From positions 1 through 53,136 of IMG/VR virus record IMGVR_UViG_3300019776_001111: 53,136 nucleotides of DNA; one strand, written 5' to 3'. The translations under genes and the position numbers were made by a program. This DNA is from a virus. Shown here one piece after another: positions 1 to 53,136 of the stretch (its first letter is position 1; each line of letters begins with the position of its first letter). Under the pieces are notes generated by a model. That model saw only the letters and a program-made list of their open reading frames with translations, was not told the DNA's origin and did no database searches.

Positions 1-309
1 TCATGGCTTCACCTCGGCGCCGTAATCACCAAGTGCTTCGATCTGTGCAGAGCGCCATTCGGTATATGCGGCCCAGTTGGTGAAGTACTGCTGCTCCGGT
101 AGCGATTTGATGGCCGTTGCAAATCCATTCCTGAAGCCATCGGCATCAGCATTGGCGATGTCGGTGGTGGTGTAGCAGGGGATCGAGCCGCCACGAAGGT
201 GCTCGATCATCTGCGCCTGCTGTGCGACTGTCGCTTTCAGCCCGACAATCTCCCAGTCCTTCTGGGTCATGTTTTCGAGTGCTTCTTTAGCGCTTTGGCG
301 TTCTCTCAT
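1..309 (-). CDS. Hypothetical phage early protein, 102 aa
   Basis: No family recognised. The first 40 residues are charged and probably helical (a run rich in Lys, Glu, Gln); the rest is mixed and ends in an acidic Tyr-Gly-Ala tail. The start ATG at 309 has the Shine-Dalgarno GGAG nine bases upstream and overlaps the stop of the preceding gene by four bases, so the two are probably translationally coupled. It is the last gene of the leftward early operon within the window. Its stop codon occupies bases 1-3; if the ends of the window are joined, the integrase GTG follows immediately. Confidence 0.75.
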   Translation of the reverse strand: MRERQSAKEALENMTQKDWEIVGLKATVAQQAQMIEHLRGGSIPCYTTTDIANADADGFRNGFATAIKSLPEQQYFTNWAAYTEWRSAQIEALGDYGAEVKP

Positions 310-515
310 GCTTTTCTCCAGGTAGCAGCCGACACCCGCGCCCAGCGCTCTTTGGTGACGATGATGAAGTTGCGGATGCCGGTCATGACCTTGTGCATCT
401 CGCCGTCGAACTCGACGAATGAGTCTTTCTTGCCAATGTCAGGTACGCGGTCGATGGTGTCGAGCAGCTTGCCCGGCCCGCCATCTGGGTGTTGCTCATG
501 GATGTCATACTGCAT
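306..515 (-). CDS. Hypothetical phage early protein, 69 aa
   Basis: Small protein of no recognised family, with an acidic first half and a basic C-terminus ending in Trp-Arg-Lys-Ala. The start at 515 is preceded by GAGGTGCGCC, a good ribosome binding site. It overlaps the end of its upstream neighbour and the start of its downstream neighbour, so it belongs to one tightly packed leftward operon. No cysteine clusters or membrane segments are visible. Confidence 0.7.
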   Translation of the reverse strand: MQYDIHEQHPDGGPGKLLDTIDRVPDIGKKDSFVEFDGEMHKVMTGIRNFIIVTKERWARVSAATWRKA

Positions 516-708
516 GGCGCACCTCGCGGATCACCTTCAACATGCCTTTGGCGTAATCCGCTGGATGGACCAGCGCCGCCGCTTCGAGATTGCAAACCAT
601 CGTCTCCACCGGACCGCGCTCATCGAACATGCAGCGCGGCAGGTAAACGACAGACGCAAGCATCTGCGCCGCGTAGATGCGGCCTTCTCTTTCTTCAATG
701 TGAGACAT
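505..708 (-). CDS. Hypothetical phage early protein, 67 aa
   Basis: Small protein of no recognised family. It begins MSHIEEREGRIYAAQMLAS and has a short hydrophobic stretch around residues 12-22. The start at 708 follows CGGAG at good spacing. The 3' end overlaps the next gene by eleven bases, typical of this operon. It could be one of the small accessory proteins that leftward early operons of temperate phages carry for host takeover; nothing in the sequence shows which. Confidence 0.7.
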   Translation of the reverse strand: MSHIEEREGRIYAAQMLASVVYLPRCMFDERGPVETMVCNLEAAALVHPADYAKGMLKVIREVRHAV

Positions 709-760
709 ACGTGCTCCGTTCCGCGCGTGGCGGCAGAGGGTTGTTTGGATTGGGCTGTGG

Positions 761-910
761 CTACTTGCGGCGCTGGAATTCAGTGCATCGAACGATCACT
801 GTCTGAGCGTCTCGGGCGAGCGCCGGCATGGAGCTGAATGGAAGGTGACTGCAATTACGGTGGGCGTGGACACAGGTGCGGCACATGCCGCCTTTGGGTT
901 GGTGAGTCAT
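761..910 (-). CDS. Small cysteine-containing phage protein, 49 aa
   Basis: I chose ATG at 910, not a longer frame. That ATG overlaps the stop of the upstream gene as ATGA and is preceded by AGAGGG. The protein carries CxxC followed by His and Cys within the first 22 residues (Cys-Arg-Thr-Cys-Val-His...Cys-Ser-His), so a small zinc-binding fold is possible. The rest is basic. It is translationally coupled to the ASCH-like protein upstream. Function unknown. Confidence 0.65.
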   Translation of the reverse strand: MTHQPKGGMCRTCVHAHRNCSHLPFSSMPALARDAQTVIVRCTEFQRRK

Positions 911-1794
911 TGCTTCACCCTCTTGAACTCGACGACCCAGACCCATGGGTTCGCGTTCCATGCGTGCGGGCCATTGATCGATGACCAAAGCGATTCGAAG
1001 CTTGAAATCGGATCGTTGGTCCCGGCGTGCTCTCTGTCGTAAACACGCCATTTGCTGTTGCCGGCCGGGTCGAGTGTTTCGTTGTATTCGATGCCCTCGG
1101 CCCGTGCCTGATCCTCGCTGATGTCCTGCAATCGCTCGACGCGCACGTCAGTGATCTCCAGCAGGATGCGGCTGGCCCAGCGCGGCATGTGGATTGAAGG
1201 ACGTCCCCGGCCTTGTGTGATCATGGAGCAGCCGGTTTGCCGAATGGCGTCGTCTGCTGAGTAGAGGATCGGCTCGCCCTGGCTCAAATCTCTGGGTGCA
1301 ATCGAGTCCATCTGTGCATCTGCTGCCCAGGCCTCGCGCACCCACAGGCGATCGCCTTTCCGGCCATACGGGCATCCTCCGTACAAGGCCAGCTCAGCGG
1401 CACATTCCTCCTCGGTCGCACCGAATGCGGCGAAGCCCCAGCGCGGGTGATCTTGAACAACGGCGATCCACTGATGGTCCGGTGAGTCGGATTTGCTACG
1501 ACTGGGAATTTGATTCCCTTTGATCGGGCGGCGCGTGACCGTCTTCTGTGCGGAAAGGATCGCGCGAACCATCGCACTGCTGAAAAGAATAGGCCGCTCT
1601 TTGTAGAACGGTTCAGGCGCGGGACGTGGTTTGTCCATTTTCGCCAGGCACCGCTTGCAGGTGACTGAATCGCGCTTGTGGGTGCCCTCCCAATCAACCT
1701 CGGATTCTTCGCTGAGCCCGCAGACCGAGAGCGACCACCGCTCGTTGTCCTGCGTGCAGCCGGAGTCGACTATGAGGTGGCTTTTCCTGAGCAT
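907..1794 (-). CDS. Phage ASCH/morphogenetic-protein-like protein
   Basis: A 295-residue protein resembling phage proteins often labelled morphogenetic protein, which carry an ASCH-like nucleic-acid-binding fold. The visible hallmarks are a central segment reading KERPILFSSAMVRAIL followed by KTVTRRPIK, then GDRLWVREAW, and the C-terminal LWSSINGP plus NPWVWVVEFKRV block. The first 50 residues contain a Cys pair (VTCKRCLAKM) that is probably a short zinc-binding extension. The family is common in early regions of proteobacterial phages; the older morphogenesis label is not well supported and RNA/DNA binding is a guess from the fold. It lies directly downstream of the reverse transcriptase gene and is coupled to the next small gene by an ATGA overlap. 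Confidence 0.75.
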   Translation of the reverse strand: MLRKSHLIVDSGCTQDNERWSLSVCGLSEESEVDWEGTHKRDSVTCKRCLAKMDKPRPAPEPFYKERPILFSSAMVRAILSAQKTVTRRPIKGNQIPSRSKSDSPDHQWIAVVQDHPRWGFAAFGATEEECAAELALYGGCPYGRKGDRLWVREAWAADAQMDSIAPRDLSQGEPILYSADDAIRQTGCSMITQGRGRPSIHMPRWASRILLEITDVRVERLQDISEDQARAEGIEYNETLDPAGNSKWRVYDREHAGTNDPISSFESLWSSINGPHAWNANPWVWVVEFKRVKQ

Positions 1795-1837
1795 GACGGT
1801 TCCTTGCCGCTATAGCGGCTGACTTTGAAGGGATTGG

Positions 1838-2998
1838 TTATTTCTTCGGGTAGGTCTTTGTCAGCGCGCCGTTGACGGCATGTCCGCGCTTCAGGACGAC
1901 GTTGGCCAGCTTCTCCCGGTCCTTCCCGCTGTGGCTGGCCTGACTGAGCAGGCCGAAGTAGCTGTTGGCGGTCTCGCGCAGATCCTCGGCAGGTGCTGCG
2001 GCCGTGCGCTTCAGTGCCTGGGCCAGTGACCGCTTGCGAGTTGATCGCCGCCACGGCTTGATGACATGGCCAACGAAGTCGACGCCGCGATGCACGGGCT
2101 GGAGGATGGTCTTACTCGGGTTCAGCTTGGCGCCGAGGCTGGGCAGGAACGCTTCAACCTCTGCCAACCAGGCGTTGAGCTGTTGTGGCGACTCATGCAG
2201 GAACACGAAGTCATCGACGTAGCGTACGTAATGCTTGGCACCGAGCTTGTGCTTTGCAAACTGATCCAGCGCATCGAGGTACACGTTGGCGAAGAACTGC
2301 GACGACAGGTTGCCGATGGGCAGCCCGAGCCGTGCTGGTTGCGCGGTGAGCCGTTTGTGCTGCGGCACCCGGTTGAACAGATGGGCCGGGCTTCGCACCT
2401 CGTAGTCTTCGCGAGGGTCGTGCATCAGGATCTGTTCGGCGAGTGCCGACCACCAGGGTTCGGTGATCTTGGCGGCCAGCTGCTTGCGCAGAACCTCTTT
2501 GTCGATCGCGACGAAGAAGTTGGCCAGGTCCAGCTTGAGATACCAGCAGGGCTTCGACCAGTTCTGGCTGGCGCTGCGGATCTTCGCCTCAAGCCGGGTA
2601 GCGGCGTACAACGTGCCGCGCCCGGGAATGCATGCGCAACTGTCCGCTATGAAGCTGGCGTAGAAGCGCGGTGCCACACGGTTGTACAGCAGGTGGTGGA
2701 CTACGCGGTCCCGGAAGGCAGCAGCCCAAACCTCTCGGGCTTTCGGCCGGGTGACCACGAAGCATATGGAACGGCCTGGCCGGTAGGTGCCGGCGATCAG
2801 GTCGTCGTGTAGGCCGATCAGGTTGCGCTCCAGGTCCATTTCGAAAGCCAATGCACTGGCGCTGTTGCGCTTCGAGCGGCGGCAGTCGTAATAGGCCTGA
2901 ACAAGCTCGCTGAACGGGTAGGGACCAACATTCGAATCTGCGGACGGGGCGGACGCGCGCGGTGTTGTTCTTGTCGTTGTTGTTCTGATTGCCATCAT
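1838..2998 (-). CDS. DGR reverse transcriptase
   Basis: Retron/group-II-like reverse transcriptase of the diversity-generating retroelement type. It would copy the template-repeat RNA into cDNA while misreading adenines. Visible motifs: YLKLDLANFF (residues about 153-162, first catalytic Asp157), GLPIGNLSSQFFANVY (about 225-240, the IGxxxSQ signature that separates DGR RTs from QGxxxSP retroviral and intron RTs) and YVDD at 260-263 (catalytic Asp pair). There is no maturase or endonuclease domain, as expected for DGR RTs of 300-400 aa. The only in-frame ATGs before the conserved N-terminus are at 2998 and 2995, both inside the template repeat, so the first ~20 residues are TR-encoded in a different frame from the target genes. 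No good Shine-Dalgarno is visible there, so the true start is uncertain. avd lies upstream. Confidence 0.95.
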   Translation of the reverse strand: MMAIRTTTTRTTPRASAPSADSNVGPYPFSELVQAYYDCRRSKRNSASALAFEMDLERNLIGLHDDLIAGTYRPGRSICFVVTRPKAREVWAAAFRDRVVHHLLYNRVAPRFYASFIADSCACIPGRGTLYAATRLEAKIRSASQNWSKPCWYLKLDLANFFVAIDKEVLRKQLAAKITEPWWSALAEQILMHDPREDYEVRSPAHLFNRVPQHKRLTAQPARLGLPIGNLSSQFFANVYLDALDQFAKHKLGAKHYVRYVDDFVFLHESPQQLNAWLAEVEAFLPSLGAKLNPSKTILQPVHRGVDFVGHVIKPWRRSTRKRSLAQALKRTAAAPAEDLRETANSYFGLLSQASHSGKDREKLANVVLKRGHAVNGALTKTYPKK

Positions 2999-3037
2999 CG
3001 AAGTTCATGTTGAATGCGTTGTTGGCAGAGCGCTGCG
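2938..3037 (-). repeat. DGR template repeat (TR)
   Basis: A 100-bp copy of the three variable repeats, read on the minus strand. Its coding-strand centre is rich in AAC codons. In the frame of the target genes it would read QRSANNAFNMNFDDGNQ and continue with more Asn codons to TARVRPVR, but no ORF uses this frame: an in-frame TAG lies just upstream. The 27 bases at the GC-rich 3' end (coding sense) are identical in TR and all VRs and are the likely initiation-of-mutagenic-homology segment. The TR sits between avd and RT and overlaps the RT 5' end by about 60 bp. Confidence 0.95.
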
Positions 3038-3209
3038 ACCTATCGTGCTATCTACGTCGCCAAGCCGAAGGCAGAGCCGATCAGCAAGGAAACTGCGCGA
3101 GACCTGCACGGACGCTTTAGACCGTCGGTATCTCTGATGCGCATGGCGGTGACCCAGAGGTCAGCGGCACGACCAGATTCAATTCGCACAGACCTGAAAG
3201 CCATAACTC

Positions 3210-3566
3210 TCAGATGGCGGGCGCGGTTGGGGTGGAGCGTTTCCAGGCAGTGGCCTGTTTACCGATCGAGGAAGTAACCTCTATCGAAGTGGCATGCTGC
3301 CCGACACTGATGAACCGACTCTCCTTGAAGAGTCGCATCAGGAACTCGATGACCTGGACCTTCTCTACCAGCAGGGTCAGGTGTGGGTGCTTGTCCCGGG
3401 TCGAGTTGGCCCGGGCAATCAACATCAGCACGTCGATGCACTCATCAATGACGCGCTTCCCGAGAGACTGCTTGAGATCTCGGGGGATATTGCGGGTGAG
3501 GTTCGTCGCCATCTGGAGCAGGCCCAGCGACACCTTGTAGATGCTCAGCTCTGTGTGCATTCCCAT
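3210..3566 (-). CDS. avd: Avd-like DGR accessory protein
   Basis: A 118-residue, mostly helical protein with the four-helix-bundle pattern of the accessory variability determinant (bAvd) family: helices at about 5-35, 38-58, 64-90 and 95-112, with the conserved run LSIYKVSLGLLQMATNL near the start and LGKRVIDECIDVLMLI in the middle. Known Avd proteins form basic pentameric barrels that bind the RT and the template RNA and are needed for mutagenic cDNA synthesis. The start at 3566 follows GGAG with ten-base spacing. Gene order target-avd-TR-RT is the same as in the Bordetella phage DGR. Confidence rests on fold pattern plus position. Confidence 0.85.
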   Translation of the reverse strand: MGMHTELSIYKVSLGLLQMATNLTRNIPRDLKQSLGKRVIDECIDVLMLIARANSTRDKHPHLTLLVEKVQVIEFLMRLFKESRFISVGQHATSIEVTSSIGKQATAWKRSTPTAPAI

Positions 3567-3591
3567 TGCAGTAAATCTCCATGAAGAGCAA

Positions 3592-3609
3592 CCGGCCGCA
3601 AGCGGCCGG
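3592..3609. other. GC-rich hairpin downstream of VR1
   Basis: Perfect inverted repeat CCGGCCGC-AA-GCGGCCGG (8-bp stem) between the end of the VR1 target gene and avd, 30 bases beyond the 3' end of VR1. No T-run follows on the minus strand, so it is not an ordinary terminator. In the Bordetella phage DGR a short GC-rich hairpin just downstream of the VR is needed for target recognition; this could be the equivalent, which is inference. Confidence 0.5.
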
Positions 3610-3623
3610 ATTAAATAAGCAAA

Positions 3624-4244
3624 TTAATCAATCAATTGACTGCGGACGGGGCGGACGCGCGCGGTGCTGTGCTTGCCGTCGTCGTACTGAGTGCCACCAT
3701 CGAAGAACATGTAGAAAGCGTAGTAGGCAGAGCGCTGCGTTGACGACAAGTACCAGGTGTCACGGAAAGCCTCTGGGCCATCTTCGCGGAACGCTTCGTT
3801 CGTGGTCTGGGCTGGCGACTCATCGGTGTACAGCAGGCCGACAGGCTCGCTGTTGGGGTTGTCGCCGTCGCGGCGGCCGGCCCAGTTGGATTCGGTTGTC
3901 GGCTTGAAGTGGCGATACTGCAGCTCCTGCACATCCCGCGCCGGGATCGCCCAGTCGGTGTAGCCGCCGATGTCCAGAGCCAGAACCTGTTGAGCCAGGT
4001 CGCTTCCTGCCGCTGCCATCGCTTCGGTGTTGGTCCGACTGTTGGTGAAGCTGTCGGCGCCTTCGATTTTCACGCCGTACTCGCCCCAGGCGCCCACCAA
4101 TTCATGCGCGGCGCCGGCGGTGATGTTCAGGTAGCGCTTGCCGGTGTCCGGATCGCGGGTGATGCCGGCGAAGAATCCGCCACCGAATGCCTGGCCGATT
4201 TCCGGGAGGGTGGCTGCTGGTGCTGCTTGCTCTGCTGCGGACAT
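3624..4244 (-). CDS. DGR target protein 1 (DUF1566/Lcl-like)
   Basis: A 206-residue protein whose last ~38 residues are the DGR variable region. I start it at ATG 4244, which has AGAGGAAA upstream; a longer frame would run back through a terminator. Conserved blocks: GGGFFAGI near residue 22, WGEYGV near 52, DWAIPARDVQEL near 95, then DTWYLSSTQRSA leading into the VR (residues about 169-202) and ending ARVRPVRSQLID. The C-terminal layout (W-S-S-T...N-rich loop...RVRPVR) matches the DUF1566/Lcl family, whose C-type-lectin-like fold displays variable residues for ligand binding. No signal peptide or membrane segment. It is a paralogue of the genes at 4323-4928 and 11144-11722. Ligand unknown. 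Confidence 0.85.
   Translation of the reverse strand: MSAAEQAAPAATLPEIGQAFGGGFFAGITRDPDTGKRYLNITAGAAHELVGAWGEYGVKIEGADSFTNSRTNTEAMAAAGSDLAQQVLALDIGGYTDWAIPARDVQELQYRHFKPTTESNWAGRRDGDNPNSEPVGLLYTDESPAQTTNEAFREDGPEAFRDTWYLSSTQRSAYYAFYMFFDGGTQYDDGKHSTARVRPVRSQLID
3640..3739 (-). repeat. DGR variable repeat VR1
   Basis: 100 bp aligned without gaps to the TR. It differs at 14 sites, all of them adenines in the coding strand of the TR. Encoded variable core: QRSAYYAFYMFFDGGTQ, then Tyr-Asp-Asp-Gly-Lys-His-Ser, against mostly Asn and Asp in the TR frame. Confidence 0.95.
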
Positions 4245-4270
4245 GGTCTTTCCTCTTTTCGAAGGCAACA

Positions 4271-4290
4271 AAAAAGGCGCTGCTGCGCCC
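4271..4290 (-). terminator. Intrinsic terminator between the two adjacent DGR target genes
   Basis: On the minus strand, GGCGC-AGCA-GCGCC is followed by TTTTTT. It sits between the stop of target gene 2 (4323) and the ribosome binding site of target gene 1 (4244). Unless bypassed, it would separate expression of target 1, avd and RT from the upstream genes. Confidence 0.75.
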
Positions 4291-4322
4291 CGGTGCCGGA
4301 TCAAGAACGAATTATTGAAGGA

Positions 4323-4928
4323 TCAAATAAAGAATCTGCGGACGGGGCGGACGCGCGCGGTGCCGCTCTTGCCGCCGTGGCTCTGACTGCCAGCATCGAA
4401 GTCCATGATGAATGCGGTGTTGGCAGAGCGCTGCGTTGACGACAAGTACCAGGTGTCTTTCGCGAACAGGTCTGGCACGTTCACCCAGCAGTGGTACAGC
4501 TCGGCACAGGCGGGCAGGTAGAAGTCCGTGTGTCCATCGGCGGAGTATTCATCAGCGGCCTCTGCTGCAGGGTGGCCTCCATCAGCCAGCAGAATGACGC
4601 TGTTCGCGTGTCCGTCAGTCTTGCTGGTGGCTCCTGATTCTTTACCGCGTTTCCCCCATTCATGATCACCAACATCATTGGCGGCGATGATCAGATAGTG
4701 CGCAGGGACATCTCCGCGAGCTGGTATGAGCCCACCGTTGAAACCGCCTTGGCCTGGCCATTCTGCGCCGAGCGCGGGAACACCTGCTGCGACCTGGACA
4801 GGTTGAACATTGGCCGCCGGCGGCAATGTCTGGGCGAGCAGGCCGGCCATCAGCACCTGCACCATCCGCTCAGAGGTTCCTTTGATCTTGAGGCCGTCAG
4901 CCTCAATGGAAATCGTTTTGGTCTTCAT
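4323..4928 (-). CDS. DGR target protein 2 (DUF1566/Lcl-like)
   Basis: A 201-residue protein ending in the second DGR variable region (residues about 165-198). It has an N-terminal beta-rich lead (MKTKTISIEADGLKIKG), a helix, an Ala/Pro linker, then the shared core with EWPGQGGFNGGL, HEWGKRGKES, DGHTDFYLPACAELYHCW and TWYLSSTQRSA before the VR, ending TARVRPVRRFFI. The core resembles the distant paralogue at 11144-11722 more closely than target 1. No signal peptide, so it is probably cytoplasmic or virion-packaged rather than secreted. The C-terminal C-lectin-like fold is inferred from the DUF1566/Lcl pattern; the bound ligand is unknown. Confidence 0.85.
   Translation of the reverse strand: MKTKTISIEADGLKIKGTSERMVQVLMAGLLAQTLPPAANVQPVQVAAGVPALGAEWPGQGGFNGGLIPARGDVPAHYLIIAANDVGDHEWGKRGKESGATSKTDGHANSVILLADGGHPAAEAADEYSADGHTDFYLPACAELYHCWVNVPDLFAKDTWYLSSTQRSANTAFIMDFDAGSQSHGGKSGTARVRPVRRFFI
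4336..4435 (-). repeat. DGR variable repeat VR2
   Basis: 100 bp aligned without gaps to the TR. It differs at 13 sites, all TR adenines on the coding strand. Encoded core: QRSANTAFIMDFDAGSQ, then Ser-His-Gly-Gly-Lys-Ser-Gly. Confidence 0.95.
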
Positions 4929-4938
4929 TGTGCATTCC

Positions 4939-5262
4939 TTACGAGGTGATGTGCGGTGATGGATTGGCGCGCTTCATTGAACGAAGCTCGCCTTGGAATG
5001 TTTTGCGGTGGAAGCCGATATGGCGCTCAACGTCGTGCCAGGTTGAGCCGGCGGCGCGCATGTCGAGCGCCATGGTCAGATACTCAGCGGTGAGTTGTTT
5101 GGGCTTGCCCTTGTTGCCGAGCACGATCCCGGCTGCATTGAGGTAGCGCACGACGGTCGGGTATGAGCAACCGGCTGCTACGGCGATGTCGTCAATCGAA
5201 TTGCCCTCTGCGTGCATGCTGAAAATCAGCCCGACCGAGTCAGGCGATAACTTGGCTGTCAT
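4939..5262 (-). CDS. Helix-turn-helix phage protein
   Basis: A 107-residue protein with two repeated helix-turn-helix-like segments: DSVGLIFSMHAEGNSIDDIA followed by SYPTVVRYL, then TAEYLTMALDMRAAGSTWHD followed by the basic helix HRKTFQGELRS. The pattern resembles Hin/resolvase-type HTHs used in phage DNA-binding proteins. I prefer ATG 5262, where GGAGG stands seven bases upstream; two earlier ATGs at 5268 and 5280 have no proper spacing. It overlaps the preceding 53-aa gene by 23 bp. Likely a DNA-binding regulator, but the target is unknown. Confidence 0.7.
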   Translation of the reverse strand: MTAKLSPDSVGLIFSMHAEGNSIDDIAVAAGCSYPTVVRYLNAAGIVLGNKGKPKQLTAEYLTMALDMRAAGSTWHDVERHIGFHRKTFQGELRSMKRANPSPHITS

Positions 5263-5401
5263 GCTCATTCCTCCGCGCATGTTCCCGCTGCCGGGCTTTG
5301 CTGCATTTGTCGTGATTTCCGGTGCTGCGGGGCTTTCGGCACTGATCGCAAAAGAAGTGCAGTTCCATGTAGCCCGCTGCGAGCTTTCCTTTGGATGACA
5401 T
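5240..5401 (-). CDS. Small zinc-ribbon-like protein, 53 aa
   Basis: A short gene read in a different frame from its neighbours. Residues 16-33 contain Phe-Phe-Cys-Asp-Gln-Cys, then His and Cys (CxxC...HxxxC), suggesting a tiny zinc finger; the C-terminal third is very basic. The start ATG at 5401 follows AGGAATGACC and lies one base from the preceding stop. The end overlaps the next gene. Codon order and spacing support it; function unknown. Confidence 0.6.
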   Translation of the reverse strand: MSSKGKLAAGYMELHFFCDQCRKPRSTGNHDKCSKARQREHARRNEHDSQVIA

Positions 5402-5403
5402 GG

Positions 5404-6054
5404 TCATTCCTGCTGCTTCTGCGCCTTTGGGAAGAAGGCCGGTCTTGCGTTGGATTTTGGATAGTCGATGTCGAAATTTTCGAGGATGCGAGTGAAAGCG
5501 CGATATGAAATGCCAGCCTTCGCGCGCGCTTGGTTGCGAGTAAGGCCGAGCTCCTTGAATGCCTTGATGCGTTCAGCGTCTTTGGCATCTTTCTCTTCAT
5601 CAACATTGCAGCGCAGGTTAGCTTGGCTTTTGAATGCGGCCCGCTGAAACTTGAAGCCGTTGGCTTTGGCCATATTGGTCAGTGTTCTGCGCGACAGACC
5701 AGTGCTCATGATCGCTTGCGCGTAGGTCATGGTTTCGGCGAGCTTTCTGATGCGCTCGATCAGTTCCAGCTTTTCCCGAGATCGCTCTATGGCCCGTTCC
5801 TCGCGTTCAATGTCGCGCTGTGCCAGTTTATCGAGCCATGCCGGCGTTTCTGGTTTTGGTATCGGCTTGGCTTTGGCTGCCTTCTTCTTCGGAGGCGGCT
5901 CATGTCTCACGGGCGGCGGAACAAAGCTCGGCCCCTGCAATACCTCAATAGTCCCTCCTTTGTTCAAGAAAGCCTCCTGAAGCAGGGCCAGTTCGTGGCG
6001 TTGAGGGTCGAGCATCTGGATCATGGAAAGCTCGGTGCTTACGTATGCGTTCAT
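5404..6054 (-). CDS. Coiled-coil and HTH-containing hypothetical protein
   Basis: A 216-residue protein of no named family. Residues 50-72 are a Pro/Lys-rich linker (PPPKKKAAKAKPIPKPE). Residues 78-110 form a charged helix. Two HTH-like units follow: MTYAQAIMSTGLSRRTLTNM at about 110-129 and LGLTRNQARAKAGISYRAF at about 172-190. It overlaps the exonuclease gene by four bases (ATGA type). A DNA-binding role is inferred; it may act beside the recombination genes. Confidence 0.6.
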   Translation of the reverse strand: MNAYVSTELSMIQMLDPQRHELALLQEAFLNKGGTIEVLQGPSFVPPPVRHEPPPKKKAAKAKPIPKPETPAWLDKLAQRDIEREERAIERSREKLELIERIRKLAETMTYAQAIMSTGLSRRTLTNMAKANGFKFQRAAFKSQANLRCNVDEEKDAKDAERIKAFKELGLTRNQARAKAGISYRAFTRILENFDIDYPKSNARPAFFPKAQKQQE

Positions 6055-6818
6055 GCTGCTTTACTCCGCAGTTTCGCCTCATACCCGTCGACCAGCAGCT
6101 TGAATTGCCACAGGTCTTCCTCAAGCTTTTCGATGTAGTCGTCATCGCGCTTGAACTCTTGCAGCCAAAGCTGGCGGCCAACCGGCTTAAGCAGCGGGCA
6201 GTACATCCCGATGTGCCACCATTTGCGATCAGTGATCCACATGCAGCCCTGCACTTGGTCGATGATCCCGCTGGCATCGTTGTCGATGTGGAAGGACCGC
6301 AGCTTTTCCGGGGCAAGGAAGCATTTGTACTCGGAACCGCCGTCCTCACCGATAAAACCGTCAGCACTGGCCCCGAAGGCGCCATCGTCGGTCTTGACCA
6401 GTCCGACCTGAGTAACGATCAGACCGGTTTGGATTTCGTGTTCCATGCGGGCCTCAGGTTCAAGCTCGTGGCCGCGGCGCATCTGCCAGGTCTCGAAACC
6501 GTTGTCGAGGGGCTTCCCGCCGATCCGCTCGACGGCCAACTGGAAGGCGTAGTCGAGGGCGGCTGAGGATGGCTCGCCGACTGTTTCGCCATCCAGGGCA
6601 CGCTGTACCACTTCAGCCTTCGGGCCAGCCTTGTAGCCGGCCAGGTCGCGGGCTTTCGCTTCGCTGTGACCGGCCAACATCGCATCTACGTAGGTGCGTT
6701 GCTGTACGGTGAGCCCGTTCACCTTGGAGCGGGCTGTGGTGAACATGCTGGCCGTGATGCAGCCGGCACGCTCCTGGAGCCAGATGTCTGACCCCTGCGT
6801 GCAATTGATCTGGATCAT
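6051..6818 (-). CDS. YqaJ-family phage exonuclease
   Basis: A 255-residue protein of the YqaJ/lambda-exonuclease recombinase family, which degrades one strand of double-stranded DNA to make 3' tails for annealing. Landmarks: QGSDIWLQERAGCITAS at the N-terminus, MRRGHELEPEAR (about 143-154, with the catalytic-core Glu), GASADGFIGEDGGSEYKC (about 177-194, the D...ExK nuclease motif) and a Gln-rich helix IIDQVQGCMWIT. Usual length for the family. It is encoded immediately downstream of an ERF annealing protein, the classic exonuclease/annealase pair of phage recombination, with a four-base overlap. In DGR phages it could also affect cDNA or target-DNA processing, which is speculation. Confidence 0.9.
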   Translation of the reverse strand: MIQINCTQGSDIWLQERAGCITASMFTTARSKVNGLTVQQRTYVDAMLAGHSEAKARDLAGYKAGPKAEVVQRALDGETVGEPSSAALDYAFQLAVERIGGKPLDNGFETWQMRRGHELEPEARMEHEIQTGLIVTQVGLVKTDDGAFGASADGFIGEDGGSEYKCFLAPEKLRSFHIDNDASGIIDQVQGCMWITDRKWWHIGMYCPLLKPVGRQLWLQEFKRDDDYIEKLEEDLWQFKLLVDGYEAKLRSKAA

Positions 6819-7573
6819 TCGGGCGTCTCCAAAATCGCTTTGCGTGCGGTGACAGCAGTTTTCACTGTGCCGTAGCCATGCGTATCGCCAGACGCTTGCA
6901 AGACCTTCAAGCTTGCCTGCCAGACGTCTTTCAACTCGTCTGGTGTTTTCGTCTGCTGGACTCGCTCTAGAATGTCCGCGACAACCTGGGAGCGCATGTC
7001 GTCGGTATCAGAACCGTCAGCCGACTGGCCGTCATCGTCGCGAGCCTCGCCAGTGGTGATATTGAGCAGCGCACACATCACATATCGCTTGCCGTAGGTC
7101 ACAGACGATCCAACGGCTTGCACGTCATTCCGGCCCTTGCCGGCGTCGATAGGCAAGAACATCGTGGTGTCTTCCCGGTGGCCAGCGCTGTGCATGAGGA
7201 TGCCTTTGACGCTGACTCCGGCCCCTTCTCGGTCAACCTTGAACGTAATTGCGAAGCCGTGTCTCTGCATGATCGGCTTCAGGGTTACGTTGATGTCATC
7301 CAGGGTGGCATAGGTGTTGCCCGTATGCAGGTTTACGGCGCCTTCTCCTACAGTGGGGATCTCGCACTGCATTTGAGCCATGGCTGCGTTAAACGCCTGC
7401 TCAGCGTCCTTCGCCTGCATGCGTTCGTGCATTTGGAGAAGGCGCTCCATCTTGTCGATGTCGCACGACGGGTCGGCTGCGGCCCGACTGATGACCGCCA
7501 TGATGCTTGTATCGTTGGAGATGGATGTCACAACCTGGCGGCGCTGCTCCGGCATGATGATTTCTTGTGCCAT
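6815..7573 (-). CDS. erf: ERF-family single-strand annealing protein
   Basis: A 252-residue ERF superfamily annealase, which binds single-stranded DNA and promotes strand annealing during phage genome circularisation. The family signature is visible as YATLDDINVTLKPIMQRHGF at about 105-124 and GSSVTYGKRYVMCALLNI at about 170-187. The C-terminal part is acidic and probably the host-SSB or partner-binding tail. A second Met (MPEQRR) seven codons in is an alternative start. It overlaps the YqaJ exonuclease by four bases and follows the coiled-coil gene closely. Confidence 0.9.
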   Translation of the reverse strand: MAQEIIMPEQRRQVVTSISNDTSIMAVISRAAADPSCDIDKMERLLQMHERMQAKDAEQAFNAAMAQMQCEIPTVGEGAVNLHTGNTYATLDDINVTLKPIMQRHGFAITFKVDREGAGVSVKGILMHSAGHREDTTMFLPIDAGKGRNDVQAVGSSVTYGKRYVMCALLNITTGEARDDDGQSADGSDTDDMRSQVVADILERVQQTKTPDELKDVWQASLKVLQASGDTHGYGTVKTAVTARKAILETPE

Positions 7574-7583
7574 TTCGAAGGCC

Positions 7584-8741
7584 TCAGTATTGGATTGAGA
7601 TGGATGGGATCTTGCGCTGAGCGATCAGAGTGATCGCCTGCTTGGCGCATTCCTCGGTCATACCGCCGGCGACGAATGCCTCCAGGGCTGCGCGGTTGAT
7701 CTTCTTCTTGTGCTCGATGTCAGCTTCGCGGGCTTCGGCTTCGCGCTTCACCCGGGCAGCTTCTGCCTCTTGGCGAGCAATTTCGTCCCGTTGAGCTTTT
7801 GCCACTGCTTCGGCCTGACGCTGTTCTGCAGCGATGCGGTCTTGCTCTGCACGCTGTTCGGCTGCCAACTGGTCGGCCTTGGCCTGTGCCGCTTGGCGTT
7901 CGGCTTGCTCGGCCTGGAGTTGCAATTGCAGGCGCTGACGTTCTGCGGCTGCTTCTGCGTCACGCGCTGCCTGTTCGGTGGCGCGCTGTGCGGCTGCTGC
8001 CTGCTCCAGTAGTTCCTGTTCGCGTCGTGCAGCAGCATCGCGTTCGGCCTGAGCGCGTTGCTCAGCTTCGATGCGGGCCTGTTCGGCGGCGGCACTGGCA
8101 ATCGCTGCCTCGCGATCACGCTGGGCCTGTGCTTCGGCCTCAGCGCGCAAACGGACCAGTTCGGCCTGCTCAGCTTCGTATTGCTGGCGAGTGGAGAGGG
8201 CGGCGCGCAGTTTGGCGAGCGTCGATTCCTTGGCGCGGGCGGCTTCGGTTTCGAATTCCTCCCAGTGCTCGCCCATCTGCACGCTTTCAACCGACGTGAT
8301 GGATTCCAGCAGGACGGCGGCGCTGACGTCGGTCAGGTCGGCGCAGAAGTCGTGAATGGCTTGAACCGCATCCACATGCTTGTCCTTGCGAGCAGTTTCG
8401 GCGGCTTCCCACTCGGTCAGTGGCTTGCGTGTTTCGTCGCGCAGCGCATCCATGGCGTCGACGAACTCGCGAAGTTCAGCTTCCACGACCCTTGGCATTT
8501 CCTTGAGGCGCTTCAGATACTCGCGGCCAGGCTTCTCGACGGCCACCTTCGACTTGCTGACCTTGGCGGCTAGCGAAGCGATGCGGTCGCGGCCTTTGGC
8601 GGTGGACAGGTCTGGCACCTGGGAGCTGACTTCCTCTTTCACGGCGTGCAGGAATGGCTTCAGACCATCCTTCACGTAGATGGCCGGGGCATTGGCTTCA
8701 CTGATGTCGTCAATGGTGACGGCAACTTGATTCGCAGACAT
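7584..8741 (-). CDS. Long coiled-coil phage protein
   Basis: A 385-residue protein. Residues about 190-345 are an almost uninterrupted Ala/Gln/Glu/Arg coiled coil (repeated AEQARIEAEQ and ERQAAQAKAD type heptads). The N-terminal 170 residues are globular and resemble phage proteins of the DUF1351-like or Gam/nuclease-inhibitor neighbourhood, but I cannot assign a family firmly. The ~40-residue C-terminal unit (ALEAFVAGGMTEECAKQAI) is also seen in many phage early proteins. It sits just upstream of erf and exonuclease, so a recombination accessory or nuclease-protecting role is plausible. The start at 8741 has GGAAGGAACTCCCC before it. Confidence 0.75.
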   Translation of the reverse strand: MSANQVAVTIDDISEANAPAIYVKDGLKPFLHAVKEEVSSQVPDLSTAKGRDRIASLAAKVSKSKVAVEKPGREYLKRLKEMPRVVEAELREFVDAMDALRDETRKPLTEWEAAETARKDKHVDAVQAIHDFCADLTDVSAAVLLESITSVESVQMGEHWEEFETEAARAKESTLAKLRAALSTRQQYEAEQAELVRLRAEAEAQAQRDREAAIASAAAEQARIEAEQRAQAERDAAARREQELLEQAAAAQRATEQAARDAEAAAERQRLQLQLQAEQAERQAAQAKADQLAAEQRAEQDRIAAEQRQAEAVAKAQRDEIARQEAEAARVKREAEAREADIEHKKKINRAALEAFVAGGMTEECAKQAITLIAQRKIPSISIQY

Positions 8742-8970
8742 GGGGAGTTCCTTCCGCCATGCAGGCGGCGTATGAGTTCGAGTTATTGAGTGAGGAGGGG
8801 ATATCAGGTCACAAACGGTCTGGGTTAGCCCGCTTGGCTAGGTCTCCACAGACAGCCTTGCAGGTGAAGGACCAGCTCCTATTCGCCCTGATTGGCGGTG
8901 ATGTCTTATCGCGCTCTTGCCGCCTTGCGCGTCTGGGCCATCCAGTTAAGGCCCTCCCAGCGAGGGTGAA

Positions 8971-9087
8971 TTACTGCGTGATCTGGCTGACGTAGGAACT
9001 GGCTAGCATGACGAAGGTGGTGCCGAGGAGGACAACAGCTGAACCGCGCCAGACGTAAATTCGTTTTGCGCGCTGGAACGAAGTCAC
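8971..9087 (-). CDS. Tiny membrane protein, 38 aa (GTG start)
   Basis: A short basic head (TSFQRAKRIYVWRG) is followed by one hydrophobic segment (SAVVLLGTTFVMLASSYV), so a single membrane span with the N-terminus inside is likely. The GTG start overlaps the stop of the next gene upstream as GTGA. It forms a pair with the 39-aa membrane protein at 9084-9203. Function unknown. The 229 bases between its end and the coiled-coil gene hold no supported gene. Confidence 0.5.
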   Translation of the reverse strand: MTSFQRAKRIYVWRGSAVVLLGTTFVMLASSYVSQITQ

Positions 9088-9203
9088 CGCGACACCGCCA
9101 CAGGAAGGCTGATCTGCCGCGGCTCGCCGTTCTCTTTGAACAGGCTGTACTGCATGAGCAGGATGGTCAGGCCGAAAGCGAGGATCCAGTAGAAGGTTTT
9201 CAT
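9084..9203 (-). CDS. Tiny membrane protein, 39 aa
   Basis: Begins MKTFYWILAFGLTILLMQYS, one clear membrane-spanning helix, followed by a polar tail. The start at 9203 is preceded by GGGGAAATAGCC. It is packed between two other tiny genes in the leftward operon. Comparable tiny membrane proteins in temperate phages sometimes act in exclusion or lysis control, but nothing here shows that. Confidence 0.55.
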   Translation of the reverse strand: MKTFYWILAFGLTILLMQYSLFKENGEPRQISLPVAVSR

Positions 9204-9205
9204 GG

Positions 9206-9337
9206 CTATTTCCCCTTGTACCGAACCGGCACGAACGTGTACTGCTCCTGCCCGTGGTGATGGACAGACCAGAACTCCATGTCGATTCGGTTCATCAGTT
9301 CCTGGAAGGTGTAGACGCGGGTAGCGAGGCGTTTCAT
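9206..9337 (-). CDS. Hypothetical protein, 43 aa
   Basis: Starts at ATG 9337 after AGGAG with good spacing; a longer in-frame reading to 9421 lacks a ribosome binding site and overlaps the upstream gene. Sequence includes TRVYTFQELMNRIDMEFW and a His-rich turn (Val-His-His-His-Gly). Possibly a substrate-less fragment of a larger phage family; no function can be given. Confidence 0.55.
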   Translation of the reverse strand: MKRLATRVYTFQELMNRIDMEFWSVHHHGQEQYTFVPVRYKGK

Positions 9338-9339
9338 GG

Positions 9340-9576
9340 CTAAAGCTCCTGTGGCTGGTCCGGCAGCGGCATCCAGTGCGTTGGCGTCCATACGGCTTCG
9401 CGTCCGCTCGACTCTTGCCAATGAGGGACATTGTTTTTCGCGTAGGCGTTGGCGCCAAATGTCAGCTCGCCGACGTACCCTGGCTTACCGGCAATTACGC
9501 GGACGCGCTGTGCGTATTTCGGGGCGGCCATGTCTATTTCTGGGAGCCTGTCGCTGCATGCGATCCAGCTGCTCAC
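9340..9576 (-). CDS. DUF551-like phage protein (GTG start)
   Basis: A 78-residue protein matching the DUF551 pattern: an N-terminal SSWIACSDRLPE block and a C-terminal HWMPLPDQP block. Family members are small proteins common in phage early operons, of unknown function. The GTG start at 9576 is preceded by GAGGCTGAC and overlaps the upstream stop as GTGA. Confidence 0.75.
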   Translation of the reverse strand: MSSWIACSDRLPEIDMAAPKYAQRVRVIAGKPGYVGELTFGANAYAKNNVPHWQESSGREAVWTPTHWMPLPDQPQEL

Positions 9577-9707
9577 GTCAGCCTCACAACCAGCATGCCG
9601 CGCCGGGTCTGAACCTTGATTTGCTTGGGCAAATCAGCGACCAGAAAAAAGCCTCGCGATTGCAAGGCTTGGGTGAGTGCAGCGTGGGTTCTCGCGATGA
9701 TGGTCAT
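9573..9707 (-). CDS. Small basic protein, 44 aa, containing a terminator-like sequence
   Basis: Starts MTIIARTHAALTQALQSRG and ends in a basic strand-like tail. The start at 9707 has AAGGAGTGCGGC upstream, an excellent ribosome binding site, and overlaps the upstream stop as ATGA. Unusually, a perfect intrinsic terminator lies within its coding sequence (9645-9670). Either it doubles as an attenuator or the ORF is a by-product; the strong translation signals favour a real gene. Confidence 0.55.
   Translation of the reverse strand: MTIIARTHAALTQALQSRGFFLVADLPKQIKVQTRRGMLVVRLT
9645..9670 (-). terminator. Intrinsic terminator inside a coding region
   Basis: On the minus strand, AAGCCT, a ten-base loop, AGGCTT and further T residues. 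It lies inside the 44-aa gene and upstream of the recombination genes, so leftward transcripts would have to pass it. Confidence 0.55.
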
Positions 9708-9898
9708 GCCGCACTCCTTGGCCGGTTCGCCGTGGCGACATTCAGCCGTTTGCAGTAGTGGTGGAATTCTTCTTCAGTGATGGCCTTACTGGTGTAGAAG
9801 GCCGTGATGTTGTGCAGCACCAGGATCTCGTACTTGTCCGGGCAGCCTGCGTGGTTGAGTTCGTCGAGGTCTTCGTCGATCAGGATGTGCGGGCTCAC
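9704..9898 (-). CDS. Hypothetical protein, 64 aa (GTG start)
   Basis: Acidic N-terminus (SPHILIDEDLDELNHAG) followed by a helical region (KAITEEEFHHYCKRL) and a basic end. The GTG start at 9898 follows GGAGGTGAGCT and overlaps the upstream stop by GTGA. No family recognised. It is one link in a run of overlapping genes from 8971 to 10505. Confidence 0.6.
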   Translation of the reverse strand: MSPHILIDEDLDELNHAGCPDKYEILVLHNITAFYTSKAITEEEFHHYCKRLNVATANRPRSAA

Positions 9899-10332
9899 AG
9901 CTCACCTCCCACATCGTCTTCTGCGGCTTCGCGCTGGGCTGCTACAGCGTCGGTAGCGTGGTCGCGCAGGAATTCGGCGGCGATCTCTTCCAGGCACTGG
10001 CGTGGACGGTCGTTGCCGAGCAGATACTTCGCGTGAGTGACTGCTTCGCTTTGGCTGCCGACGATCACGCTCAAGACCAGCTTGGCGAAGGAGTCTCGGT
10101 CGTCCAGCCCGTCGATCTGGCGCTCATTCAGGTAGAGCTGCAGGTAGGTCGCGTACTGAGCAGCAGTAACCTTCTGCGGCGTACCGCGGCGTCGCTTCCA
10201 AGTAATATCGCAACCGAGCACCAACTGCTCAGCCGAATACTCCAACCATTCCCGCTCTTCTTCTGTCTCGCTGACTTCAGGAGGCAACTGCGCATCGTGC
10301 CAAGCCTGACAAATCTTCAATGCTGCGTTCAT
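9895..10332 (-). CDS. Hypothetical phage protein, 145 aa
   Basis: Helical, acidic protein without a recognised domain. Features: SETEEEREWLEYSAEQL near the start, a basic patch TWKRRRGTPQK at about 53-63, and a long C-terminal helix ending in a very acidic tail. I use ATG 10332 because GGAGGCAGCC precedes it; an in-frame ATG ten codons earlier has no such site. Overlaps both neighbours. Confidence 0.65.
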   Translation of the reverse strand: MNAALKICQAWHDAQLPPEVSETEEEREWLEYSAEQLVLGCDITWKRRRGTPQKVTAAQYATYLQLYLNERQIDGLDDRDSFAKLVLSVIVGSQSEAVTHAKYLLGNDRPRQCLEEIAAEFLRDHATDAVAAQREAAEDDVGGEL

Positions 10333-10505
10333 GGCTGCCTCCAGTAGCTGAGATCCAGCCACAAGTAATCAACGTGCTGGCCGGGGCCGTGCTGGGTGTA
10401 TACGCGGTCGTGGTGTTTGAGGTTTACGTGCAGCTTTGCCTTCTTCCGCTTAGGCCAAGCACTGCCGCAGATCTTGCAAACGTGAGCTACAAGCTCTTCG
10501 GCCAT
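10329..10505 (-). CDS. Small C2H2-like zinc-finger protein, 58 aa
   Basis: Starts MAEELVAHVCKICGSAWPKR and contains CxxC followed about 16-20 residues later by His-Val-Asn-Leu-Lys-His-His, the spacing of a classical zinc finger. The start at 10505 follows GGAGGTCGCC. Probably a nucleic-acid-binding or regulatory peptide; target unknown. Its ATG-TGA overlap with the next gene shows operon coupling. Confidence 0.6.
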   Translation of the reverse strand: MAEELVAHVCKICGSAWPKRKKAKLHVNLKHHDRVYTQHGPGQHVDYLWLDLSYWRQP

Positions 10506-10524
10506 GGCGACCTCCAGCGTTTGG

Positions 10525-10647
10525 TTAGGCGATATACCCGCCCGGCATAGTGGTAACGACCTTCCGAGGTGCGTCATGCATCCGACCTTTGGCGCAGTCG
10601 TGGACGTCGGGGCGGGGCTTGCGGGGTGAGGGGGTTGTGCGTTTCAT
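10525..10647 (-). CDS. Tiny basic protein, 40 aa
   Basis: Reads MKRTTPSPRKPRPDVHDCAK and continues with His, Lys and Arg residues to a Gly-Gly-Tyr-Ile-Ala end. GGAGCCAGCC precedes the start at 10647. Pro/Arg-rich and likely unstructured or nucleic-acid-binding. No family assigned. Confidence 0.45.
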   Translation of the reverse strand: MKRTTPSPRKPRPDVHDCAKGRMHDAPRKVVTTMPGGYIA

Positions 10648-10661
10648 GGCTGGCTCCGAGG

Positions 10662-10883
10662 CTATTCAGCGTCTGGCTCAATACCGAAGTACTGGCGGGC
10701 GTATTCCTCGCCAATTTCATGCAACAGATCGTCGTGATCGACGTGCTTGGTGATTTCTTTTGCACTGAACAAGGCGAGCAGTGCCTCATCATCGACGTCA
10801 GCGGTCACCCGAAACTCGTTGGAATATTTGTCCGGCTTATCAACGGTCAACGTGTCCGTCGTGAAACTGATTTCCTTGCTCAT
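10662..10883 (-). CDS. Hypothetical acidic protein, 73 aa
   Basis: Acidic protein starting MSKEISFTTDTLTVDKPDKY, with a beta-rich first half and a helical second half (KHVDHDDLLHEIGEEYARQY). GGAGGTGAGTGTG precedes the ATG at 10883. It is the first gene after an intrinsic terminator at 10911-10931. No family recognised; highly negative charge could suit a DNA-mimic or protein-binding role, but that is only a guess. Confidence 0.6.
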   Translation of the reverse strand: MSKEISFTTDTLTVDKPDKYSNEFRVTADVDDEALLALFSAKEITKHVDHDDLLHEIGEEYARQYFGIEPDAE

Positions 10884-10906
10884 CACACTCACCTCCAATC
10901 GTCCAA

Positions 10907-10931
10907 TAAAAAGCCCGGACTAGCCGGGCTT
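10907..10931 (-). terminator. Intrinsic terminator downstream of DGR target gene 3
   Basis: AAGCCCGG-actag-CCGGGCTT stem (10911-10931) flanked by A residues at 10907-10910, which give a TTTTTA tract on the minus strand. It may also slow plus-strand transcription. The gap 10932-11143 holds a second weaker hairpin at 11018-11038 and no supported gene. Confidence 0.75.
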
Positions 10932-11143
10932 TACCACCTTACGTAACGACCGGGCGCATGAGGCGTCGGATCGTGGCTGTCTGTTACATGGCTGCAAATC
11001 CTCTGCGTTGAGTTGGACTGTCAGGCACACCCTGGCAGTTGGTTTACGCTGCAGGTGGCCGGCACTGCCCGGCACGTATCAGGCCTGGCCTCTCGTACCT
11101 GAGAAGCCCCGCGATTCACCCGCAAAGAGCAATGAATGAAGAA

Positions 11144-11722
11144 TTAAATAGGCAATCTGCGGACGGGGCGGACGCGCGCGGTGAAGTCCTTGCCGCTGAT
11201 GCTCTGAGTGCCAACACCGAAGTACATGACGAACGCGTAGAAGGCGGAGCGCTGCGTTGACGAACAGTACCAGGTCTTCTCGAAGTGCTCAGCGATGTTC
11301 TGCCATGCGTGATTCAGTTCGCCGATGCTGGGCAGGTAGAAGTCGTGGTGGCCGTCGGCGGAGTGATTGCCGGCTGCCTCTGCTGCCGGGAACGATCCAT
11401 CAGCCTCCAGCAGGGTCGTGGTATTCAGGATGCCGTTGACCTTGCTGGTGGCGGAGGTCTCGGTGCCGTATTCACCCCAGGCATGCTCGCCAATGTCTTT
11501 GTCGGCGAAGATCAGGTGGTAAAGCTCGCCATCCTCACCCTGCCTGATGCCGGCGTAGATGCCACCTTGGCCTGCCCAGTAAGTGCCGATCGCCGGAACG
11601 TCGCTATTCGCCGCCGGCGCCTTGGCTTGCTCGCCGCCAAGAACCATGTTCGCAAACATCAGCACCAGCGCCTTGTCGGGGCTGCTGATCGTCGATTCGC
11701 CGCAAGTGATATGAGTCATCAT
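11144..11722 (-). CDS. DGR target protein 3 (remote; DUF1566/Lcl-like)
   Basis: A 192-residue paralogue of DGR target 2, encoded about 7 kb upstream of the RT on the same strand. Shared blocks: YWAGQGGIYAGI, HAWGEYGTETSATSK, a SADGHHDFYLPSIGEL segment and TWYCSSTQRSAFYAF leading into the variable region at residues about 156-189; it ends ARVRPVRRLPI. The start has AAGGAGTACAGAAC upstream. The N-terminal 40 residues form a hydrophobic helix (KALVLMFANMVLGG) plus Ala/Pro linker, also present in target 2. This helix could be an oligomerisation or membrane-contact element. It has its own downstream terminator. As a remote VR it shows that the DGR acts on separate loci of the same phage. Confidence 0.85.
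   Translation of the reverse strand: MMTHITCGESTISSPDKALVLMFANMVLGGEQAKAPAANSDVPAIGTYWAGQGGIYAGIRQGEDGELYHLIFADKDIGEHAWGEYGTETSATSKVNGILNTTTLLEADGSFPAAEAAGNHSADGHHDFYLPSIGELNHAWQNIAEHFEKTWYCSSTQRSAFYAFVMYFGVGTQSISGKDFTARVRPVRRLPI
11157..11256 (-). repeat. DGR variable repeat VR3
   Basis: 100 bp aligned to the TR without gaps. 17 differences lie at TR adenines (coding strand) and one lies elsewhere (an A-to-G at plus-strand position 11246, a non-adenine site in the coding strand). Encoded core: QRSAFYAFVMYFGVGTQ, then Ser-Ile-Ser-Gly-Lys-Asp-Phe. Confidence 0.95.
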
Positions 11723-11749
11723 GTTCTGTACTCCTTGTCTGGTCGGCGC

Positions 11750-11887
11750 TCAGATAGCGCTGGATGCTTGAGTGTTGAGTTGTTCTTGCTCGGCTTCGGT
11801 CGGATAGCGCTTGGGGCCTGCCAGCATTCTCACCAGCCATGGCAACAGGACGTTCCGGGTGAAGCTGATGCGGGTTTTCTCAGCCAT
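11750..11887 (-). CDS. Small protein, 45 aa
   Basis: Reads MAEKTRISFTRNVLLPWLVRM, then KRYPTEAEQEQLNTQ. The start at 11887 is preceded by GAGGAGCAACGCAGCC. A longer upstream frame exists but has no translation signal. One amphipathic helix is likely. It lies directly upstream of DGR target 3 with 27 bases between and could be coexpressed with it. Function unknown. Confidence 0.55.
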   Translation of the reverse strand: MAEKTRISFTRNVLLPWLVRMLAGPKRYPTEAEQEQLNTQASSAI

Positions 11888-11901
11888 GGCTGCGTTGCTC
11901 C

Positions 11902-11991
11902 TCAGTAATCGCAAATCTGGTGGTAGACAGGTTCGGGCTTGGCCGACTTGGTTTCGGTGGTCATGAGGTAAAGCATGAACAGGGCAAACAT
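11902..11991 (-). CDS. Very small protein, 29 aa
   Basis: MFALFMLYLMTTETKSAKPE plus nine residues: a short hydrophobic head and polar tail. GAGGAGCAAGACAAA precedes the start at 11991. Translation signals are good, but the size makes it uncertain. The 296 bases between it and 12288 hold no better gene; they contain the nested inverted repeats listed separately. Confidence 0.4.
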   Translation of the reverse strand: MFALFMLYLMTTETKSAKPEPVYHQICDY

Positions 11992-12179
11992 TTTGTCTTG
12001 CTCCTCTGTGTGGCTTTCGAATGCCTCCCGGGGTTTGAGAGGCAGTCGTAAAGCCAGATGGCCAGCCTGAAACAGCAGGAAGCCATCTGATATCCGGCCG
12101 CTCTCTACTGGAGGCAGTGACCGGGTGTTTCGTCAGTGGTGTTGATGCAGGGGGCCGCGTTGCGCGGTGTGGACTCTTC

Positions 12180-12264
12180 CGCATCGGTCTGCACTCAACC
12201 CAAGCTACTTATGGGCGGCCTGCCAGCCACGTTATGGCAGTAACGCTGAGTGCAGACCGATGCG
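12180..12264. repeat. 18-bp inverted repeat with nested stem, possible structured RNA
   Basis: Perfect 18-bp arms at 12180-12197 and 12247-12264 (plus-strand left arm CGCATCGGTCTGCACTCA), separated by 49 bases. An inner 6-bp stem lies between (CTGCCA at 12220-12225, TGGCAG at 12235-12240). No T-run follows on either strand, so it is not a simple terminator. It lies in a gene-free stretch of the left operon leader. Confidence 0.7.
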
Positions 12265-12287
12265 CTCTCATAGAGAGGATCGGGCAG

Positions 12288-12545
12288 TCAAACCACACGC
12301 GGCAGCTGATCGAGCCAGGCGGACACCTTAGCTGCGGCCTCATGCTGGGCGGCATTCCTAAGCTCTTGCACGTAAGCTAAAGCCACTTGGGCGAATTGAT
12401 CGGGGTCGCTGATTACGCTCATCGAGTGCTTCAGCGAGAAGACTATGCCTCCCGCCAACCAGTCGACCTCACTCATGGTTACGTACCGGTTTCGGCAGGT
12501 ACGCGCATTTTGGATCTGGCTATCCACAACATCTTCCACGCTCAT
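12288..12545 (-). CDS. Hypothetical early protein, 85 aa
   Basis: Reads MSVEDVVDSQIQNARTCRNR at the start, with a hydrophobic middle (WLAGGIVFSLKHSMSVI) and a helical C-terminal half (FAQVALAYVQELRNAAQHEA). The ATG at 12545 follows AAGGAGATAGACC, an ideal ribosome binding site. It is one of the first genes of the left operon. No family recognised. A 7-bp hairpin at 12568-12590 lies in its leader. Confidence 0.65.
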   Translation of the reverse strand: MSVEDVVDSQIQNARTCRNRYVTMSEVDWLAGGIVFSLKHSMSVISDPDQFAQVALAYVQELRNAAQHEAAAKVSAWLDQLPRVV

Positions 12546-12589
12546 GGTCTATCTCCTTAGATTTCCAATGCCGCCTCATCGAAGCGGCA

Positions 12590-12745
12590 TCAGTAAATCT
12601 GTGGATGTTTCATCTCCACCACGCGCATCGCCCGATTCATATCTCTGGCCCGGTCACACATTTCGTGTTCGGTGTTCTTCCCGGCTGGCTTGCGTGGTTT
12701 CGCGTACTCACATCTGGTGAGCACGGCCAGTTCCAGAGCTGGCAT
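12590..12745 (-). CDS. Possible first gene of the left operon, 51 aa
   Basis: Reads MPALELAVLTRCEYAKPRKP then a helical segment with several Met residues (CDRARDMNRAMRVVEMKH). No convincing Shine-Dalgarno precedes the ATG at 12745; an internal ATG at codon 29 is an alternative. Reading is open and follows the PL leader and boxA site. Supported mainly by position. Confidence 0.4.
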   Translation of the reverse strand: MPALELAVLTRCEYAKPRKPAGKNTEHEMCDRARDMNRAMRVVEMKHPQIY

Positions 12746-12806
12746 GGAGATCGAATTTATTGCTCGCGCTGTGCCAGTTGCCTGGGATCGATCTGCGAGG
12801 ATCTTG

Positions 12807-12820
12807 AATTGTTAAAGAGC
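12807..12820 (-). promoter_or_regulatory. boxA-like antitermination site in PL leader
   Basis: The minus strand reads GCTCTTTAACAATT, close to the boxA consensus of rRNA operons and lambdoid nut sites. It lies about 50 bases downstream of the predicted PL start, where a nutL-type site would be expected. No clear boxB hairpin was found beside it. Confidence 0.65.
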
Positions 12821-12870
12821 GGCGGGTCTTTTCAGTCCCTGGCGCCTCGGTGTTCTGTGGCGTTGAAATA

Positions 12871-12899
12871 AAATTACCACTGGCATTATTTGTCGTCAA
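12871..12899 (-). promoter_or_regulatory. Leftward early promoter PL
   Basis: Minus-strand -35 TTGACG (12894-12899) and -10 TAATTT (12871-12876) separated by 17 bases. Two operator copies flank and overlap it (12900-12910 and 12875-12885), so the repressor would block it directly. Confidence 0.8.
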
Positions 12900-12910
12900 T
12901 ACCAATGGCA
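12875..12910. promoter_or_regulatory. Left operators OL (two sites)
   Basis: TACCACTGGCA at 12875-12885 and TACCAATGGCA at 12900-12910, matching the partial palindrome TRCCNNNGGYA. Start-to-start spacing is 25 bases, the same as in the right operator pair. Confidence 0.75.
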
Positions 12911-12988
12911 ATATTATTTTTCGTGGGCAATGAAATTTCATGTCGATGTTTAATCGAGAGGCTGGCTTGAGCGGGGATGGCGTGCAGC

Positions 12989-13011
12989 GAAAGCCCGGCA
13001 GAGCACCGGGC
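12989..13011 (-). terminator. Terminator downstream of the repressor gene
   Basis: Minus strand GCCCGG, seven-base loop, CCGGGC, TTTCG, starting ten bases past the repressor stop. A short T-tract suggests moderate strength. Confidence 0.6.
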
Positions 13012-13020
13012 CTAGGAGGG

Positions 13021-13797
13021 TTACCAGAGCACGGAAGACCAGAAGACGCGGCCTAAAACCAGAATATTCTGATCCAGCATTTCTTGAACGGTGTATTCCT
13101 CATCGGGATGCTCATCACGATTGAAGCTGCGCATCCTGATGCCACCACCTGGAAGTCGATACAGCGTTTTGACTCTCAATTGGCCGCCATGGTCAATGGC
13201 ATACATCTTCCCATCCGTAATAGACGTGGTTCCTTGGTCCACGCCAACAGTGCAGCCGTTCGGAAGGACCGGCTCCATGCTGTTTCCACTGACTGTGACG
13301 CACACGGCATCAGATGGCTGAACACCTTGACGGCGCATAGTCATCTTCCCGAGGCGTAACTTTTGTTTATGTGATTGTTGAACGGCTGTGCGGCCTTGTC
13401 CTGCTGATAACTCTACTTCCTTGAGGAATGGCACGTAGACCTCGTCTTCATCGAGCGGAGTCTCATCGTCCCATACCTCTATAGGGCCGAGGAACTGCGC
13501 GTTCGACAAATCTCGGCGAGGAGCAATGCCGCCCGTCGTCATCTTCGCGATCTCTTCCGAAAGCCGCTCGCTGAACTCCGATACCTCAATGCCAAGGATT
13601 TTGGCGAAGGCTGCGGCCACAGGAGCGTTAAGCGGATTTATGCCATTCAGGTAGTGACTCACGGAGCTCTGGTTCATATCGAGCGCGTGCGCCAGCTTTT
13701 CTTGGGTCAGGCCCAAGTCCGACTTTCGCGAGTTAAAGATTGCCTTCAACCGAAGGCATTCCTCTTTCTTGTCGGGGGGTAAAGGTTTTTTGCTCAT
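13021..13797 (-). CDS. CI-like LexA/S24 lysogeny repressor
   Basis: A 258-residue prophage repressor. The N-terminal HTH is at about residues 27-52 (LGLTQEKLAHALDMNQSSV), followed by a linker and a LexA-like S24 peptidase dimerisation domain. The self-cleavage site Ala-Gly is at about 132-133 (VELSAGQGR), with catalytic Ser173 in SGNSMEPVLPNG and Lys210 in QLRVKTLY. RecA-stimulated autocleavage after DNA damage would release PL and PR. It is transcribed leftward, divergent from the Cro-like gene, with operators in the intergenic space. The ATG directly abuts a GAAGG sequence, too close for normal initiation, so translation may be weak. Confidence 0.92.
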   Translation of the reverse strand: MSKKPLPPDKKEECLRLKAIFNSRKSDLGLTQEKLAHALDMNQSSVSHYLNGINPLNAPVAAAFAKILGIEVSEFSERLSEEIAKMTTGGIAPRRDLSNAQFLGPIEVWDDETPLDEDEVYVPFLKEVELSAGQGRTAVQQSHKQKLRLGKMTMRRQGVQPSDAVCVTVSGNSMEPVLPNGCTVGVDQGTTSITDGKMYAIDHGGQLRVKTLYRLPGGGIRMRSFNRDEHPDEEYTVQEMLDQNILVLGRVFWSSVLW

Positions 13798-13834
13798 CCT
13801 TCAATGTTATTCCTTCCGGTAATAATGCCACAAA

Positions 13835-13870
13835 TGCCATAGGTATTTACATTCATAAATGCCATAGGTA
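13835..13870. promoter_or_regulatory. Right operators OR (two identical sites)
   Basis: TGCCATAGGTA at 13835-13845 and again at 13860-13870, exactly 25 bases apart, equivalent in reverse complement to the left operators. A weaker third site may lie near 13811-13830. They overlap PR. Confidence 0.8.
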
Positions 13871-13874
13871 ATAT
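13846..13874 (+). promoter_or_regulatory. Rightward early promoter PR
   Basis: -35 TTTACA (13846-13851), 17-base spacer, -10 TAATAT (13869-13874). The -35 follows one operator and the -10 overlaps the second, the mirror image of PL. Confidence 0.8.
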
Positions 13875-13904
13875 CCGAGGCATAAACAACCATGGAGGCA
13901 ACCC

Positions 13905-14111
13905 ATGACCCGCATCCACATCAAGCAATTCGCACTGGAGAAAGGGCAGGCCGAAGCAGCCCGCCTGCTCGGAATAACTCAGGGCGGCCTCAGCAAAGCC
14001 ATCCTCGTAGGCCGCGACATCTTCGTTACTCAACACCCTGACGGCAGTTATACCGCCGAAGAAGTGCGGCCCTTTCCCTCGCAAGCGCCCGCCAAAAAAG
14101 CAGCAGCCTAA
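13905..14111 (+). CDS. Cro-like regulator
   Basis: A 68-residue protein encoded first in the rightward operon, with an HTH of lambda-Cro type: QAEAARLLGITQGGLSKAIL at about 15-34, preceded by TRIHIKQFALEKG and followed by a short beta hairpin (RDIFVTQHPDGSYTAEEV) and an Ala/Lys tail. It would bind the same operators as CI and favour lytic growth. GGAGGCAACCC precedes the ATG. Size and position are those expected for Cro. Confidence 0.85.
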   Translation: MTRIHIKQFALEKGQAEAARLLGITQGGLSKAILVGRDIFVTQHPDGSYTAEEVRPFPSQAPAKKAAA

Positions 14112-14139
14112 CTAATTACCCACTGCAAGGATTCAACCT

Positions 14140-14334
14140 ATGTCCTATGACAACCCCCGTCACACCAAGGACCGAGAAATAAAGTCTCGCTATGACGATG
14201 AGACATACGAGGCGCTGAAAGCGCTCGCCAGGCTCCACAAACTGCAACTCGCCGTGTTCGTACGAATGTGCGTCGAAGAGAAGCTGGAAAGCATCGTTGA
14301 ACGGGATGTTACCTCTCATCGCACATCGGCCTGA
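14140..14334 (+). CDS. Small early protein, possibly DNA-binding, 64 aa
   Basis: Reads MSYDNPRHTKDREIKSRYDD then TYEALKALARLHKLQLAVF, a short strand followed by helices, which fits a ribbon-helix-helix or similar small regulator. The position after cro is that of CII-like or regulatory genes. Ribosome binding site is weak (AAGGATTCAACCT). Function is inferred from fold impression only. Confidence 0.55.
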   Translation: MSYDNPRHTKDREIKSRYDDETYEALKALARLHKLQLAVFVRMCVEEKLESIVERDVTSHRTSA

Positions 14335-14354
14335 AGGCCCTAAAGGAGGCCTTT

Positions 14355-14603
14355 GTGCCTGAAACCACGATATGCCATGGCATTGATGGGGATCTTTACG
14401 AAAAGCTTGAGCGGCTGGCAAAACAGGAAGGAATAACGCCAGAGGAATACGCGGCGGCGCTCGGTAAAGAATCTCTCATTGAAAAGTCCAGGCCAAAAGG
14501 AGCCCGAAAGATTCGGCTTCTTCCAGTAGTGAAACGAGACCCGAACGTGGACTCAAGAGGCCCTCAAAAGGGCAGGCGAGGGACTGATGAAGACCCCAAG
14601 TAA
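14355..14603 (+). CDS. Hypothetical early protein, 82 aa (GTG start)
   Basis: Starts with GTG after AAAGGAGGCCTTT, a very strong ribosome binding site. The N-terminal half has DLYEKLERLAKQEGITPEEY, a helical pattern that resembles Arc/RHH-type small DNA-binding proteins and echoes the preceding gene; the C-terminal half is basic and probably disordered. Function unknown. Confidence 0.6.
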   Translation: MPETTICHGIDGDLYEKLERLAKQEGITPEEYAAALGKESLIEKSRPKGARKIRLLPVVKRDPNVDSRGPQKGRRGTDEDPK

Positions 14604-14630
14604 ACCAACCACCAAATTGCAGGCACAAAA

Positions 14631-14655
14631 AAGCCGGGATTGCGCCCCGGCTTCT
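14631..14655. terminator. Terminator-like hairpin in the right operon
   Basis: AAGCCGGG (14631-14638), seven-base loop, CCCGGCTT (14646-14653), preceded by A6 so that the T-run is on the minus strand; the plus-strand side reads CTTG. It could be a tR1-like terminator or attenuator before the replication genes. Confidence 0.5.
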
Positions 14656-14687
14656 TGCATTGCGTACTGCTTAACGTTCTGGAGCGA

Positions 14688-14885
14688 ATGATGGCCGACC
14701 TACATCACCACGTCAACCCCCCTGCATTCGTATCTCACGCCCTGAGCTTTCACCAGGCAGCAGCCATGTATGCAGCAAACATGATCCGCTTCCAATACAC
14801 CAAAGAATCCAAAGCCAAATGCCGTCGTGAATGCCTGGAGCATCTGAAGGCTTCCCTTGCCCATAAAAAAGAGGGCTCGGCATGA
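14688..14885 (+). CDS. Hypothetical early protein, 65 aa
   Basis: Reads MMADLHHHVNPPAFVSHALS; the second half is a basic helix (KESKAKCRRECLEHLKASLA). GGAGCGA precedes the ATG at 14688. It overlaps the O-like replication gene by four bases. Possibly a replication accessory protein by position; no family recognised. Confidence 0.55.
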   Translation: MMADLHHHVNPPAFVSHALSFHQAAAMYAANMIRFQYTKESKAKCRRECLEHLKASLAHKKEGSA

Positions 14886-15679
14886 GCAACGTCTTTCAAC
14901 TCAATGCAAGAAGTCCCGGGGGATTTACCCGGATGGACAACGACCTATATGAGGCCCTAATACGGGCAGACCTGTCCGGGCGTGAACTTCGTGTCGCCCT
15001 GGCAATACACCGGCAGACAGCCGGCTACAACCTCGACACTGCCCGCATCGCCGCCTCCTACATCGCTGAGATGGCGAACATCCACAGGGAAGATGTTTCC
15101 CGCATCATCGGGGAACTACTGAGGCAGCGAGTGATTTATCGCGATGGCGGAAGCAAGGCGCCGATCGGTATTTCGCCTGTTAACGAATGGCGAATCGATG
15201 CGAAAAACGTGCGCAAAACCACCGCCAAAAAAGAGCCACAGTGTGGCGTTTCCACCACATCCTTAGTGGCGTTTCCACCACACAATAAAGACACAAATAC
15301 AACTACTACCTCTGACGAGGTAGTCGTCGACGCCGAGCGTCAACCGGAAGCCGATCCGGAAAAAGTCTCACGGCCCAAAGCGGATGCTTGCCCGCACCGG
15401 GCCATTGTCGACCTGTATCACGAAATTCTCCCCGAACTGCCAGCCGTAACCCTGATCAACAAAACCCGTCAGCAGCACCTGCAGGGTCGGTGGCGCGAAC
15501 ACGAAGCCCACCGTGACCTGGGGTTCTGGCGCGAATACTTCGAGTCGGTGAAGTCCTCGAACTTCCTGATGGGCAAGGTCGAGGGCCGATTCGGCACCAA
15601 GCCCTTCCGTGCCTCGTTCGACTGGCTGATCGCCCCACGCAACTTCGTGAAGGTTGTGGAGGGTAATTACAATGCGTGA
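14882..15679 (+). CDS. Lambda O-like replication initiator
   Basis: A 265-residue initiator with the phage replication protein O N-terminal winged-helix domain at about residues 12-110: FTRMDNDLYEALIRADLSGR, then ALAIHRQTAGYN and EMANIHREDVSRIIGELLRQ. A low-complexity linker with Thr-rich run follows (about 130-165), then a C-terminal domain that probably contacts the DnaB-type helicase encoded next. Two 17-bp iterons and an AT-rich stretch lie inside the gene at 15243-15310, as in lambda, so the origin is probably inside its own initiator gene. It overlaps the helicase start by eight bases. Confidence 0.85.
   Translation: MSNVFQLNARSPGGFTRMDNDLYEALIRADLSGRELRVALAIHRQTAGYNLDTARIAASYIAEMANIHREDVSRIIGELLRQRVIYRDGGSKAPIGISPVNEWRIDAKNVRKTTAKKEPQCGVSTTSLVAFPPHNKDTNTTTTSDEVVVDAERQPEADPEKVSRPKADACPHRAIVDLYHEILPELPAVTLINKTRQQHLQGRWREHEAHRDLGFWREYFESVKSSNFLMGKVEGRFGTKPFRASFDWLIAPRNFVKVVEGNYNA
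15243..15310. other. Probable replication origin (iterons plus AT-rich region)
   Basis: Two identical 17-bp copies of GTGGCGTTTCCACCACA at 15243-15259 and 15266-15282, each containing the dyad GTGG-N5-CCAC, 23 bases apart. They are read in different frames by the O gene, so the repeat is kept at DNA level. An A/T/C-rich run (about 15283-15310) follows, as in lambda ori. Confidence 0.75.
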
Positions 15680-17051
15680 TCCCTACAGCATCGAGGCCGA
15701 GCACGGCCTGCTGGGCGCCATGATGCAGCGTCCAGAGTTGATTGACACCTTGAGCGATGACCTGTCGGCAGAGTCGTTCTACTTCCCGGAGAACGCCGAG
15801 GTTTACCGAGGGATCATGGCCGTGCGGTCTGCTGGTCAGTCGGTGGATTTTCTTACCGTTGCCGAGCACATCGGCGTCATGCCTAACGGCGACCGAGCCA
15901 TTGGTTATTGCGGTGAGATCGTCAACAACACCCCGAGCGTAGCCAGCGCTTCGACCTATGCCTCAATTGTCCGTGAACGCGCTATCGACAGGGCGCTGTA
16001 CGACTTGGGCAGCCAGGCCATGGATATCTCTCAGGGAGACGAGGATACCCAGACCAAGATTGCCGCCATTCAGGCGGCAGCCATGGCAATAGACAGTGGC
16101 TCAGGCGCCGATGAAGTTGTGAAGGCCTCAGACGTGCTGATCGACCAGCTTGAGGTTTGGCAGGAGCGGCATGATCGCCACGAAAGCGGTCAAACGCTGA
16201 TCGGCCTTTCAACTGGCCTGGACGACCTGGACGAGAAGCTGGGCGGCCTGCAGCCGGAACAACTGATCATCGTCGCCGGGCGTCCCGCTATGGGGAAAAC
16301 AACCCTTGCCATGGGGTTTGTGATCGATGCCGCAGTTCGGCAGGGCAAGTCCGGCCTGGTGGTGAGCCTGGAAATGAGCAAAGGCCAGCTCCTGGATCGC
16401 GCTGTCGCCTCAGAAGGAAGAATCCCGCTCAACCTGATCAAGAACGGCACCGCCTGCCAAAGTCATGGCGAGCACCTTGGCGTGGCGGTGGCGAAGATCA
16501 ATAAGGCCAAGCTGTTCATCGCCGACCGCGCTGGCGCCACAGTTGGCCGAATCCGCTCACTGGCTCGCCGCCACAAGATGCGCTATGGCCTGGACATCCT
16601 GATGGTCGACTACCTCCAGCTGATGGAAGGCGAGGGCGGAAACAGGACAGAGGAAGTCAGCAGCATCAGCCGCGGCTGCAAGCTGTTAGCCCGCGAATTG
16701 GGAATCCCTGTCGTTCTGCTCAGCCAATTGTCGCGCAAGTGCGAAGAGCGTCCGAACAAGCGCCCTGTTCCTTCCGATCTGCGCGAGTCCGGTGCCATCG
16801 AGCAGGACGCTGACGTGATTCTCTTCGTGTACCGAGACGAGGTTTACCACGAGAACAGCGAATACAAGGGCATAGCCGAAATCATCATCGGCAAGGGCCG
16901 TGACGTTGAGACCGGAACCGTCCGCGCTGCATTCCTGGGTCAGTACAACCGTTTTGAAAATCTTGCCGCCGGCTGGAAAGCCGAGCCAGTAGAGGCCACG
17001 TCAAAGGTGACGCCTCTCTCCAGCCGCTACGCCAAAAAGGAGCATTTCTAA
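15672..17051 (+). CDS. dnaB: DnaB-type replicative helicase
   Basis: A 459-residue RecA-fold helicase that would unwind DNA ahead of the replisome. It has the N-terminal DnaB domain (YSIEAEHGLLGAMMQRPELI), Walker A GRPAMGKTTLA at about 203-213, Walker B region LDILMVDYLQLMEG, and C-terminal LSQLSRKCEERPNKRP plus DLRESGAIEQDADVILFVYR. The usual length of the family. I chose ATG 15672, which starts at the conserved RDPYSIEAEH and overlaps the end of the O-like gene; a longer frame to 15654 is unlikely. The phage therefore brings its own helicase instead of a lambda P-type loader. Confidence 0.95.
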   Translation: MRDPYSIEAEHGLLGAMMQRPELIDTLSDDLSAESFYFPENAEVYRGIMAVRSAGQSVDFLTVAEHIGVMPNGDRAIGYCGEIVNNTPSVASASTYASIVRERAIDRALYDLGSQAMDISQGDEDTQTKIAAIQAAAMAIDSGSGADEVVKASDVLIDQLEVWQERHDRHESGQTLIGLSTGLDDLDEKLGGLQPEQLIIVAGRPAMGKTTLAMGFVIDAAVRQGKSGLVVSLEMSKGQLLDRAVASEGRIPLNLIKNGTACQSHGEHLGVAVAKINKAKLFIADRAGATVGRIRSLARRHKMRYGLDILMVDYLQLMEGEGGNRTEEVSSISRGCKLLARELGIPVVLLSQLSRKCEERPNKRPVPSDLRESGAIEQDADVILFVYRDEVYHENSEYKGIAEIIIGKGRDVETGTVRAAFLGQYNRFENLAAGWKAEPVEATSKVTPLSSRYAKKEHF

Positions 17052-17269
17052 TGGCTGACATCTGCGACGTAGCCGACGAGGCAATCGAAGAGTCCCTGAA
17101 TCGGTCCATCGCCCAGATTCCCCGTTACACCGGCATCAGCGCCACTGAGTGCGAAGAGTGTGGCGAGGACATTCCGGAGCTGCGCCGGGCGGCTGTTCCG
17201 GGGGTGAAGCTGTGCACTCCCTGCGCTGAGCGGGAAGCGCTGGTGAAGGGAGGTGTTCGCCGTGGCTGA
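17051..17269 (+). CDS. TraR/DksA-family zinc-finger protein
   Basis: A 72-residue protein with the C4 zinc finger ECEECGEDIPELRRAA...KLCTPCAE near the C-terminus and a short N-terminal coiled-coil segment beginning DVADEAIEESL. Truncated TraR-like members mimic DksA plus ppGpp at the RNA polymerase secondary channel, repressing ribosomal promoters and activating others. The ATG overlaps the helicase stop. In phages such genes are common in this position. Confidence 0.85.
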   Translation: MADICDVADEAIEESLNRSIAQIPRYTGISATECEECGEDIPELRRAAVPGVKLCTPCAEREALVKGGVRRG

Positions 17270-17741
17270 TTATTCCGATCTGAAGAAGCTTGCCGAGGAA
17301 GTGAACGAAGCATTCCCGAACAAGGAAGGCCTATGGAGCATGGTCTGCACGCCAACTGTCGGCCTTGAACTGATCGCGGAGATTGATCGCCTGCGCGACT
17401 CGCATCAGCAGGTTTGCGAGAACTACAACAAGGTCAGCTATGCGTCTGAGGAAAGAGGAAAGCAGATCGACCAGCTCAAGGCCGAGAACGAAGCGCTGCG
17501 CCGAGGCATGAAAGGCGATTACGACCTCGATGCATGGCTGGACTGGGCAAAAGAAGCTGAGGCGCTGCGCAAGGACGCCGAGCGTCTGCGCTGGTTGCGC
17601 CAATACGAGTTTGATGTTGGCAGCTACCACGGCACGCATGAGCACAACGCCATCGCATGGTTCGAGAACATCTCGGATGAAGACATCGATTCGATGATCG
17701 CCGATGAAGCGCAGTTCGCGAAGGAGTCCGGCCATGACTGA
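17262..17741 (+). CDS. Hypothetical coiled-coil phage protein
   Basis: A 159-residue protein with a coiled coil at about residues 40-85 (EIDRLRDSHQQVCENYNKVS, then SEERGKQIDQLKAENEALRR), a second charged helix, and an aromatic C-terminal region with DAERLRWLRQYEFDVGSYHG. This resembles small phage proteins often annotated as Ead/Ea22-like, but the match is weak. I start at GTG 17262 since GGAGG stands eight bases before. Overlaps both neighbours. Confidence 0.65.
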   Translation: MADYSDLKKLAEEVNEAFPNKEGLWSMVCTPTVGLELIAEIDRLRDSHQQVCENYNKVSYASEERGKQIDQLKAENEALRRGMKGDYDLDAWLDWAKEAEALRKDAERLRWLRQYEFDVGSYHGTHEHNAIAWFENISDEDIDSMIADEAQFAKESGHD

Positions 17742-18195
17742 CAAAATCAGCGTGAACAGCTCCAGCAAGCTCACCGAAGCCATCGGCATGCTCACCGCCA
17801 TGTTCCGCGAGAAGAAGTTCGTTGTGGTGTCGCTGCGCCCGGGCAAGGACCGCACCCTCGACCAGAACGCCCTGTGGTTCGCGTTCTACAAGCGCATTGC
17901 CGAGATGACGCAGATCGGTGATGCCTCGGACGCGCGCAAGCACTGCAAGCTCCACTTCGGCGTGCAGATCCTGCTGAACGATGACCCTGAGTTCCAGGAA
18001 GCCTGGTATCGGGTGATGCGCCATCTGCCTTACGAAGAGAAGCTGGCCATGATGGGCGACTGCAAGCTGTTCGGGCCTGACGGTTTCCCGGTGACCAGTC
18101 TGTTCAACCGCGCCCAGGGTTGTAAGTACACCGACATGATCGCCGCTGACTTTTCTCAGAAGGGCGTCGTATTCGAGGACCTGCTCAATGCATGA
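17734..18195 (+). CDS. NinB-like recombination protein (tentative)
   Basis: A 153-residue protein with the pattern RTLDQNALWFAFYKRIAEMT, then ARKHCKLHFGVQILLNDD and a C-terminal EKLAMMGDCKLFGPDG. The tentative identification with the lambda NinB/Orf recombination mediator family rests on size, the LDQNALWFA block (compare R-P-Q-N-R-L-L-W in NinB) and position upstream of NinG. GGAGTCCGGCC precedes ATG 17734. It overlaps the preceding stop and is overlapped by the HNH gene. Confidence 0.6.
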   Translation: MTDKISVNSSSKLTEAIGMLTAMFREKKFVVVSLRPGKDRTLDQNALWFAFYKRIAEMTQIGDASDARKHCKLHFGVQILLNDDPEFQEAWYRVMRHLPYEEKLAMMGDCKLFGPDGFPVTSLFNRAQGCKYTDMIAADFSQKGVVFEDLLNA

Positions 18196-18730
18196 AGAAC
18201 TAAGTTTTGAAGTAGCAAAACAGATTCTCCGTGCAGACATTGAGTCTGGAGAGCTGTTTTGGCTCAGTCGAGATAGATCATTTTTTACCAATGACCTTTC
18301 ATTCAGAACTTGGAACATAAGGTTCGCTGGTAAGCGTGCGGACAAGCTGTCCTTGAGCGGATACATGAAGATAAAGATCTTCGGTAAGAGCATGTTTGCT
18401 CATCGCGTTCTCTGGCTGCTGCGTTATGGCAAGTGGCCTGAGATGCAACTTGACCACATCAATGGCGTAAGAAGCGATAACCGCCGGACGAACATTCGGG
18501 AGGCTTCCAACCAAGAAAACAGCAAAAACCGAAAACTTCGGTCGGATAACGGAAGCGGGCTTGCTGGGGTTCGAATCCATAAGCGCCTATGCAAGTGGGA
18601 GGCTGATATTTCGATTGGCGGGAAGCAGGAAGTCCTTGGCTATTTCGAGGATCTGTTCTCAGCTGCATGCGCTAGGAAATCAGCAGAGATTCAGCACTCT
18701 TATCACGAAAACCACGGGAGGCTGGCATGA
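18188..18730 (+). CDS. HNH endonuclease with AP2-like DNA-binding domain
   Basis: A 180-residue free-standing homing-type endonuclease. The HNH core is visible as MFAHRVLWLLRYGKWPE, QLDHINGVRSDNRRTNIREA and SNQENSKNRK (about 76-120), followed by an AP2-type DNA-binding segment (GLAGVRIHKRLCKWEADISI, about 128-150). Base composition is more AT-rich than the flanking genes, suggesting recent arrival. It is inserted between the NinB-like and NinG genes with overlaps at both ends, so it is fully embedded in the operon. Confidence 0.85.
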   Translation: MHEELSFEVAKQILRADIESGELFWLSRDRSFFTNDLSFRTWNIRFAGKRADKLSLSGYMKIKIFGKSMFAHRVLWLLRYGKWPEMQLDHINGVRSDNRRTNIREASNQENSKNRKLRSDNGSGLAGVRIHKRLCKWEADISIGGKQEVLGYFEDLFSAACARKSAEIQHSYHENHGRLA

Positions 18731-19308
18731 GCCTGCCAGCCAAACAACCCCGCCCGAAGAAATGCCGTGTCGAAACGTGCATGGCCTCATTCGTCCCGTC
18801 GCGCCTTGGCCAAGCAGTGTGCAGTCCGGCCTGCGCGATCCTCGATGCGCCAAAGAACCAGGATAAGGCGCGCAAGGCTCTTGCCGATGTAGGGCGCAAG
18901 GAGCTGCAGGCGGCCAAGGAGCGCATCAAGTCGAAGGGTCAGTACATGCGTGAGGCCCAGACCGCATTCAATGCCTGGGTGCGCGAGCGTGACGCCAAGC
19001 TGCCATGCATCAGCTGCGGCCGGCACCACCAGGGCAAGTACGACGCCGGGCATTACCGCACCGTCGGGAGCAACCCCGCGCTGCGTTTCGAACCGCTGAA
19101 CTGCCACCGCCAATGCTCGCCCTGCAACACGCACAAGTCCGGCGACATCGTGAATTACCGCATCGAGCTGGTGAAGCGGATCGGCGCGGAGAAGGTTGAA
19201 TGGTTGGAAGGACCTCATGAGGCCAAGCGCTACACCATCGAAGACCTGAAGGCCATCACCGCCGAATACCGCGCCAAGACCCGTGAAATCAAGAGGAAAT
19301 CCGCATGA
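18727..19308 (+). CDS. ninG: NinG/Rap Holliday-junction resolvase
   Basis: A 193-residue protein of the bacteriophage NinG (Rap) family, a branched-DNA structure-specific endonuclease that supports phage recombination. It has an N-terminal zinc-binding segment with KKCRVETCMASF and VCSPACAI, a long basic helix (RKELQAAKERIKSKGQYMRE), and the CISCGRHH...GHYRTVGSNPALRF...NCHRQCSPCNTHKSGD core with paired Cys/His typical of the family. The ATG overlaps the HNH gene stop. Confidence 0.92.
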   Translation: MSLPAKQPRPKKCRVETCMASFVPSRLGQAVCSPACAILDAPKNQDKARKALADVGRKELQAAKERIKSKGQYMREAQTAFNAWVRERDAKLPCISCGRHHQGKYDAGHYRTVGSNPALRFEPLNCHRQCSPCNTHKSGDIVNYRIELVKRIGAEKVEWLEGPHEAKRYTIEDLKAITAEYRAKTREIKRKSA

Positions 19309-19433
19309 ACATCCCAAGCGAAATCCTGCTGAACCTGTGGATTACCTTCATGTGGGTTCTTGGCTGCGGATTGGCCGCCGCGATCCGCCACTTACTGCGC
19401 CGGGACCGGATTGCGCGGGGTGTGCGCCCATGA
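19305..19433 (+). CDS. Small membrane protein, 42 aa
   Basis: One hydrophobic helix (EILLNLWITFMWVLGCGLAA) followed by an Arg/His-rich tail (IRHLLRRDRIARGVRP), so N-terminus out and tail in the cytoplasm is likely. Overlaps NinG at its start and the next gene by ATGA at its end. Function unknown. Confidence 0.6.
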   Translation: MNIPSEILLNLWITFMWVLGCGLAAAIRHLLRRDRIARGVRP

Positions 19434-19681
19434 ACTGGCTCGCTATCACCTTCGGCGTCTGCGCCCTGATCTGCGTCGTCTGGTTCTTCCTGGAAGGCCA
19501 CTTCGTCACTTGGTGGCGGATTCGCAAGGAGGCAGAAGAGGAATGCGTGAACTTCGACCTCGATCGGATGAAGGAGGCCCTGAAAGGTCCTTTCATCACT
19601 TTGCCTCATGACGTTGATGAGGATGGGTTCCACCGTTGGATGGCGGAGCAGGCAAAAACCATTCGGGAGCGTCGGCCATGA
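19430..19681 (+). CDS. Membrane-anchored small protein, 83 aa
   Basis: Starts MNWLAITFGVCALICVVWFF, one membrane segment, then an acidic and helical cytoplasmic part (RIRKEAEEECVNFDLDRMKE). ATGA overlaps at both ends. It forms a pair with the preceding 42-aa membrane protein. No family recognised. Confidence 0.6.
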   Translation: MNWLAITFGVCALICVVWFFLEGHFVTWWRIRKEAEEECVNFDLDRMKEALKGPFITLPHDVDEDGFHRWMAEQAKTIRERRP

Positions 19682-19875
19682 ACTGGAAAGCCATCAGCAA
19701 GCACTGCATGTCATCCGAGGAAGGCTACCTGCTCAGCAAGTACAAGCTGGAATTCGGTGCGGCCTACGTCGCCCGGACGCCGGCGGGGAAGATCCTGCAC
19801 TCGGGCAAGGATCTGGAAAAGGCCAAGGCCGCATGCAACGACCATTTTGAATCGACCCAAGGGAAAGCAGCATGA
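19678..19875 (+). CDS. Hypothetical protein, 65 aa
   Basis: Reads MNWKAISKHCMSSEEGYLLS and continues with a strand-helix pattern (FGAAYVARTPAGKILHSGKD, then a helix with LEKAKAACNDHFE). Embedded in the overlapping gene series. Small single-domain protein of unknown function. Confidence 0.6.
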   Translation: MNWKAISKHCMSSEEGYLLSKYKLEFGAAYVARTPAGKILHSGKDLEKAKAACNDHFESTQGKAA

Positions 19876-20219
19876 GCCAGCCAAAGCAAGGCGTCACATT
19901 GCGGCATGAGCGCGCGAACCGTGTCTATGTCGCCGGCCCAATGACCGGAATCGTGGATTTCAACTTCCCGGCGTTCAACCAGGCGGCCGAGATGCTGCGC
20001 TCGAAGGGCTACATCGTCGAGAACCCTGCCGACCACGGTCTAGTTGAAGGCGCGGAATGGGCTGACTACTTGGCCTACGACCTGACTCGCATCGGCTTGT
20101 GCGGTTCGATCTACCTCCTGCCTGGCTGGGAGCAGTCCAAGGGCGCGCAACTCGAAGTCATGATTGCTCAGCGCTTGGGTATGGGTGTCATTTACGCAGA
20201 TGAAGAGGTGGCAGCATGA
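19872..20219 (+). CDS. DUF4406 protein (nucleoside deoxyribosyltransferase-like)
   Basis: A 115-residue protein of the DUF4406 family, related in fold to nucleoside 2-deoxyribosyltransferases. The signature YVAGPMTGIVDFNFPAFNQA is at about 19-38, with LRSKGYIVENPADHG and a central IYLLPGWEQSKGAQLEVMIA (catalytic-type Glu in the QLEV segment). Length normal for the family. Catalysis in phages is unproven; a role in nucleotide metabolism or base modification is likely, given the DUF5664 gene directly downstream with a four-base overlap. Confidence 0.85.
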   Translation: MSQPKQGVTLRHERANRVYVAGPMTGIVDFNFPAFNQAAEMLRSKGYIVENPADHGLVEGAEWADYLAYDLTRIGLCGSIYLLPGWEQSKGAQLEVMIAQRLGMGVIYADEEVAA

Positions 20220-20650
20220 GCGAGATCAAACCGTCCAATCCAAAGGATCTGATCGGAAGTGGAAAGCTGCCTCTGCACCTGTGGCCAGTCACCGCCAGCG
20301 CACTGGGAAGCTTGGGCCTGCTCGATGGGATGCTGAAGTACGGCAGGTCGAACTTCCGCGCCGTCGGCGTCCGCGCATCAATCTACTTCGATGCCGCCAA
20401 TAGGCACCTGAACGCGTGGTTTGAAGGGGAAGAGGCTGATCCGGATAGCGGGTTGCCACACCTGGCCCATGCACTGGCCTGTCTGGCGATCATTGTCGAC
20501 GCTCAGGCGGCCGGCAAGCTCAACGACGACCGCATGCATCCCGGCGGTTACCGTGCGCTGATCAACAGCCTGACGCCTCACGTGGCACGCCTCAAGGAGG
20601 CTCACGCGGACAAGAGCCCACAGCACTACACCATCGAAGGGGCTCAGTAA
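20216..20650 (+). CDS. DUF5664 dATP/dGTP diphosphohydrolase-like protein
   Basis: A 144-residue protein matching the DUF5664 / dATP-dGTP diphosphohydrolase N-terminal family: NPKDLIGSGKLPLHLWPVTA at about 8-27, then GMLKYGRSNFRAVGVRAS, FDAANRHLNAWFEGEEADPD and SGLPHLAHALACLAIIVDA, containing the His and Asp/Glu residues expected to bind metal. The family includes MazZ-type enzymes of phages that use 2-aminoadenine, but no PurZ-like gene is present here, so altered bases are not implied. Overlaps both neighbours. Confidence 0.8.
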   Translation: MSEIKPSNPKDLIGSGKLPLHLWPVTASALGSLGLLDGMLKYGRSNFRAVGVRASIYFDAANRHLNAWFEGEEADPDSGLPHLAHALACLAIIVDAQAAGKLNDDRMHPGGYRALINSLTPHVARLKEAHADKSPQHYTIEGAQ

Positions 20651-21843
20651 TGGCCGAGCGCAAAGTCACGGACGAGCAGATCATCGAGGCGCTCAAGACC
20701 ATGGGCGTAGCGAAGGCTGCTGAACACCTTGGGCTCAATGTCCGCAGCTTGCAGAAGCGCAAGGCCCGCATGGTCCGCAAGGGCTGGAGTCCCGAGCACG
20801 ACATGACGCACATCGTGCCGGATGGGTTCCACCTGAAGGGCACGTCGAGTTTGTACAAGGAAGGGGTGAAGGCCCCGGTACTGCAATGGGTGAAGACCTC
20901 GATCGACCATGAGCGGCAGCGCGAGCTCAACGAAGCCTTCGCCAGGGCATTCCTGGAGGACGTCAACTCATTGCCGGAAATTACAGGGCCTATTGAGGCA
21001 CTGGATACCGACATCATCCCGTGGTTCCAGATCGGCGATGCCCATATTGGGATGCTCGCGCACTCCCATGAGGTCGGTCACAACTTCGACCTGAAGATCG
21101 CCGAGCGTGAGCTGATCGTCGCCATGCACAAGCTGATTGACCGCGCGCCAAGCTGCGAGCGTTGCGTGATTCAGGATTTAGGGGACATGTCGCACTACCA
21201 GGACTTCACCGCCAAGAGTGAATCCGGCCACGACTTCGACTTCGACAGTCGCTACCCGAAGATGATCGAGGTCTGCGCCCGGGTGATGCGCTCGATCGTC
21301 GACAAGGCGCTCTCCAAGTTCCAGTTCGTCGACGTGATCGTCAACCAGGGAAACCACTCCCGGTCGAACGACGTCTGGATGCGGATCTTTCTGAACCACG
21401 TCTATCAGGAAAACCCGCGCCTTCACGTCCTCGACAACTCCAGCGTGTTCATCCCGTACCGCATGGGCAACACCTTCGTCATGTGTCACCACAGCGACAA
21501 GTGCAAGCCCGATCGCCTGATCGACGTAATGGCCACCGACTTCTCTGTGGACTGGGGCGAGTCGACTTACCGCTACATCGACATCGGCCACATCCACCAC
21601 CGCATGCAGTCGAAGGAGTCCGCCGGCGTGACGGTCGAGTCATGGAATCAACTCGCCCCGGGCGACAAGTACGCCCACGACGGCGGCTGGCGGTCCCGCG
21701 CGTGCCTGAGCGCCGTGCTGCGCTCCAAGACCTATGGCGAGAAGGGCCGCATCACCATCAGCGCTGAAGAGGTCAAGGACATCATCTCGAGCGCTGTGCC
21801 AGGCGCTGAAGCTTCGAAACGTCGCGCTGTGTATTCGGTTTAA
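20650..21843 (+). CDS. HTH plus metallophosphoesterase-like protein
   Basis: A 397-residue protein. The N-terminal HTH (VTDEQIIEALKTMGVAKAAE then LNVRSLQKRKARM, about 6-38) resembles a resolvase-type DNA-binding unit. The C-terminal domain from about 120 looks like a calcineurin-type phosphoesterase: DAHIGM, QDLGDMSHYQD, NQGNHSRSNDVW, and later CHHSDK and HIHHRMQ, which supply the D-x-H, GD, GNH and H-x-H metal ligands. Phages often carry such proteins near replication genes; substrate unknown, perhaps nucleic-acid ends. Confidence 0.75.
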   Translation: MAERKVTDEQIIEALKTMGVAKAAEHLGLNVRSLQKRKARMVRKGWSPEHDMTHIVPDGFHLKGTSSLYKEGVKAPVLQWVKTSIDHERQRELNEAFARAFLEDVNSLPEITGPIEALDTDIIPWFQIGDAHIGMLAHSHEVGHNFDLKIAERELIVAMHKLIDRAPSCERCVIQDLGDMSHYQDFTAKSESGHDFDFDSRYPKMIEVCARVMRSIVDKALSKFQFVDVIVNQGNHSRSNDVWMRIFLNHVYQENPRLHVLDNSSVFIPYRMGNTFVMCHHSDKCKPDRLIDVMATDFSVDWGESTYRYIDIGHIHHRMQSKESAGVTVESWNQLAPGDKYAHDGGWRSRACLSAVLRSKTYGEKGRITISAEEVKDIISSAVPGAEASKRRAVYSV

Positions 21844-21854
21844 GGGGAATTCAG

Positions 21855-22520
21855 ATGACATATCGCAATGTGGTATCCGCTGTAGTTCGCGCTCTGGCCG
21901 CCGAAACCATCAACTCGGCTGGAGGCTGTGACTTTGAACCGAAGGTGCAGTGCGCCAAGCAGAAGGGGGAGATTGTCGGGAAGGAGGCCGCGCTGCTTCA
22001 GGACTGCATCGTTCACAAGCTGCTGCACCAGATCCTGAGCCAGCGCCACTGGTTCGCCCTGACGGCCAAGTTCAGCACACACAACGGCCGCAAGATCGAG
22101 GCGACCGGGCGACTGGTGGCGATCGTGACCAGTCCGGCCCCGGCTCTGTTCACCCGCAAGGCTGTCACCGCATGGGCAATCCCGCAAATCAAAGGAGTTC
22201 GCCGGGAACCTGTGAAGGTCAAGGCGCCTGAGTTCGATGAAGATGTACCAGCGTGGCGGGTAGAGGCAGCAAAGGCCGCAGCCGATCGTGCAAACGCATC
22301 GGCGGCCAAGCGCGGCACCTGCCAGCGGGATGGCGCGATCATCCTCGCCGATTCGAACTACGACATGAACACCTGGGACAACCAGGGCATGACCGAGCGG
22401 ACCTACCAGCTCTGGAACAAGGCCATCAAGAAGGCGCTGGAAAGCCTTGTGGATGACGCGCTAGTGGAAGCACAATTGATCCTCGAGGAAGCTGGCGTAC
22501 TTGGAGAGGAGGCGGCATGA
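21855..22520 (+). CDS. Hypothetical protein, candidate Q-type antiterminator by position
   Basis: A 221-residue protein of no recognised family. It reads MTYRNVVSAVVRALAAETIN at the start, LHQILSQRHWFALTAKFSTH in the middle, a linker, and a helical C-terminus (NKAIKKALESLVDDALVEAQ). It is the next-to-last gene before the late promoter and its downstream terminator, where lambda-like phages carry Q, and length is close to lambda Q (207 aa). No zinc finger is visible, so this assignment is by position only. GGGGAATTCAG precedes the ATG. Confidence 0.5.
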   Translation: MTYRNVVSAVVRALAAETINSAGGCDFEPKVQCAKQKGEIVGKEAALLQDCIVHKLLHQILSQRHWFALTAKFSTHNGRKIEATGRLVAIVTSPAPALFTRKAVTAWAIPQIKGVRREPVKVKAPEFDEDVPAWRVEAAKAAADRANASAAKRGTCQRDGAIILADSNYDMNTWDNQGMTERTYQLWNKAIKKALESLVDDALVEAQLILEEAGVLGEEAA

Positions 22521-22837
22521 ATATTCCACCAAACATCATCACGACACTTGTCGGCGGCCCATGTGATGGGCAGATGGTTTCAGAACACCTGTTTGATGGA
22601 AGAACTGAAATCAACGCCTTCAAGCAAACGCCTGCACAGGTAACCCCAATTGATGAGGCGGTCGACATTCCACGAAATGACGTTTCGCATCGGTACGTCT
22701 TGCGCGAAGGAAGATATCCACGCGGCGGTGGCTTCGTGGTATTTGCCTACCCTGAAATGCCAGATGTTGATGTGTTTCATGCTTGCGAGCGCCTGCGGAA
22801 GCTTCCTCCTCCGGAATGGTTTTGCGATATGGCATAA
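22517..22837 (+). CDS. Hypothetical protein, 106 aa
   Basis: Reads MNIPPNIITTLVGGPCDGQM; the motif GGPCDGQ followed by a beta strand and YVLREG resembles a small phage/prophage family of unknown function. Overlaps the previous gene by four bases and ends the early rightward operon, just upstream of the late promoter. It is an alternative antiterminator candidate because of its position. Confidence 0.6.
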   Translation: MNIPPNIITTLVGGPCDGQMVSEHLFDGRTEINAFKQTPAQVTPIDEAVDIPRNDVSHRYVLREGRYPRGGGFVVFAYPEMPDVDVFHACERLRKLPPPEWFCDMA

Positions 22838-22844
22838 AAAGTGC

Positions 22845-22873
22845 TTGCATTTCATTTCGCCACTTCGTAATAT
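22845..22873 (+). promoter_or_regulatory. Late promoter (pR'-like)
   Basis: -35 TTGCAT (22845-22850), 17-base spacer, -10 TAATAT (22868-22873), located eight bases past the last early gene. Confidence 0.7.
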
Positions 22874-22916
22874 TTACCCATCCTGTCGATCTTGCGCGTT
22901 AGGGATTGACATTACA

Positions 22917-22943
22917 AAGCCTCGCCACTGTGCGGGCTTTTTC
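22917..22943 (+). terminator. Terminator just after the late promoter (tR'-like)
   Basis: AAGCC, one bulged base, CGC, loop, GCG, GGCTTTTT: an 8-bp stem with T-tract starting about 40 bases downstream of the predicted late transcript start. The arrangement suggests Q-like antitermination. Confidence 0.7.
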
Positions 22944-23002
22944 GTTTCCGCAGGTGCAAGACTGATAGGCCAACCCTGCCTCCATAACTGCAGAGGCAAC
23001 CC

Positions 23003-23257
23003 ATGACTATACGCATTCGCTGCAAACTGATCTGCCATGGTATCTGGCCCCACGAGTTCACCAACGAGAGCAATCCTCTTTCCAAGGTTCGCTTTGGTGC
23101 CGTGTACTCGCCTGACACCGGAAATCCAGGCGATGAGAACGCCGTCTTCGGCAAGGCCACGCCATTTGGTGAGTTCAATCTGACCATGGCCTCCCATGTT
23201 GCTGACAAGCTGGAGCAGGGGAAGGCCTATTACGTGGATATCACCCCAGCCACATAA
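23003..23257 (+). CDS. Hypothetical protein, 84 aa
   Basis: A beta-rich small protein starting MTIRIRCKLICHGIWPHEF, containing GAVYSPDTGNPGDENAVFGK and a C-terminal GKAYYVDITPAT strand. The same general pattern (a strand-rich protein of 80-90 aa with G-x-V-Y near the centre) occurs in phages ahead of the structural genes. Its ribosome binding site is in a 6-bp hairpin (22977-22998), so translation may be controlled. It is flanked by terminators, so it could be transcribed alone. Confidence 0.6.
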   Translation: MTIRIRCKLICHGIWPHEFTNESNPLSKVRFGAVYSPDTGNPGDENAVFGKATPFGEFNLTMASHVADKLEQGKAYYVDITPAT

Positions 23258-23340
23258 GAATCAACCAGCGCCGAATGCCCGCACATGCGGCCCTATTCAA
23301 GTCCGGACAGCCTCTCGACGATGCACAAATCGTCCGGCAG

Positions 23341-23370
23341 AGCCCAGCCCTAAACCAGCTGGGCTTTTTT
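23341..23370 (+). terminator. Intrinsic terminator before the tRNA
   Basis: AGCCCAGC, nine-base loop, GCTGGGCT, then TTTTTT. Confidence 0.8.
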
Positions 23371-23376
23371 ATTTCT

Positions 23377-23453
23377 GGCGAGTTCCACTGTCTGGTGATG
23401 TGGCGAGGCTCATAACCTCGATCAGGTCGGTTCGATCCCGACACTCGCTACCA
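23377..23453 (+). tRNA. tRNA-Met (CAU anticodon)
   Basis: A 77-base cloverleaf: acceptor GGCGAGT/ACTCGCT (7 bp with one G-T), D-arm with a short stem, anticodon stem CGAGG/CCTCG with loop CTCATAA (anticodon CAT), five-base variable loop, T-arm GTCGG-TTCGATC-CCGAC, discriminator A and an encoded CCA. It could be elongator Met or, if the wobble C is lysidine-modified, Ile(AUA). It lies between two intrinsic terminators in the late region and may adjust translation of late genes. Confidence 0.88.
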
Positions 23454-23479
23454 AATTCACCGCTGTTCCCCAGCGTTTG

Positions 23480-23502
23480 GCGCCTCACACGGGCGCTTTT
23501 TT
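23480..23502 (+). terminator. Intrinsic terminator after the tRNA
   Basis: GCGCC, seven-base loop, GGCGC, then TTTTTT, ending 18 bases before the holin-like gene. Confidence 0.75.
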
Positions 23503-23520
23503 ATTCCTTGGAGTTACGCC

Positions 23521-23835
23521 ATGGCCGAACCCGCGAGCACCACTGCCGCCGGCGTCTTGCTCGCCAAGTACGGCATCATCATTGCCGGCTTCGCTGGAGC
23601 GATCCTCTCGTTGACGTTCCTGCAGGGCCTGACCCGCAAGCAGGCGGCCTGGGCCTTCTTCACTGGGTTCAGCTCAGCGATCTTCTGCACGCCCCTGGCG
23701 GTTGGATTCTTCAAGCTTGAGCCGGGCGGCGAAACTCAGTACGGCGTTGCCTTCCTGATCGGCCTGCTGGCCATGAACATCATCCCAGGCCTGAAGGCTC
23801 TGGCAGGAAAGTTCGGCGCCACAGGAGGTGCGTAA
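23521..23835 (+). CDS. Phage holin-like membrane protein
   Basis: A 104-residue protein with about three membrane segments: AAGVLLAKYGIIIAGFAGAI and LSLTFLQGL near the N-terminus, WAFFTGFSSAIFCTPLAVGF in the middle, and VAFLIGLLAMNIIPGL near the end. Size and topology match phage holins of Pseudomonas phages. It would form pores letting the endolysin reach the wall. GGAGTTACGCC precedes the ATG. It overlaps the next membrane gene by one base, forming a pair; the endolysin and spanins are encoded about 25 kb away, at the far end of the late region. Confidence 0.7.
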   Translation: MAEPASTTAAGVLLAKYGIIIAGFAGAILSLTFLQGLTRKQAAWAFFTGFSSAIFCTPLAVGFFKLEPGGETQYGVAFLIGLLAMNIIPGLKALAGKFGATGGA

Positions 23836-24095
23836 TGCATACCATCCTACAGGTCGTCGATGCATTCCTCTGCGTGCTGGTGGTGATCGCTGCTGCTGAA
23901 TACCTGCGCCGCGTCCGCCCCATGGACGAGCCACTGCTCAGCATCTCGTTCTACCTGGTCGCCATCGCCGCGTTCGGCAGCTTCATATTCAACATCAAGG
24001 GCCATCCGGTCAGCCCGTTCACGATGACCCTGCATGCCGCGGTGATCCTGTACGCGATCGCCCGGCGCGACCACATCTGCAAGATCCCCGATTAA
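23835..24095 (+). CDS. Second holin-like/membrane protein
   Basis: An 86-residue protein with three hydrophobic segments: LQVVDAFLCVLVVIAAAEYL, LLSISFYLVAIAAFGSFIFN and FTMTLHAAVILYAIARRD. It ends with a charged tail (Arg-Arg-Asp...Lys-Ile-Pro-Asp). It lies directly after the first membrane protein and could be the holin partner or an antiholin; which of the two is the true holin cannot be told from sequence. Confidence 0.65.
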   Translation: MHTILQVVDAFLCVLVVIAAAEYLRRVRPMDEPLLSISFYLVAIAAFGSFIFNIKGHPVSPFTMTLHAAVILYAIARRDHICKIPD

Positions 24096-24151
24096 ACCAA
24101 AGGGTGCCTGGCTTCGTGCGGGCGCCACTCTATACAGCCCATGGTGACGAT

Positions 24152-24328
24152 ATGGCCCGGAAAGTCTTCCTGCTCGCCTATCACCCATGGTGGTTCCGCT
24201 TCTACGTGGTGGCGGTCAACACCTTCGCCTATATGGCCGGCCTCGAAGTCGACACCGACAAGCTCGAGGCCCAGGGGCGGAAGGCAACGCGGTACCGCGA
24301 GATCGATCAGCTCAACGATCAACAGTAA
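24152..24328 (+). CDS. Hypothetical protein, 58 aa
   Basis: Reads MARKVFLLAYHPWWFRFYVV, then a partly hydrophobic helix (VNTFAYMAGLEVDTDKLEAQ) and a charged end. The start is uncertain: ATG 24152 is used, as a longer GTG-started frame from 24104 has a poor site. Function unknown. Confidence 0.5.
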   Translation: MARKVFLLAYHPWWFRFYVVAVNTFAYMAGLEVDTDKLEAQGRKATRYREIDQLNDQQ

Positions 24329-24348
24329 GTGCCAAAAGGTGAAACCTA

Positions 24349-24759
24349 ATGACGACTGCCAAGCATAAGGTTGTCTGGCTCGACAGGGGCTGGCAGCCGG
24401 TCTTCATCGGGTTCTGCCCAAGCGAGAAAGCCTGGAATCGCGAGATGAAGCGGATGAACGTGTCCGAGCCATACCCTGAGTCAGCCGGGTGCACTACTCG
24501 CTTTGACACTGGCGATGGAAGGGAATGCATCATTGTTTGCATCCATGAGCGAATGAAGGCCGATAGCTGCCGTCACGGAATTATTGGGCTGATCGTCCAT
24601 GAATGCACCCATGCTTGGCGCTTCATCCTGAACAGTATTGGCGAAGACGTGCCGAGCAGTGAGTTCGAGGCCTATTCGATGCAGGCGATTACTCAGGGGG
24701 TGACAACGGCCTTCTGCGATACCAGGTTCAACTTATTCAGCAAGAAGCTCAAGCAGTAG
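24349..24759 (+). CDS. HExxH-type metalloprotease-like phage protein
   Basis: A 136-residue protein with the zinc-metallopeptidase motif VHECTHAWRF at about 82-91 (HExxH with Cys/Thr inside) and a downstream Glu (SEFEAYSMQAI) that could be the third ligand. No signal peptide. Proteins of this type are found next to phage terminase genes; cleavage activity is possible but unproven. Shine-Dalgarno AAAGGTG precedes the start. It may process a structural protein. Confidence 0.7.
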   Translation: MTTAKHKVVWLDRGWQPVFIGFCPSEKAWNREMKRMNVSEPYPESAGCTTRFDTGDGRECIIVCIHERMKADSCRHGIIGLIVHECTHAWRFILNSIGEDVPSSEFEAYSMQAITQGVTTAFCDTRFNLFSKKLKQ

Positions 24760-24771
24760 AGGGAATTCAAC

Positions 24772-25296
24772 ATGGCGGCAAAGCAACCCGACTGGGAGGC
24801 CATCGAACGAGCCTACCGGGCTGGTGCGCTTTCATTGCGTGGAATCGCCGATAAGTACGACACCAACGAAGGCACGATACGCAGCAGAGCCAAGAAGAAT
24901 GGCTGGCAGCGCGACCTTACTGCCCAAGTGCGCACAGCGACCAAGGAAAAGCTTTCACGCAATACTTCACGCACTGACGTCACGCAGCGTGAAGTGCGTG
25001 ACGATGCACAAATAGTCGATGAGGCTTCCGATGAGGCTGCTTCGATTGTGCTGGCTCACAGAGCTGATCTCGGCCAATGGCGAGACATCTCCAGTAAGCT
25101 CCGACTGGCGCTGAGTGACATGGAAGTGACTGTGGACAACCTTGGCGACTTTTCTCGCGCACTGAACGCCGGAGTTGATGCTCAGCTCAAGGTCATAAAG
25201 GGTGAGCGCCAGGCCTACAACATGGATGCCGACACTGGTGGAAGCGATTCCGACGACCTCTCCAAGCTGATGGACGATCTATCGAAGGAAGCCTGA
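24772..25296 (+). CDS. terS: Terminase small subunit
   Basis: A 174-residue protein beginning with an HTH domain: IERAYRAGALSLRGIADKYD then EGTIRSRAKKNGWQRDL, as in phage terminase small subunits, followed by helical oligomerisation segments and an acidic C-terminus. It would recognise packaging DNA and deliver it to the large subunit encoded one base further on. GAGGGAATTCAAC precedes the ATG. Confidence 0.85.
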   Translation: MAAKQPDWEAIERAYRAGALSLRGIADKYDTNEGTIRSRAKKNGWQRDLTAQVRTATKEKLSRNTSRTDVTQREVRDDAQIVDEASDEAASIVLAHRADLGQWRDISSKLRLALSDMEVTVDNLGDFSRALNAGVDAQLKVIKGERQAYNMDADTGGSDSDDLSKLMDDLSKEA

Positions 25297-25297
25297 C

Positions 25298-26779
25298 ATG
25301 AAGCCCGAGCACATAGCGCTGCTCCGGGACAAGCGTTGGAGGCTGAACAATCTCTACTTCATCACGGACAAGCAGGGCAAGAAGGTCCGCTTCCGGATGA
25401 CGGACGAGCAGGTCGAGTACTTCGATGGGCTGCATACTCGCAATATCATCCTCAAGGCTCGGCAGCTGGGCTTCACCACCGAGTGTTGCATCATCCAGCT
25501 GGACGCTGCGCTGTTCGAGTCAGCCAAGTGCGCGCTGATCGCCCACACCCTGAACGACGCCAAGCGCCTGTTCCGGGAGAAGGTGAAGTACGCCTACGAC
25601 AACCTGCCAGTCGAGATTCGCAAGGCCAACCCGGCGCGCAATGACGCATCCGGCGAGCTGGTATTCAGCAAGGGCGGATCGATCTACGTTTCCACGTCAT
25701 TCCGGGGCGGCACGCTGCGCTACTTGCATGTGTCCGAGTTCGGGAAGATCTGCGCCAAGTTCCCGCACAAGGCCCGCGAGATCGTCACCGGCGCCTTTGA
25801 GGCGGTGGCCACCGACTGCTTTGTCACGATTGAATCGACGGCAGAGGGTCGGGCGGGCTACTTCTTCGACTACAGCCAGGCGGCCGAGAAGCAGGCGTCG
25901 TCTGGTGCTCCGCTCGGTCCGCTGGATTGGAAGTTCTTCTTTTTCGCCTGGTGGAAGAACGCTCAGTACGCAATTGAGCCGCTCGCCGCCATCCCGCAGC
26001 GCCTGATGGATTATTTCGCCGAACTGAAGGCGAAGCATGGCATCAGCATCAGCGCTGCTCAGGCGGCCTGGTACGCAGCCAAGGAAAAGTCGCTCGGCGA
26101 CGATATGAAGCGCGAATACCCGTCGCTGCCGGCGGAAGCGTTCCAGCAGTCGATCGAGGGCGCCTACTACGCCAAGCAGTTCGCCAAGCTTTACACCGGC
26201 CAGCGCGTCGGCACGATCCCGAACAACGATCACCTTCCAGTGCACACCTTCTGGGACATCGGCGTGGGCGACTCCACGGCTATCTGGTTCGTCCGGATGG
26301 TCGGTGAGGAATACCACGTCATCGATTTCTACGAGAACAGCGGCGAAGGCCTGCGGCACTACATGAAGACGCTGAAGGATCGAGGCTACACCTACGGCGA
26401 GCACTGGGGGCCGCACGACATCGACAACCGCGAGTTCGGCAGCGACGGCAAGACCCGCCGCGAACTGGCTCGTGAAGGCTACGAGATTGACGGCAGCAGA
26501 TACAGCATCAAATTCAGCGTTGTGCCGAAGCTCGGCATCGACGAAGGCATTGAGCAGGCACGGGAGATCCTGGCCCGCTGTGCATTCGATGACTCCAAAT
26601 GCGAGAAAGGGGTTTCCGCCCTGGAAAACTATCGCAAGGAATGGGACGACAAGCGCGGCTGCTGGAAAGACAAGCCGCTTCACGACTGGTCATCCCACGC
26701 CGCTGACGCCTTCCGCTACTTCGCCGTGGCCAAAGGCCGTCGTAAACGCACCGCCACCAGCGAACCTCTGAGAATGTGA
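25298..26779 (+). CDS. terL: Terminase large subunit
   Basis: A 493-residue packaging motor. The ATPase domain shows a Walker A-like segment RNIILKARQLGFTT (about 48-61), a Walker B/catalytic segment CFVTIESTAEGRAG (about 174-187), and coupling motif positions downstream. The C-terminal nuclease domain contains FWDIGVGDSTAIWFVRM (about 323-339, first metal-binding Asp), the GPHDIDNREFGSDGK segment and WSSHAADAFRYFAVAKG near the end (final Asp). Length is normal. The stop overlaps the portal gene's start region. Confidence 0.92.
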   Translation: MKPEHIALLRDKRWRLNNLYFITDKQGKKVRFRMTDEQVEYFDGLHTRNIILKARQLGFTTECCIIQLDAALFESAKCALIAHTLNDAKRLFREKVKYAYDNLPVEIRKANPARNDASGELVFSKGGSIYVSTSFRGGTLRYLHVSEFGKICAKFPHKAREIVTGAFEAVATDCFVTIESTAEGRAGYFFDYSQAAEKQASSGAPLGPLDWKFFFFAWWKNAQYAIEPLAAIPQRLMDYFAELKAKHGISISAAQAAWYAAKEKSLGDDMKREYPSLPAEAFQQSIEGAYYAKQFAKLYTGQRVGTIPNNDHLPVHTFWDIGVGDSTAIWFVRMVGEEYHVIDFYENSGEGLRHYMKTLKDRGYTYGEHWGPHDIDNREFGSDGKTRRELAREGYEIDGSRYSIKFSVVPKLGIDEGIEQAREILARCAFDDSKCEKGVSALENYRKEWDDKRGCWKDKPLHDWSSHAADAFRYFAVAKGRRKRTATSEPLRM

Positions 26780-26781
26780 AT

Positions 26782-28167
26782 ATGAGTGATGACCCAAGCA
26801 AGACGCTCAAGGTCGTGGATGACATGCGCGAAGACTGGGCCATCATCGACGCGCTTATGGGCGGTACCAGGGCCATGCGCAAGGCCGGCAAGAAGTTCCT
26901 GCCGCAGTGGCCAAAAGAAGAATCCGACGCCTACCAGTCACGACTCAAGACCTCGACGTTGCTGCCAGCGCTGAGCGAAACCGTGCAGAACATGACTGGC
27001 CGCGTATTCGCCGACCCGATCACGCTGACCGAAGACGTGCCGGACCAAATCAAGGAAATGGCCGAGGACTTCGACCTCCAGGGCAACAACCTGCAGGTCT
27101 GGGCTCAGTCGCTGTTCAGTGGCGGCCTGTCGCACGGTTTGTTCCATGTGCTGGTCGACCATCCGAAGGCCGAAGGCATCAAGACCAAGGCTGAAGAGAA
27201 ATCAGCCGGCGTTCGGCCTTATGCGGTGGTCGTCAAGCCGGGCCAGGTGCTCGGCTGGCGCTCGGCGAACAAGGGCGGCAAGCAGGTGCTCACGCAATTC
27301 CGCTATATGGAGTGCGTAGAGACTGACGACGGTGAGTTCGGTACCAAGACGATTGAACAGATCCGCGTGCTGGTGCCGGGTGGCTGGGCAACATACCGCG
27401 AAGTCGACGACGGCAAAGGTCAGAAGACGTGGCAGAAGAACGATGAGGGCCTTACCAGTCTCGACGTTATCCCGCTGGCCACCTTCTACACCAAGCGCAC
27501 TGGCTTTCTGACTGCGACGCCGCCGCTACTTGAGCTGGCGAACATGAACGTCAAGCATTGGCAGTCCCAGAGCGATCAGGACAACATCCTGCACGTTGCC
27601 AGGGTCCCCATGCTTGCGGTGACTGGTCTTGATGAGGGCCAGACGATCACTGTCGGTGCTGGCTCGGCGACCAGTCTTCCCAAAGACTGCGACATGAAGT
27701 GGGTCGAGCACACCGGCAAAGCCATTGATGCCGGCCGTACGTCGCTGCTTGATCTGGTCGAGGACATGCGTCTCGCCGGCGCCAAGCTGCTCCAGAAGGA
27801 GAAGCAGACCGTCAAGACAGCCTCTCAGTCTGAGGAGGAGGCCGCTCAGGAGATGAGCCCGCTCCAGACCATGGCCGGGCAACTCGAGGACGCGCTAGAC
27901 CAGGTGCTCCAGTACTTCGCGCTTTGGATGAAGCTGCCAGAAGGCGGGCACGTGAAGGTCAAAGGCAACTTCGACGTCGACTTCAGCCCTGAAACGACCA
28001 TGCCGTTCCTGCTGAGCCTCAACAAGGCGCGGATCCTGTCCGATCAAAGCCTGTTCGAGGAAGTGCAGCGCCGCGGCTTGCTCAGCGACGAGATCGACTG
28101 GGACGAGGAGAAGGCGAAGGTCGCTGCTCAGCCGAAACCTGAGCCGGTCAAGAGTAATCAGCAGTAA
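26782..28167 (+). CDS. Portal protein (DUF4055)
   Basis: A 461-residue portal of the DUF4055 family, recognised by KTSTLLPALSETVQNMTGRV near the N-terminus, LQVWAQSLFSGGLSHGLFHV and the C-terminal helical region (TASQSEEEAAQEMSPLQTMA). It would form the dodecameric DNA channel at one vertex. I start it at ATG 26782; a GTG two codons earlier overlaps the terminase stop and is an alternative. Downstream, an HNH gene separates it from the scaffold gene. Confidence 0.9.
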   Translation: MSDDPSKTLKVVDDMREDWAIIDALMGGTRAMRKAGKKFLPQWPKEESDAYQSRLKTSTLLPALSETVQNMTGRVFADPITLTEDVPDQIKEMAEDFDLQGNNLQVWAQSLFSGGLSHGLFHVLVDHPKAEGIKTKAEEKSAGVRPYAVVVKPGQVLGWRSANKGGKQVLTQFRYMECVETDDGEFGTKTIEQIRVLVPGGWATYREVDDGKGQKTWQKNDEGLTSLDVIPLATFYTKRTGFLTATPPLLELANMNVKHWQSQSDQDNILHVARVPMLAVTGLDEGQTITVGAGSATSLPKDCDMKWVEHTGKAIDAGRTSLLDLVEDMRLAGAKLLQKEKQTVKTASQSEEEAAQEMSPLQTMAGQLEDALDQVLQYFALWMKLPEGGHVKVKGNFDVDFSPETTMPFLLSLNKARILSDQSLFEEVQRRGLLSDEIDWDEEKAKVAAQPKPEPVKSNQQ

Positions 28168-28195
28168 CTGCGAATGCACGGGTGTAGAATGGATC

Positions 28196-28230
28196 GGGTG
28201 AGAGAAGTGCTACCAACACGCCTCTCACCC
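28196..28230 (+). repeat. 9-bp inverted repeat upstream of the HNH gene
   Basis: GGGTGAGAG at 28196-28204 and CTCTCACCC at 28222-28230, 17-base loop, no T-run. It lies in the 92-base gap between portal and HNH genes and may belong to the inserted HNH element. Confidence 0.65.
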
Positions 28231-28259
28231 TAACCATATCGACCTATTGCGAGGCGGAA

Positions 28260-28856
28260 ATGGCTGATCACTTTAAACCATGCTCTGTGACTGATTGCAA
28301 AGGCAATGCGAACTACACCAAGCGCGGGGCCAGAGGGATGTGTGGCGCTCACTATCAGCGGTTCATGACCTACGGCGACCCTCTAGCCGGCGGAGTAAGG
28401 CATGGCGAGCCACTCGAGTGGCTAAACGCAAACGCTGAGCACGATGGCGCAGATTGCCTGTTATGGCCTTTTAGTTTTTACCCGGATGGTTACGGGCAGA
28501 TTAGATATTTGGGCGCCCCGACTAAAGCAAGCAGGGTCATGTGCATCATTGCCCACGGCGCGCCAGATCATGGGAATGAAGCTTCTCACTCTTGCGGGAA
28601 AGGACATCTCGGCTGCGTGAATCCGAAGCACTTGCGCTGGGATACACCCAAAGGAAACTGTGCGGACCGTACCGATCACGGCACAGAGACGAGGGGCGAA
28701 GATCAGTGGGCAGCGAAACTAACCGAGGCCAATGTCGTGGAGATCCGCGCCTATAGAGGTCCCATGACGCAGCGAGAGATTGCAGAACAATACGGCGTCT
28801 CTCGAATGACAATTTCTGATGTCCTGCATTGCAGGACGTGGGCATGGCTCAAGTAG
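28260..28856 (+). CDS. HNH endonuclease with C-terminal HTH
   Basis: A 198-residue free-standing homing-type endonuclease. An N-terminal zinc-binding segment (KPCSVTDCKGNANYTKRG, GMCGAHYQRF) leads to an HNH_3-type core with RVMCIIAHGAPDHGNEASHS, CGKGHLGCVNPKHLRWDT (about 100-135), and a C-terminal HTH (GPMTQREIAEQYGVSRMTIS) that would bind the recognition site. It interrupts the portal-scaffold gene order, which is usually contiguous. It ends just before an intrinsic terminator, so it behaves as an inserted cassette. Confidence 0.85.
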   Translation: MADHFKPCSVTDCKGNANYTKRGARGMCGAHYQRFMTYGDPLAGGVRHGEPLEWLNANAEHDGADCLLWPFSFYPDGYGQIRYLGAPTKASRVMCIIAHGAPDHGNEASHSCGKGHLGCVNPKHLRWDTPKGNCADRTDHGTETRGEDQWAAKLTEANVVEIRAYRGPMTQREIAEQYGVSRMTISDVLHCRTWAWLK

Positions 28857-28878
28857 CTAAGTCCTATCGAATTAACTC

Positions 28879-28900
28879 AACCCGCTTCGGCGGGTTTTTT
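28879..28900 (+). terminator. Intrinsic terminator after the HNH gene
   Basis: AACCCGC-TTCG-GCGGGTT followed by TTTT; the stable UUCG loop suggests a strong terminator or mRNA-stabilising end within the structural operon. Confidence 0.8.
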
Positions 28901-28976
28901 ATTGCCTGATCGGCGGATGCCTAGGGTGCCAAGCGGCGGATGTCGCATTTGTTGGCCGGATGGCCAGGAGCAAACT

Positions 28977-29735
28977 GTGAAACTGAAATTGGATGAGAAC
29001 GGTCATGCGGTACTGCAAGACGGTCGCCCGGTGTACGTGTACGAGGACGGCAAAGAGGTGGCATTTGATGCGCCTGGCACCGTGAACACGATCACTCGGC
29101 TCAACGCTGAAGCCAAGACCCATCGCGAAGGCAAAGAGGCGGCTGAAACCGCTTTGAAAGCGTTCGAAGGGATCACGGACGGCGCTGCCGCCAAAAAGGC
29201 CCTGGAGATTGTTGCCAACCTCGATCAGAAAAAGCTGGTGGATGCCGGTGAGATCGACAAGGTGAAGGACGAAATCAGCAAGGCCTACAAGGGCCAGCTG
29301 GACGAAGCCACCACCAAAGCAGCGACCTTCGAAAAGCAGCTCTACGAAGAAAAGATCGGCGGTGCATTCAGCCGTTCCAAGTACATCGGCGAGAAGCTGG
29401 CAATCCCCGCAGACCTGGTCCAGTCCAAATTCGGCGCCGCCTTCAAAGTCGAGGATGGCAAAACCATCGCCTACGACCAGCACGGCCAGAAGATCTACAG
29501 CCGCACGCGTCCTGGCGAAATCGCTGACTTCGACGAAGCAATCGAATCCCTTGTTGAGCAATACCCGCACCGCGATCACATCTTGAAAGGTTCTGGGGCT
29601 TCCGGCTCTGGCGCCTCGAACAACGGTGGGAATGGCGGTCAAGGCAAAAAAACCATCTCCCGCACGCAATTCGATGCACTTGACCCCATGGGCAAGCATG
29701 CACACGTCTCTGCGGGCGGCGAAGTTACCGACTGA
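28977..29735 (+). CDS. Phage scaffolding protein-like
   Basis: A 252-residue protein with a beta-rich head (VKLKLDENGHAVLQDGRPVY), a long helical middle (NTITRLNAEAKTHREGKEAA, KKALEIVANLDQKKLVDAGE) and a Gly/Ser/Asn-rich linker before a short conserved end (KTISRTQFDALDPMGKHAHV). This is the layout of scaffolding proteins encoded before P22-like coat genes. GTG 28977 is chosen since AGGAG precedes it; a longer upstream frame crosses the terminator. Confidence 0.8.
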   Translation: MKLKLDENGHAVLQDGRPVYVYEDGKEVAFDAPGTVNTITRLNAEAKTHREGKEAAETALKAFEGITDGAAAKKALEIVANLDQKKLVDAGEIDKVKDEISKAYKGQLDEATTKAATFEKQLYEEKIGGAFSRSKYIGEKLAIPADLVQSKFGAAFKVEDGKTIAYDQHGQKIYSRTRPGEIADFDEAIESLVEQYPHRDHILKGSGASGSGASNNGGNGGQGKKTISRTQFDALDPMGKHAHVSAGGEVTD

Positions 29736-29751
29736 TCCCTAGGAGCAATCC

Positions 29752-30906
29752 ATGAGCAACACTCTCACCGGCCTTACCACCACGATCTACAACGCCCTGG
29801 ACGTCGTATCGCGCGAACTGGTCGGCTTCATTCCGTCCGTTTCGTCCGACATGACCTACGACCGCGCCGCTGTAGGTCAGACCGTCACCTCGCCAGTGGC
29901 GCCGGCTGCAACCGCATCCGACATCACCCCGGCTGTGACCCCGCCAAACGACGGCGACCAGACCATCGGCACCGTGTCGATGACCATTACCAAAGCTCGC
30001 CGGGTTCCGGTGCGTTGGAACGGTGAAGAGAAGCGCGGCCTGGACAACAACGGCGCCTCGTACAACGTCATCCTGCGCGACCAGCTCGCCCAAGGCATGC
30101 GTGCACTGGTCAACGAAGTTGAAAGCGACATCGCCAACCTGTGCCTGAAGTCTTCCCGGGCTTACGGCGCTCCAGGCACTGTGCCATTCGCCACCAACCT
30201 GGCCGAAGCTGCGCAAATGCGCAAGATTCTGGCCGACAACGGTTCGCCAATGAGCGACCTGCAAATGGTGCTCGACACCACTGCGGGCGCCAGCATGCGT
30301 ACCTTGGGTCAACTGACCAAGGCGAACGAGGCGGCTGACACCAATCTGCTGCGCCGCGGTGTGCTGCTGGACGTGCACGGCTTCGCGATCCGCGAATCTG
30401 CTCAGGTGAAGACTGTCATCGCGGGCACTGGCGCTTCGGCGACCACCAACACTGCCGGTTACGCCGTCGGTGCGACCGTGATCACTCTGGCTTCGGCTGG
30501 CACCGGCACCGTGTTGGCTGGCGACATCATCACCTTCGCTGGCGACACCAACAAGTACGTGGTGGCGTCTGGTGATGCTGATGTGTCCAACGGCGGCACC
30601 ATCACGCTGGCGGCTCCTGGTCTGCGCAAGGCTCTCGCCGCCTCGGCTATCGCGATCACCGTCATCGCTGCGACCACTCGCAACATGGCGTTTGCCCGCT
30701 CGGCTCTGGCTGTTGCCACTCGCGCCCCGGCTCTGCCAGAAGGCGGCGACAGCGCCTCCGACCGCATGATCATCACCGACCCAACCAGCGGCCTGTCGTT
30801 TGAAATCTCGCTGTACAAGCAATATCGCCAGATCCAGTACGAAATCGCACTGGCCTGGGGTGTTGCGATGGTCAAGCCGGAACACACCGCGCTGCTGTTG
30901 GCGTAA
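29752..30906 (+). CDS. Major capsid protein, P22 coat-like
   Basis: A 384-residue coat protein of the P22 gp5-like family with HK97 fold. It reads MSNTLTGLTTTIYNALDVVS at the N-terminus, AVGQTVTSPVAPAA, RRVPVRWNGEEKRGLDNNG and, near the C-terminus, SFEISLYKQYRQIQYEIALA with WGVAMVKPEHTALL. An insertion at about 220-290 rich in Ala, Thr and Gly would be the surface I-domain-like part. Length fits the family. TAGGAGCAATCC precedes the ATG. Confidence 0.92.
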   Translation: MSNTLTGLTTTIYNALDVVSRELVGFIPSVSSDMTYDRAAVGQTVTSPVAPAATASDITPAVTPPNDGDQTIGTVSMTITKARRVPVRWNGEEKRGLDNNGASYNVILRDQLAQGMRALVNEVESDIANLCLKSSRAYGAPGTVPFATNLAEAAQMRKILADNGSPMSDLQMVLDTTAGASMRTLGQLTKANEAADTNLLRRGVLLDVHGFAIRESAQVKTVIAGTGASATTNTAGYAVGATVITLASAGTGTVLAGDIITFAGDTNKYVVASGDADVSNGGTITLAAPGLRKALAASAIAITVIAATTRNMAFARSALAVATRAPALPEGGDSASDRMIITDPTSGLSFEISLYKQYRQIQYEIALAWGVAMVKPEHTALLLA

Positions 30907-30957
30907 TGCCTGCGCCCGGGGCTTCGGCCTCGGGCGTTCACCACAGAGGAATAACGC

Positions 30958-31299
30958 ATGCCAGTTATCCAAGTACAACCTTGGGGCGAAGGTCAGGGCG
31001 ACTTCGTGCTGATCGAAGAAGTCGACTTCAATCCAGAATTCCACAAGCTGCTGGGCGAATCGTCCGACAGTGATGGCATGGCCAAGCTGACCGCGGCCGA
31101 GCTCAAGGCCAAGCTGACCGTGCTCAACATCGAGTTCAAGGGCAATGCGTCCCGTGACTCGCTGCAGGCGCTGCTCGACGAGCATGAAGCGCTGGCTGCA
31201 GTAGAAGAAATCAAGATCAAGCTGACTGAAAAAGGCATTGCCTTTGAAGAAGATGCCGACCAAGCCGCGCTGCAAGCATTGCTCGACGCAGCAGTGTAA
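30958..31299 (+). CDS. HeH/LEM-domain structural protein
   Basis: A 113-residue protein. After an N-terminal lead (PVIQVQPWGEGQGDFVLIEE), two short helix-extension-helix units appear: AAELKAKLTVLNIEFKGNAS with DSLQALLDEH, and IKIKLTEKGIAFEEDADQAA with LQALLDAAV. HeH domains bind nucleic acid and occur in phage head proteins next to the coat gene. GAGGAATAACGC precedes the ATG. Probably a head or connector accessory. Confidence 0.75.
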   Translation: MPVIQVQPWGEGQGDFVLIEEVDFNPEFHKLLGESSDSDGMAKLTAAELKAKLTVLNIEFKGNASRDSLQALLDEHEALAAVEEIKIKLTEKGIAFEEDADQAALQALLDAAV

Positions 31300-31327
31300 C
31301 CACCGATAACCGTAGCAGGAGCCGATC

Positions 31328-31720
31328 ATGCTTACTGACCAGCAAAAGTCGGACGCCAGACGCTACGCCGGTTATCCGATGCAAGGCGACGTGACGCTTG
31401 ATGACCGACGCGACACGGCCTGGGGCTGGGTTGCGCCGATGATCTGGCAAACCATGAATCATCGGCTCAACAACCTCCGGGCAGAGGAAGAGGTCACGAT
31501 GACCTCGTTCCTGACCAAGATCGCGGGACTCGAGGCGGATGTACTGTCATCTACCGAGAACCTCGATACGGACCAGGCGGCTGTCTGGGTGCACAACAAG
31601 AACGAAGTACGCGACCGCATGAACCTTTACCGGATCTGGCGTCGCGAACTGTGCGGCTTCCTCGGCGTGCCGCCTGGTCCGTCACTGGGCGATGGCGGCA
31701 TCAGCCTGGCAAGGGGCTGA
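31328..31720 (+). CDS. Head-tail connector-like protein
   Basis: A 130-residue protein encoded directly after the coat region: MLTDQQKSDARRYAGYPMQG, then an amphipathic helical region ending RIWRRELCGFLGVPPGPSLG. The pattern (helix bundle, C-terminal Gly/Pro-rich tail) suits a small head-completion protein. AGGAGCCGATC precedes the ATG. Assigned mainly by gene order. Confidence 0.65.
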   Translation: MLTDQQKSDARRYAGYPMQGDVTLDDRRDTAWGWVAPMIWQTMNHRLNNLRAEEEVTMTSFLTKIAGLEADVLSSTENLDTDQAAVWVHNKNEVRDRMNLYRIWRRELCGFLGVPPGPSLGDGGISLARG

Positions 31721-31721
31721 C

Positions 31722-32360
31722 ATGGACGGCACAAAGCTTCAGGCCAAGATCTACATCGGCTACGGCAAGGCCGCCAAGCGAATCGGGTTCGACTACCAGC
31801 AGTTCCGCGCGACGAGCGCCAATAACCCGCTGTCGACAACCGTTTTGCAGACGCTGCCGGTCTCTTTCACGACCAAATTCACCTACAGCGCGCCCAACAA
31901 ATATGGCGAGGCGACGTGGCTTGGCCTGTTCGATGGTCGGCAGTTCGCTGTCGGTGACTTCCTCGTTGGCCGCCAAGGCACGTTCTTCATCGCCGCGATG
32001 CAGGACACACTGCCGATCTACTGCGTGCAGACCAATCGCACCGTCGACGTGCTGCGGGTTGGCATGGATGCAGGCGTTGGCCTTGGCGGTTGGGCCGGCG
32101 GCGTGCGCGCCGACGAGGTGCCGATCATGCACGGCTGGCCCGCCAGCATCTTGCAGGGCACCAAGGGCGAGACGAACGAGGCGAAACTGCCTCAGGACGT
32201 CAAAACCCCGTGGTGGCTGATCCTGATTCCGGCTTACCCCGGCATCGTGCTCCGCACCAGCGACATCATCCGCGACGACCTCGACCGCAAATACATGATT
32301 TCGAGCGCTGAACTGACCGATATGGGCTGGCGCATCACCGCAATGCAAGCGCAGGTGTGA
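31722..32360 (+). CDS. Head-tail joining/neck protein
   Basis: A 212-residue protein rich in beta strands: DGTKLQAKIYIGYGKAAKRI, SFTTKFTYSAPNKYGEATW, VGRQGTFFIAAMQDTLPIY. The N-terminal block is seen in phage neck proteins from Pseudomonas myoviruses. I start at ATG 31722, following AAGGGGCTGAC; a longer frame to 31692 lies within the upstream gene. It overlaps the next gene. Confidence 0.65.
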   Translation: MDGTKLQAKIYIGYGKAAKRIGFDYQQFRATSANNPLSTTVLQTLPVSFTTKFTYSAPNKYGEATWLGLFDGRQFAVGDFLVGRQGTFFIAAMQDTLPIYCVQTNRTVDVLRVGMDAGVGLGGWAGGVRADEVPIMHGWPASILQGTKGETNEAKLPQDVKTPWWLILIPAYPGIVLRTSDIIRDDLDRKYMISSAELTDMGWRITAMQAQV

Positions 32361-32362
32361 CG

Positions 32363-33241
32363 ATGGCGAGCCTAACCGACGTAATGAAGCAGGTTGCCGC
32401 GCAGGTTGCCGCGCTTGCCTACCCGAGCGGGACTGGGCAGCCGAGTGCCTCGGGCATCTCAGTGCGGGTTTACCCTGGCTGGCCGGTGCCGAACGTGTTG
32501 GAGACGGACCTTGCCGCTGGATGGGCGCATATCAGCGTCTACCCGTACGGCAAAGACCGTAAGACCACGCGCTACCTGGGGCGCGGCTGGGAGCCCCTGA
32601 CGGATCCGGTCCATACCGTTGTGATGACGGTGTCCGGGTCGGTCGTGACGCTCTCCGGCACGATCAGCAAGCAGAACCTGCTGATCAACCTGAATGGCGT
32701 CAACTACGTGTACGCGATGCAGACGACCGACACTCTAACGTCGGCCGCGACGGCACTGGCCTCGATGGTGCCAGGTGCTTCCAGCGTTGGCCCGGTCATC
32801 ACCATTACAGGCGCGCACAGCATCGTCACTCGCGTGGGCGGCTTCGGTACCGCGATCAAGGAAACGAAGCGCCAGGAACAGACTGTCCAGATCATCATCT
32901 GGGCCAATTCGCCCGATGCGCGCGCCGCTGTGGCCGATCCGATCGACTCGGCCCTGTCCGACAGCAACAACATCGCCTTCGTGGACGGTTCCTCCGGAAT
33001 CATTCGCTCAGCCGGCTCGCTGATGACCGACCAACTCCAGAAGGCCGATCTCTACCGGATGGACCTGTTTTACAGCATCGACTACGCCACCACACAGATC
33101 CAGCAGGCAACCGAAGTCATCGCTCCAACGCTGGACCTGAACGAGCAGGCAAGTTCTGTCGAGGATCTGCTCGATACCGACCTGCAAAGCATGAACTCAT
33201 CGCTCAACGACGTGCTAGAAGACTGGCACATCCTCCCCTGA
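32363..33241 (+). CDS. Structural protein, probable tail terminator/neck
   Basis: A 292-residue protein reading MASLTDVMKQVAAQVAALAY, VRVYPGWPVPNVLETDLAAG, HISVYPYGKDRKTTRYLGRG and KETKRQEQTVQIIIWANSPD. A tail terminator or neck role is suggested by its place between head joining and tail genes and by its DVMKQVAAQV start; a beta-rich insertion at about 90-150 (TVSGSVVTLSGTISKQ) resembles a decoration domain. Start ATG 32363 chosen over a GTG two codons before. Confidence 0.65.
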   Translation: MASLTDVMKQVAAQVAALAYPSGTGQPSASGISVRVYPGWPVPNVLETDLAAGWAHISVYPYGKDRKTTRYLGRGWEPLTDPVHTVVMTVSGSVVTLSGTISKQNLLINLNGVNYVYAMQTTDTLTSAATALASMVPGASSVGPVITITGAHSIVTRVGGFGTAIKETKRQEQTVQIIIWANSPDARAAVADPIDSALSDSNNIAFVDGSSGIIRSAGSLMTDQLQKADLYRMDLFYSIDYATTQIQQATEVIAPTLDLNEQASSVEDLLDTDLQSMNSSLNDVLEDWHILP

Positions 33242-33277
33242 CAAAAGAAAGCCGCTCAGTGTGGCCGAGGGTTTCAC

Positions 33278-33718
33278 ATGAGCGGCACCGCCGATGTACT
33301 GCTGTTTGAGCAGCTTGTCAGCCAAGCGAACCAGTTGTTTCTGTCTACCGCCCAATCCGTGGTTATCAACGGGGTGGCTGTTCCGACCATGAGCAGCATC
33401 TATGCGCAATTCCTCGCCAGCATTCCTGCGAGCGTTACGCTGAACTCGATCATTGCCGCATGGGCCTACACCCAAGCGTTTCAAGCCGTGACGGTGACCC
33501 GTGACGCGAATGGCGCGATTGTCACGGCCAGCATTGTGTGGCCAGACGGAACTGCTGGCGTATTCACCACGGATGTGGCCAGCACCGCCTTCCCCGGCGC
33601 TATCGACGCTTGGCATGCAACCTATGCCAGCACCCCAGCAAAAACCATCACGCAGCCAACGGTCACTCGCGATGCAAGCGGCGCCGTCATCGCTCAGCCA
33701 GCAATCACAATCGTATAG
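33278..33718 (+). CDS. Hypothetical virion-region protein, 146 aa
   Basis: A protein beginning MSGTADVLLFEQLVSQANQL with a mostly beta C-terminal half carrying two near repeats (VTRDANGAIVTASIVW and VTRDASGAVIAQPAIT), suggesting a duplicated hairpin. It lies just before the tailspike-like gene and is likely a baseplate or spike adaptor. GAGGGTTTCAC precedes the ATG. Function inferred from position. Confidence 0.6.
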   Translation: MSGTADVLLFEQLVSQANQLFLSTAQSVVINGVAVPTMSSIYAQFLASIPASVTLNSIIAAWAYTQAFQAVTVTRDANGAIVTASIVWPDGTAGVFTTDVASTAFPGAIDAWHATYASTPAKTITQPTVTRDASGAVIAQPAITIV

Positions 33719-33726
33719 GGTGACCC

Positions 33727-35490
33727 ATGAGTATTCTTGACGCGCCCGGGCTGAGCAAAATCTTTGCGGATGGGCTCTACGCGCAACAAAACGATCTCCC
33801 TGGCGCGAATGCGGTGCGGGCCGGTATCGACCCGACGGGGGCGGTGGATTGCACTACAGCGTTGATCACCCTGCTGACCATCACCGGCAACGTGTACTTG
33901 CCGCCAGGGCGCTATAAGGTCAATCCTTCGACAGGTTTCAAGCCGCCGAAGCGCTGCCGCCTGCACGGGGTGCGCCCGGAATTCATCATGGATGGGTCGG
34001 GTGGCGGTTCGTTCAGCGGCGGCAGCGTGATTAACGGTCTGCTGGACTGCGGCGGTGGCGAATCGTTGGTGGTCGAAGATCTCGGCGTGAACAACCCGAC
34101 CGGTAACGCCGTGCAGTCGGTTGGTCCGAGCATGAACGGGATCATCCTACGCAACTTGGTGACCAACGCCGGGAACCACAACTACCTGTTCGAGCAATAC
34201 AACTCCGACAACATGGGAGCTACTGGCGGCAACGTCTGGATCGATCGCCCGGAAATGCACGGCGGCCCCAACGGGGTGGCGATCAAGTGCAAAAACGCTT
34301 GGGTGACCAACGCAATCGCCCATGACATCTCGGTTCAGGCCTATGTCGCGGTGTCCGACAATATCCAGAATGCCTCGATCTACAACCGGGCGCAGAACGT
34401 TACCTTTTTCAACTGCGTTCTGGGCCAGCGCTGCACCCAATATGGCGGTCGGGTGTACAGCCGCGACGGATGGAGCCGGACCAACGCCAACAACGTGCAG
34501 CCTGCGAAGAACATCCGTTTTATCGGTGGGGATTTCAGCGGTGCAGGACGCCATAGCATCATGATCGGCGACGAAGTATCGCTTGAGACGCTACCGCTGG
34601 CAGGGTCAGCGGATTCAGGGCAAACTCGTATCCTGTCCGAGGCGGTGGATATCAATACGCGATTTGCTGATAGCGGCTGGAACGGTCTGCGGATCGCCAG
34701 CGGTAAAGGCGTTAGAGTTAGGGGCTCTACCGGTGGAAACGGTACGGCGGGCACGGTCAACGGAACCCTGTATACCAACTTCAACATCACCGCCGACATC
34801 GCCGGAAGCCTGCAGCAGGGCGGTCTTGCGGTCCAAGACTTCGAGATCTCGTCCGAGCTGGTGGTGTCCGGCACCGCTGTTGGGCTTGAAACCGGGATCG
34901 CTACCATTCTGCAAACTGCTTCCACCTTCAGCATTGCCGGGCGAGCAAAAGTCTATAAGACGGTCAACACCGATGCCCGCTTTATCACGGGCGTGACTGG
35001 CGGCAGCGTCGGCCAGGAATTCACCGTTTGGCTGGCTGAGAACTTTTCGGTCGTCAGCATCTCCGGCGGTACAGAGTTCCGCGGTGCTGGGCAGTTCATC
35101 CGGTATCGGGTAGTCGACAGCGCCGGAACGTTGCAGTTGATGGGGGCGACGGAGTCATCAGCACCAAACGAAGTGCCGCGGACGTTTGCCGCCAGCTTCA
35201 ATGCCAACTACTCAGGCGGCCTTCGAGCAATATCCGTACCGATGACGGGCGACATGACCGCTATCGGCGTGTTTCCGCCGGCATCAACGCTGCCAAGGGA
35301 TGGGTATTCGTTGCGGCTCCAGGCCGGCGCGTCCACTCGGGCGCTATCCGGATGGACGTCCGTGTTCAAGTGGCCGACAGCGCAGTTCCCAAGTGGCGCG
35401 CCGACGTCGGTCGCAGCCAATACGACGTTGCTCGTCACGTTCTTCTGGGATGGCGCCTACATGGTGGCGAAAGGAAGCTTTGTGTATTAA
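33727..35490 (+). CDS. Tailspike-like beta-helix protein
   Basis: A 587-residue protein with an N-terminal virion-attachment segment (ILDAPGLSKIFADGLYAQQN) followed by a pectate-lyase-like start (VRAGIDPTGAVDCTTALITL, GNVYLPPGRYKVNP) and repeated strand turns with Asn/Gly (SVINGLLDC, NPTGNAVQSVGPSMNGIILR, NVTFFNCVLG, NIRFIGGDFSGAG), typical of right-handed parallel beta helices in tailspikes and depolymerases. The C-terminal ~150 residues look like a beta-sandwich trimerisation end. A polysaccharide-binding or -cleaving receptor role is likely. Unusually it sits between neck and sheath genes, while another fibre lies after the baseplate. Confidence 0.75.
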   Translation: MSILDAPGLSKIFADGLYAQQNDLPGANAVRAGIDPTGAVDCTTALITLLTITGNVYLPPGRYKVNPSTGFKPPKRCRLHGVRPEFIMDGSGGGSFSGGSVINGLLDCGGGESLVVEDLGVNNPTGNAVQSVGPSMNGIILRNLVTNAGNHNYLFEQYNSDNMGATGGNVWIDRPEMHGGPNGVAIKCKNAWVTNAIAHDISVQAYVAVSDNIQNASIYNRAQNVTFFNCVLGQRCTQYGGRVYSRDGWSRTNANNVQPAKNIRFIGGDFSGAGRHSIMIGDEVSLETLPLAGSADSGQTRILSEAVDINTRFADSGWNGLRIASGKGVRVRGSTGGNGTAGTVNGTLYTNFNITADIAGSLQQGGLAVQDFEISSELVVSGTAVGLETGIATILQTASTFSIAGRAKVYKTVNTDARFITGVTGGSVGQEFTVWLAENFSVVSISGGTEFRGAGQFIRYRVVDSAGTLQLMGATESSAPNEVPRTFAASFNANYSGGLRAISVPMTGDMTAIGVFPPASTLPRDGYSLRLQAGASTRALSGWTSVFKWPTAQFPSGAPTSVAANTTLLVTFFWDGAYMVAKGSFVY

Positions 35491-35541
35491 CGAAGCTGAT
35501 TCTCCCTGTCTTCCAATGTACGTAACCCAAAAGGCCCGCAA

Positions 35542-35628
35542 ATGAGCTTCGCATTGGACCTGAAGGCGTTCGCAGCGAAGGCTGAGGCCAATGCCGAGAC
35601 GCCCAGACTCCGCCAGGGGCTTCTTTAA
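35542..35628 (+). pseudogene. Truncated N-terminus of a gp10-like minor tail/neck protein
   Basis: A 28-codon open stretch reads MSFALDLKAFAAKAEANAET before a short unrelated tail and stop. This start is typical of HK97-gp10-like neck proteins (SF-x-L-D-L-K-x-F-A pattern), which are normally over 130 residues. A functional gp10-like gene is present at 38642-39127, so this is probably a remnant left when the tailspike gene was inserted. Confidence 0.45.
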
Positions 35629-35668
35629 AAGCATCGAACCTATCCATACACAACCCTTGAGGCCCGAC

Positions 35669-35854
35669 ATGGACTCCGATACCCCAGTTACTGCGCCGGC
35701 CTCCAAGGCCAAAGCCACATCACCGTTCAAGCTGACCGTAAAGTTCGCCTTTGCTGACTATCAGGTCGGCCAACAGATCACTGATCCCGATGAAGTCTCC
35801 GCCGTTCTGGCTGGTGAGTGCGCGGGCAACGTCCTGAAAGTCGCCAACGCCTAA
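35669..35854 (+). CDS. Hypothetical protein, 61 aa
   Basis: Reads MDSDTPVTAPASKAKATSPF, then FKLTVKFAFADYQVGQQITD and a helix (DEVSAVLAGECAGNVLKV). ATG 35669 follows GAGGCCCGAC; the in-frame upstream part to 35591 is unlikely. A small basic-linker protein before the sheath gene, seen in some Pseudomonas myoviruses; role unknown. Confidence 0.55.
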   Translation: MDSDTPVTAPASKAKATSPFKLTVKFAFADYQVGQQITDPDEVSAVLAGECAGNVLKVANA

Positions 35855-35876
35855 CAGGCGAAACCCACACACAAGA

Positions 35877-35900
35877 AACCGCCCACTGAGGCGGTTTTTT
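35877..35900 (+). terminator. Intrinsic terminator before the tail sheath gene
   Basis: AACCGCC-CACTGA-GGCGGTT then TTTT, 17 bases before the sheath start. Confidence 0.8.
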
Positions 35901-35916
35901 CATTTAGGAGGACGCC

Positions 35917-37473
35917 ATGCCCATTTATCCGGCAGGCAGCTTGAATACGGCGGCTTTATCTGCGCCAGATTTGTACATACAAATAGTGGCGCCCAAGACC
36001 CGCTACATCAATGGTGTGGCGACCGACATTCTCGGCATCGTTGGCATTGCTGACTGGGGCCCGGTCGGCGCCTCGACCCTGATCGGCTCGCCGGGTGATG
36101 TCTCGCAGAAGTTCGGCACCCAGGTCGTGCGCAAATACGACCTTTGCACTGCGATCGCTGTGTCGATCCAGGTCGGCGCCTCGAACATTCGGGCGGTGCG
36201 CGTGACAGATGGCACCGACACTGCAGCGACCGCCACGCTGAAGGATACTGCTGTCGCTACTGGTGCGACCTTGACCGCGTTCTACACCGGCACCCTGGGC
36301 AACTCGCTCAGCGCCACACTGTCGACCGGCTCGGCCGCCTCCAGCTGGAAACTGGTTGTCTCGCTGCCTGGCGTTGCCCCGGAAGTGTTCGACAACATCA
36401 CTGGTACCGGCTTGGCGCTCTGGCAGAACATCGTCAGCGCCGTGAACAACGGTCAGTCCGGCATCCGTGGTCCGTCGCAGCTGGTGGTGGCTACCGTCGG
36501 CGTTTCGGTTCTGGCGCCGGTTGTCTCGACCCAGACCGTCGCCTTCACCTCCGGCACTTCCGGCAACACGACCATCACCGACTCCGTGTTGATCGGCGTG
36601 GATGGCGTGACCGGCTCGACGCGCAAAGGCATGTACGCCTTGCGCGGCAGCGGCGCCCAAGTCGCCAACCTGATCGACGTTACTGACGGCGCCCAGTGGC
36701 CGACCATGCTGACCTACGGTCTGTCCGAAGGCTGCTATATGGTCTCCCAAGGCGCGGCCGGGGCTTCCTATGCGACCGTATCTACCGCACTGACCACTGC
36801 CGGCTGTGACAGCTATGCGCTGAAGGTCATAGTGGGCGACTGGGTCTATTGGCAAGACCAGGTGAACGGTCAGCAGCGCATGATTGCTCCGGCAACCTTC
36901 GCCGCCGCCAAGCTCGCCGCACTCGCGCCGCATCAGAGCCCGCTGAACAAGCCGATCAGCAATGCAGTAGCGACTCAGCGCAACCTGTCGCAGCAGCCGT
37001 ACAGCATCGCCGAGATTGGCGCGATCAACACTGCGCGCCTGGACGTCATCACCAATCCTTGCCCGGGCGGCAGCTACTTCGGCTGCCGATCTGGCTTGAA
37101 CGTATCCAGCAACTCGGCGGTGAACGGCGACAACTACACGCGGATGACGAACTTCATCTCACTGACCATTGCCGCCTCGTTTGGCGACGTGATTGGCCGA
37201 CTCCAAACGCCGGACGTGCGCCGCGAAACGAAGTCGACAATGGAAAGCTTCCTTCAGGTGCTGGTTGATCAAGGGATGATCGGCAATGTCAACGGTGGGC
37301 CGGCCTTCTCGGTTCAGATCGATGCTGCCAACAACCCCGATGCACGCGTCGCCCTGGGCTATATGCAGGCCGACGTGCAGGTGAAATACCTGTCCGTGAT
37401 CCGTTACTTCCTCGTCAACCTCGAAGCCGGTCAGTCCGTCTCGATTGTTGCATCCGCTACCCCGCGCACCTAA
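35917..37473 (+). CDS. Tail sheath protein
   Basis: A 518-residue contractile-tail sheath protein, homologous in plan to P2 FI / Mu L. N-terminus PIYPAGSLNTAALSAPDLYI; conserved middle DILGIVGIADWGPVGAST and IRAVRVTDGTD; C-terminal strand-helix block with MESFLQVLVDQGMIGN, FSVQIDAANNPDARVALGYM and QVKYLSVIRYFLVNLEAG, the handshake region. It would wrap the tube and contract on infection. TAGGAGGACGCC precedes the ATG. Confidence 0.93.
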   Translation: MPIYPAGSLNTAALSAPDLYIQIVAPKTRYINGVATDILGIVGIADWGPVGASTLIGSPGDVSQKFGTQVVRKYDLCTAIAVSIQVGASNIRAVRVTDGTDTAATATLKDTAVATGATLTAFYTGTLGNSLSATLSTGSAASSWKLVVSLPGVAPEVFDNITGTGLALWQNIVSAVNNGQSGIRGPSQLVVATVGVSVLAPVVSTQTVAFTSGTSGNTTITDSVLIGVDGVTGSTRKGMYALRGSGAQVANLIDVTDGAQWPTMLTYGLSEGCYMVSQGAAGASYATVSTALTTAGCDSYALKVIVGDWVYWQDQVNGQQRMIAPATFAAAKLAALAPHQSPLNKPISNAVATQRNLSQQPYSIAEIGAINTARLDVITNPCPGGSYFGCRSGLNVSSNSAVNGDNYTRMTNFISLTIAASFGDVIGRLQTPDVRRETKSTMESFLQVLVDQGMIGNVNGGPAFSVQIDAANNPDARVALGYMQADVQVKYLSVIRYFLVNLEAGQSVSIVASATPRT

Positions 37474-37493
37474 GCGCTGACACCACTATCCAG

Positions 37494-37515
37494 CCCGGCC
37501 TAGCGCCGGGTTTTT
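37494..37515 (+). terminator. Terminator between sheath and tube genes
   Basis: CCCGGC, five-base loop, GCCGGG, TTTTT. It likely sets the sheath:tube expression ratio or protects mRNA ends. Confidence 0.75.
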
Positions 37516-37530
37516 CATTTGGAGAACGCC

Positions 37531-37956
37531 ATGCAAGGTGGATACAACACGGGGAAGGATGTCTCGGTCGACATCAACACCCCGACCGGGCCTCTACGGC
37601 TCGGCAAGATCATGAACTTCAAGTCCAAGCCGAAGGTGAGCAACACCGAAATTGTGCCGCTCAACGGCCAAACGGATGAATTGCAGATCCCCAAGGGCTG
37701 GACCGGCAGCTTCGATGCTGAGCGTATCGATTCGACACTCGATGACTGGTGGGCGCAGTTCGAAAGTGACTACTACGCCGGCGTCAATCGAAGCCCGGCA
37801 ACGATCACTGAAACCATCGAGGAAGTCGGTGGCGGTGTCACGACCTGGCGTTATACGAACGTGATTCTGACGCTCGACAATGCTGGCGATAAGGAAGGGG
37901 ACAAGACGATCCGTCAGTCGATGTCCTTCACCGCGCGCCGCCGCATCAAGGTTTAA
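37531..37956 (+). CDS. Tail tube protein
   Basis: A 141-residue tube protein: MQGGYNTGKDVSVDINTPTG, LRLGKIMNFKSKPKVSNTE and a C-terminal block with TTWRYTNVILTLDNAGDKEG and RQSMSFTARRRIKV. Fits the P2 FII/Mu-like tube family in size and strand pattern, and it follows the sheath gene directly. GGAGAACGCC precedes ATG 37531. Confidence 0.88.
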   Translation: MQGGYNTGKDVSVDINTPTGPLRLGKIMNFKSKPKVSNTEIVPLNGQTDELQIPKGWTGSFDAERIDSTLDDWWAQFESDYYAGVNRSPATITETIEEVGGGVTTWRYTNVILTLDNAGDKEGDKTIRQSMSFTARRRIKV

Positions 37957-38046
37957 CCCGTTATGCATGGCAGCCCGGCAGGGCGCGGGCCTCGTCACCC
38001 CGCACGCCATGCACCTTTGACGACTCGCTGACCAGAGGTTTCATCC

Positions 38047-38457
38047 ATGACCAAAGTAACCGTGAACAAAGACGTCGCGCCGCCGGCTGTTGTCGATCAG
38101 AAGCCGCGCTTCGAGACGATTCAGGATTCGAAAGGCCGCACCATTCAGCTGCGCAAGCTGGGGCCGCTGGAGCAGGGCCGCATTGTGATGGCGGTCGGCG
38201 GCGAGGCTGCCGGCAACCAGACCTACATGTCAGGCTTCGCGCTGCCGGCCGCCATGGTTGTCTACATCGACGACACCGGATTCGGCCTGCCGCAGTCACA
38301 GAAGCAGATCGACGCAGTGCTGAGCGAGCTTGGCGAAGAGGGCATGGAGGCGATCAACGCCCACTTCCTCAAAAAATATGAGGCTGCCAAAGCTGAAGCC
38401 GATGCCAAAGCACTTCAGGAAGGCCTCGGCGCCGAGCAGGCCGCAGCAAAAAACTAG
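38047..38457 (+). CDS. Tail assembly chaperone, zero-frame product
   Basis: A 136-residue protein: MTKVTVNKDVAPPAVVDQKP, RTIQLRKLGPLEQGRIVMAV and a helical end (AHFLKKYEAAKAEADAKALQ). It corresponds to lambda gpG or P2 E: abundant chaperone that coats the tape measure before tail assembly. The last codons run through the slippery heptamer AAAAAAC, where a fraction of ribosomes should shift to -1. AGAGGTTTCATCC precedes the ATG. Confidence 0.85.
   Translation: MTKVTVNKDVAPPAVVDQKPRFETIQDSKGRTIQLRKLGPLEQGRIVMAVGGEAAGNQTYMSGFALPAAMVVYIDDTGFGLPQSQKQIDAVLSELGEEGMEAINAHFLKKYEAAKAEADAKALQEGLGAEQAAAKN
38448..38454 (+). promoter_or_regulatory. Programmed -1 ribosomal frameshift site
   Basis: A_AAA_AAC in the zero frame, ending directly before the TAG stop of the chaperone gene. 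A possible downstream stem (CCCCG to CGGGG) follows. Shifting back one base opens a 61-codon extension. Confidence 0.85.
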
Positions 38458-38639
38458 CAACGAACCCCGAGTTTCGCCGGGATTGCTGGCTGGTGAAAAA
38501 CGGGGTTCCGTTTGATCGTTTGTTCGATTGCGGGCCATTGACCGACTACGAGCGCTTCGCCTTTTCCATCCTGTTCTCTGAATTCGAGGGCTCAGGAGTG
38601 TGGAACTGGTCGAGCATGCAGTTCGACAAGAAGGACTGA
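38454..38639 (+). CDS. Tail assembly chaperone, -1 frame extension (gpT-like)
   Basis: The 61-codon extension translated after the -1 shift. It begins LATNPEFRRDCWLVKNGVPF, continues DRLFDCGPLTDYERFAFSIL and ends SSMQFDKKD. It has no start codon of its own, as in lambda T and P2 E'. The fusion of about 197 residues would bind the tube and help recruit it to the tape measure. The next gene starts right after. Confidence 0.8.
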   Translation, partial: LATNPEFRRDCWLVKNGVPFDRLFDCGPLTDYERFAFSILFSEFEGSGVWNWSSMQFDKKD

Positions 38640-38641
38640 CC

Positions 38642-39127
38642 ATGGACTTCAAGAATCTCGGCAGCCTGGCGCTGCATTTGGCAGGGCAGGAAGTTGCGCT
38701 GCTGGCCAGTCTCCATGCCGGGCTTGAGAAGTGCGCAGTCAAGGTGCAAAAGACCGCTGAGGAGGAGATTGGTCACTACCAGTCAGGTATCGGCCCGTTC
38801 CCGGCCTGGGCTGATCTGGCCGACTCCACCGAAGAGCAGAAGGCCAAGATGGGTTATCCGTCAGATGCGCCGCTGGAGGCCTCTGGGGCGATGGGGCGAA
38901 GCTTCTCCCACAGCACCAGCCCGCTGGAAACGGTCATCGGTTCGACCGACGAAAAAATGGTCTATCACGAGTTCGGCACGTTGAAAATGCCGGCCAGGCC
39001 AGTGCTGGGACCGGCGATTCTGCGTAATAAGGAGTACATCAGGCGCGTGCTGGGGATGGCTACCGTTTCAGGATTGATCGGTGGCTCGGCGATTCATGCG
39101 TCCCTGGGGTATGACGGTCGCACCTAG
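38642..39127 (+). CDS. HK97 gp10-like virion morphogenesis protein
   Basis: A 161-residue protein similar in layout to the HK97 gp10/phage virion morphogenesis group: MDFKNLGSLALHLAGQEVAL, a central helix, then the conserved GPFPAWADLADSTEEQKAKM and an end with YHEFGTLKMPARPVLGPAIL. Members complete head-tail joining or tail ends. It is placed between the chaperone and tape measure. AAGGACTGACC precedes the ATG. The 28-codon fragment at 35542 is a likely remnant of another copy. Confidence 0.75.
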   Translation: MDFKNLGSLALHLAGQEVALLASLHAGLEKCAVKVQKTAEEEIGHYQSGIGPFPAWADLADSTEEQKAKMGYPSDAPLEASGAMGRSFSHSTSPLETVIGSTDEKMVYHEFGTLKMPARPVLGPAILRNKEYIRRVLGMATVSGLIGGSAIHASLGYDGRT

Positions 39128-39591
39128 CGTTTATTGAGAAAGCCCTTGGGCATCCAAAACGTCTTTTGATCCTGAGTTGAAACCCAGATTGATGTGGAAT
39201 CCTCTGGGTTGTTCATGACCAGCACATTCTGCTTATTCTTCCCGTTCGCACACTTTCCAAGCGCTTCATCGTAAGTGGCGACTTTGGCGTTGGATCGAAG
39301 TGTGGTTACGAGCTTGCCATTCTCTCCATCCAGTTCAGGGTCGCCAGTTTCCGGCGAGATATTGGGTAGCTTTCCAGTGAGCTGATGCATGACGGAGACC
39401 AGACCAATGACTGTGTTTGTGTAGTCGGAAAGTTCTTTGGTCGGGCAAGCGTAGAAAAAATCACTTTTAGTCGCGTACGTAACTGCTTGGTCGCCCGGAT
39501 TGCAGGCTGATACCAGACAAGTTTTGCTTATGTCGTCCGCTTGGGACATGGGCGTACCCGCGACAGCCAACAGAAAAATCCATTTATTCAT
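39124..39591 (-). CDS. Antisense moron: secreted/periplasmic protein
   Basis: A 155-residue protein on the opposite strand inside the tail operon. A signal peptide is clear: MNKWIFLLAVAGTPMSQA, cleavage probably before Asp-Asp. The mature part has several Cys (CLVSACNPGD, FFYACPTKEL, LGKCANGKN), likely disulphide-bonded in the periplasm. It pairs with the membrane protein at 39595-39783. Such antisense pairs are typical lysogenic-conversion or superinfection-exclusion genes; the exact role is unknown. Confidence 0.75.
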   Translation of the reverse strand: MNKWIFLLAVAGTPMSQADDISKTCLVSACNPGDQAVTYATKSDFFYACPTKELSDYTNTVIGLVSVMHQLTGKLPNISPETGDPELDGENGKLVTTLRSNAKVATYDEALGKCANGKNKQNVLVMNNPEDSTSIWVSTQDQKTFWMPKGFLNKR

Positions 39592-39594
39592 AGG

Positions 39595-39783
39595 TCACCG
39601 AATGAAGATCGCATAGCAAGCGAACAGAAGGGCGGCCAGCGCGCCACCGGCGAAGACCATGATCAAGCTGCAAATTGTGAAAAGAAGCAGGCCGCTCTGA
39701 ATTCCGAGGCGGGCCGGCCTTCGGACGCCAACCTCTTCAAGCCTGTTTCCGTGCCATTCGTACGTTCGACGCCCATTTGCCAT
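39595..39783 (-). CDS. Antisense moron: small membrane protein
   Basis: A 62-residue protein: polar N-terminus (MANGRRTYEWHGNRLEEVGV) and a hydrophobic hairpin of one or two membrane segments (GLLLFTICSLIMVFAGGALA, ALLFACYAIFI). ATG 39783 follows GTGGGTGAATCAC. It is directly upstream of the secreted moron gene with three bases between, so both should be on one transcript, expressed from the prophage opposite to the late genes. Confidence 0.65.
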   Translation of the reverse strand: MANGRRTYEWHGNRLEEVGVRRPARLGIQSGLLLFTICSLIMVFAGGALAALLFACYAIFIR

Positions 39784-39814
39784 GTGATTCACCCACAAAA
39801 TAGGAATAGTCATT

Positions 39815-41839
39815 ATGGCCTTTGAGACGTACTCGGTCGCCGTCAAGCTTTCGCTCATTAACCATGTCAGCGCCGGCATGCTGATGATCAGCAAAAGCCT
39901 GGCCACAACCGGCCAAGATGTCGACAAGCTCAATGCTAAGCTGTCGTCTATCGGCAAGCAAGGCGCCATTGGGGGCCTCATGTTCGCCGGTGGCCTCGGT
40001 ATCGCGGCGATGTTTAAGGCTCCGCTCGATGAAGCCAAGAAGTTTCAGAACGAGGTTGAGCGCTTTCGCTCCCTGGAGCTGGGCGACAAAGTCACCAATG
40101 ACGCGGTGAAGTTCGCCAGCGGCATGAACACCTACGGCACCAGTATTCGCGACAATCTTGGCCTGTTGCGCGATGCGCAGACGGTGTTTGGCGACTTCCA
40201 TGAAGCACAGATGGTCGTTCCGCTGCTGTCCAAGATGAAGTTTGCCAACGCCGCGCTCTATGGCGACGAAGGCGGCGCCATGAAAGACAAAGCCTTCATG
40301 GACATGCTCAAGGTCATTGAGATGCGTGGCGGGTTGGCAAGCAAGGAAGCATTTTACAGCCAGGCCAACATGATCCAGCAGGTTCAGACCGCAACTGGCG
40401 GGCGCGTTGGCGCAAACGAATATTTGAATCTGATCAAAACCGGCGGCGTTGCAGCCAAAGGCATGAAAGACGCGAACTTCTATTACAACATGGAGCCGCT
40501 CGTTCAGGAGATGGGAGGTTTCCGTGTTGGTACCGGTCTGATGTCTGGTTATCAGAACCTGGTGCAAGGGCGCACCACGGCCCGCGCCGCCGAGGAGTTG
40601 ATGCGGCTGGGGATGCTTGATCCTAAAAAGGTCATTTACAACAAAATCGGCAACATCAAGCAGATTAAACCGGGCGCTGTAGCCGGCAGCGATCTGATGG
40701 TCGAAGACCCTTACGCGTGGATGAAAAATGTGATGCTGCCGGCGTTTGCCAGCAAAGGAATTACAGGTAGGCAGGATGTCCTAAACGAAATTGGCGCCAT
40801 CTTCACCAACCGGACCGCATCCAACCTGTATTCAACGATGTACACGCAGATGGCCAACATCGAAAAGAACATCAAGTTGAACAAAGGCGCGGCCGGTATT
40901 GATGAACTTGAAAAGAACGCCAAGAACACGCTCTCCGGCAAGCAGCTGGAGTTCGGCGCCAAGTGGCGCGACCTGATGCTCAATCTGGGCGCTGTCGTTC
41001 TGCCGTTGGCCATCAAGGTACTCGACAAGCTGAACCCTGCACTGAAAGACCTCGCCAAATGGATGGAAAACAACCAAGGCAAGGTGAAAGGATTCACTTA
41101 TGCGCTGCTCGGTTTGTCGGCCTTTCTCGTTAGTGGAGGCCTGATCAATATGGTTATCGCCGCCGGGCGTGGGTTTTTCTTGCTCGGCCAGGCAATGATG
41201 TTTCTTAGCGGCAAGGCTCTGGCGCCATTGGTCCCATGGATCGCAAGAATGGGCACCTATCTCGTCATGTTCATCATGAAGGTTGGGAATGCTGTGGCTT
41301 TCCTCGGTCGCGCATTCCTGATGAACCCGATCGGCTTAGCCATAACCGCCATCGTGGTGGCTGGCTTCCTGCTCTGGAACAACTGGAAAGAGATCAGTGG
41401 CGCGCTGTCTCTCATGTGGAATGACATGAAGACCGGCTTTGTAAAGCTGTTCCAGGGCGATATCGGCGGTGCGTTCAAGTCGTTCGCGCTGGTCTTCCTG
41501 ACTGGCTGGCAGACGATCTTCAACACTCTGATCGCCGGCGCGAACCTGATTCTGCCAGCGTCCATGCAGATATCGAAAACCACATTCGCCGACGACTTCA
41601 GGGGCAAGAGTGCCCCGCGTGAGCCTTGGTCGCCGCTGGTTGCGCCGGTGCCGCCGAAGTCATCGGGGGGGGGCGAGCAGAACATCAACCTGTACCTGGA
41701 TGGCAAGAAGCTGACCGACGTGGTGATTCAGCGCGCTGCCAAGGAGGCTGCCAAGCCGCGGACCGGAACGCAGGGCTTCGACCCAACTCGCAGCATGCTG
41801 ATGCCTGGAACCCCGAGCACAGCCTACCCAAGGGGATAA
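39815..41839 (+). CDS. Tail tape measure protein
   Basis: A 674-residue tape measure. The N-terminal region (SVAVKLSLINHVSAGMLMIS, KSLATTGQDVDKLNAKLSSI) is typical of P2/Mu-like tails; the helical middle includes ALYGDEGGAMKDKAFMDMLK; residues about 420-520 hold several hydrophobic helices (FTYALLGLSAFLVSGGLINM, LGRAFLMNPIGLAITAIVVA) that may insert into the host membrane. The 674-aa length predicts a tail of about 100 nm by the usual 1.5 Angstrom per residue rule. AGGAATAGTCATT precedes the ATG. Confidence 0.9.
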   Translation: MAFETYSVAVKLSLINHVSAGMLMISKSLATTGQDVDKLNAKLSSIGKQGAIGGLMFAGGLGIAAMFKAPLDEAKKFQNEVERFRSLELGDKVTNDAVKFASGMNTYGTSIRDNLGLLRDAQTVFGDFHEAQMVVPLLSKMKFANAALYGDEGGAMKDKAFMDMLKVIEMRGGLASKEAFYSQANMIQQVQTATGGRVGANEYLNLIKTGGVAAKGMKDANFYYNMEPLVQEMGGFRVGTGLMSGYQNLVQGRTTARAAEELMRLGMLDPKKVIYNKIGNIKQIKPGAVAGSDLMVEDPYAWMKNVMLPAFASKGITGRQDVLNEIGAIFTNRTASNLYSTMYTQMANIEKNIKLNKGAAGIDELEKNAKNTLSGKQLEFGAKWRDLMLNLGAVVLPLAIKVLDKLNPALKDLAKWMENNQGKVKGFTYALLGLSAFLVSGGLINMVIAAGRGFFLLGQAMMFLSGKALAPLVPWIARMGTYLVMFIMKVGNAVAFLGRAFLMNPIGLAITAIVVAGFLLWNNWKEISGALSLMWNDMKTGFVKLFQGDIGGAFKSFALVFLTGWQTIFNTLIAGANLILPASMQISKTTFADDFRGKSAPREPWSPLVAPVPPKSSGGGEQNINLYLDGKKLTDVVIQRAAKEAAKPRTGTQGFDPTRSMLMPGTPSTAYPRG

Positions 41840-41842
41840 CCG

Positions 41843-42826
41843 ATGAGCCTCACAAGCTTCCTGGACAACTTCGCTCCGGGTGGGGATCCGTTTGCCACGC
41901 GTTTGATCGTCGGTGATGTCGAGTTCACGGGCCTGGAAGTGCCGGAGTCCGTCACCGTCGGCGCCAAACAGCAGCTGGTCGTGCACAAGCTGGTTGGCGG
42001 CAGGCGGATTGTTGACGTGCTGGGGGTGGACTACGACAACCTGTCATGGTCCGGGTGGATGACCGGCGCGACCGCAGGAGATCGAGTCACCGAGCTCGAG
42101 ATTCTGCGCGATGCTGGGGCCCGCCTGACGTTCAACATGGACGGCTATTACTTCAGCGTCATCATCCAGTCATTCAATGCCCGGTTCGAGCATGTCTACC
42201 GGCGCAACTACAGCATTGATCTGCTGGTGGTTTCCCGGCTGGACGCGCCGATCACCGCAAACGCGTTGGCCGGAACCCTGGATTCGTTGATCAACAGCGA
42301 TGTTGGCGAATCGCTCGGCCTGGCCAGCATCATCAACTCGGACGTGGTCACCAGCTCGATCAACACCGTCAAGGATGCTGTCTCGCAGGTGCAAGGCTTC
42401 GCCAATGCCACCATCGATACGGTTCAGACGGTGATCCGCCCGCTGGTTGCCGCGCAACAGGTCGTTCAGTCCGTCATCGCCCAGGTCGGCGCATCGATCA
42501 ACGACATCACCACGCTTGGCGGTCTGATCCCCGGCAACCCGGTGTCGACGGCGGCGAACAACGTGCTCCGGCAGAGCGCCGCGCTGACTCAGCTCGCGCC
42601 GCTGTACCAGATGCAGAGCGTACTGGAGCGGATGCAGAAGAATGTGTTGGCCGGCCCGCTGGCAAACGGCACATCCAGTGTCACCACCAGCAACTCAACC
42701 CTGCAGAAGGTCGCTGCCGACAGTTACGGCGATCAATCGCGCTGGACCGAGATTGCCGCAGCCAACAGCATCGTCGACCCTCAACTCGACGGCATTCAGA
42801 CGATAAAAATCCCCATAGGTGAATAA
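41843..42826 (+). CDS. Baseplate/LysM-type tail protein
   Basis: A 327-residue protein with an N-terminal beta-rich region like phage DNA-circularisation/baseplate proteins (SLTSFLDNFAPGGDPFATRL, LSWSGWMTGATAGDRVTELE), a helical middle (TVKDAVSQVQGFANATIDTV) and a C-terminal LysM-like segment (TLQKVAADSYGDQSRWTEIA, ANSIVDPQLDGIQTIKIP). It probably sits at the tail tip, under the hub. AAGGGGATAACCG precedes the ATG. Confidence 0.8.
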   Translation: MSLTSFLDNFAPGGDPFATRLIVGDVEFTGLEVPESVTVGAKQQLVVHKLVGGRRIVDVLGVDYDNLSWSGWMTGATAGDRVTELEILRDAGARLTFNMDGYYFSVIIQSFNARFEHVYRRNYSIDLLVVSRLDAPITANALAGTLDSLINSDVGESLGLASIINSDVVTSSINTVKDAVSQVQGFANATIDTVQTVIRPLVAAQQVVQSVIAQVGASINDITTLGGLIPGNPVSTAANNVLRQSAALTQLAPLYQMQSVLERMQKNVLAGPLANGTSSVTTSNSTLQKVAADSYGDQSRWTEIAAANSIVDPQLDGIQTIKIPIGE

Positions 42827-43933
42827 GTGGACCTGAATACAGCTGCGACAGAGCAAGTCGTCCGGCAGGTAGTCGGCCGCCTGCTGTTAAATGGGGTCGA
42901 GGTTCCGTTTTACTCATTCGACATCGACAGCAATGCCTTCTACTCAGCCGACACCTTCTCGGTAGTGCTGCCGATGTCCGATCTGCCGGCTCCCTACAAC
43001 GCCATCAAGTGGTGGGGCGCGCAAACCTCAATCGAGGTTTCGATCTCGGTGGGGTTGATCGACCAGAATATCGAGGACTGGCGCACGCTGATCGTGGGGA
43101 CGGTTGACCACTTGAGTGTCCGCATGGCCAAGTTTGAGGTGTACCTCGACGGGCGCGATTACACCAGCAGACTGATCGATACGAAGACCAACGAGAAGTT
43201 CGCCAACATGACCACCAGCCAGGTGGCTACGTTATTGGCCGAGCGCCGCGGACTGACGCCGGTCGTGACTGCCACCAAAACGCAGGTGGGCGGCATCACC
43301 AAGTGGGACCACGCACACGTCACGGATGAGCGCACCGAATGGGACCTGCTGGCCTATTTCGCTGGACTCGATGGATTCCAGGTCTACGTGACCGGCACCG
43401 AACTGCATTACGAGCCGGCGCTTGATCCAGAAACCACCGACCAATACCTGATTCGTTGGGTTGACCCGGGCGAACTGTCCTATCCGCAGTCCAACACGTC
43501 GGATGACATCGTCTTCGAGCGCGACCTGACCCTGGCGCGCGGTGTGACGGTTCAGGTGATTTCCTACAAGGACGGCAAGACCGTAAACGCCACGTACCCA
43601 ACGAGATCGGCCAAGGGCATATCGCCAGGCCAGTCGACCTCGAAGCGCCAGGTGTACGTGATCAAGCGAAACGGCCTTGACCAATACGCCGCGCAACAGC
43701 TCGCGCAGAAGATCCACAAACAGATCACCGACCACGAAATGCGGCTCTCCTGCTCGATGCCCGGCGACAACTCGCTGATGCCGAACACGATCGTGCGGCA
43801 GGAAGGAACCGGTTCAGGTTTCGACCAACTCTATTACGTGGATTCGGTCCGTCGCTCCTTGAGCTTCGAATCCGGCTACACCATGAGCCTCACGGCCAAG
43901 AACCATAACCCTAACTCACTGGTGCAGCCATGA
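42827..43933 (+). CDS. Baseplate hub protein (GTG start)
   Basis: A 368-residue protein resembling P2 gpD/Mu P-type hubs: VRQVVGRLLLNGVEVPFYSF at the N-terminus, VEVYLDGRDYTSRLIDTKTN-like block near 105, and a C-terminal part with RLSCSMPGDNSLMPNTIVRQ and YVDSVRRSLSFESGYTMSL. The hub closes the tube and carries the spike encoded next. GTG 42827 follows AGGTGAATAA. Overlaps the spike gene. Confidence 0.85.
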   Translation: MDLNTAATEQVVRQVVGRLLLNGVEVPFYSFDIDSNAFYSADTFSVVLPMSDLPAPYNAIKWWGAQTSIEVSISVGLIDQNIEDWRTLIVGTVDHLSVRMAKFEVYLDGRDYTSRLIDTKTNEKFANMTTSQVATLLAERRGLTPVVTATKTQVGGITKWDHAHVTDERTEWDLLAYFAGLDGFQVYVTGTELHYEPALDPETTDQYLIRWVDPGELSYPQSNTSDDIVFERDLTLARGVTVQVISYKDGKTVNATYPTRSAKGISPGQSTSKRQVYVIKRNGLDQYAAQQLAQKIHKQITDHEMRLSCSMPGDNSLMPNTIVRQEGTGSGFDQLYYVDSVRRSLSFESGYTMSLTAKNHNPNSLVQP

Positions 43934-44541
43934 GCGCTTTCGGCAGCTTGAGCAACGCTCTGTATCAGCATAGCCAGACCGACATGATCGGTCCGCGCAT
44001 TGGGACCATTACCAGCTACGACAAGGGCAATGGAGTCGTCAAGGTTTCCATCCAGCCAGAAGGCCGAGAAACCAACTGGCTCAAGCTTGATTGCCCTGGC
44101 GTCGGGAATGGCTGGGGAGTGCAGATCGGGCCGCAGATTGGCGACGAGGTAACAGTCTCTTTCGACTCGTCCGATCCAAACCTCGGGAAAGTCACAGCGC
44201 GGCATACGAACAGCCAGAACCTACCGCTCCCAGTTCCCTCAGGTGAAGTCTGGTTGGTCCATAAGACCGGCTCGCTGCTCAAGTTCAACACCGACGGCAC
44301 CGTGACACTGCACACCGTGGCGGCCCTTGGCGTGCATTCGGACACCGTCATCAACTACGACGCTCCGCAGCACAACTTCACTGGCGGACCAGTCTCGATG
44401 GACCACAAGCTGACCGTCACAGACGCGGACGGAATCGAGGTGGTTGGCGGCGACGTCAAGGCTGACACGATCAGATTGAAAACCCACCGCACAAGCGGCG
44501 TCACCACGGGTGGCGGTACTTCCGGAGTGCCGGTGCCATGA
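43930..44541 (+). CDS. Baseplate spike protein, gpV-like
   Basis: A 203-residue protein with an OB-fold N-terminus (IGPRIGTITSYDKGNGVVKV, IGPQIGDEVTVSFDSSDPNL) and a beta-helical C-terminus (SLLKFNTDGTVTLHTVAALG, INYDAPQHNFTGGPVSMDHK), as in P2 V and Mu gp45. It would form the trimeric membrane-piercing spike; the Gly/Pro-rich end (GGGTSGVPVP) may hold a tip. ATG overlaps the hub stop. Confidence 0.88.
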   Translation: MSAFGSLSNALYQHSQTDMIGPRIGTITSYDKGNGVVKVSIQPEGRETNWLKLDCPGVGNGWGVQIGPQIGDEVTVSFDSSDPNLGKVTARHTNSQNLPLPVPSGEVWLVHKTGSLLKFNTDGTVTLHTVAALGVHSDTVINYDAPQHNFTGGPVSMDHKLTVTDADGIEVVGGDVKADTIRLKTHRTSGVTTGGGTSGVPVP

Positions 44542-44903
44542 AAGACCTGAATCACTACGTCGGCGACGACCTTTCGTTGTCACCGACCGGCAGCCTATCA
44601 CCCGTAGAAGGCATCGAGCGCGGCAAACAGCGGATTCTGCGCCGGCTCATCACCAACCCGGGTGATTACCTGTTTCACCCGGCTTACGGGGCAGGACTGG
44701 GTCGCTACGTTGGCGCGCTGATGAACATCCCGGAAATCATCTCGCTGATTCGCGGGCAGATCCTGCTGGAAGACTGCGTAGCGAAGAGGCCGGCGCCGGT
44801 CATTTCCGTCACGCCATCGAACGAAACACTCTCCGTCAATATCAGCTACACCGATTCCCCCCTGGGTGAGCCGGTGACGCTCTCGTTTGAGGTAAATCGC
44901 TGA
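44538..44903 (+). CDS. Baseplate wedge protein, gp25/gpW-like
   Basis: A 121-residue GPW/gp25-family protein: VEGIERGKQRILRRLITNPG, then YLFHPAYGAGLGRYVG and a C-terminal strand pair. It nucleates wedge assembly with the gpJ homologue encoded next. Overlaps the spike gene by four bases. Confidence 0.9.
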   Translation: MKDLNHYVGDDLSLSPTGSLSPVEGIERGKQRILRRLITNPGDYLFHPAYGAGLGRYVGALMNIPEIISLIRGQILLEDCVAKRPAPVISVTPSNETLSVNISYTDSPLGEPVTLSFEVNR

Positions 44904-44904
44904 T

Positions 44905-46032
44905 ATGGCATCGCTCAATATCAAAGACTTCACCACGCTGGTCCGCGACCAGGTAACTGCCATTCAGGGCAGAGCGGCTGGGCTCGTCGACTTCACCATT
45001 GGCTCGCTCATGCGGGCGATAACCGAAAGCAACGCCAGCGTCCTGCAGTGGCTGCAACAGCTGATTGTCACGCTGCTGGCCACGACTCGCGCCTCGACGT
45101 CGTCTGACGCTGACCTTGACAGCTGGATGGCGGATTTCGGCTTTTATCGGCTGTCCGCCAGCTTCGCGACCGGTAGCGTCACCTATTCGCGGTTCACGCC
45201 GACCAATTCGGCATTGATACCGATCGGCGCGCTGGTCGGCTCCACTGATGGCTCGCAGCAGTTCTCGGTGACGATCGACACCACCAATGCGATGTATGAC
45301 GCCGCGCTCGGCGGATACTTGATTCCAGCCGGTACGGCGTCTGCGACTGTTCCAGTGATTGCCAGCACCGCTGGCACGGCGGGTAATGCACTGATCGGCA
45401 CGGTAACGGTGATCGTCGGCAGCATCAGTGGTGTCGACACGGTCACGAACTCTGCAGTCTTCGCCAATGGCGTCGACCCCGAGAGCGATGAGGCATTCCG
45501 CGCACGCTTCGTGCTGTGGGTGCAGTCGCTTTCGAAGGCCACCAAGGCAGCTATCGGGTATGCGCTTTCGTCCATGCAGCAGGGCGTGTCTTACACACTC
45601 ACCGAGAATCAGGACTACAGCGGGAACCTGCTCTACGGCTACTTCTATGCAGTGGTCGATGACGGCAGCGGAGCGCCTTCTGGTGCTTTTCTCGTGTCCG
45701 CGGGCGCAGCCATTGAATCGGTACGGGGGTTCACCACTCGATACGGGGTGTTTGCCCCGAGCTTGGTCACGGCAAACGTAGGCATGACCATTACCACCGA
45801 CCCATCGGTGACGCACAGCGTAGTTGTGGCGCAAGTGACGACGGCTTTGCAAGCGTACATATCCAGTTTGCACCTTGGTCAAATTCTGCCCTACACCCAG
45901 CTCGCAGCGACGGCGTACGCCGTAAGCCCAGCGATCACGAACGTCTCCGGCGTGCTGCTTAACGGCGGCATCGCAGACGTAGGCGCAACCAACAAGCAGG
46001 TCATCCGACCCGGCACAGTGACGGTGGCTTAA
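44905..46032 (+). CDS. Baseplate protein gpJ-like
   Basis: A 375-residue P2 J/Mu gp47-type wedge protein. Landmarks: ASLNIKDFTTLVRDQVTAIQ, MRAITESNASVLQWLQQLIV at the N-terminus; DPESDEAFRARFVLWVQSLS in the middle (conserved E-S-D-E-x-x-R); and a C-terminal block with VAQVTTALQAYISSLHLGQI. Gene order gp25, J, I is conserved across contractile tails. Confidence 0.92.
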   Translation: MASLNIKDFTTLVRDQVTAIQGRAAGLVDFTIGSLMRAITESNASVLQWLQQLIVTLLATTRASTSSDADLDSWMADFGFYRLSASFATGSVTYSRFTPTNSALIPIGALVGSTDGSQQFSVTIDTTNAMYDAALGGYLIPAGTASATVPVIASTAGTAGNALIGTVTVIVGSISGVDTVTNSAVFANGVDPESDEAFRARFVLWVQSLSKATKAAIGYALSSMQQGVSYTLTENQDYSGNLLYGYFYAVVDDGSGAPSGAFLVSAGAAIESVRGFTTRYGVFAPSLVTANVGMTITTDPSVTHSVVVAQVTTALQAYISSLHLGQILPYTQLAATAYAVSPAITNVSGVLLNGGIADVGATNKQVIRPGTVTVA

Positions 46033-46689
46033 ATGAGCATTGGCGACCAAACGGACATGTTCGGCCGGCTGAAGAGCCTTTTGCCTCCAGGCTGGTTTGG
46101 CGACAGCAACCCAGTCCGTGATGCGCTTCTGTGGGGCTACGCCCAGGCGCTGTCATGGGGGTTCACCCTCTATCTATATGCGAAGGATCAGACGCGGATA
46201 AAAACCGCGACTGACGGCTGGCTCGATCTGATCGGGCTGGACTTCTTCGGCAATAACCTGATCAGGCTTTCGAGCCAGCTGGACGCCAGTTATCGCAACC
46301 GAATCCTGATCAACATCTTCAGGGAGCGAGCAACGCGCCACGGCATGGATCAGGTACTTTTTGACCTGACCGGCAGGCATCCACTGATCATTGAGCCGGC
46401 CAAGCCTGATGACTGCGGCTGTCTTGGGCTGACGCTCGGTCTGGGTGTTGCTGGCCCACTCGGCTCTACAAGCTGTCCATATCAGGCGTTTGTCACGGCC
46501 TACAGACCGGCAGGAAGTGGCGCCGGCAATTGGCCAGGTATCGCCACCAACTGGTTCGGCCTGTCCCAAACGAGCGGACTTGTGCCTGCCTCGCAACTCT
46601 TCTCTGATGTTTCAGACGCGGATATCGTCGCTGCCATCGAGGCAACGAAAATGTACGGCTCGACGATCTGGTATCGGATCACCAACTGA
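46033..46689 (+). CDS. Baseplate protein gpI-like
   Basis: A 218-residue protein encoded after the J homologue, matching the place and size of P2 I/Mu gp48: MFGRLKSLLPPGWFGDSNPV, LGYAQ-like helix, then LDLIGLDFFGNNLIRLSSQL and a C-terminal region with MYGSTIWYRITN. It links wedges to the tail fibres. It starts one base after the J stop. Confidence 0.8.
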   Translation: MSIGDQTDMFGRLKSLLPPGWFGDSNPVRDALLWGYAQALSWGFTLYLYAKDQTRIKTATDGWLDLIGLDFFGNNLIRLSSQLDASYRNRILINIFRERATRHGMDQVLFDLTGRHPLIIEPAKPDDCGCLGLTLGLGVAGPLGSTSCPYQAFVTAYRPAGSGAGNWPGIATNWFGLSQTSGLVPASQLFSDVSDADIVAAIEATKMYGSTIWYRITN

Positions 46690-46709
46690 TTTCACTCATT
46701 CAACTCTAT

Positions 46710-46732
46710 GCCCGCCTTGAGCGGGCTTTTTT
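46710..46732 (+). terminator. Terminator before the tail fibre gene
   Basis: GCCCGC-CTTGA-GCGGGC then TTTTTT, 12 bases before the fibre start. Confidence 0.8.
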
Positions 46733-46743
46733 ATGGGGATTCC

Positions 46744-48405
46744 ATGGACAGACAGATCGTATACCCAGGCCAAATTCTGCCGGAGACCAGCCTGCTCCAG
46801 ATGGCCAAAGATTCCATGATTGGCTTGGCAAAGTTGTCTTCAGCTGTGCTTGGCACCAGTACCATGGCCAATGGCTTTGCTGTGACTCCGACCGGGCCTG
46901 CCTCTCTACAAGTAGTCTGTGCGCCTGGCGAGATCTACAGCCTGACCAGTATCGACGCCTTGGCATTCTCGACGCTACCAGCCGATACCACCCACTCGAT
47001 CATGAAGCAGGGCATCCTGCTCGATGGCGTGACACTGAGCTGCCCAGCGCCAGGAACGACCGGTCAGTCGATCAACTATCTGGTGCAGGTGACCTATCAG
47101 GACTCCGACTCAACGCCAGTCCTGCTGCCTTACTACAACAGCGCCAACCCCGCTCTGCCGTACAGCGGGATGGGCAACAACGGTCTTACCCAGAATACCA
47201 ACCGCAAAGGGATCGCTGTTGTTGCTGTAAAAGCGGGCGCCTCTGCGGTGACTGGCAGTCAGGTAACGCCAGCTCCAGATGCGGGCTATGTCGGCCTGTA
47301 CGTGGTGACTGTCGCATTCGGCCAGACGACGATCACCTCGACCAGCATTGCGCAATACAGTGCCGCGCCACTTCTGCCGAGCGGTATTCTTCAATCCATA
47401 CAGAACGGCAACACGTCGTTCGCCATCGATACCGGTACGGCAAACACCTACGTCTGCAACTTCACACCGGCAATTACTGCGCGCGCAGAGGGTCAGGTCC
47501 TGCGCGTCAAGGTCAAGACTGCGAATACCTCAGCATCAACTTTCAACGATGGTCTGGGGGCTGTGGCTCTGGTCGGTGGCGCGCATTCACCACTTCAAGG
47601 CGGCGAGCTTATCGCAAACGGTGACGCCTGGGTTCAGTGGAACACCTCAGTCGGTGGTGGCTCATACATCCTGCTGTTTTGTACAGGAGCGGCGGAGCAA
47701 GTCGCGCCAGCCACCCAAAGCCAGCATGCTCTTCAGCAGCAGCAAAAAGGGGTTTCGCGCTTTACCGCAAGTGGCAGCTTCACTGTTCCACCCGGTGTAA
47801 CAACAATCTACGCCTCCGGCTGCGCTGGTGGTGGCGGAGGCGGTTCTTCACTTTCTACAAACGCGTCGTCATTTGTAGGTGGTGGCTCCGGTGGTGGTGC
47901 CGGTCAGCCTGCTATTCGCATACCGATCACTGTTACGCCAGGCCAAGTCATTCCCGTAACGATAGGGGCTGGCGGAAATGGTGGAACAGCCGCGACGAAC
48001 AATGCAACGGACGGCGGCGCTACTCAGTTGGGCGCGGCGGGCGCGCTGTTAAATTTGGCGGGTGGACTCAAGGGTTCCTTAGGGGCAGGCGGATCCACAG
48101 TCCCAGGGAATTATGGCGGTCCAGGTGGTGGCGTTGGATTCCCGTCTGGTGGTTTTGCACAGGATACCACTGTGTATGCAGGCAATATTGCTTATGGAGG
48201 TTTCGGAGGTGTCGGCGGAAGCGGTCCGTTCGGTGCGTCAGGACCTGCTGGGCGTGGCGCAACCGGGTCGAGTCCACCGGCTGGTGCTGGCTTTGGTTTT
48301 GGTGCCGGCGGGAGTGGCGCTGGCGGCGCGTATAGCTCGACTGTCGTAGCCGCTGGCGGGCCAGGTGCAGCTGGAATGCCGGGCTTATTGATAATTGAGT
48401 GGTGA
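46744..48405 (+). CDS. Tail fibre protein with glycine-rich C-terminus
   Basis: A 553-residue receptor-binding fibre. The N-terminal baseplate-attachment region (DRQIVYPGQILPETSLLQMA) and beta-rich shaft are followed by a C-terminal domain of about 180 residues extremely rich in Gly (TIYASGCAGGGGGGSS, GGSGGGAGQPAIRIP, GAGGNGGTAATNNATDG, FGFGAGGSGAGGAYSS), as in glycine-rich polyglycine-II receptor-binding tips of some phages. It starts at ATG 46744 after GGGGATTCC. It is not a DGR target: no VR-like repeat is found here. Chaperone encoded next. Confidence 0.88.
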   Translation: MDRQIVYPGQILPETSLLQMAKDSMIGLAKLSSAVLGTSTMANGFAVTPTGPASLQVVCAPGEIYSLTSIDALAFSTLPADTTHSIMKQGILLDGVTLSCPAPGTTGQSINYLVQVTYQDSDSTPVLLPYYNSANPALPYSGMGNNGLTQNTNRKGIAVVAVKAGASAVTGSQVTPAPDAGYVGLYVVTVAFGQTTITSTSIAQYSAAPLLPSGILQSIQNGNTSFAIDTGTANTYVCNFTPAITARAEGQVLRVKVKTANTSASTFNDGLGAVALVGGAHSPLQGGELIANGDAWVQWNTSVGGGSYILLFCTGAAEQVAPATQSQHALQQQQKGVSRFTASGSFTVPPGVTTIYASGCAGGGGGGSSLSTNASSFVGGGSGGGAGQPAIRIPITVTPGQVIPVTIGAGGNGGTAATNNATDGGATQLGAAGALLNLAGGLKGSLGAGGSTVPGNYGGPGGGVGFPSGGFAQDTTVYAGNIAYGGFGGVGGSGPFGASGPAGRGATGSSPPAGAGFGFGAGGSGAGGAYSSTVVAAGGPGAAGMPGLLIIEW

Positions 48406-48410
48406 TTGAA

Positions 48411-48929
48411 ATGAGCACATATGCAGTAATAAACGTTGCGTCTGGTGTTGTCGAAAGCATGTTCCTCTGGGACGGCTCTAAAGAGTCTGGATGGTATCCA
48501 CCGGAAGAATGCATTGCTGTCCAAACTGATGTTGCAGGCATTGGCTGGACTTACATCGACGAGGTTTTTATTCCGCCGCCGATCCCTGAAGTTCCGCCGC
48601 CGACCCCCGCCGAGATTCTCGCATCTCAAAGCTCGAAATTGCAGGCGCTTACCGCAGCCGCAAATACGCAAAAAGCAGCCCTGGCTAACCGTATCGCAAC
48701 GCTGCAGGACGCTATCGACAACATAGGCATTGAGGGTATGGAAGAGTTCGCGGCCACGTCGGAAGAACAGCTTGAATTTCCGCAACGGAAAATCCATCTG
48801 ACCAAATGGAAGAACTACGCAATATTGCTTGGCCGGGTTACCAGTCAGGCAGGGTGGCCGCCCGAGGTAACATGGCCAGTCCAGCCAACTGATGGCATGG
48901 ATCTCTCTGTTTCCTCGGTAGAGACGTAA
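48411..48929 (+). CDS. Tail fibre assembly chaperone
   Basis: A 172-residue protein of the tail-fibre assembly family: MSTYAVINVASGVVESMFLW, SKESGWYPPEECIAVQTDV, a Pro-rich linker (FIPPPIPEVPPPTPAEI), a helical segment (LQALTAAANTQKAALANRI) and an end with KWKNYAILLGRVTSQAGWPP. It folds or trimerises the fibre encoded just upstream. Start ATG 48411 chosen over the GTG four codons earlier. Confidence 0.85.
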   Translation: MSTYAVINVASGVVESMFLWDGSKESGWYPPEECIAVQTDVAGIGWTYIDEVFIPPPIPEVPPPTPAEILASQSSKLQALTAAANTQKAALANRIATLQDAIDNIGIEGMEEFAATSEEQLEFPQRKIHLTKWKNYAILLGRVTSQAGWPPEVTWPVQPTDGMDLSVSSVET

Positions 48930-49029
48930 ATCACCTAGTCGTATCAGGTAAACCAAAATTATGCAGCAGTCGCTGCAGACCATTATGAGCGCCAGCACAA
49001 TGCCGGCTCTTTTTGTCCGGAGAAAAGTG

Positions 49030-49581
49030 ATGCCTATCACCGCGCAGCAGTTGCTGAAGATCCTCCCGAACGCCGGCAAGCAAGCCGGCGTTTTTGCATC
49101 TGCGCTGAATCTGGCCATGGATCGGTACCAGATCAACACCCGATTGCGCATGGCGGCCTTCATTGCCCAGGTTGGTCATGAGTCTGGCCAGTTCAACTGG
49201 GTTAAGGAGCTCGGCGGTGACCAGTACCTGAGCAAGTACGACACCGGGGCATTGGCCAAGCGGCTTGGCAATACGCCTGAGGCTGATGGCGACGGGCAGA
49301 AGTACCGCGGGCGCGGCCTGATCCAGATCACTGGCCACGACAATTACCTGGCCTGCAGCAAGGCGCTGTTCGGTGATGATCGCCTGCTGCGGACGCCAGA
49401 GCTGCTCGAGCAAGCCGAGTGGGCCTGCAAATCGGCGGCGTGGTACTGGAACTCGCGAAACATCAACGAGCCGGCCGATGCCGGGGATTTCGAACTGGTC
49501 ACTCGGCGCATCAATGGGGGCCTGAACGGGCTGGACGAGCGGCTAGCTTTCTATAGCGCCGCGCTGAAGGTGCTGGCATGA
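49030..49581 (+). CDS. Endolysin, GH19 chitinase-like muramidase
   Basis: A 183-residue glycoside hydrolase family 19 lysin, which cuts the glycan strands of peptidoglycan. Visible: FASALNLAMDRYQINTRLRM, AFIAQVGHESGQFNWVKELG (catalytic Glu in HESG), GQKYRGRGLIQITGHDNYLA (second conserved region) and WACKSAAWYWNSRNINEPAD. No signal peptide or SAR helix, so it depends on a holin. ATG 49030 follows GGAGAAAAGTG; a longer upstream frame is unlikely. Confidence 0.93.
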   Translation: MPITAQQLLKILPNAGKQAGVFASALNLAMDRYQINTRLRMAAFIAQVGHESGQFNWVKELGGDQYLSKYDTGALAKRLGNTPEADGDGQKYRGRGLIQITGHDNYLACSKALFGDDRLLRTPELLEQAEWACKSAAWYWNSRNINEPADAGDFELVTRRINGGLNGLDERLAFYSAALKVLA

Positions 49582-50111
49582 ACGAGCAAGTCGTGAAGCT
49601 CCTCATCTATATAGGTTCTGCTCTGGCGCTGATGGGGGTCGGTGCCTCCGGTGCCTGGATGTGGCAGGCAAACAGCTACGGAACGATCATCGCCAACAAC
49701 GAGGCGAGCCGACAGGCGGATATCGCCTTGATCGCCAGCGCCAGCGCGGCACAGGCCAGCCGGGCACTCGAAAAGCAGCAGCGCGCTGAACAGGCGCTCA
49801 CCGACATTGACAAGAAAGCCCAAAAGGAAAAGACCGATGCACTCGCTGAAAATGAAAAACTGCGCTCTGCTGTTGCTTCTGGCGCTCGCCGGCTGCACAT
49901 CGCGGGAAGTTGCTCTGCCGGTGGTAGGGCCGTGCCCGGCACCACCAGCTCCTCCAGCCTGGGCGATGCAGGAACCATCGAACTCCCTTCTGCTTCTGGA
50001 TCAACTGTTTTCGATATCCGCGCCGGGGTCATTGCCGACCGCGCAGCCTTGAAAGCACTGCAGCAATATATAACTCGGGTCTGCTTATCGGAGTACCGAG
50101 AGACTAAGTAA
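49578..50111 (+). CDS. Rz-like inner-membrane spanin
   Basis: A 177-residue i-spanin: N-terminal membrane anchor (VVKLLIYIGSALALMGVGAS) and a periplasmic coiled coil (RALEKQQRAEQALTDIDKKA, KEKTDALAENEKLRS). With the embedded Rz1 it would fuse inner and outer membranes at the last step of lysis. Overlaps the endolysin gene by four bases. Confidence 0.88.
   Translation: MNEQVVKLLIYIGSALALMGVGASGAWMWQANSYGTIIANNEASRQADIALIASASAAQASRALEKQQRAEQALTDIDKKAQKEKTDALAENEKLRSAVASGARRLHIAGSCSAGGRAVPGTTSSSSLGDAGTIELPSASGSTVFDIRAGVIADRAALKALQQYITRVCLSEYRETK
49837..50052 (+). CDS. Rz1-like outer-membrane spanin, embedded in Rz
   Basis: A 71-residue lipoprotein read in another frame wholly inside the Rz gene. 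Signal and lipobox: MHSLKMKNCALLLLLALAGC, lipid-bearing Cys at about residue 20, then a Pro-rich mature part (VVGPCPAPPAPPAWAM). This out-of-frame nesting is the lambda Rz/Rz1 arrangement. ATG 49837 follows AAGGAAAAGACCG; an internal ATG five codons on is an alternative. Confidence 0.85.
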   Translation: MHSLKMKNCALLLLLALAGCTSREVALPVVGPCPAPPAPPAWAMQEPSNSLLLLDQLFSISAPGSLPTAQP

Positions 50112-50179
50112 CGAATGGAACTGTTTTCGTTCTTGACAGAAGAAGCCCGCGCTATACGGGCTGAGTCAGACATGCATTA

Positions 50180-51667
50180 TTATTGCGTTACGACTTTCCA
50201 CTGATTGTTAGTTGCTGGGTCGCGCATTAAACGGTACACCTTCGCGTCAGCCCTGGGTGGGGACTCAAACCAGCCTGAAATTGCAGCTTCCTTAGGAATA
50301 GAAAAGTTCTTTTCGACTGTTTGATATATCAGATTCCCGTTTATGTAAATTGGCTGACCTTCTACCAGTACTACGTCGCCGTTGCGTACCCCATCGAAAA
50401 TACCGTTCTGCATAGCGGAAACTAAGGAATCACGAGGTTCCCTAAACGCGATATCCCACACTGCTGACTGGTGCATGTTCATCGTCCAGTTCAGTGCAAT
50501 TCCAAGCCCGGCCAATGGAATGCAGGCCATCGCCAGTTTTACCATTGCCCCCCGCGCTAGCCGATCCACCGCGTCAGCAAGTAGAAACGCAAGGCCGAAA
50601 TATTGGTAATAGACCGGAATGTGCGCGTAGCCCCATGTCAATCCTGTTTGATATTTTGCTGAAAGAGATATCAGGGCTGGCGGTACAAGTAGAAGCATGC
50701 CTGCCGCGAAAATAGGCATGAGCACAACAGGCTGATTTACGGGGTTGTGCCTAATCACTATGATTGCTATAGCTGACCATAGAAACATAACTCCCCATGC
50801 GAGCTTACTTGTGATGGCTGCACTCAAAAGCTCATGTGGGAGGAATGCGCTTTTACCTGCAGATACGTAAAAACTTCCTGGAATCGTTGCTAATAATTGT
50901 TTGAGAAATGTCTCTGGTATGGCGCTTAAGCTTCCGACTTCAGAACCTCCGTAAGGAGTCATCGCGATTTTCTTCACATAGAAACTTGCAGTTATGAAAA
51001 TGAGGAATGGCACGACAACTATGGCGGTATCGCGAACTTTTCTTGAGTGTCCGGAAGCAAGTATTGTCACTGCTGCGATCGGGATGTAAACGGAATTGAT
51101 CTCATAGAATGTCATCGACATAACGGCTAATAGCGAAGATGCCGCTAGCCACGCTGAAGATTTAGTTTCGTGCCACTTGTGAAGCATTAAGAGGGATGAC
51201 ATAAGTAGGATTCCGACGCCTTGGCTAAAGCCGGCGAATGCTGCCAACGGATCCCCTGAGTCACGAATTTGAAGTAAAGCCAACAAAAACAAAACAAATA
51301 AACCAATTGTTCGCCATGATATGCAAACTCTCCGCAGCAGGAGGATTGTTATGCTTACATGTGCGACGAACATTGCCATGTCTGCCAGCCTGACAGCAAG
51401 CTCGTTCGTAAACATATAGAAAAAGCTGTAGATTATAGGCCAAGGCAAAAGAATTCTGCCGTATTCAAATAGCCATGATCGAATAACGCTGGATGAGAAT
51501 TCAATGACGCTGGAGTCGAAACGATTAACAAGTCCCCATGTTTGACTGTTCAATGCGTCGTCGGCCCAGAAACCGTTTTTTGAATACGGCAAAAGAATGA
51601 TGGCTATCAGAACAGCAAAGATTGATCCGAAAGTTATTTTTTTTAAACTTCCATGTGTTATGTGCAT
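50180..51667 (-). CDS. Polytopic membrane protein, O-antigen glycosyltransferase-like (serotype conversion)
   Basis: A 495-residue protein with about ten membrane segments (GSIFAVLIAIILLPYSKNG; MAMFVAHVSITILLLRRVC; TIGLFVLFLLALLQIRDSG; AWLAASSLLAVMSMTFYEIN; and others) and a C-terminal soluble region. An Asp pair in the first external loop (NGFWADDALNSQTW) fits GT-C-type glycosyltransferases such as phage GtrS/Gtr(type) enzymes that add glucose to O-antigen. The gene is AT-rich compared with the rest, as serotype-conversion genes usually are. No GtrA/GtrB flippase or bactoprenol transferase is next to it; host copies may serve. Encoded at the end of the late region on the opposite strand, beside the probable attP. 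Confidence 0.7.
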   Translation of the reverse strand: MHITHGSLKKITFGSIFAVLIAIILLPYSKNGFWADDALNSQTWGLVNRFDSSVIEFSSSVIRSWLFEYGRILLPWPIIYSFFYMFTNELAVRLADMAMFVAHVSITILLLRRVCISWRTIGLFVLFLLALLQIRDSGDPLAAFAGFSQGVGILLMSSLLMLHKWHETKSSAWLAASSLLAVMSMTFYEINSVYIPIAAVTILASGHSRKVRDTAIVVVPFLIFITASFYVKKIAMTPYGGSEVGSLSAIPETFLKQLLATIPGSFYVSAGKSAFLPHELLSAAITSKLAWGVMFLWSAIAIIVIRHNPVNQPVVLMPIFAAGMLLLVPPALISLSAKYQTGLTWGYAHIPVYYQYFGLAFLLADAVDRLARGAMVKLAMACIPLAGLGIALNWTMNMHQSAVWDIAFREPRDSLVSAMQNGIFDGVRNGDVVLVEGQPIYINGNLIYQTVEKNFSIPKEAAISGWFESPPRADAKVYRLMRDPATNNQWKVVTQ

Positions 51668-51951
51668 TGTTTATTTAGCTCGCTGGTATGTGGCGGATAA
51701 GACATACTAGACTAGCCAGGCACTTCAAACTAGTCGTGCATAGCAATCGGTATTTAGTCGAAGGGTCGCACGTGCGCGCCGAGGCTCCCATTAAGGTTCC
51801 GTGCCGCCATAGTGCCTACCAGCGAGCGGGCGAACTGGCTGAAGTTGCTGACCAAGCCAGAGCCAGGGGCGTGACCTGCGAGCAGGCGTATGACGGTCTT
51901 TCAAAATAGGGATTGTGTTCTATCGGCAGGAGGCCGGAGATGGCGGGGTGC
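51668..51951. other. Intergenic region, probable attP location
   Basis: 284 bases between the glycosyltransferase-like gene and the integrase 3' end, where lambda-like phages carry attP. No tRNA 3' end, no obvious core or arm repeats could be identified by eye. A hairpin GCGGGG/CCCCGC (about 51943-51961) overlaps the integrase stop. A plus-strand open frame (51688-51909) lacks support. The attP assignment is from gene order only. Confidence 0.35.
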
Positions 51952-53136
51952 TTATGCCCCGCTGCTACCTGGTGTCACGAGATCGGCCCACTCCTGCATC
52001 ATCGCTCGGCGCTGCTCCAGGTAAGCGGCATGGTTGTACACGTCACGGATGAAGCTGCTGTCGGCGTGGGCCAGTTGGCGCTCAATCCAGTCACGGTTGT
52101 GCCCGCGTCCGTTCATCTCCGTGGAGAACAGATGCCGGAAGCCGTGGGGCGATTGCTTGCCGGTGAGCCCGCAGGCGTCCATCACGTTGTTCGCGTAGTT
52201 GGTGCCGATCGGTGCTGTTGAATCGCTCCGACCGGTGAACACGTAGCGCAAGTGTCCGGTAATGGGCAGCATGCTTTTCAGCAGTTCGACAGCCTGGGTC
52301 GACAGCGGTACCGAATGGTCCCTGCGCATCTTCATCTTGGCGGCCGGCGTGGTCCAGATGGCGGCATCCAGATCAATCTCCGACCATTCGGCGTGCCTGA
52401 CTTCGCCCGGGCGCGAGGCGGTGTAGATCATCAGCATGAGCGCGGTGCGCAACTGGTGGCCAGATGAGCACTGCTGAATGGCGGCCATGGTCTTCGGCAT
52501 TTCGCTAAAGGGCAGGAAGGGGTGCGGCTTGTGCTGGGCCATCTTCTCCGTGACGGCGTGCATCTCGGCGGTCGGGTTGACGTCGAGCAGGCCAATGGCG
52601 ATGGCGTAGCTGAACACCTGTCCGGTTCGCTGCCGCGCCTTGACGGCGGTGGCCACCGACCCGCGCTTCTCTATGCGCCTGATCAGGCTGATGACGTCTG
52701 ATCGTTTGATTGAGTCAATCTGCCGGGTACCGAAAGCAGGCAGTACATCCAGTTCCATCAGATTGCTGATGATCCGGTATGTCCCGGGCGAAATGCTTCC
52801 CTTCCTGAATGCCAGCCATTCTTCGTACACACGGCGGAACGTGCGGCCCCCGGCCTCGATCATCTCGGCCTTCTTTTCTCTTCTCGAATTGCGCGGATCA
52901 ACTCCTGCCGCAATGTCCTCACGCGCCGCGTCTCTACGTGCGCGCGCTTCCTTTAGGCCGGTGTCCGGGTACGTCCCGAACGAGATGCGCGCCTGCTTCC
53001 CAAGCCAAGTAAAACGGAAATGCCAGCTCTTGATGCCGCTTGTGGCTATATAGAGGGAAAGCCCCAGTGAGTCTGGGATCGTGTAAGCCTTGTCCTTCGG
53101 CTTGGCCTGCCTGGCTGCAGTGTCCGAGATTGCCAC
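51952..53136 (-). CDS. int: Tyrosine integrase, P4 type (GTG start at the window edge)
   Basis: A 394-residue P4-like site-specific recombinase. The N-terminal DUF4102 domain is visible as SDTAARQAKPKDKAYTIPDS and WHFRFTWLGKQARISFGTYP; the core-binding domain follows; the catalytic domain has Arg242 in TASRPGEVRHAEW, HGFRHLFST (His331, Arg334), His357 in QLAHADSS and Tyr367 in RDVYNHA. It would integrate the phage at a host site, commonly a tRNA gene for this family. The first codon is GTG at the last base of the window. If the window is circular, GAGGTG from the end of the gene at 1-309 lies nine bases upstream of it. Confidence 0.93.
   Translation of the reverse strand: MAISDTAARQAKPKDKAYTIPDSLGLSLYIATSGIKSWHFRFTWLGKQARISFGTYPDTGLKEARARRDAAREDIAAGVDPRNSRREKKAEMIEAGGRTFRRVYEEWLAFRKGSISPGTYRIISNLMELDVLPAFGTRQIDSIKRSDVISLIRRIEKRGSVATAVKARQRTGQVFSYAIAIGLLDVNPTAEMHAVTEKMAQHKPHPFLPFSEMPKTMAAIQQCSSGHQLRTALMLMIYTASRPGEVRHAEWSEIDLDAAIWTTPAAKMKMRRDHSVPLSTQAVELLKSMLPITGHLRYVFTGRSDSTAPIGTNYANNVMDACGLTGKQSPHGFRHLFSTEMNGRGHNRDWIERQLAHADSSFIRDVYNHAAYLEQRRAMMQEWADLVTPGSSGA

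Follow-up and report, generated by a model that had tools for sequence, protein, structure and literature searches.

Gene content and features of the cassette

The window, by which we mean the whole stretch of 53,136 nucleotides analysed here, is a viral contig (IMG/VR record IMGVR_UViG_3300019776_001111) with genes for an integrase, a CI-like repressor, replication, terminase, portal, sheath and a tail fibre. It appears to be the genome of a temperate, myophage-like virus, and its relatives suggest a Pseudomonas-type host. On the minus strand we found a reverse transcriptase (RT), an accessory protein (Avd), a template (TR) and three copies of it (VR1, VR2 and VR3) in three target genes, which together very probably constitute a functional diversity-generating retroelement (DGR) in a temperate phage. 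DGRs as such are a known kind of system. The features are listed below.

1838..2998, minus strand: DGR reverse transcriptase open frame, with IGNLSSQ and YVDD motifs in the translation
2938..3037, minus strand: TR, 100 nt including 31 A; the RT open frame begins within it and so overlaps its 3' part
3210..3566, minus strand: Avd accessory protein (Pfam bAvd, phrog_3206)
3624..4244, minus strand: target gene 1, 206 aa, VR1 near the C-terminus, phrog_4245, with a start codon and AGAGGA upstream
3640..3739, minus strand: VR1, 14 differences from TR, all at A
4323..4928, minus strand: target gene 2, 201 aa, VR2 at the C-terminus
4336..4435, minus strand: VR2, 13 differences from TR, all at A
11144..11722, minus strand: target gene 3, 192 aa, VR3 at the C-terminus
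11157..11256, minus strand: VR3, 17 A-site differences from TR plus the ancestral C at TR position 11

The RT matched phrog_1423 at E=3e-117 (2.8e-117), which places it among DGR-group RTs, and its best relative of solved structure was 8ub7 (E=8e-36), whose length of 328 aa equals that of brt as annotated in phage BPP-1. The Avd protein scored 45.8 bits against Pfam bAvd, above the cut-off of 40, and fell below the cut-off of NCBIfam NF033474. We considered whether the locus might be a defence RT or a retron, in which case the adjacent RT-15 (described below) would be its RNA component and the repeats would be paralogues with no connection to it, given a weak similarity of the RT to DRT and retron RT models and the fact that RT-15 is named only for its RT neighbour. 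However, the NCBIfam defence and retron scores are all far under their cut-offs (43.6 of 235, 39.7 of 390 and 39.2 of 200 bits), the best family is a phage RT family, Avd is present, and A-only substitutions are foreign to such systems; we regard this origin as extremely improbable.

The only ATGs of the RT frame (2998 and 2995) fall inside TR, and the FDDG codons of the VR frame account for them. Outside TR, the window frame has no ATG, GTG or TTG ahead of the conserved part of the protein, and no clear ribosome site for the RT was found there. Translation may begin at one of the ATGs inside TR or at a non-standard codon; in phages Haboob and phPA-G, an ATG follows immediately after TR instead. 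A start inside TR was set aside as a novelty, since such overlap is a known DGR layout: according to PMC3521204, DiGReF structural group 3 comprises DGRs whose TR overlaps the RT frame at either its 5' or its 3' end. An RT frame that opens within TR and lacks a canonical start or ribosome site might also indicate a relic, in which the VRs were diversified long ago and the RT is now dead for want of a proper start. Against this, the frame is intact in nearly all related loci (74 distinct frames with no internal stop), otherwise identical relatives differ in VR, and native BPP-1 brt likewise lacks a clear ribosome-binding site (PMC12875486), which leaves a relic improbable. Within the coding region, synonymous variation among the 74 relatives falls to 0.06-0.09 over RT codons 97-120 (window about 2639-2710), versus about 0.2 elsewhere.

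Adenine-specific substitutions between TR and the VRs

Mutagenic retrohoming is recognised by template-directed rewriting that is specific to adenines. The original prediction had compared the four copies by eye and counted 44 differences at template adenines against one elsewhere, and a script recount on the minus (coding) strand returned the same figures: 14 of 14 differences in VR1 and 13 of 13 in VR2 are at template adenines, and VR3 has 17 at adenines and one at another site, so that 44 of 45 differences are at adenine and an excess of non-adenine differences is absent. The adenine share of TR, first put at about 31, is exactly 31 of 100. All four outcomes occur at A sites when the three VRs are pooled (A 49, G 21, T 17, C 6), and hypergeometric P values for A-specificity are 6e-9, 3e-8 and 6e-10 for VR1, VR2 and VR3, respectively, and 2e-25 pooled. 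The reading of this pattern as a footprint of mutagenic retrohoming is also supported by the presence of the RT and Avd machinery and by signs of recent activity in relatives, and we infer that retrohoming is the step behind it.

Nearly all TR adenines (30 of 31) are at codon positions 1-2, in AAC-type codons, and each VR carries 11-13 amino-acid changes and no stops. Such placement could in principle arise without any reverse transcription, from paralogue divergence combined with gene conversion and with selection acting on asparagine codons, but the 69 non-A sites, third positions included, show 0 or 1 change. Across 300 distinct TR-VR pairs from relatives, 45% of A sites were changed versus 0.34% of other sites, the latter being a lower bound because pairs were filtered for at most 3 non-A mismatches. 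Divergence without reverse transcription is therefore hardly credible as an explanation.

The sole non-A difference, at TR position 11, is T in TR and C in VR3. None of the other distinct TRs compared has T at this position and most, nearly all, have C, suggesting that TR changed after VR3 was last written there and that VR3 looks older than the change. The young T is also present in VR1 and VR2, so both would have been written later. A block, ACCGCGCGCG, is present in VR1, VR2 and VR3, and among the TRs compared it occurs only in the window TR and in that of L013, the nearest relative. Because VR1 and VR2 share the young T and all VRs share ACCGCGCGCG, the direction of copying is from TR to VR.

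The homology between TR and the VRs begins, on the 5' side, exactly at the originally predicted border; on the 3' side VR1 stops at the border and VR2 and VR3 extend a few bases beyond. As in other DGRs, there is an IMH-like GC-rich 3' end, GCGCGCGTCCGCCCCGTCCGCAG, that is identical in all four copies, directly after which the copies diverge (TCAATT, ATTCTT and ATTGCC versus ATTCGA). A search for a further TR/VR copy in the 53-kb record found none.

Phage DGRs have been reported to carry a GC-rich hairpin with a 4 nt GRNA loop just downstream of VR (PMC3240598). A candidate was found 30 nt downstream of VR1:

3592..3609, minus strand: candidate target hairpin, GC-rich inverted repeat CCGGCCGCTTGCGGCCGG

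Stems of at least 7 within 70 nt downstream of VR occur at 111 of 300 VRs versus 18 of 300 at a control place. We did not accept these as standard DGR hairpins: they are enriched, but their loops differ, being mostly CTTG and not GRNA, and the one after VR2 resembles a terminator.

An RT-15 RNA and a predicted helix that brackets TR

Directly 5' of TR lies an RNA of the Rfam family RT-15, and a predicted helix joins it to the far side of TR:

3036..3226, minus strand: RT-15 RNA (Rfam RF03018), full-length match, 180 bits, E=5e-44, ending at the TR border
3174..3182, minus strand: 5' arm of the bracketing helix, UUGAAUCUG, from consensus fold and covariation
2932..2940, minus strand: 3' arm of the bracketing helix, CAGAUUCGA, at the 3' border of TR

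The phage relatives tested, from Burkholderia, Shewanella and Pseudomonas aeruginosa, also have RT-15 matches. In viral contigs the RT-15 pattern was found at 78 loci, with a DGR RT directly downstream in 67, Avd upstream in 70 and an A-specific repeat in place in 61. Rfam names RT-15 solely for its RT neighbour, and a literature search, whose reach did not extend to the original description, found no paper naming RT-15.

In a consensus fold of 28 diverse sequences, AUCUG of RT-15 pairs with CAGAU at the 3' border of TR. The next-but-one pair beyond these is variable: among 69 distinct arm pairs it is GC in 34, TA in 17, CG in 10 and AT in 3, and the position is paired in 65 of 69 versus 29 +/- 4 in shuffles, a count inflated by the relatedness of the sequences. 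Four pair types at one position would be hard to explain in other ways. The window's own minimum-energy fold includes the helix, with a pair probability of about 0.36.

The BPP-1-type RNA 3' of TR was not found. Phage_DGR (Rfam) gave no match in 1700-3700 up to E=10, and no structured-RNA signal was detected 3' of TR, where RT codons 25-96 have synonymous variation similar to the rest of the RT. The possibility that the RT coding region hides an Sp-like element was considered and rejected, as synonymous variation after TR is normal. The role of the BPP-1 3' RNA has probably moved to the 5' side in the lineage of the window.

Target genes and their genome setting

The three targets (192-206 aa) form one family, phrog_4245, and carry their VRs C-terminally, as DGR targets do; target 1 scored below the cut-off of Lcl_C, and a C-type-lectin fold is putative. 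A structure model of the VR3 target, confident except in the VR loop (pLDDT <50) and a linker, resembles viral DUF1566 proteins, its viral fold matches including both short DUF1566 proteins and long S74/collagen/tail proteins, and a PDB fold search with it gave no match. The model of target 1 (pLDDT 43) was unusable. Distant homologues of the target proteins occur in the jumbo Pseudomonas phages PA5oct, MIJ3, Paride and similar (285-kb) phages.

Target gene 3 lies towards the repressor, at a distance of 6.8 kb from target 2, and other genes mark the region as an early leftward operon:

6051-6818, minus strand: YqaJ-type exonuclease, between the targets
6815-7573, minus strand: Erf-like annealing protein, between the targets
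13021..13797, minus strand: CI-like repressor, at the upstream end of the leftward target-bearing operon

All three targets lie in this operon with recombination and repressor genes, and not among the tail genes. Homologues of the targets are found in the P. aeruginosa phages PMG1 and phi_D3 (D3/PMG1 group), and in the PMG1/D3 phages that carry them no match to the DGR region was found; in RT-less prophages, too, a target of the third type still adjoins CI. Because the targets lie in a repressor-led operon, have CI-side homologues and have homologues in phages with no DGR match, we favour a role in early intracellular recognition over tail attachment, while putting its probability at about even. 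Second VRs near counter-defence genes have been reported in gut prophages (PMC12629997), which points in the same direction.

Characterised viral DGR targets are mostly tail proteins (PMC8144416), and with the long S74/collagen/tail proteins among the fold matches of the VR3 model, the targets could be virion receptor-binding proteins like Mtd of BPP-1, with the DGR changing host range and the gene position merely unusual. This seems unlikely, though it deserves weight, as all three targets sit amid repressor and recombination genes, the window's own tail fibre gene (46708-48405) has no VR, and homologues in other phages occupy the same early place beside CI.

Two further features were observed in the window. 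A Proteo-phage-1 RNA (RF03044; 8890-8966, minus strand), located between target 3 and the region of the Erf gene, only slightly exceeded its gathering score, and a tRNA-Met gene lies within the phage genome (23377-23453, plus strand).

Relatives and recent activity

The same cassette layout was found in 88 loci, whose TR overlaps the RT frame at its 5' end. In nearly all of them, the distance upstream of the reference codon is about 830 nt for VR1 and about 1,525 nt for VR2; many also have a third, distant VR. Natural variation among close relatives was observed directly. L049 and L175 share exactly the same sequence in 1,020 bases of RT and in 700 bases of flank and differ in VR at 19 A and 0 other sites, L175 being a short contig and possibly an assembly mix. 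L079 and L080, which come from two metagenomes and are identical over the same span, have VRs that differ at 14 A and 0 other sites and at 17 A and 1 other site. In L008 and L012, with a few flank differences, the VRs differ at 12 and 13 A sites and at no others. Because near-identical relatives differ almost only at VR adenines, we conclude from these comparisons that the DGR lineage is recently active, as seen in relatives of the window's own phage.

The TR upstream of the RT in L062 is VR-like, with many A's lost, and the VRs of that locus differ from it at only 2-3 A's; VR sequence appears to have replaced the template there. Smaller VR-like patches of this kind were seen in the TRs of L063, L074, L077 and L085.

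RT-less prophages and possible diversification in trans

A search of 399 Pseudomonas genomes gave TR or VR matches in 32, and in 3 of these 32 RT was absent. VRs of RT-less prophages agree with the TRs of other phages at almost all non-A positions, and where related RT-less pairs are compared, nearly all of the VR differences are at A. Phages Aurca01 and Medea1 have VRs but lack TR, and of RT they retain only the final codons. The Aurca01 VRs have 0, 0 and 1 non-A mismatches to the TR of phage Cruim01, a near twin of Aurca01 over 11.4 kb, and in near-identical DNA around VR1 and VR2, Aurca01 and Medea1 have 15 A-site differences in each VR, with 1 and 0 at other sites. We did not take this pair as proof of action in trans, as a divergent patch between VR1 and VR2 permits a recombination tract.

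The RT-less prophages L302 and L269 can be aligned over 2,972 bases. Of the 96 mismatches in this alignment, 17 are within the 100-base VR, 16 of them at A; neither the L302 record nor the whole L269 genome contains an RT. Pseudomonas sp. Irchel 3E20 (G013) has one RT in its genome, and its TR has a private A (zero-based index 81) that is found in it alone among 65 distinct TRs. Three VRs on RT-less contigs of this genome carry A or C at that place. This was likewise not accepted as proof, since the genes are 96-98% identical to copies in the same genome and recent RT loss is also possible. In one metagenome, a DGR contig occurs with two RT-less contigs of 39-40 kb whose VRs fit its TR at every non-A letter. 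In L317, neighbouring RT-less target genes (6165-6264 and 6876-6975, minus strand) have VRs that fit two different TR types. In another RT-less prophage, a gene that by eye is HNH-endonuclease-like (L264:1508-1984) replaces avd-TR-RT beside two VR genes.

Recent RT loss or recombination explains each of the RT-less cases singly; taken jointly, they suggest diversification in trans, which would account for all of them. As judged from these sequence comparisons, it is close to an even bet that RT-less phages have their VRs rewritten by the DGR of another prophage resident in the same cell. A precedent is found in Thiohalocapsa PB-PSB1, where remote VRs fit the TR of another locus at all non-A sites, which was read as action in trans (PMC10907252). 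That case concerns one bacterium's own loci, whereas here the action would be between separate phages or prophages.

Comparison with known systems and a proposed mechanism

The cassette resembles the DGR of Bordetella phage BPP-1 (mtd-avd-TR-brt) in A-specific copying from TR to VR, in having Avd and a related RT, in the C-terminal position of VR in the target, and in the order target, avd, TR, RT on one strand. In BPP-1, avd ends at TR and a 144 nt spacer precedes brt, whereas in the window 172 nt separate avd and TR, and RT overlaps TR. The RNA of BPP-1, Phage_DGR (RF03022), is 3' of TR, and RT-15 in the window is 5' of it; BPP-1 has one tail-protein target, in contrast to three targets in an early operon. 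Burkholderia phage Magia is like the window in that RT-15 is present and TR overlaps RT, and its RT is about 68% identical to that of the window. Its depositors annotated two candidate targets as lectin-like, of which one is close to avd and the other close to the repressor, whereas our A-specific scan found three copies. For DiGReF group 3, the accessible part of PMC3521204 gives no RNA element or early-operon targets, unlike what is found in the window. A 5' template RNA with a bracketing helix, together with early-operon targets, sets the lineage of the window apart from the known DGRs compared here.

We propose that a leftward early transcript would contain the RT-15 RNA followed directly by TR. 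RT-15 would fold, and pairing between its AAUCUG arm and CAGAUU, which lies at the 3' border of TR, would present TR as a closed loop beside a docking structure for Avd and RT, an RNP architecture we infer. RT and Avd would then make cDNA from TR with misincorporation opposite A, and the cDNA would replace VR1, VR2 or VR3, steered by the identical GC-rich 3' end. As a predicted outcome, three small proteins that are made early in infection and are apparently non-structural would each bear a C-terminal recognition surface, randomised independently of the other two; these might recognise, for example, host, defence or rival-phage factors.

Significance

These observations give the orphan RNA family RT-15 a likely job, as the 5' half of a DGR template RNA, and offer a testable model in which the template is held as a loop by a helix across TR, a mirror of the BPP-1 layout. 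They also indicate that the site of action of DGR targets may be the cell interior, at an early stage, and not the tail. The RT-less carriers raise the possibility of a new relation between co-resident prophages, a shared mutation machine. If the trans reading is true, RT-less phages would be satellites of another phage's diversification machine, and counts of DGRs by RT genes would undercount the genes under targeted mutation.
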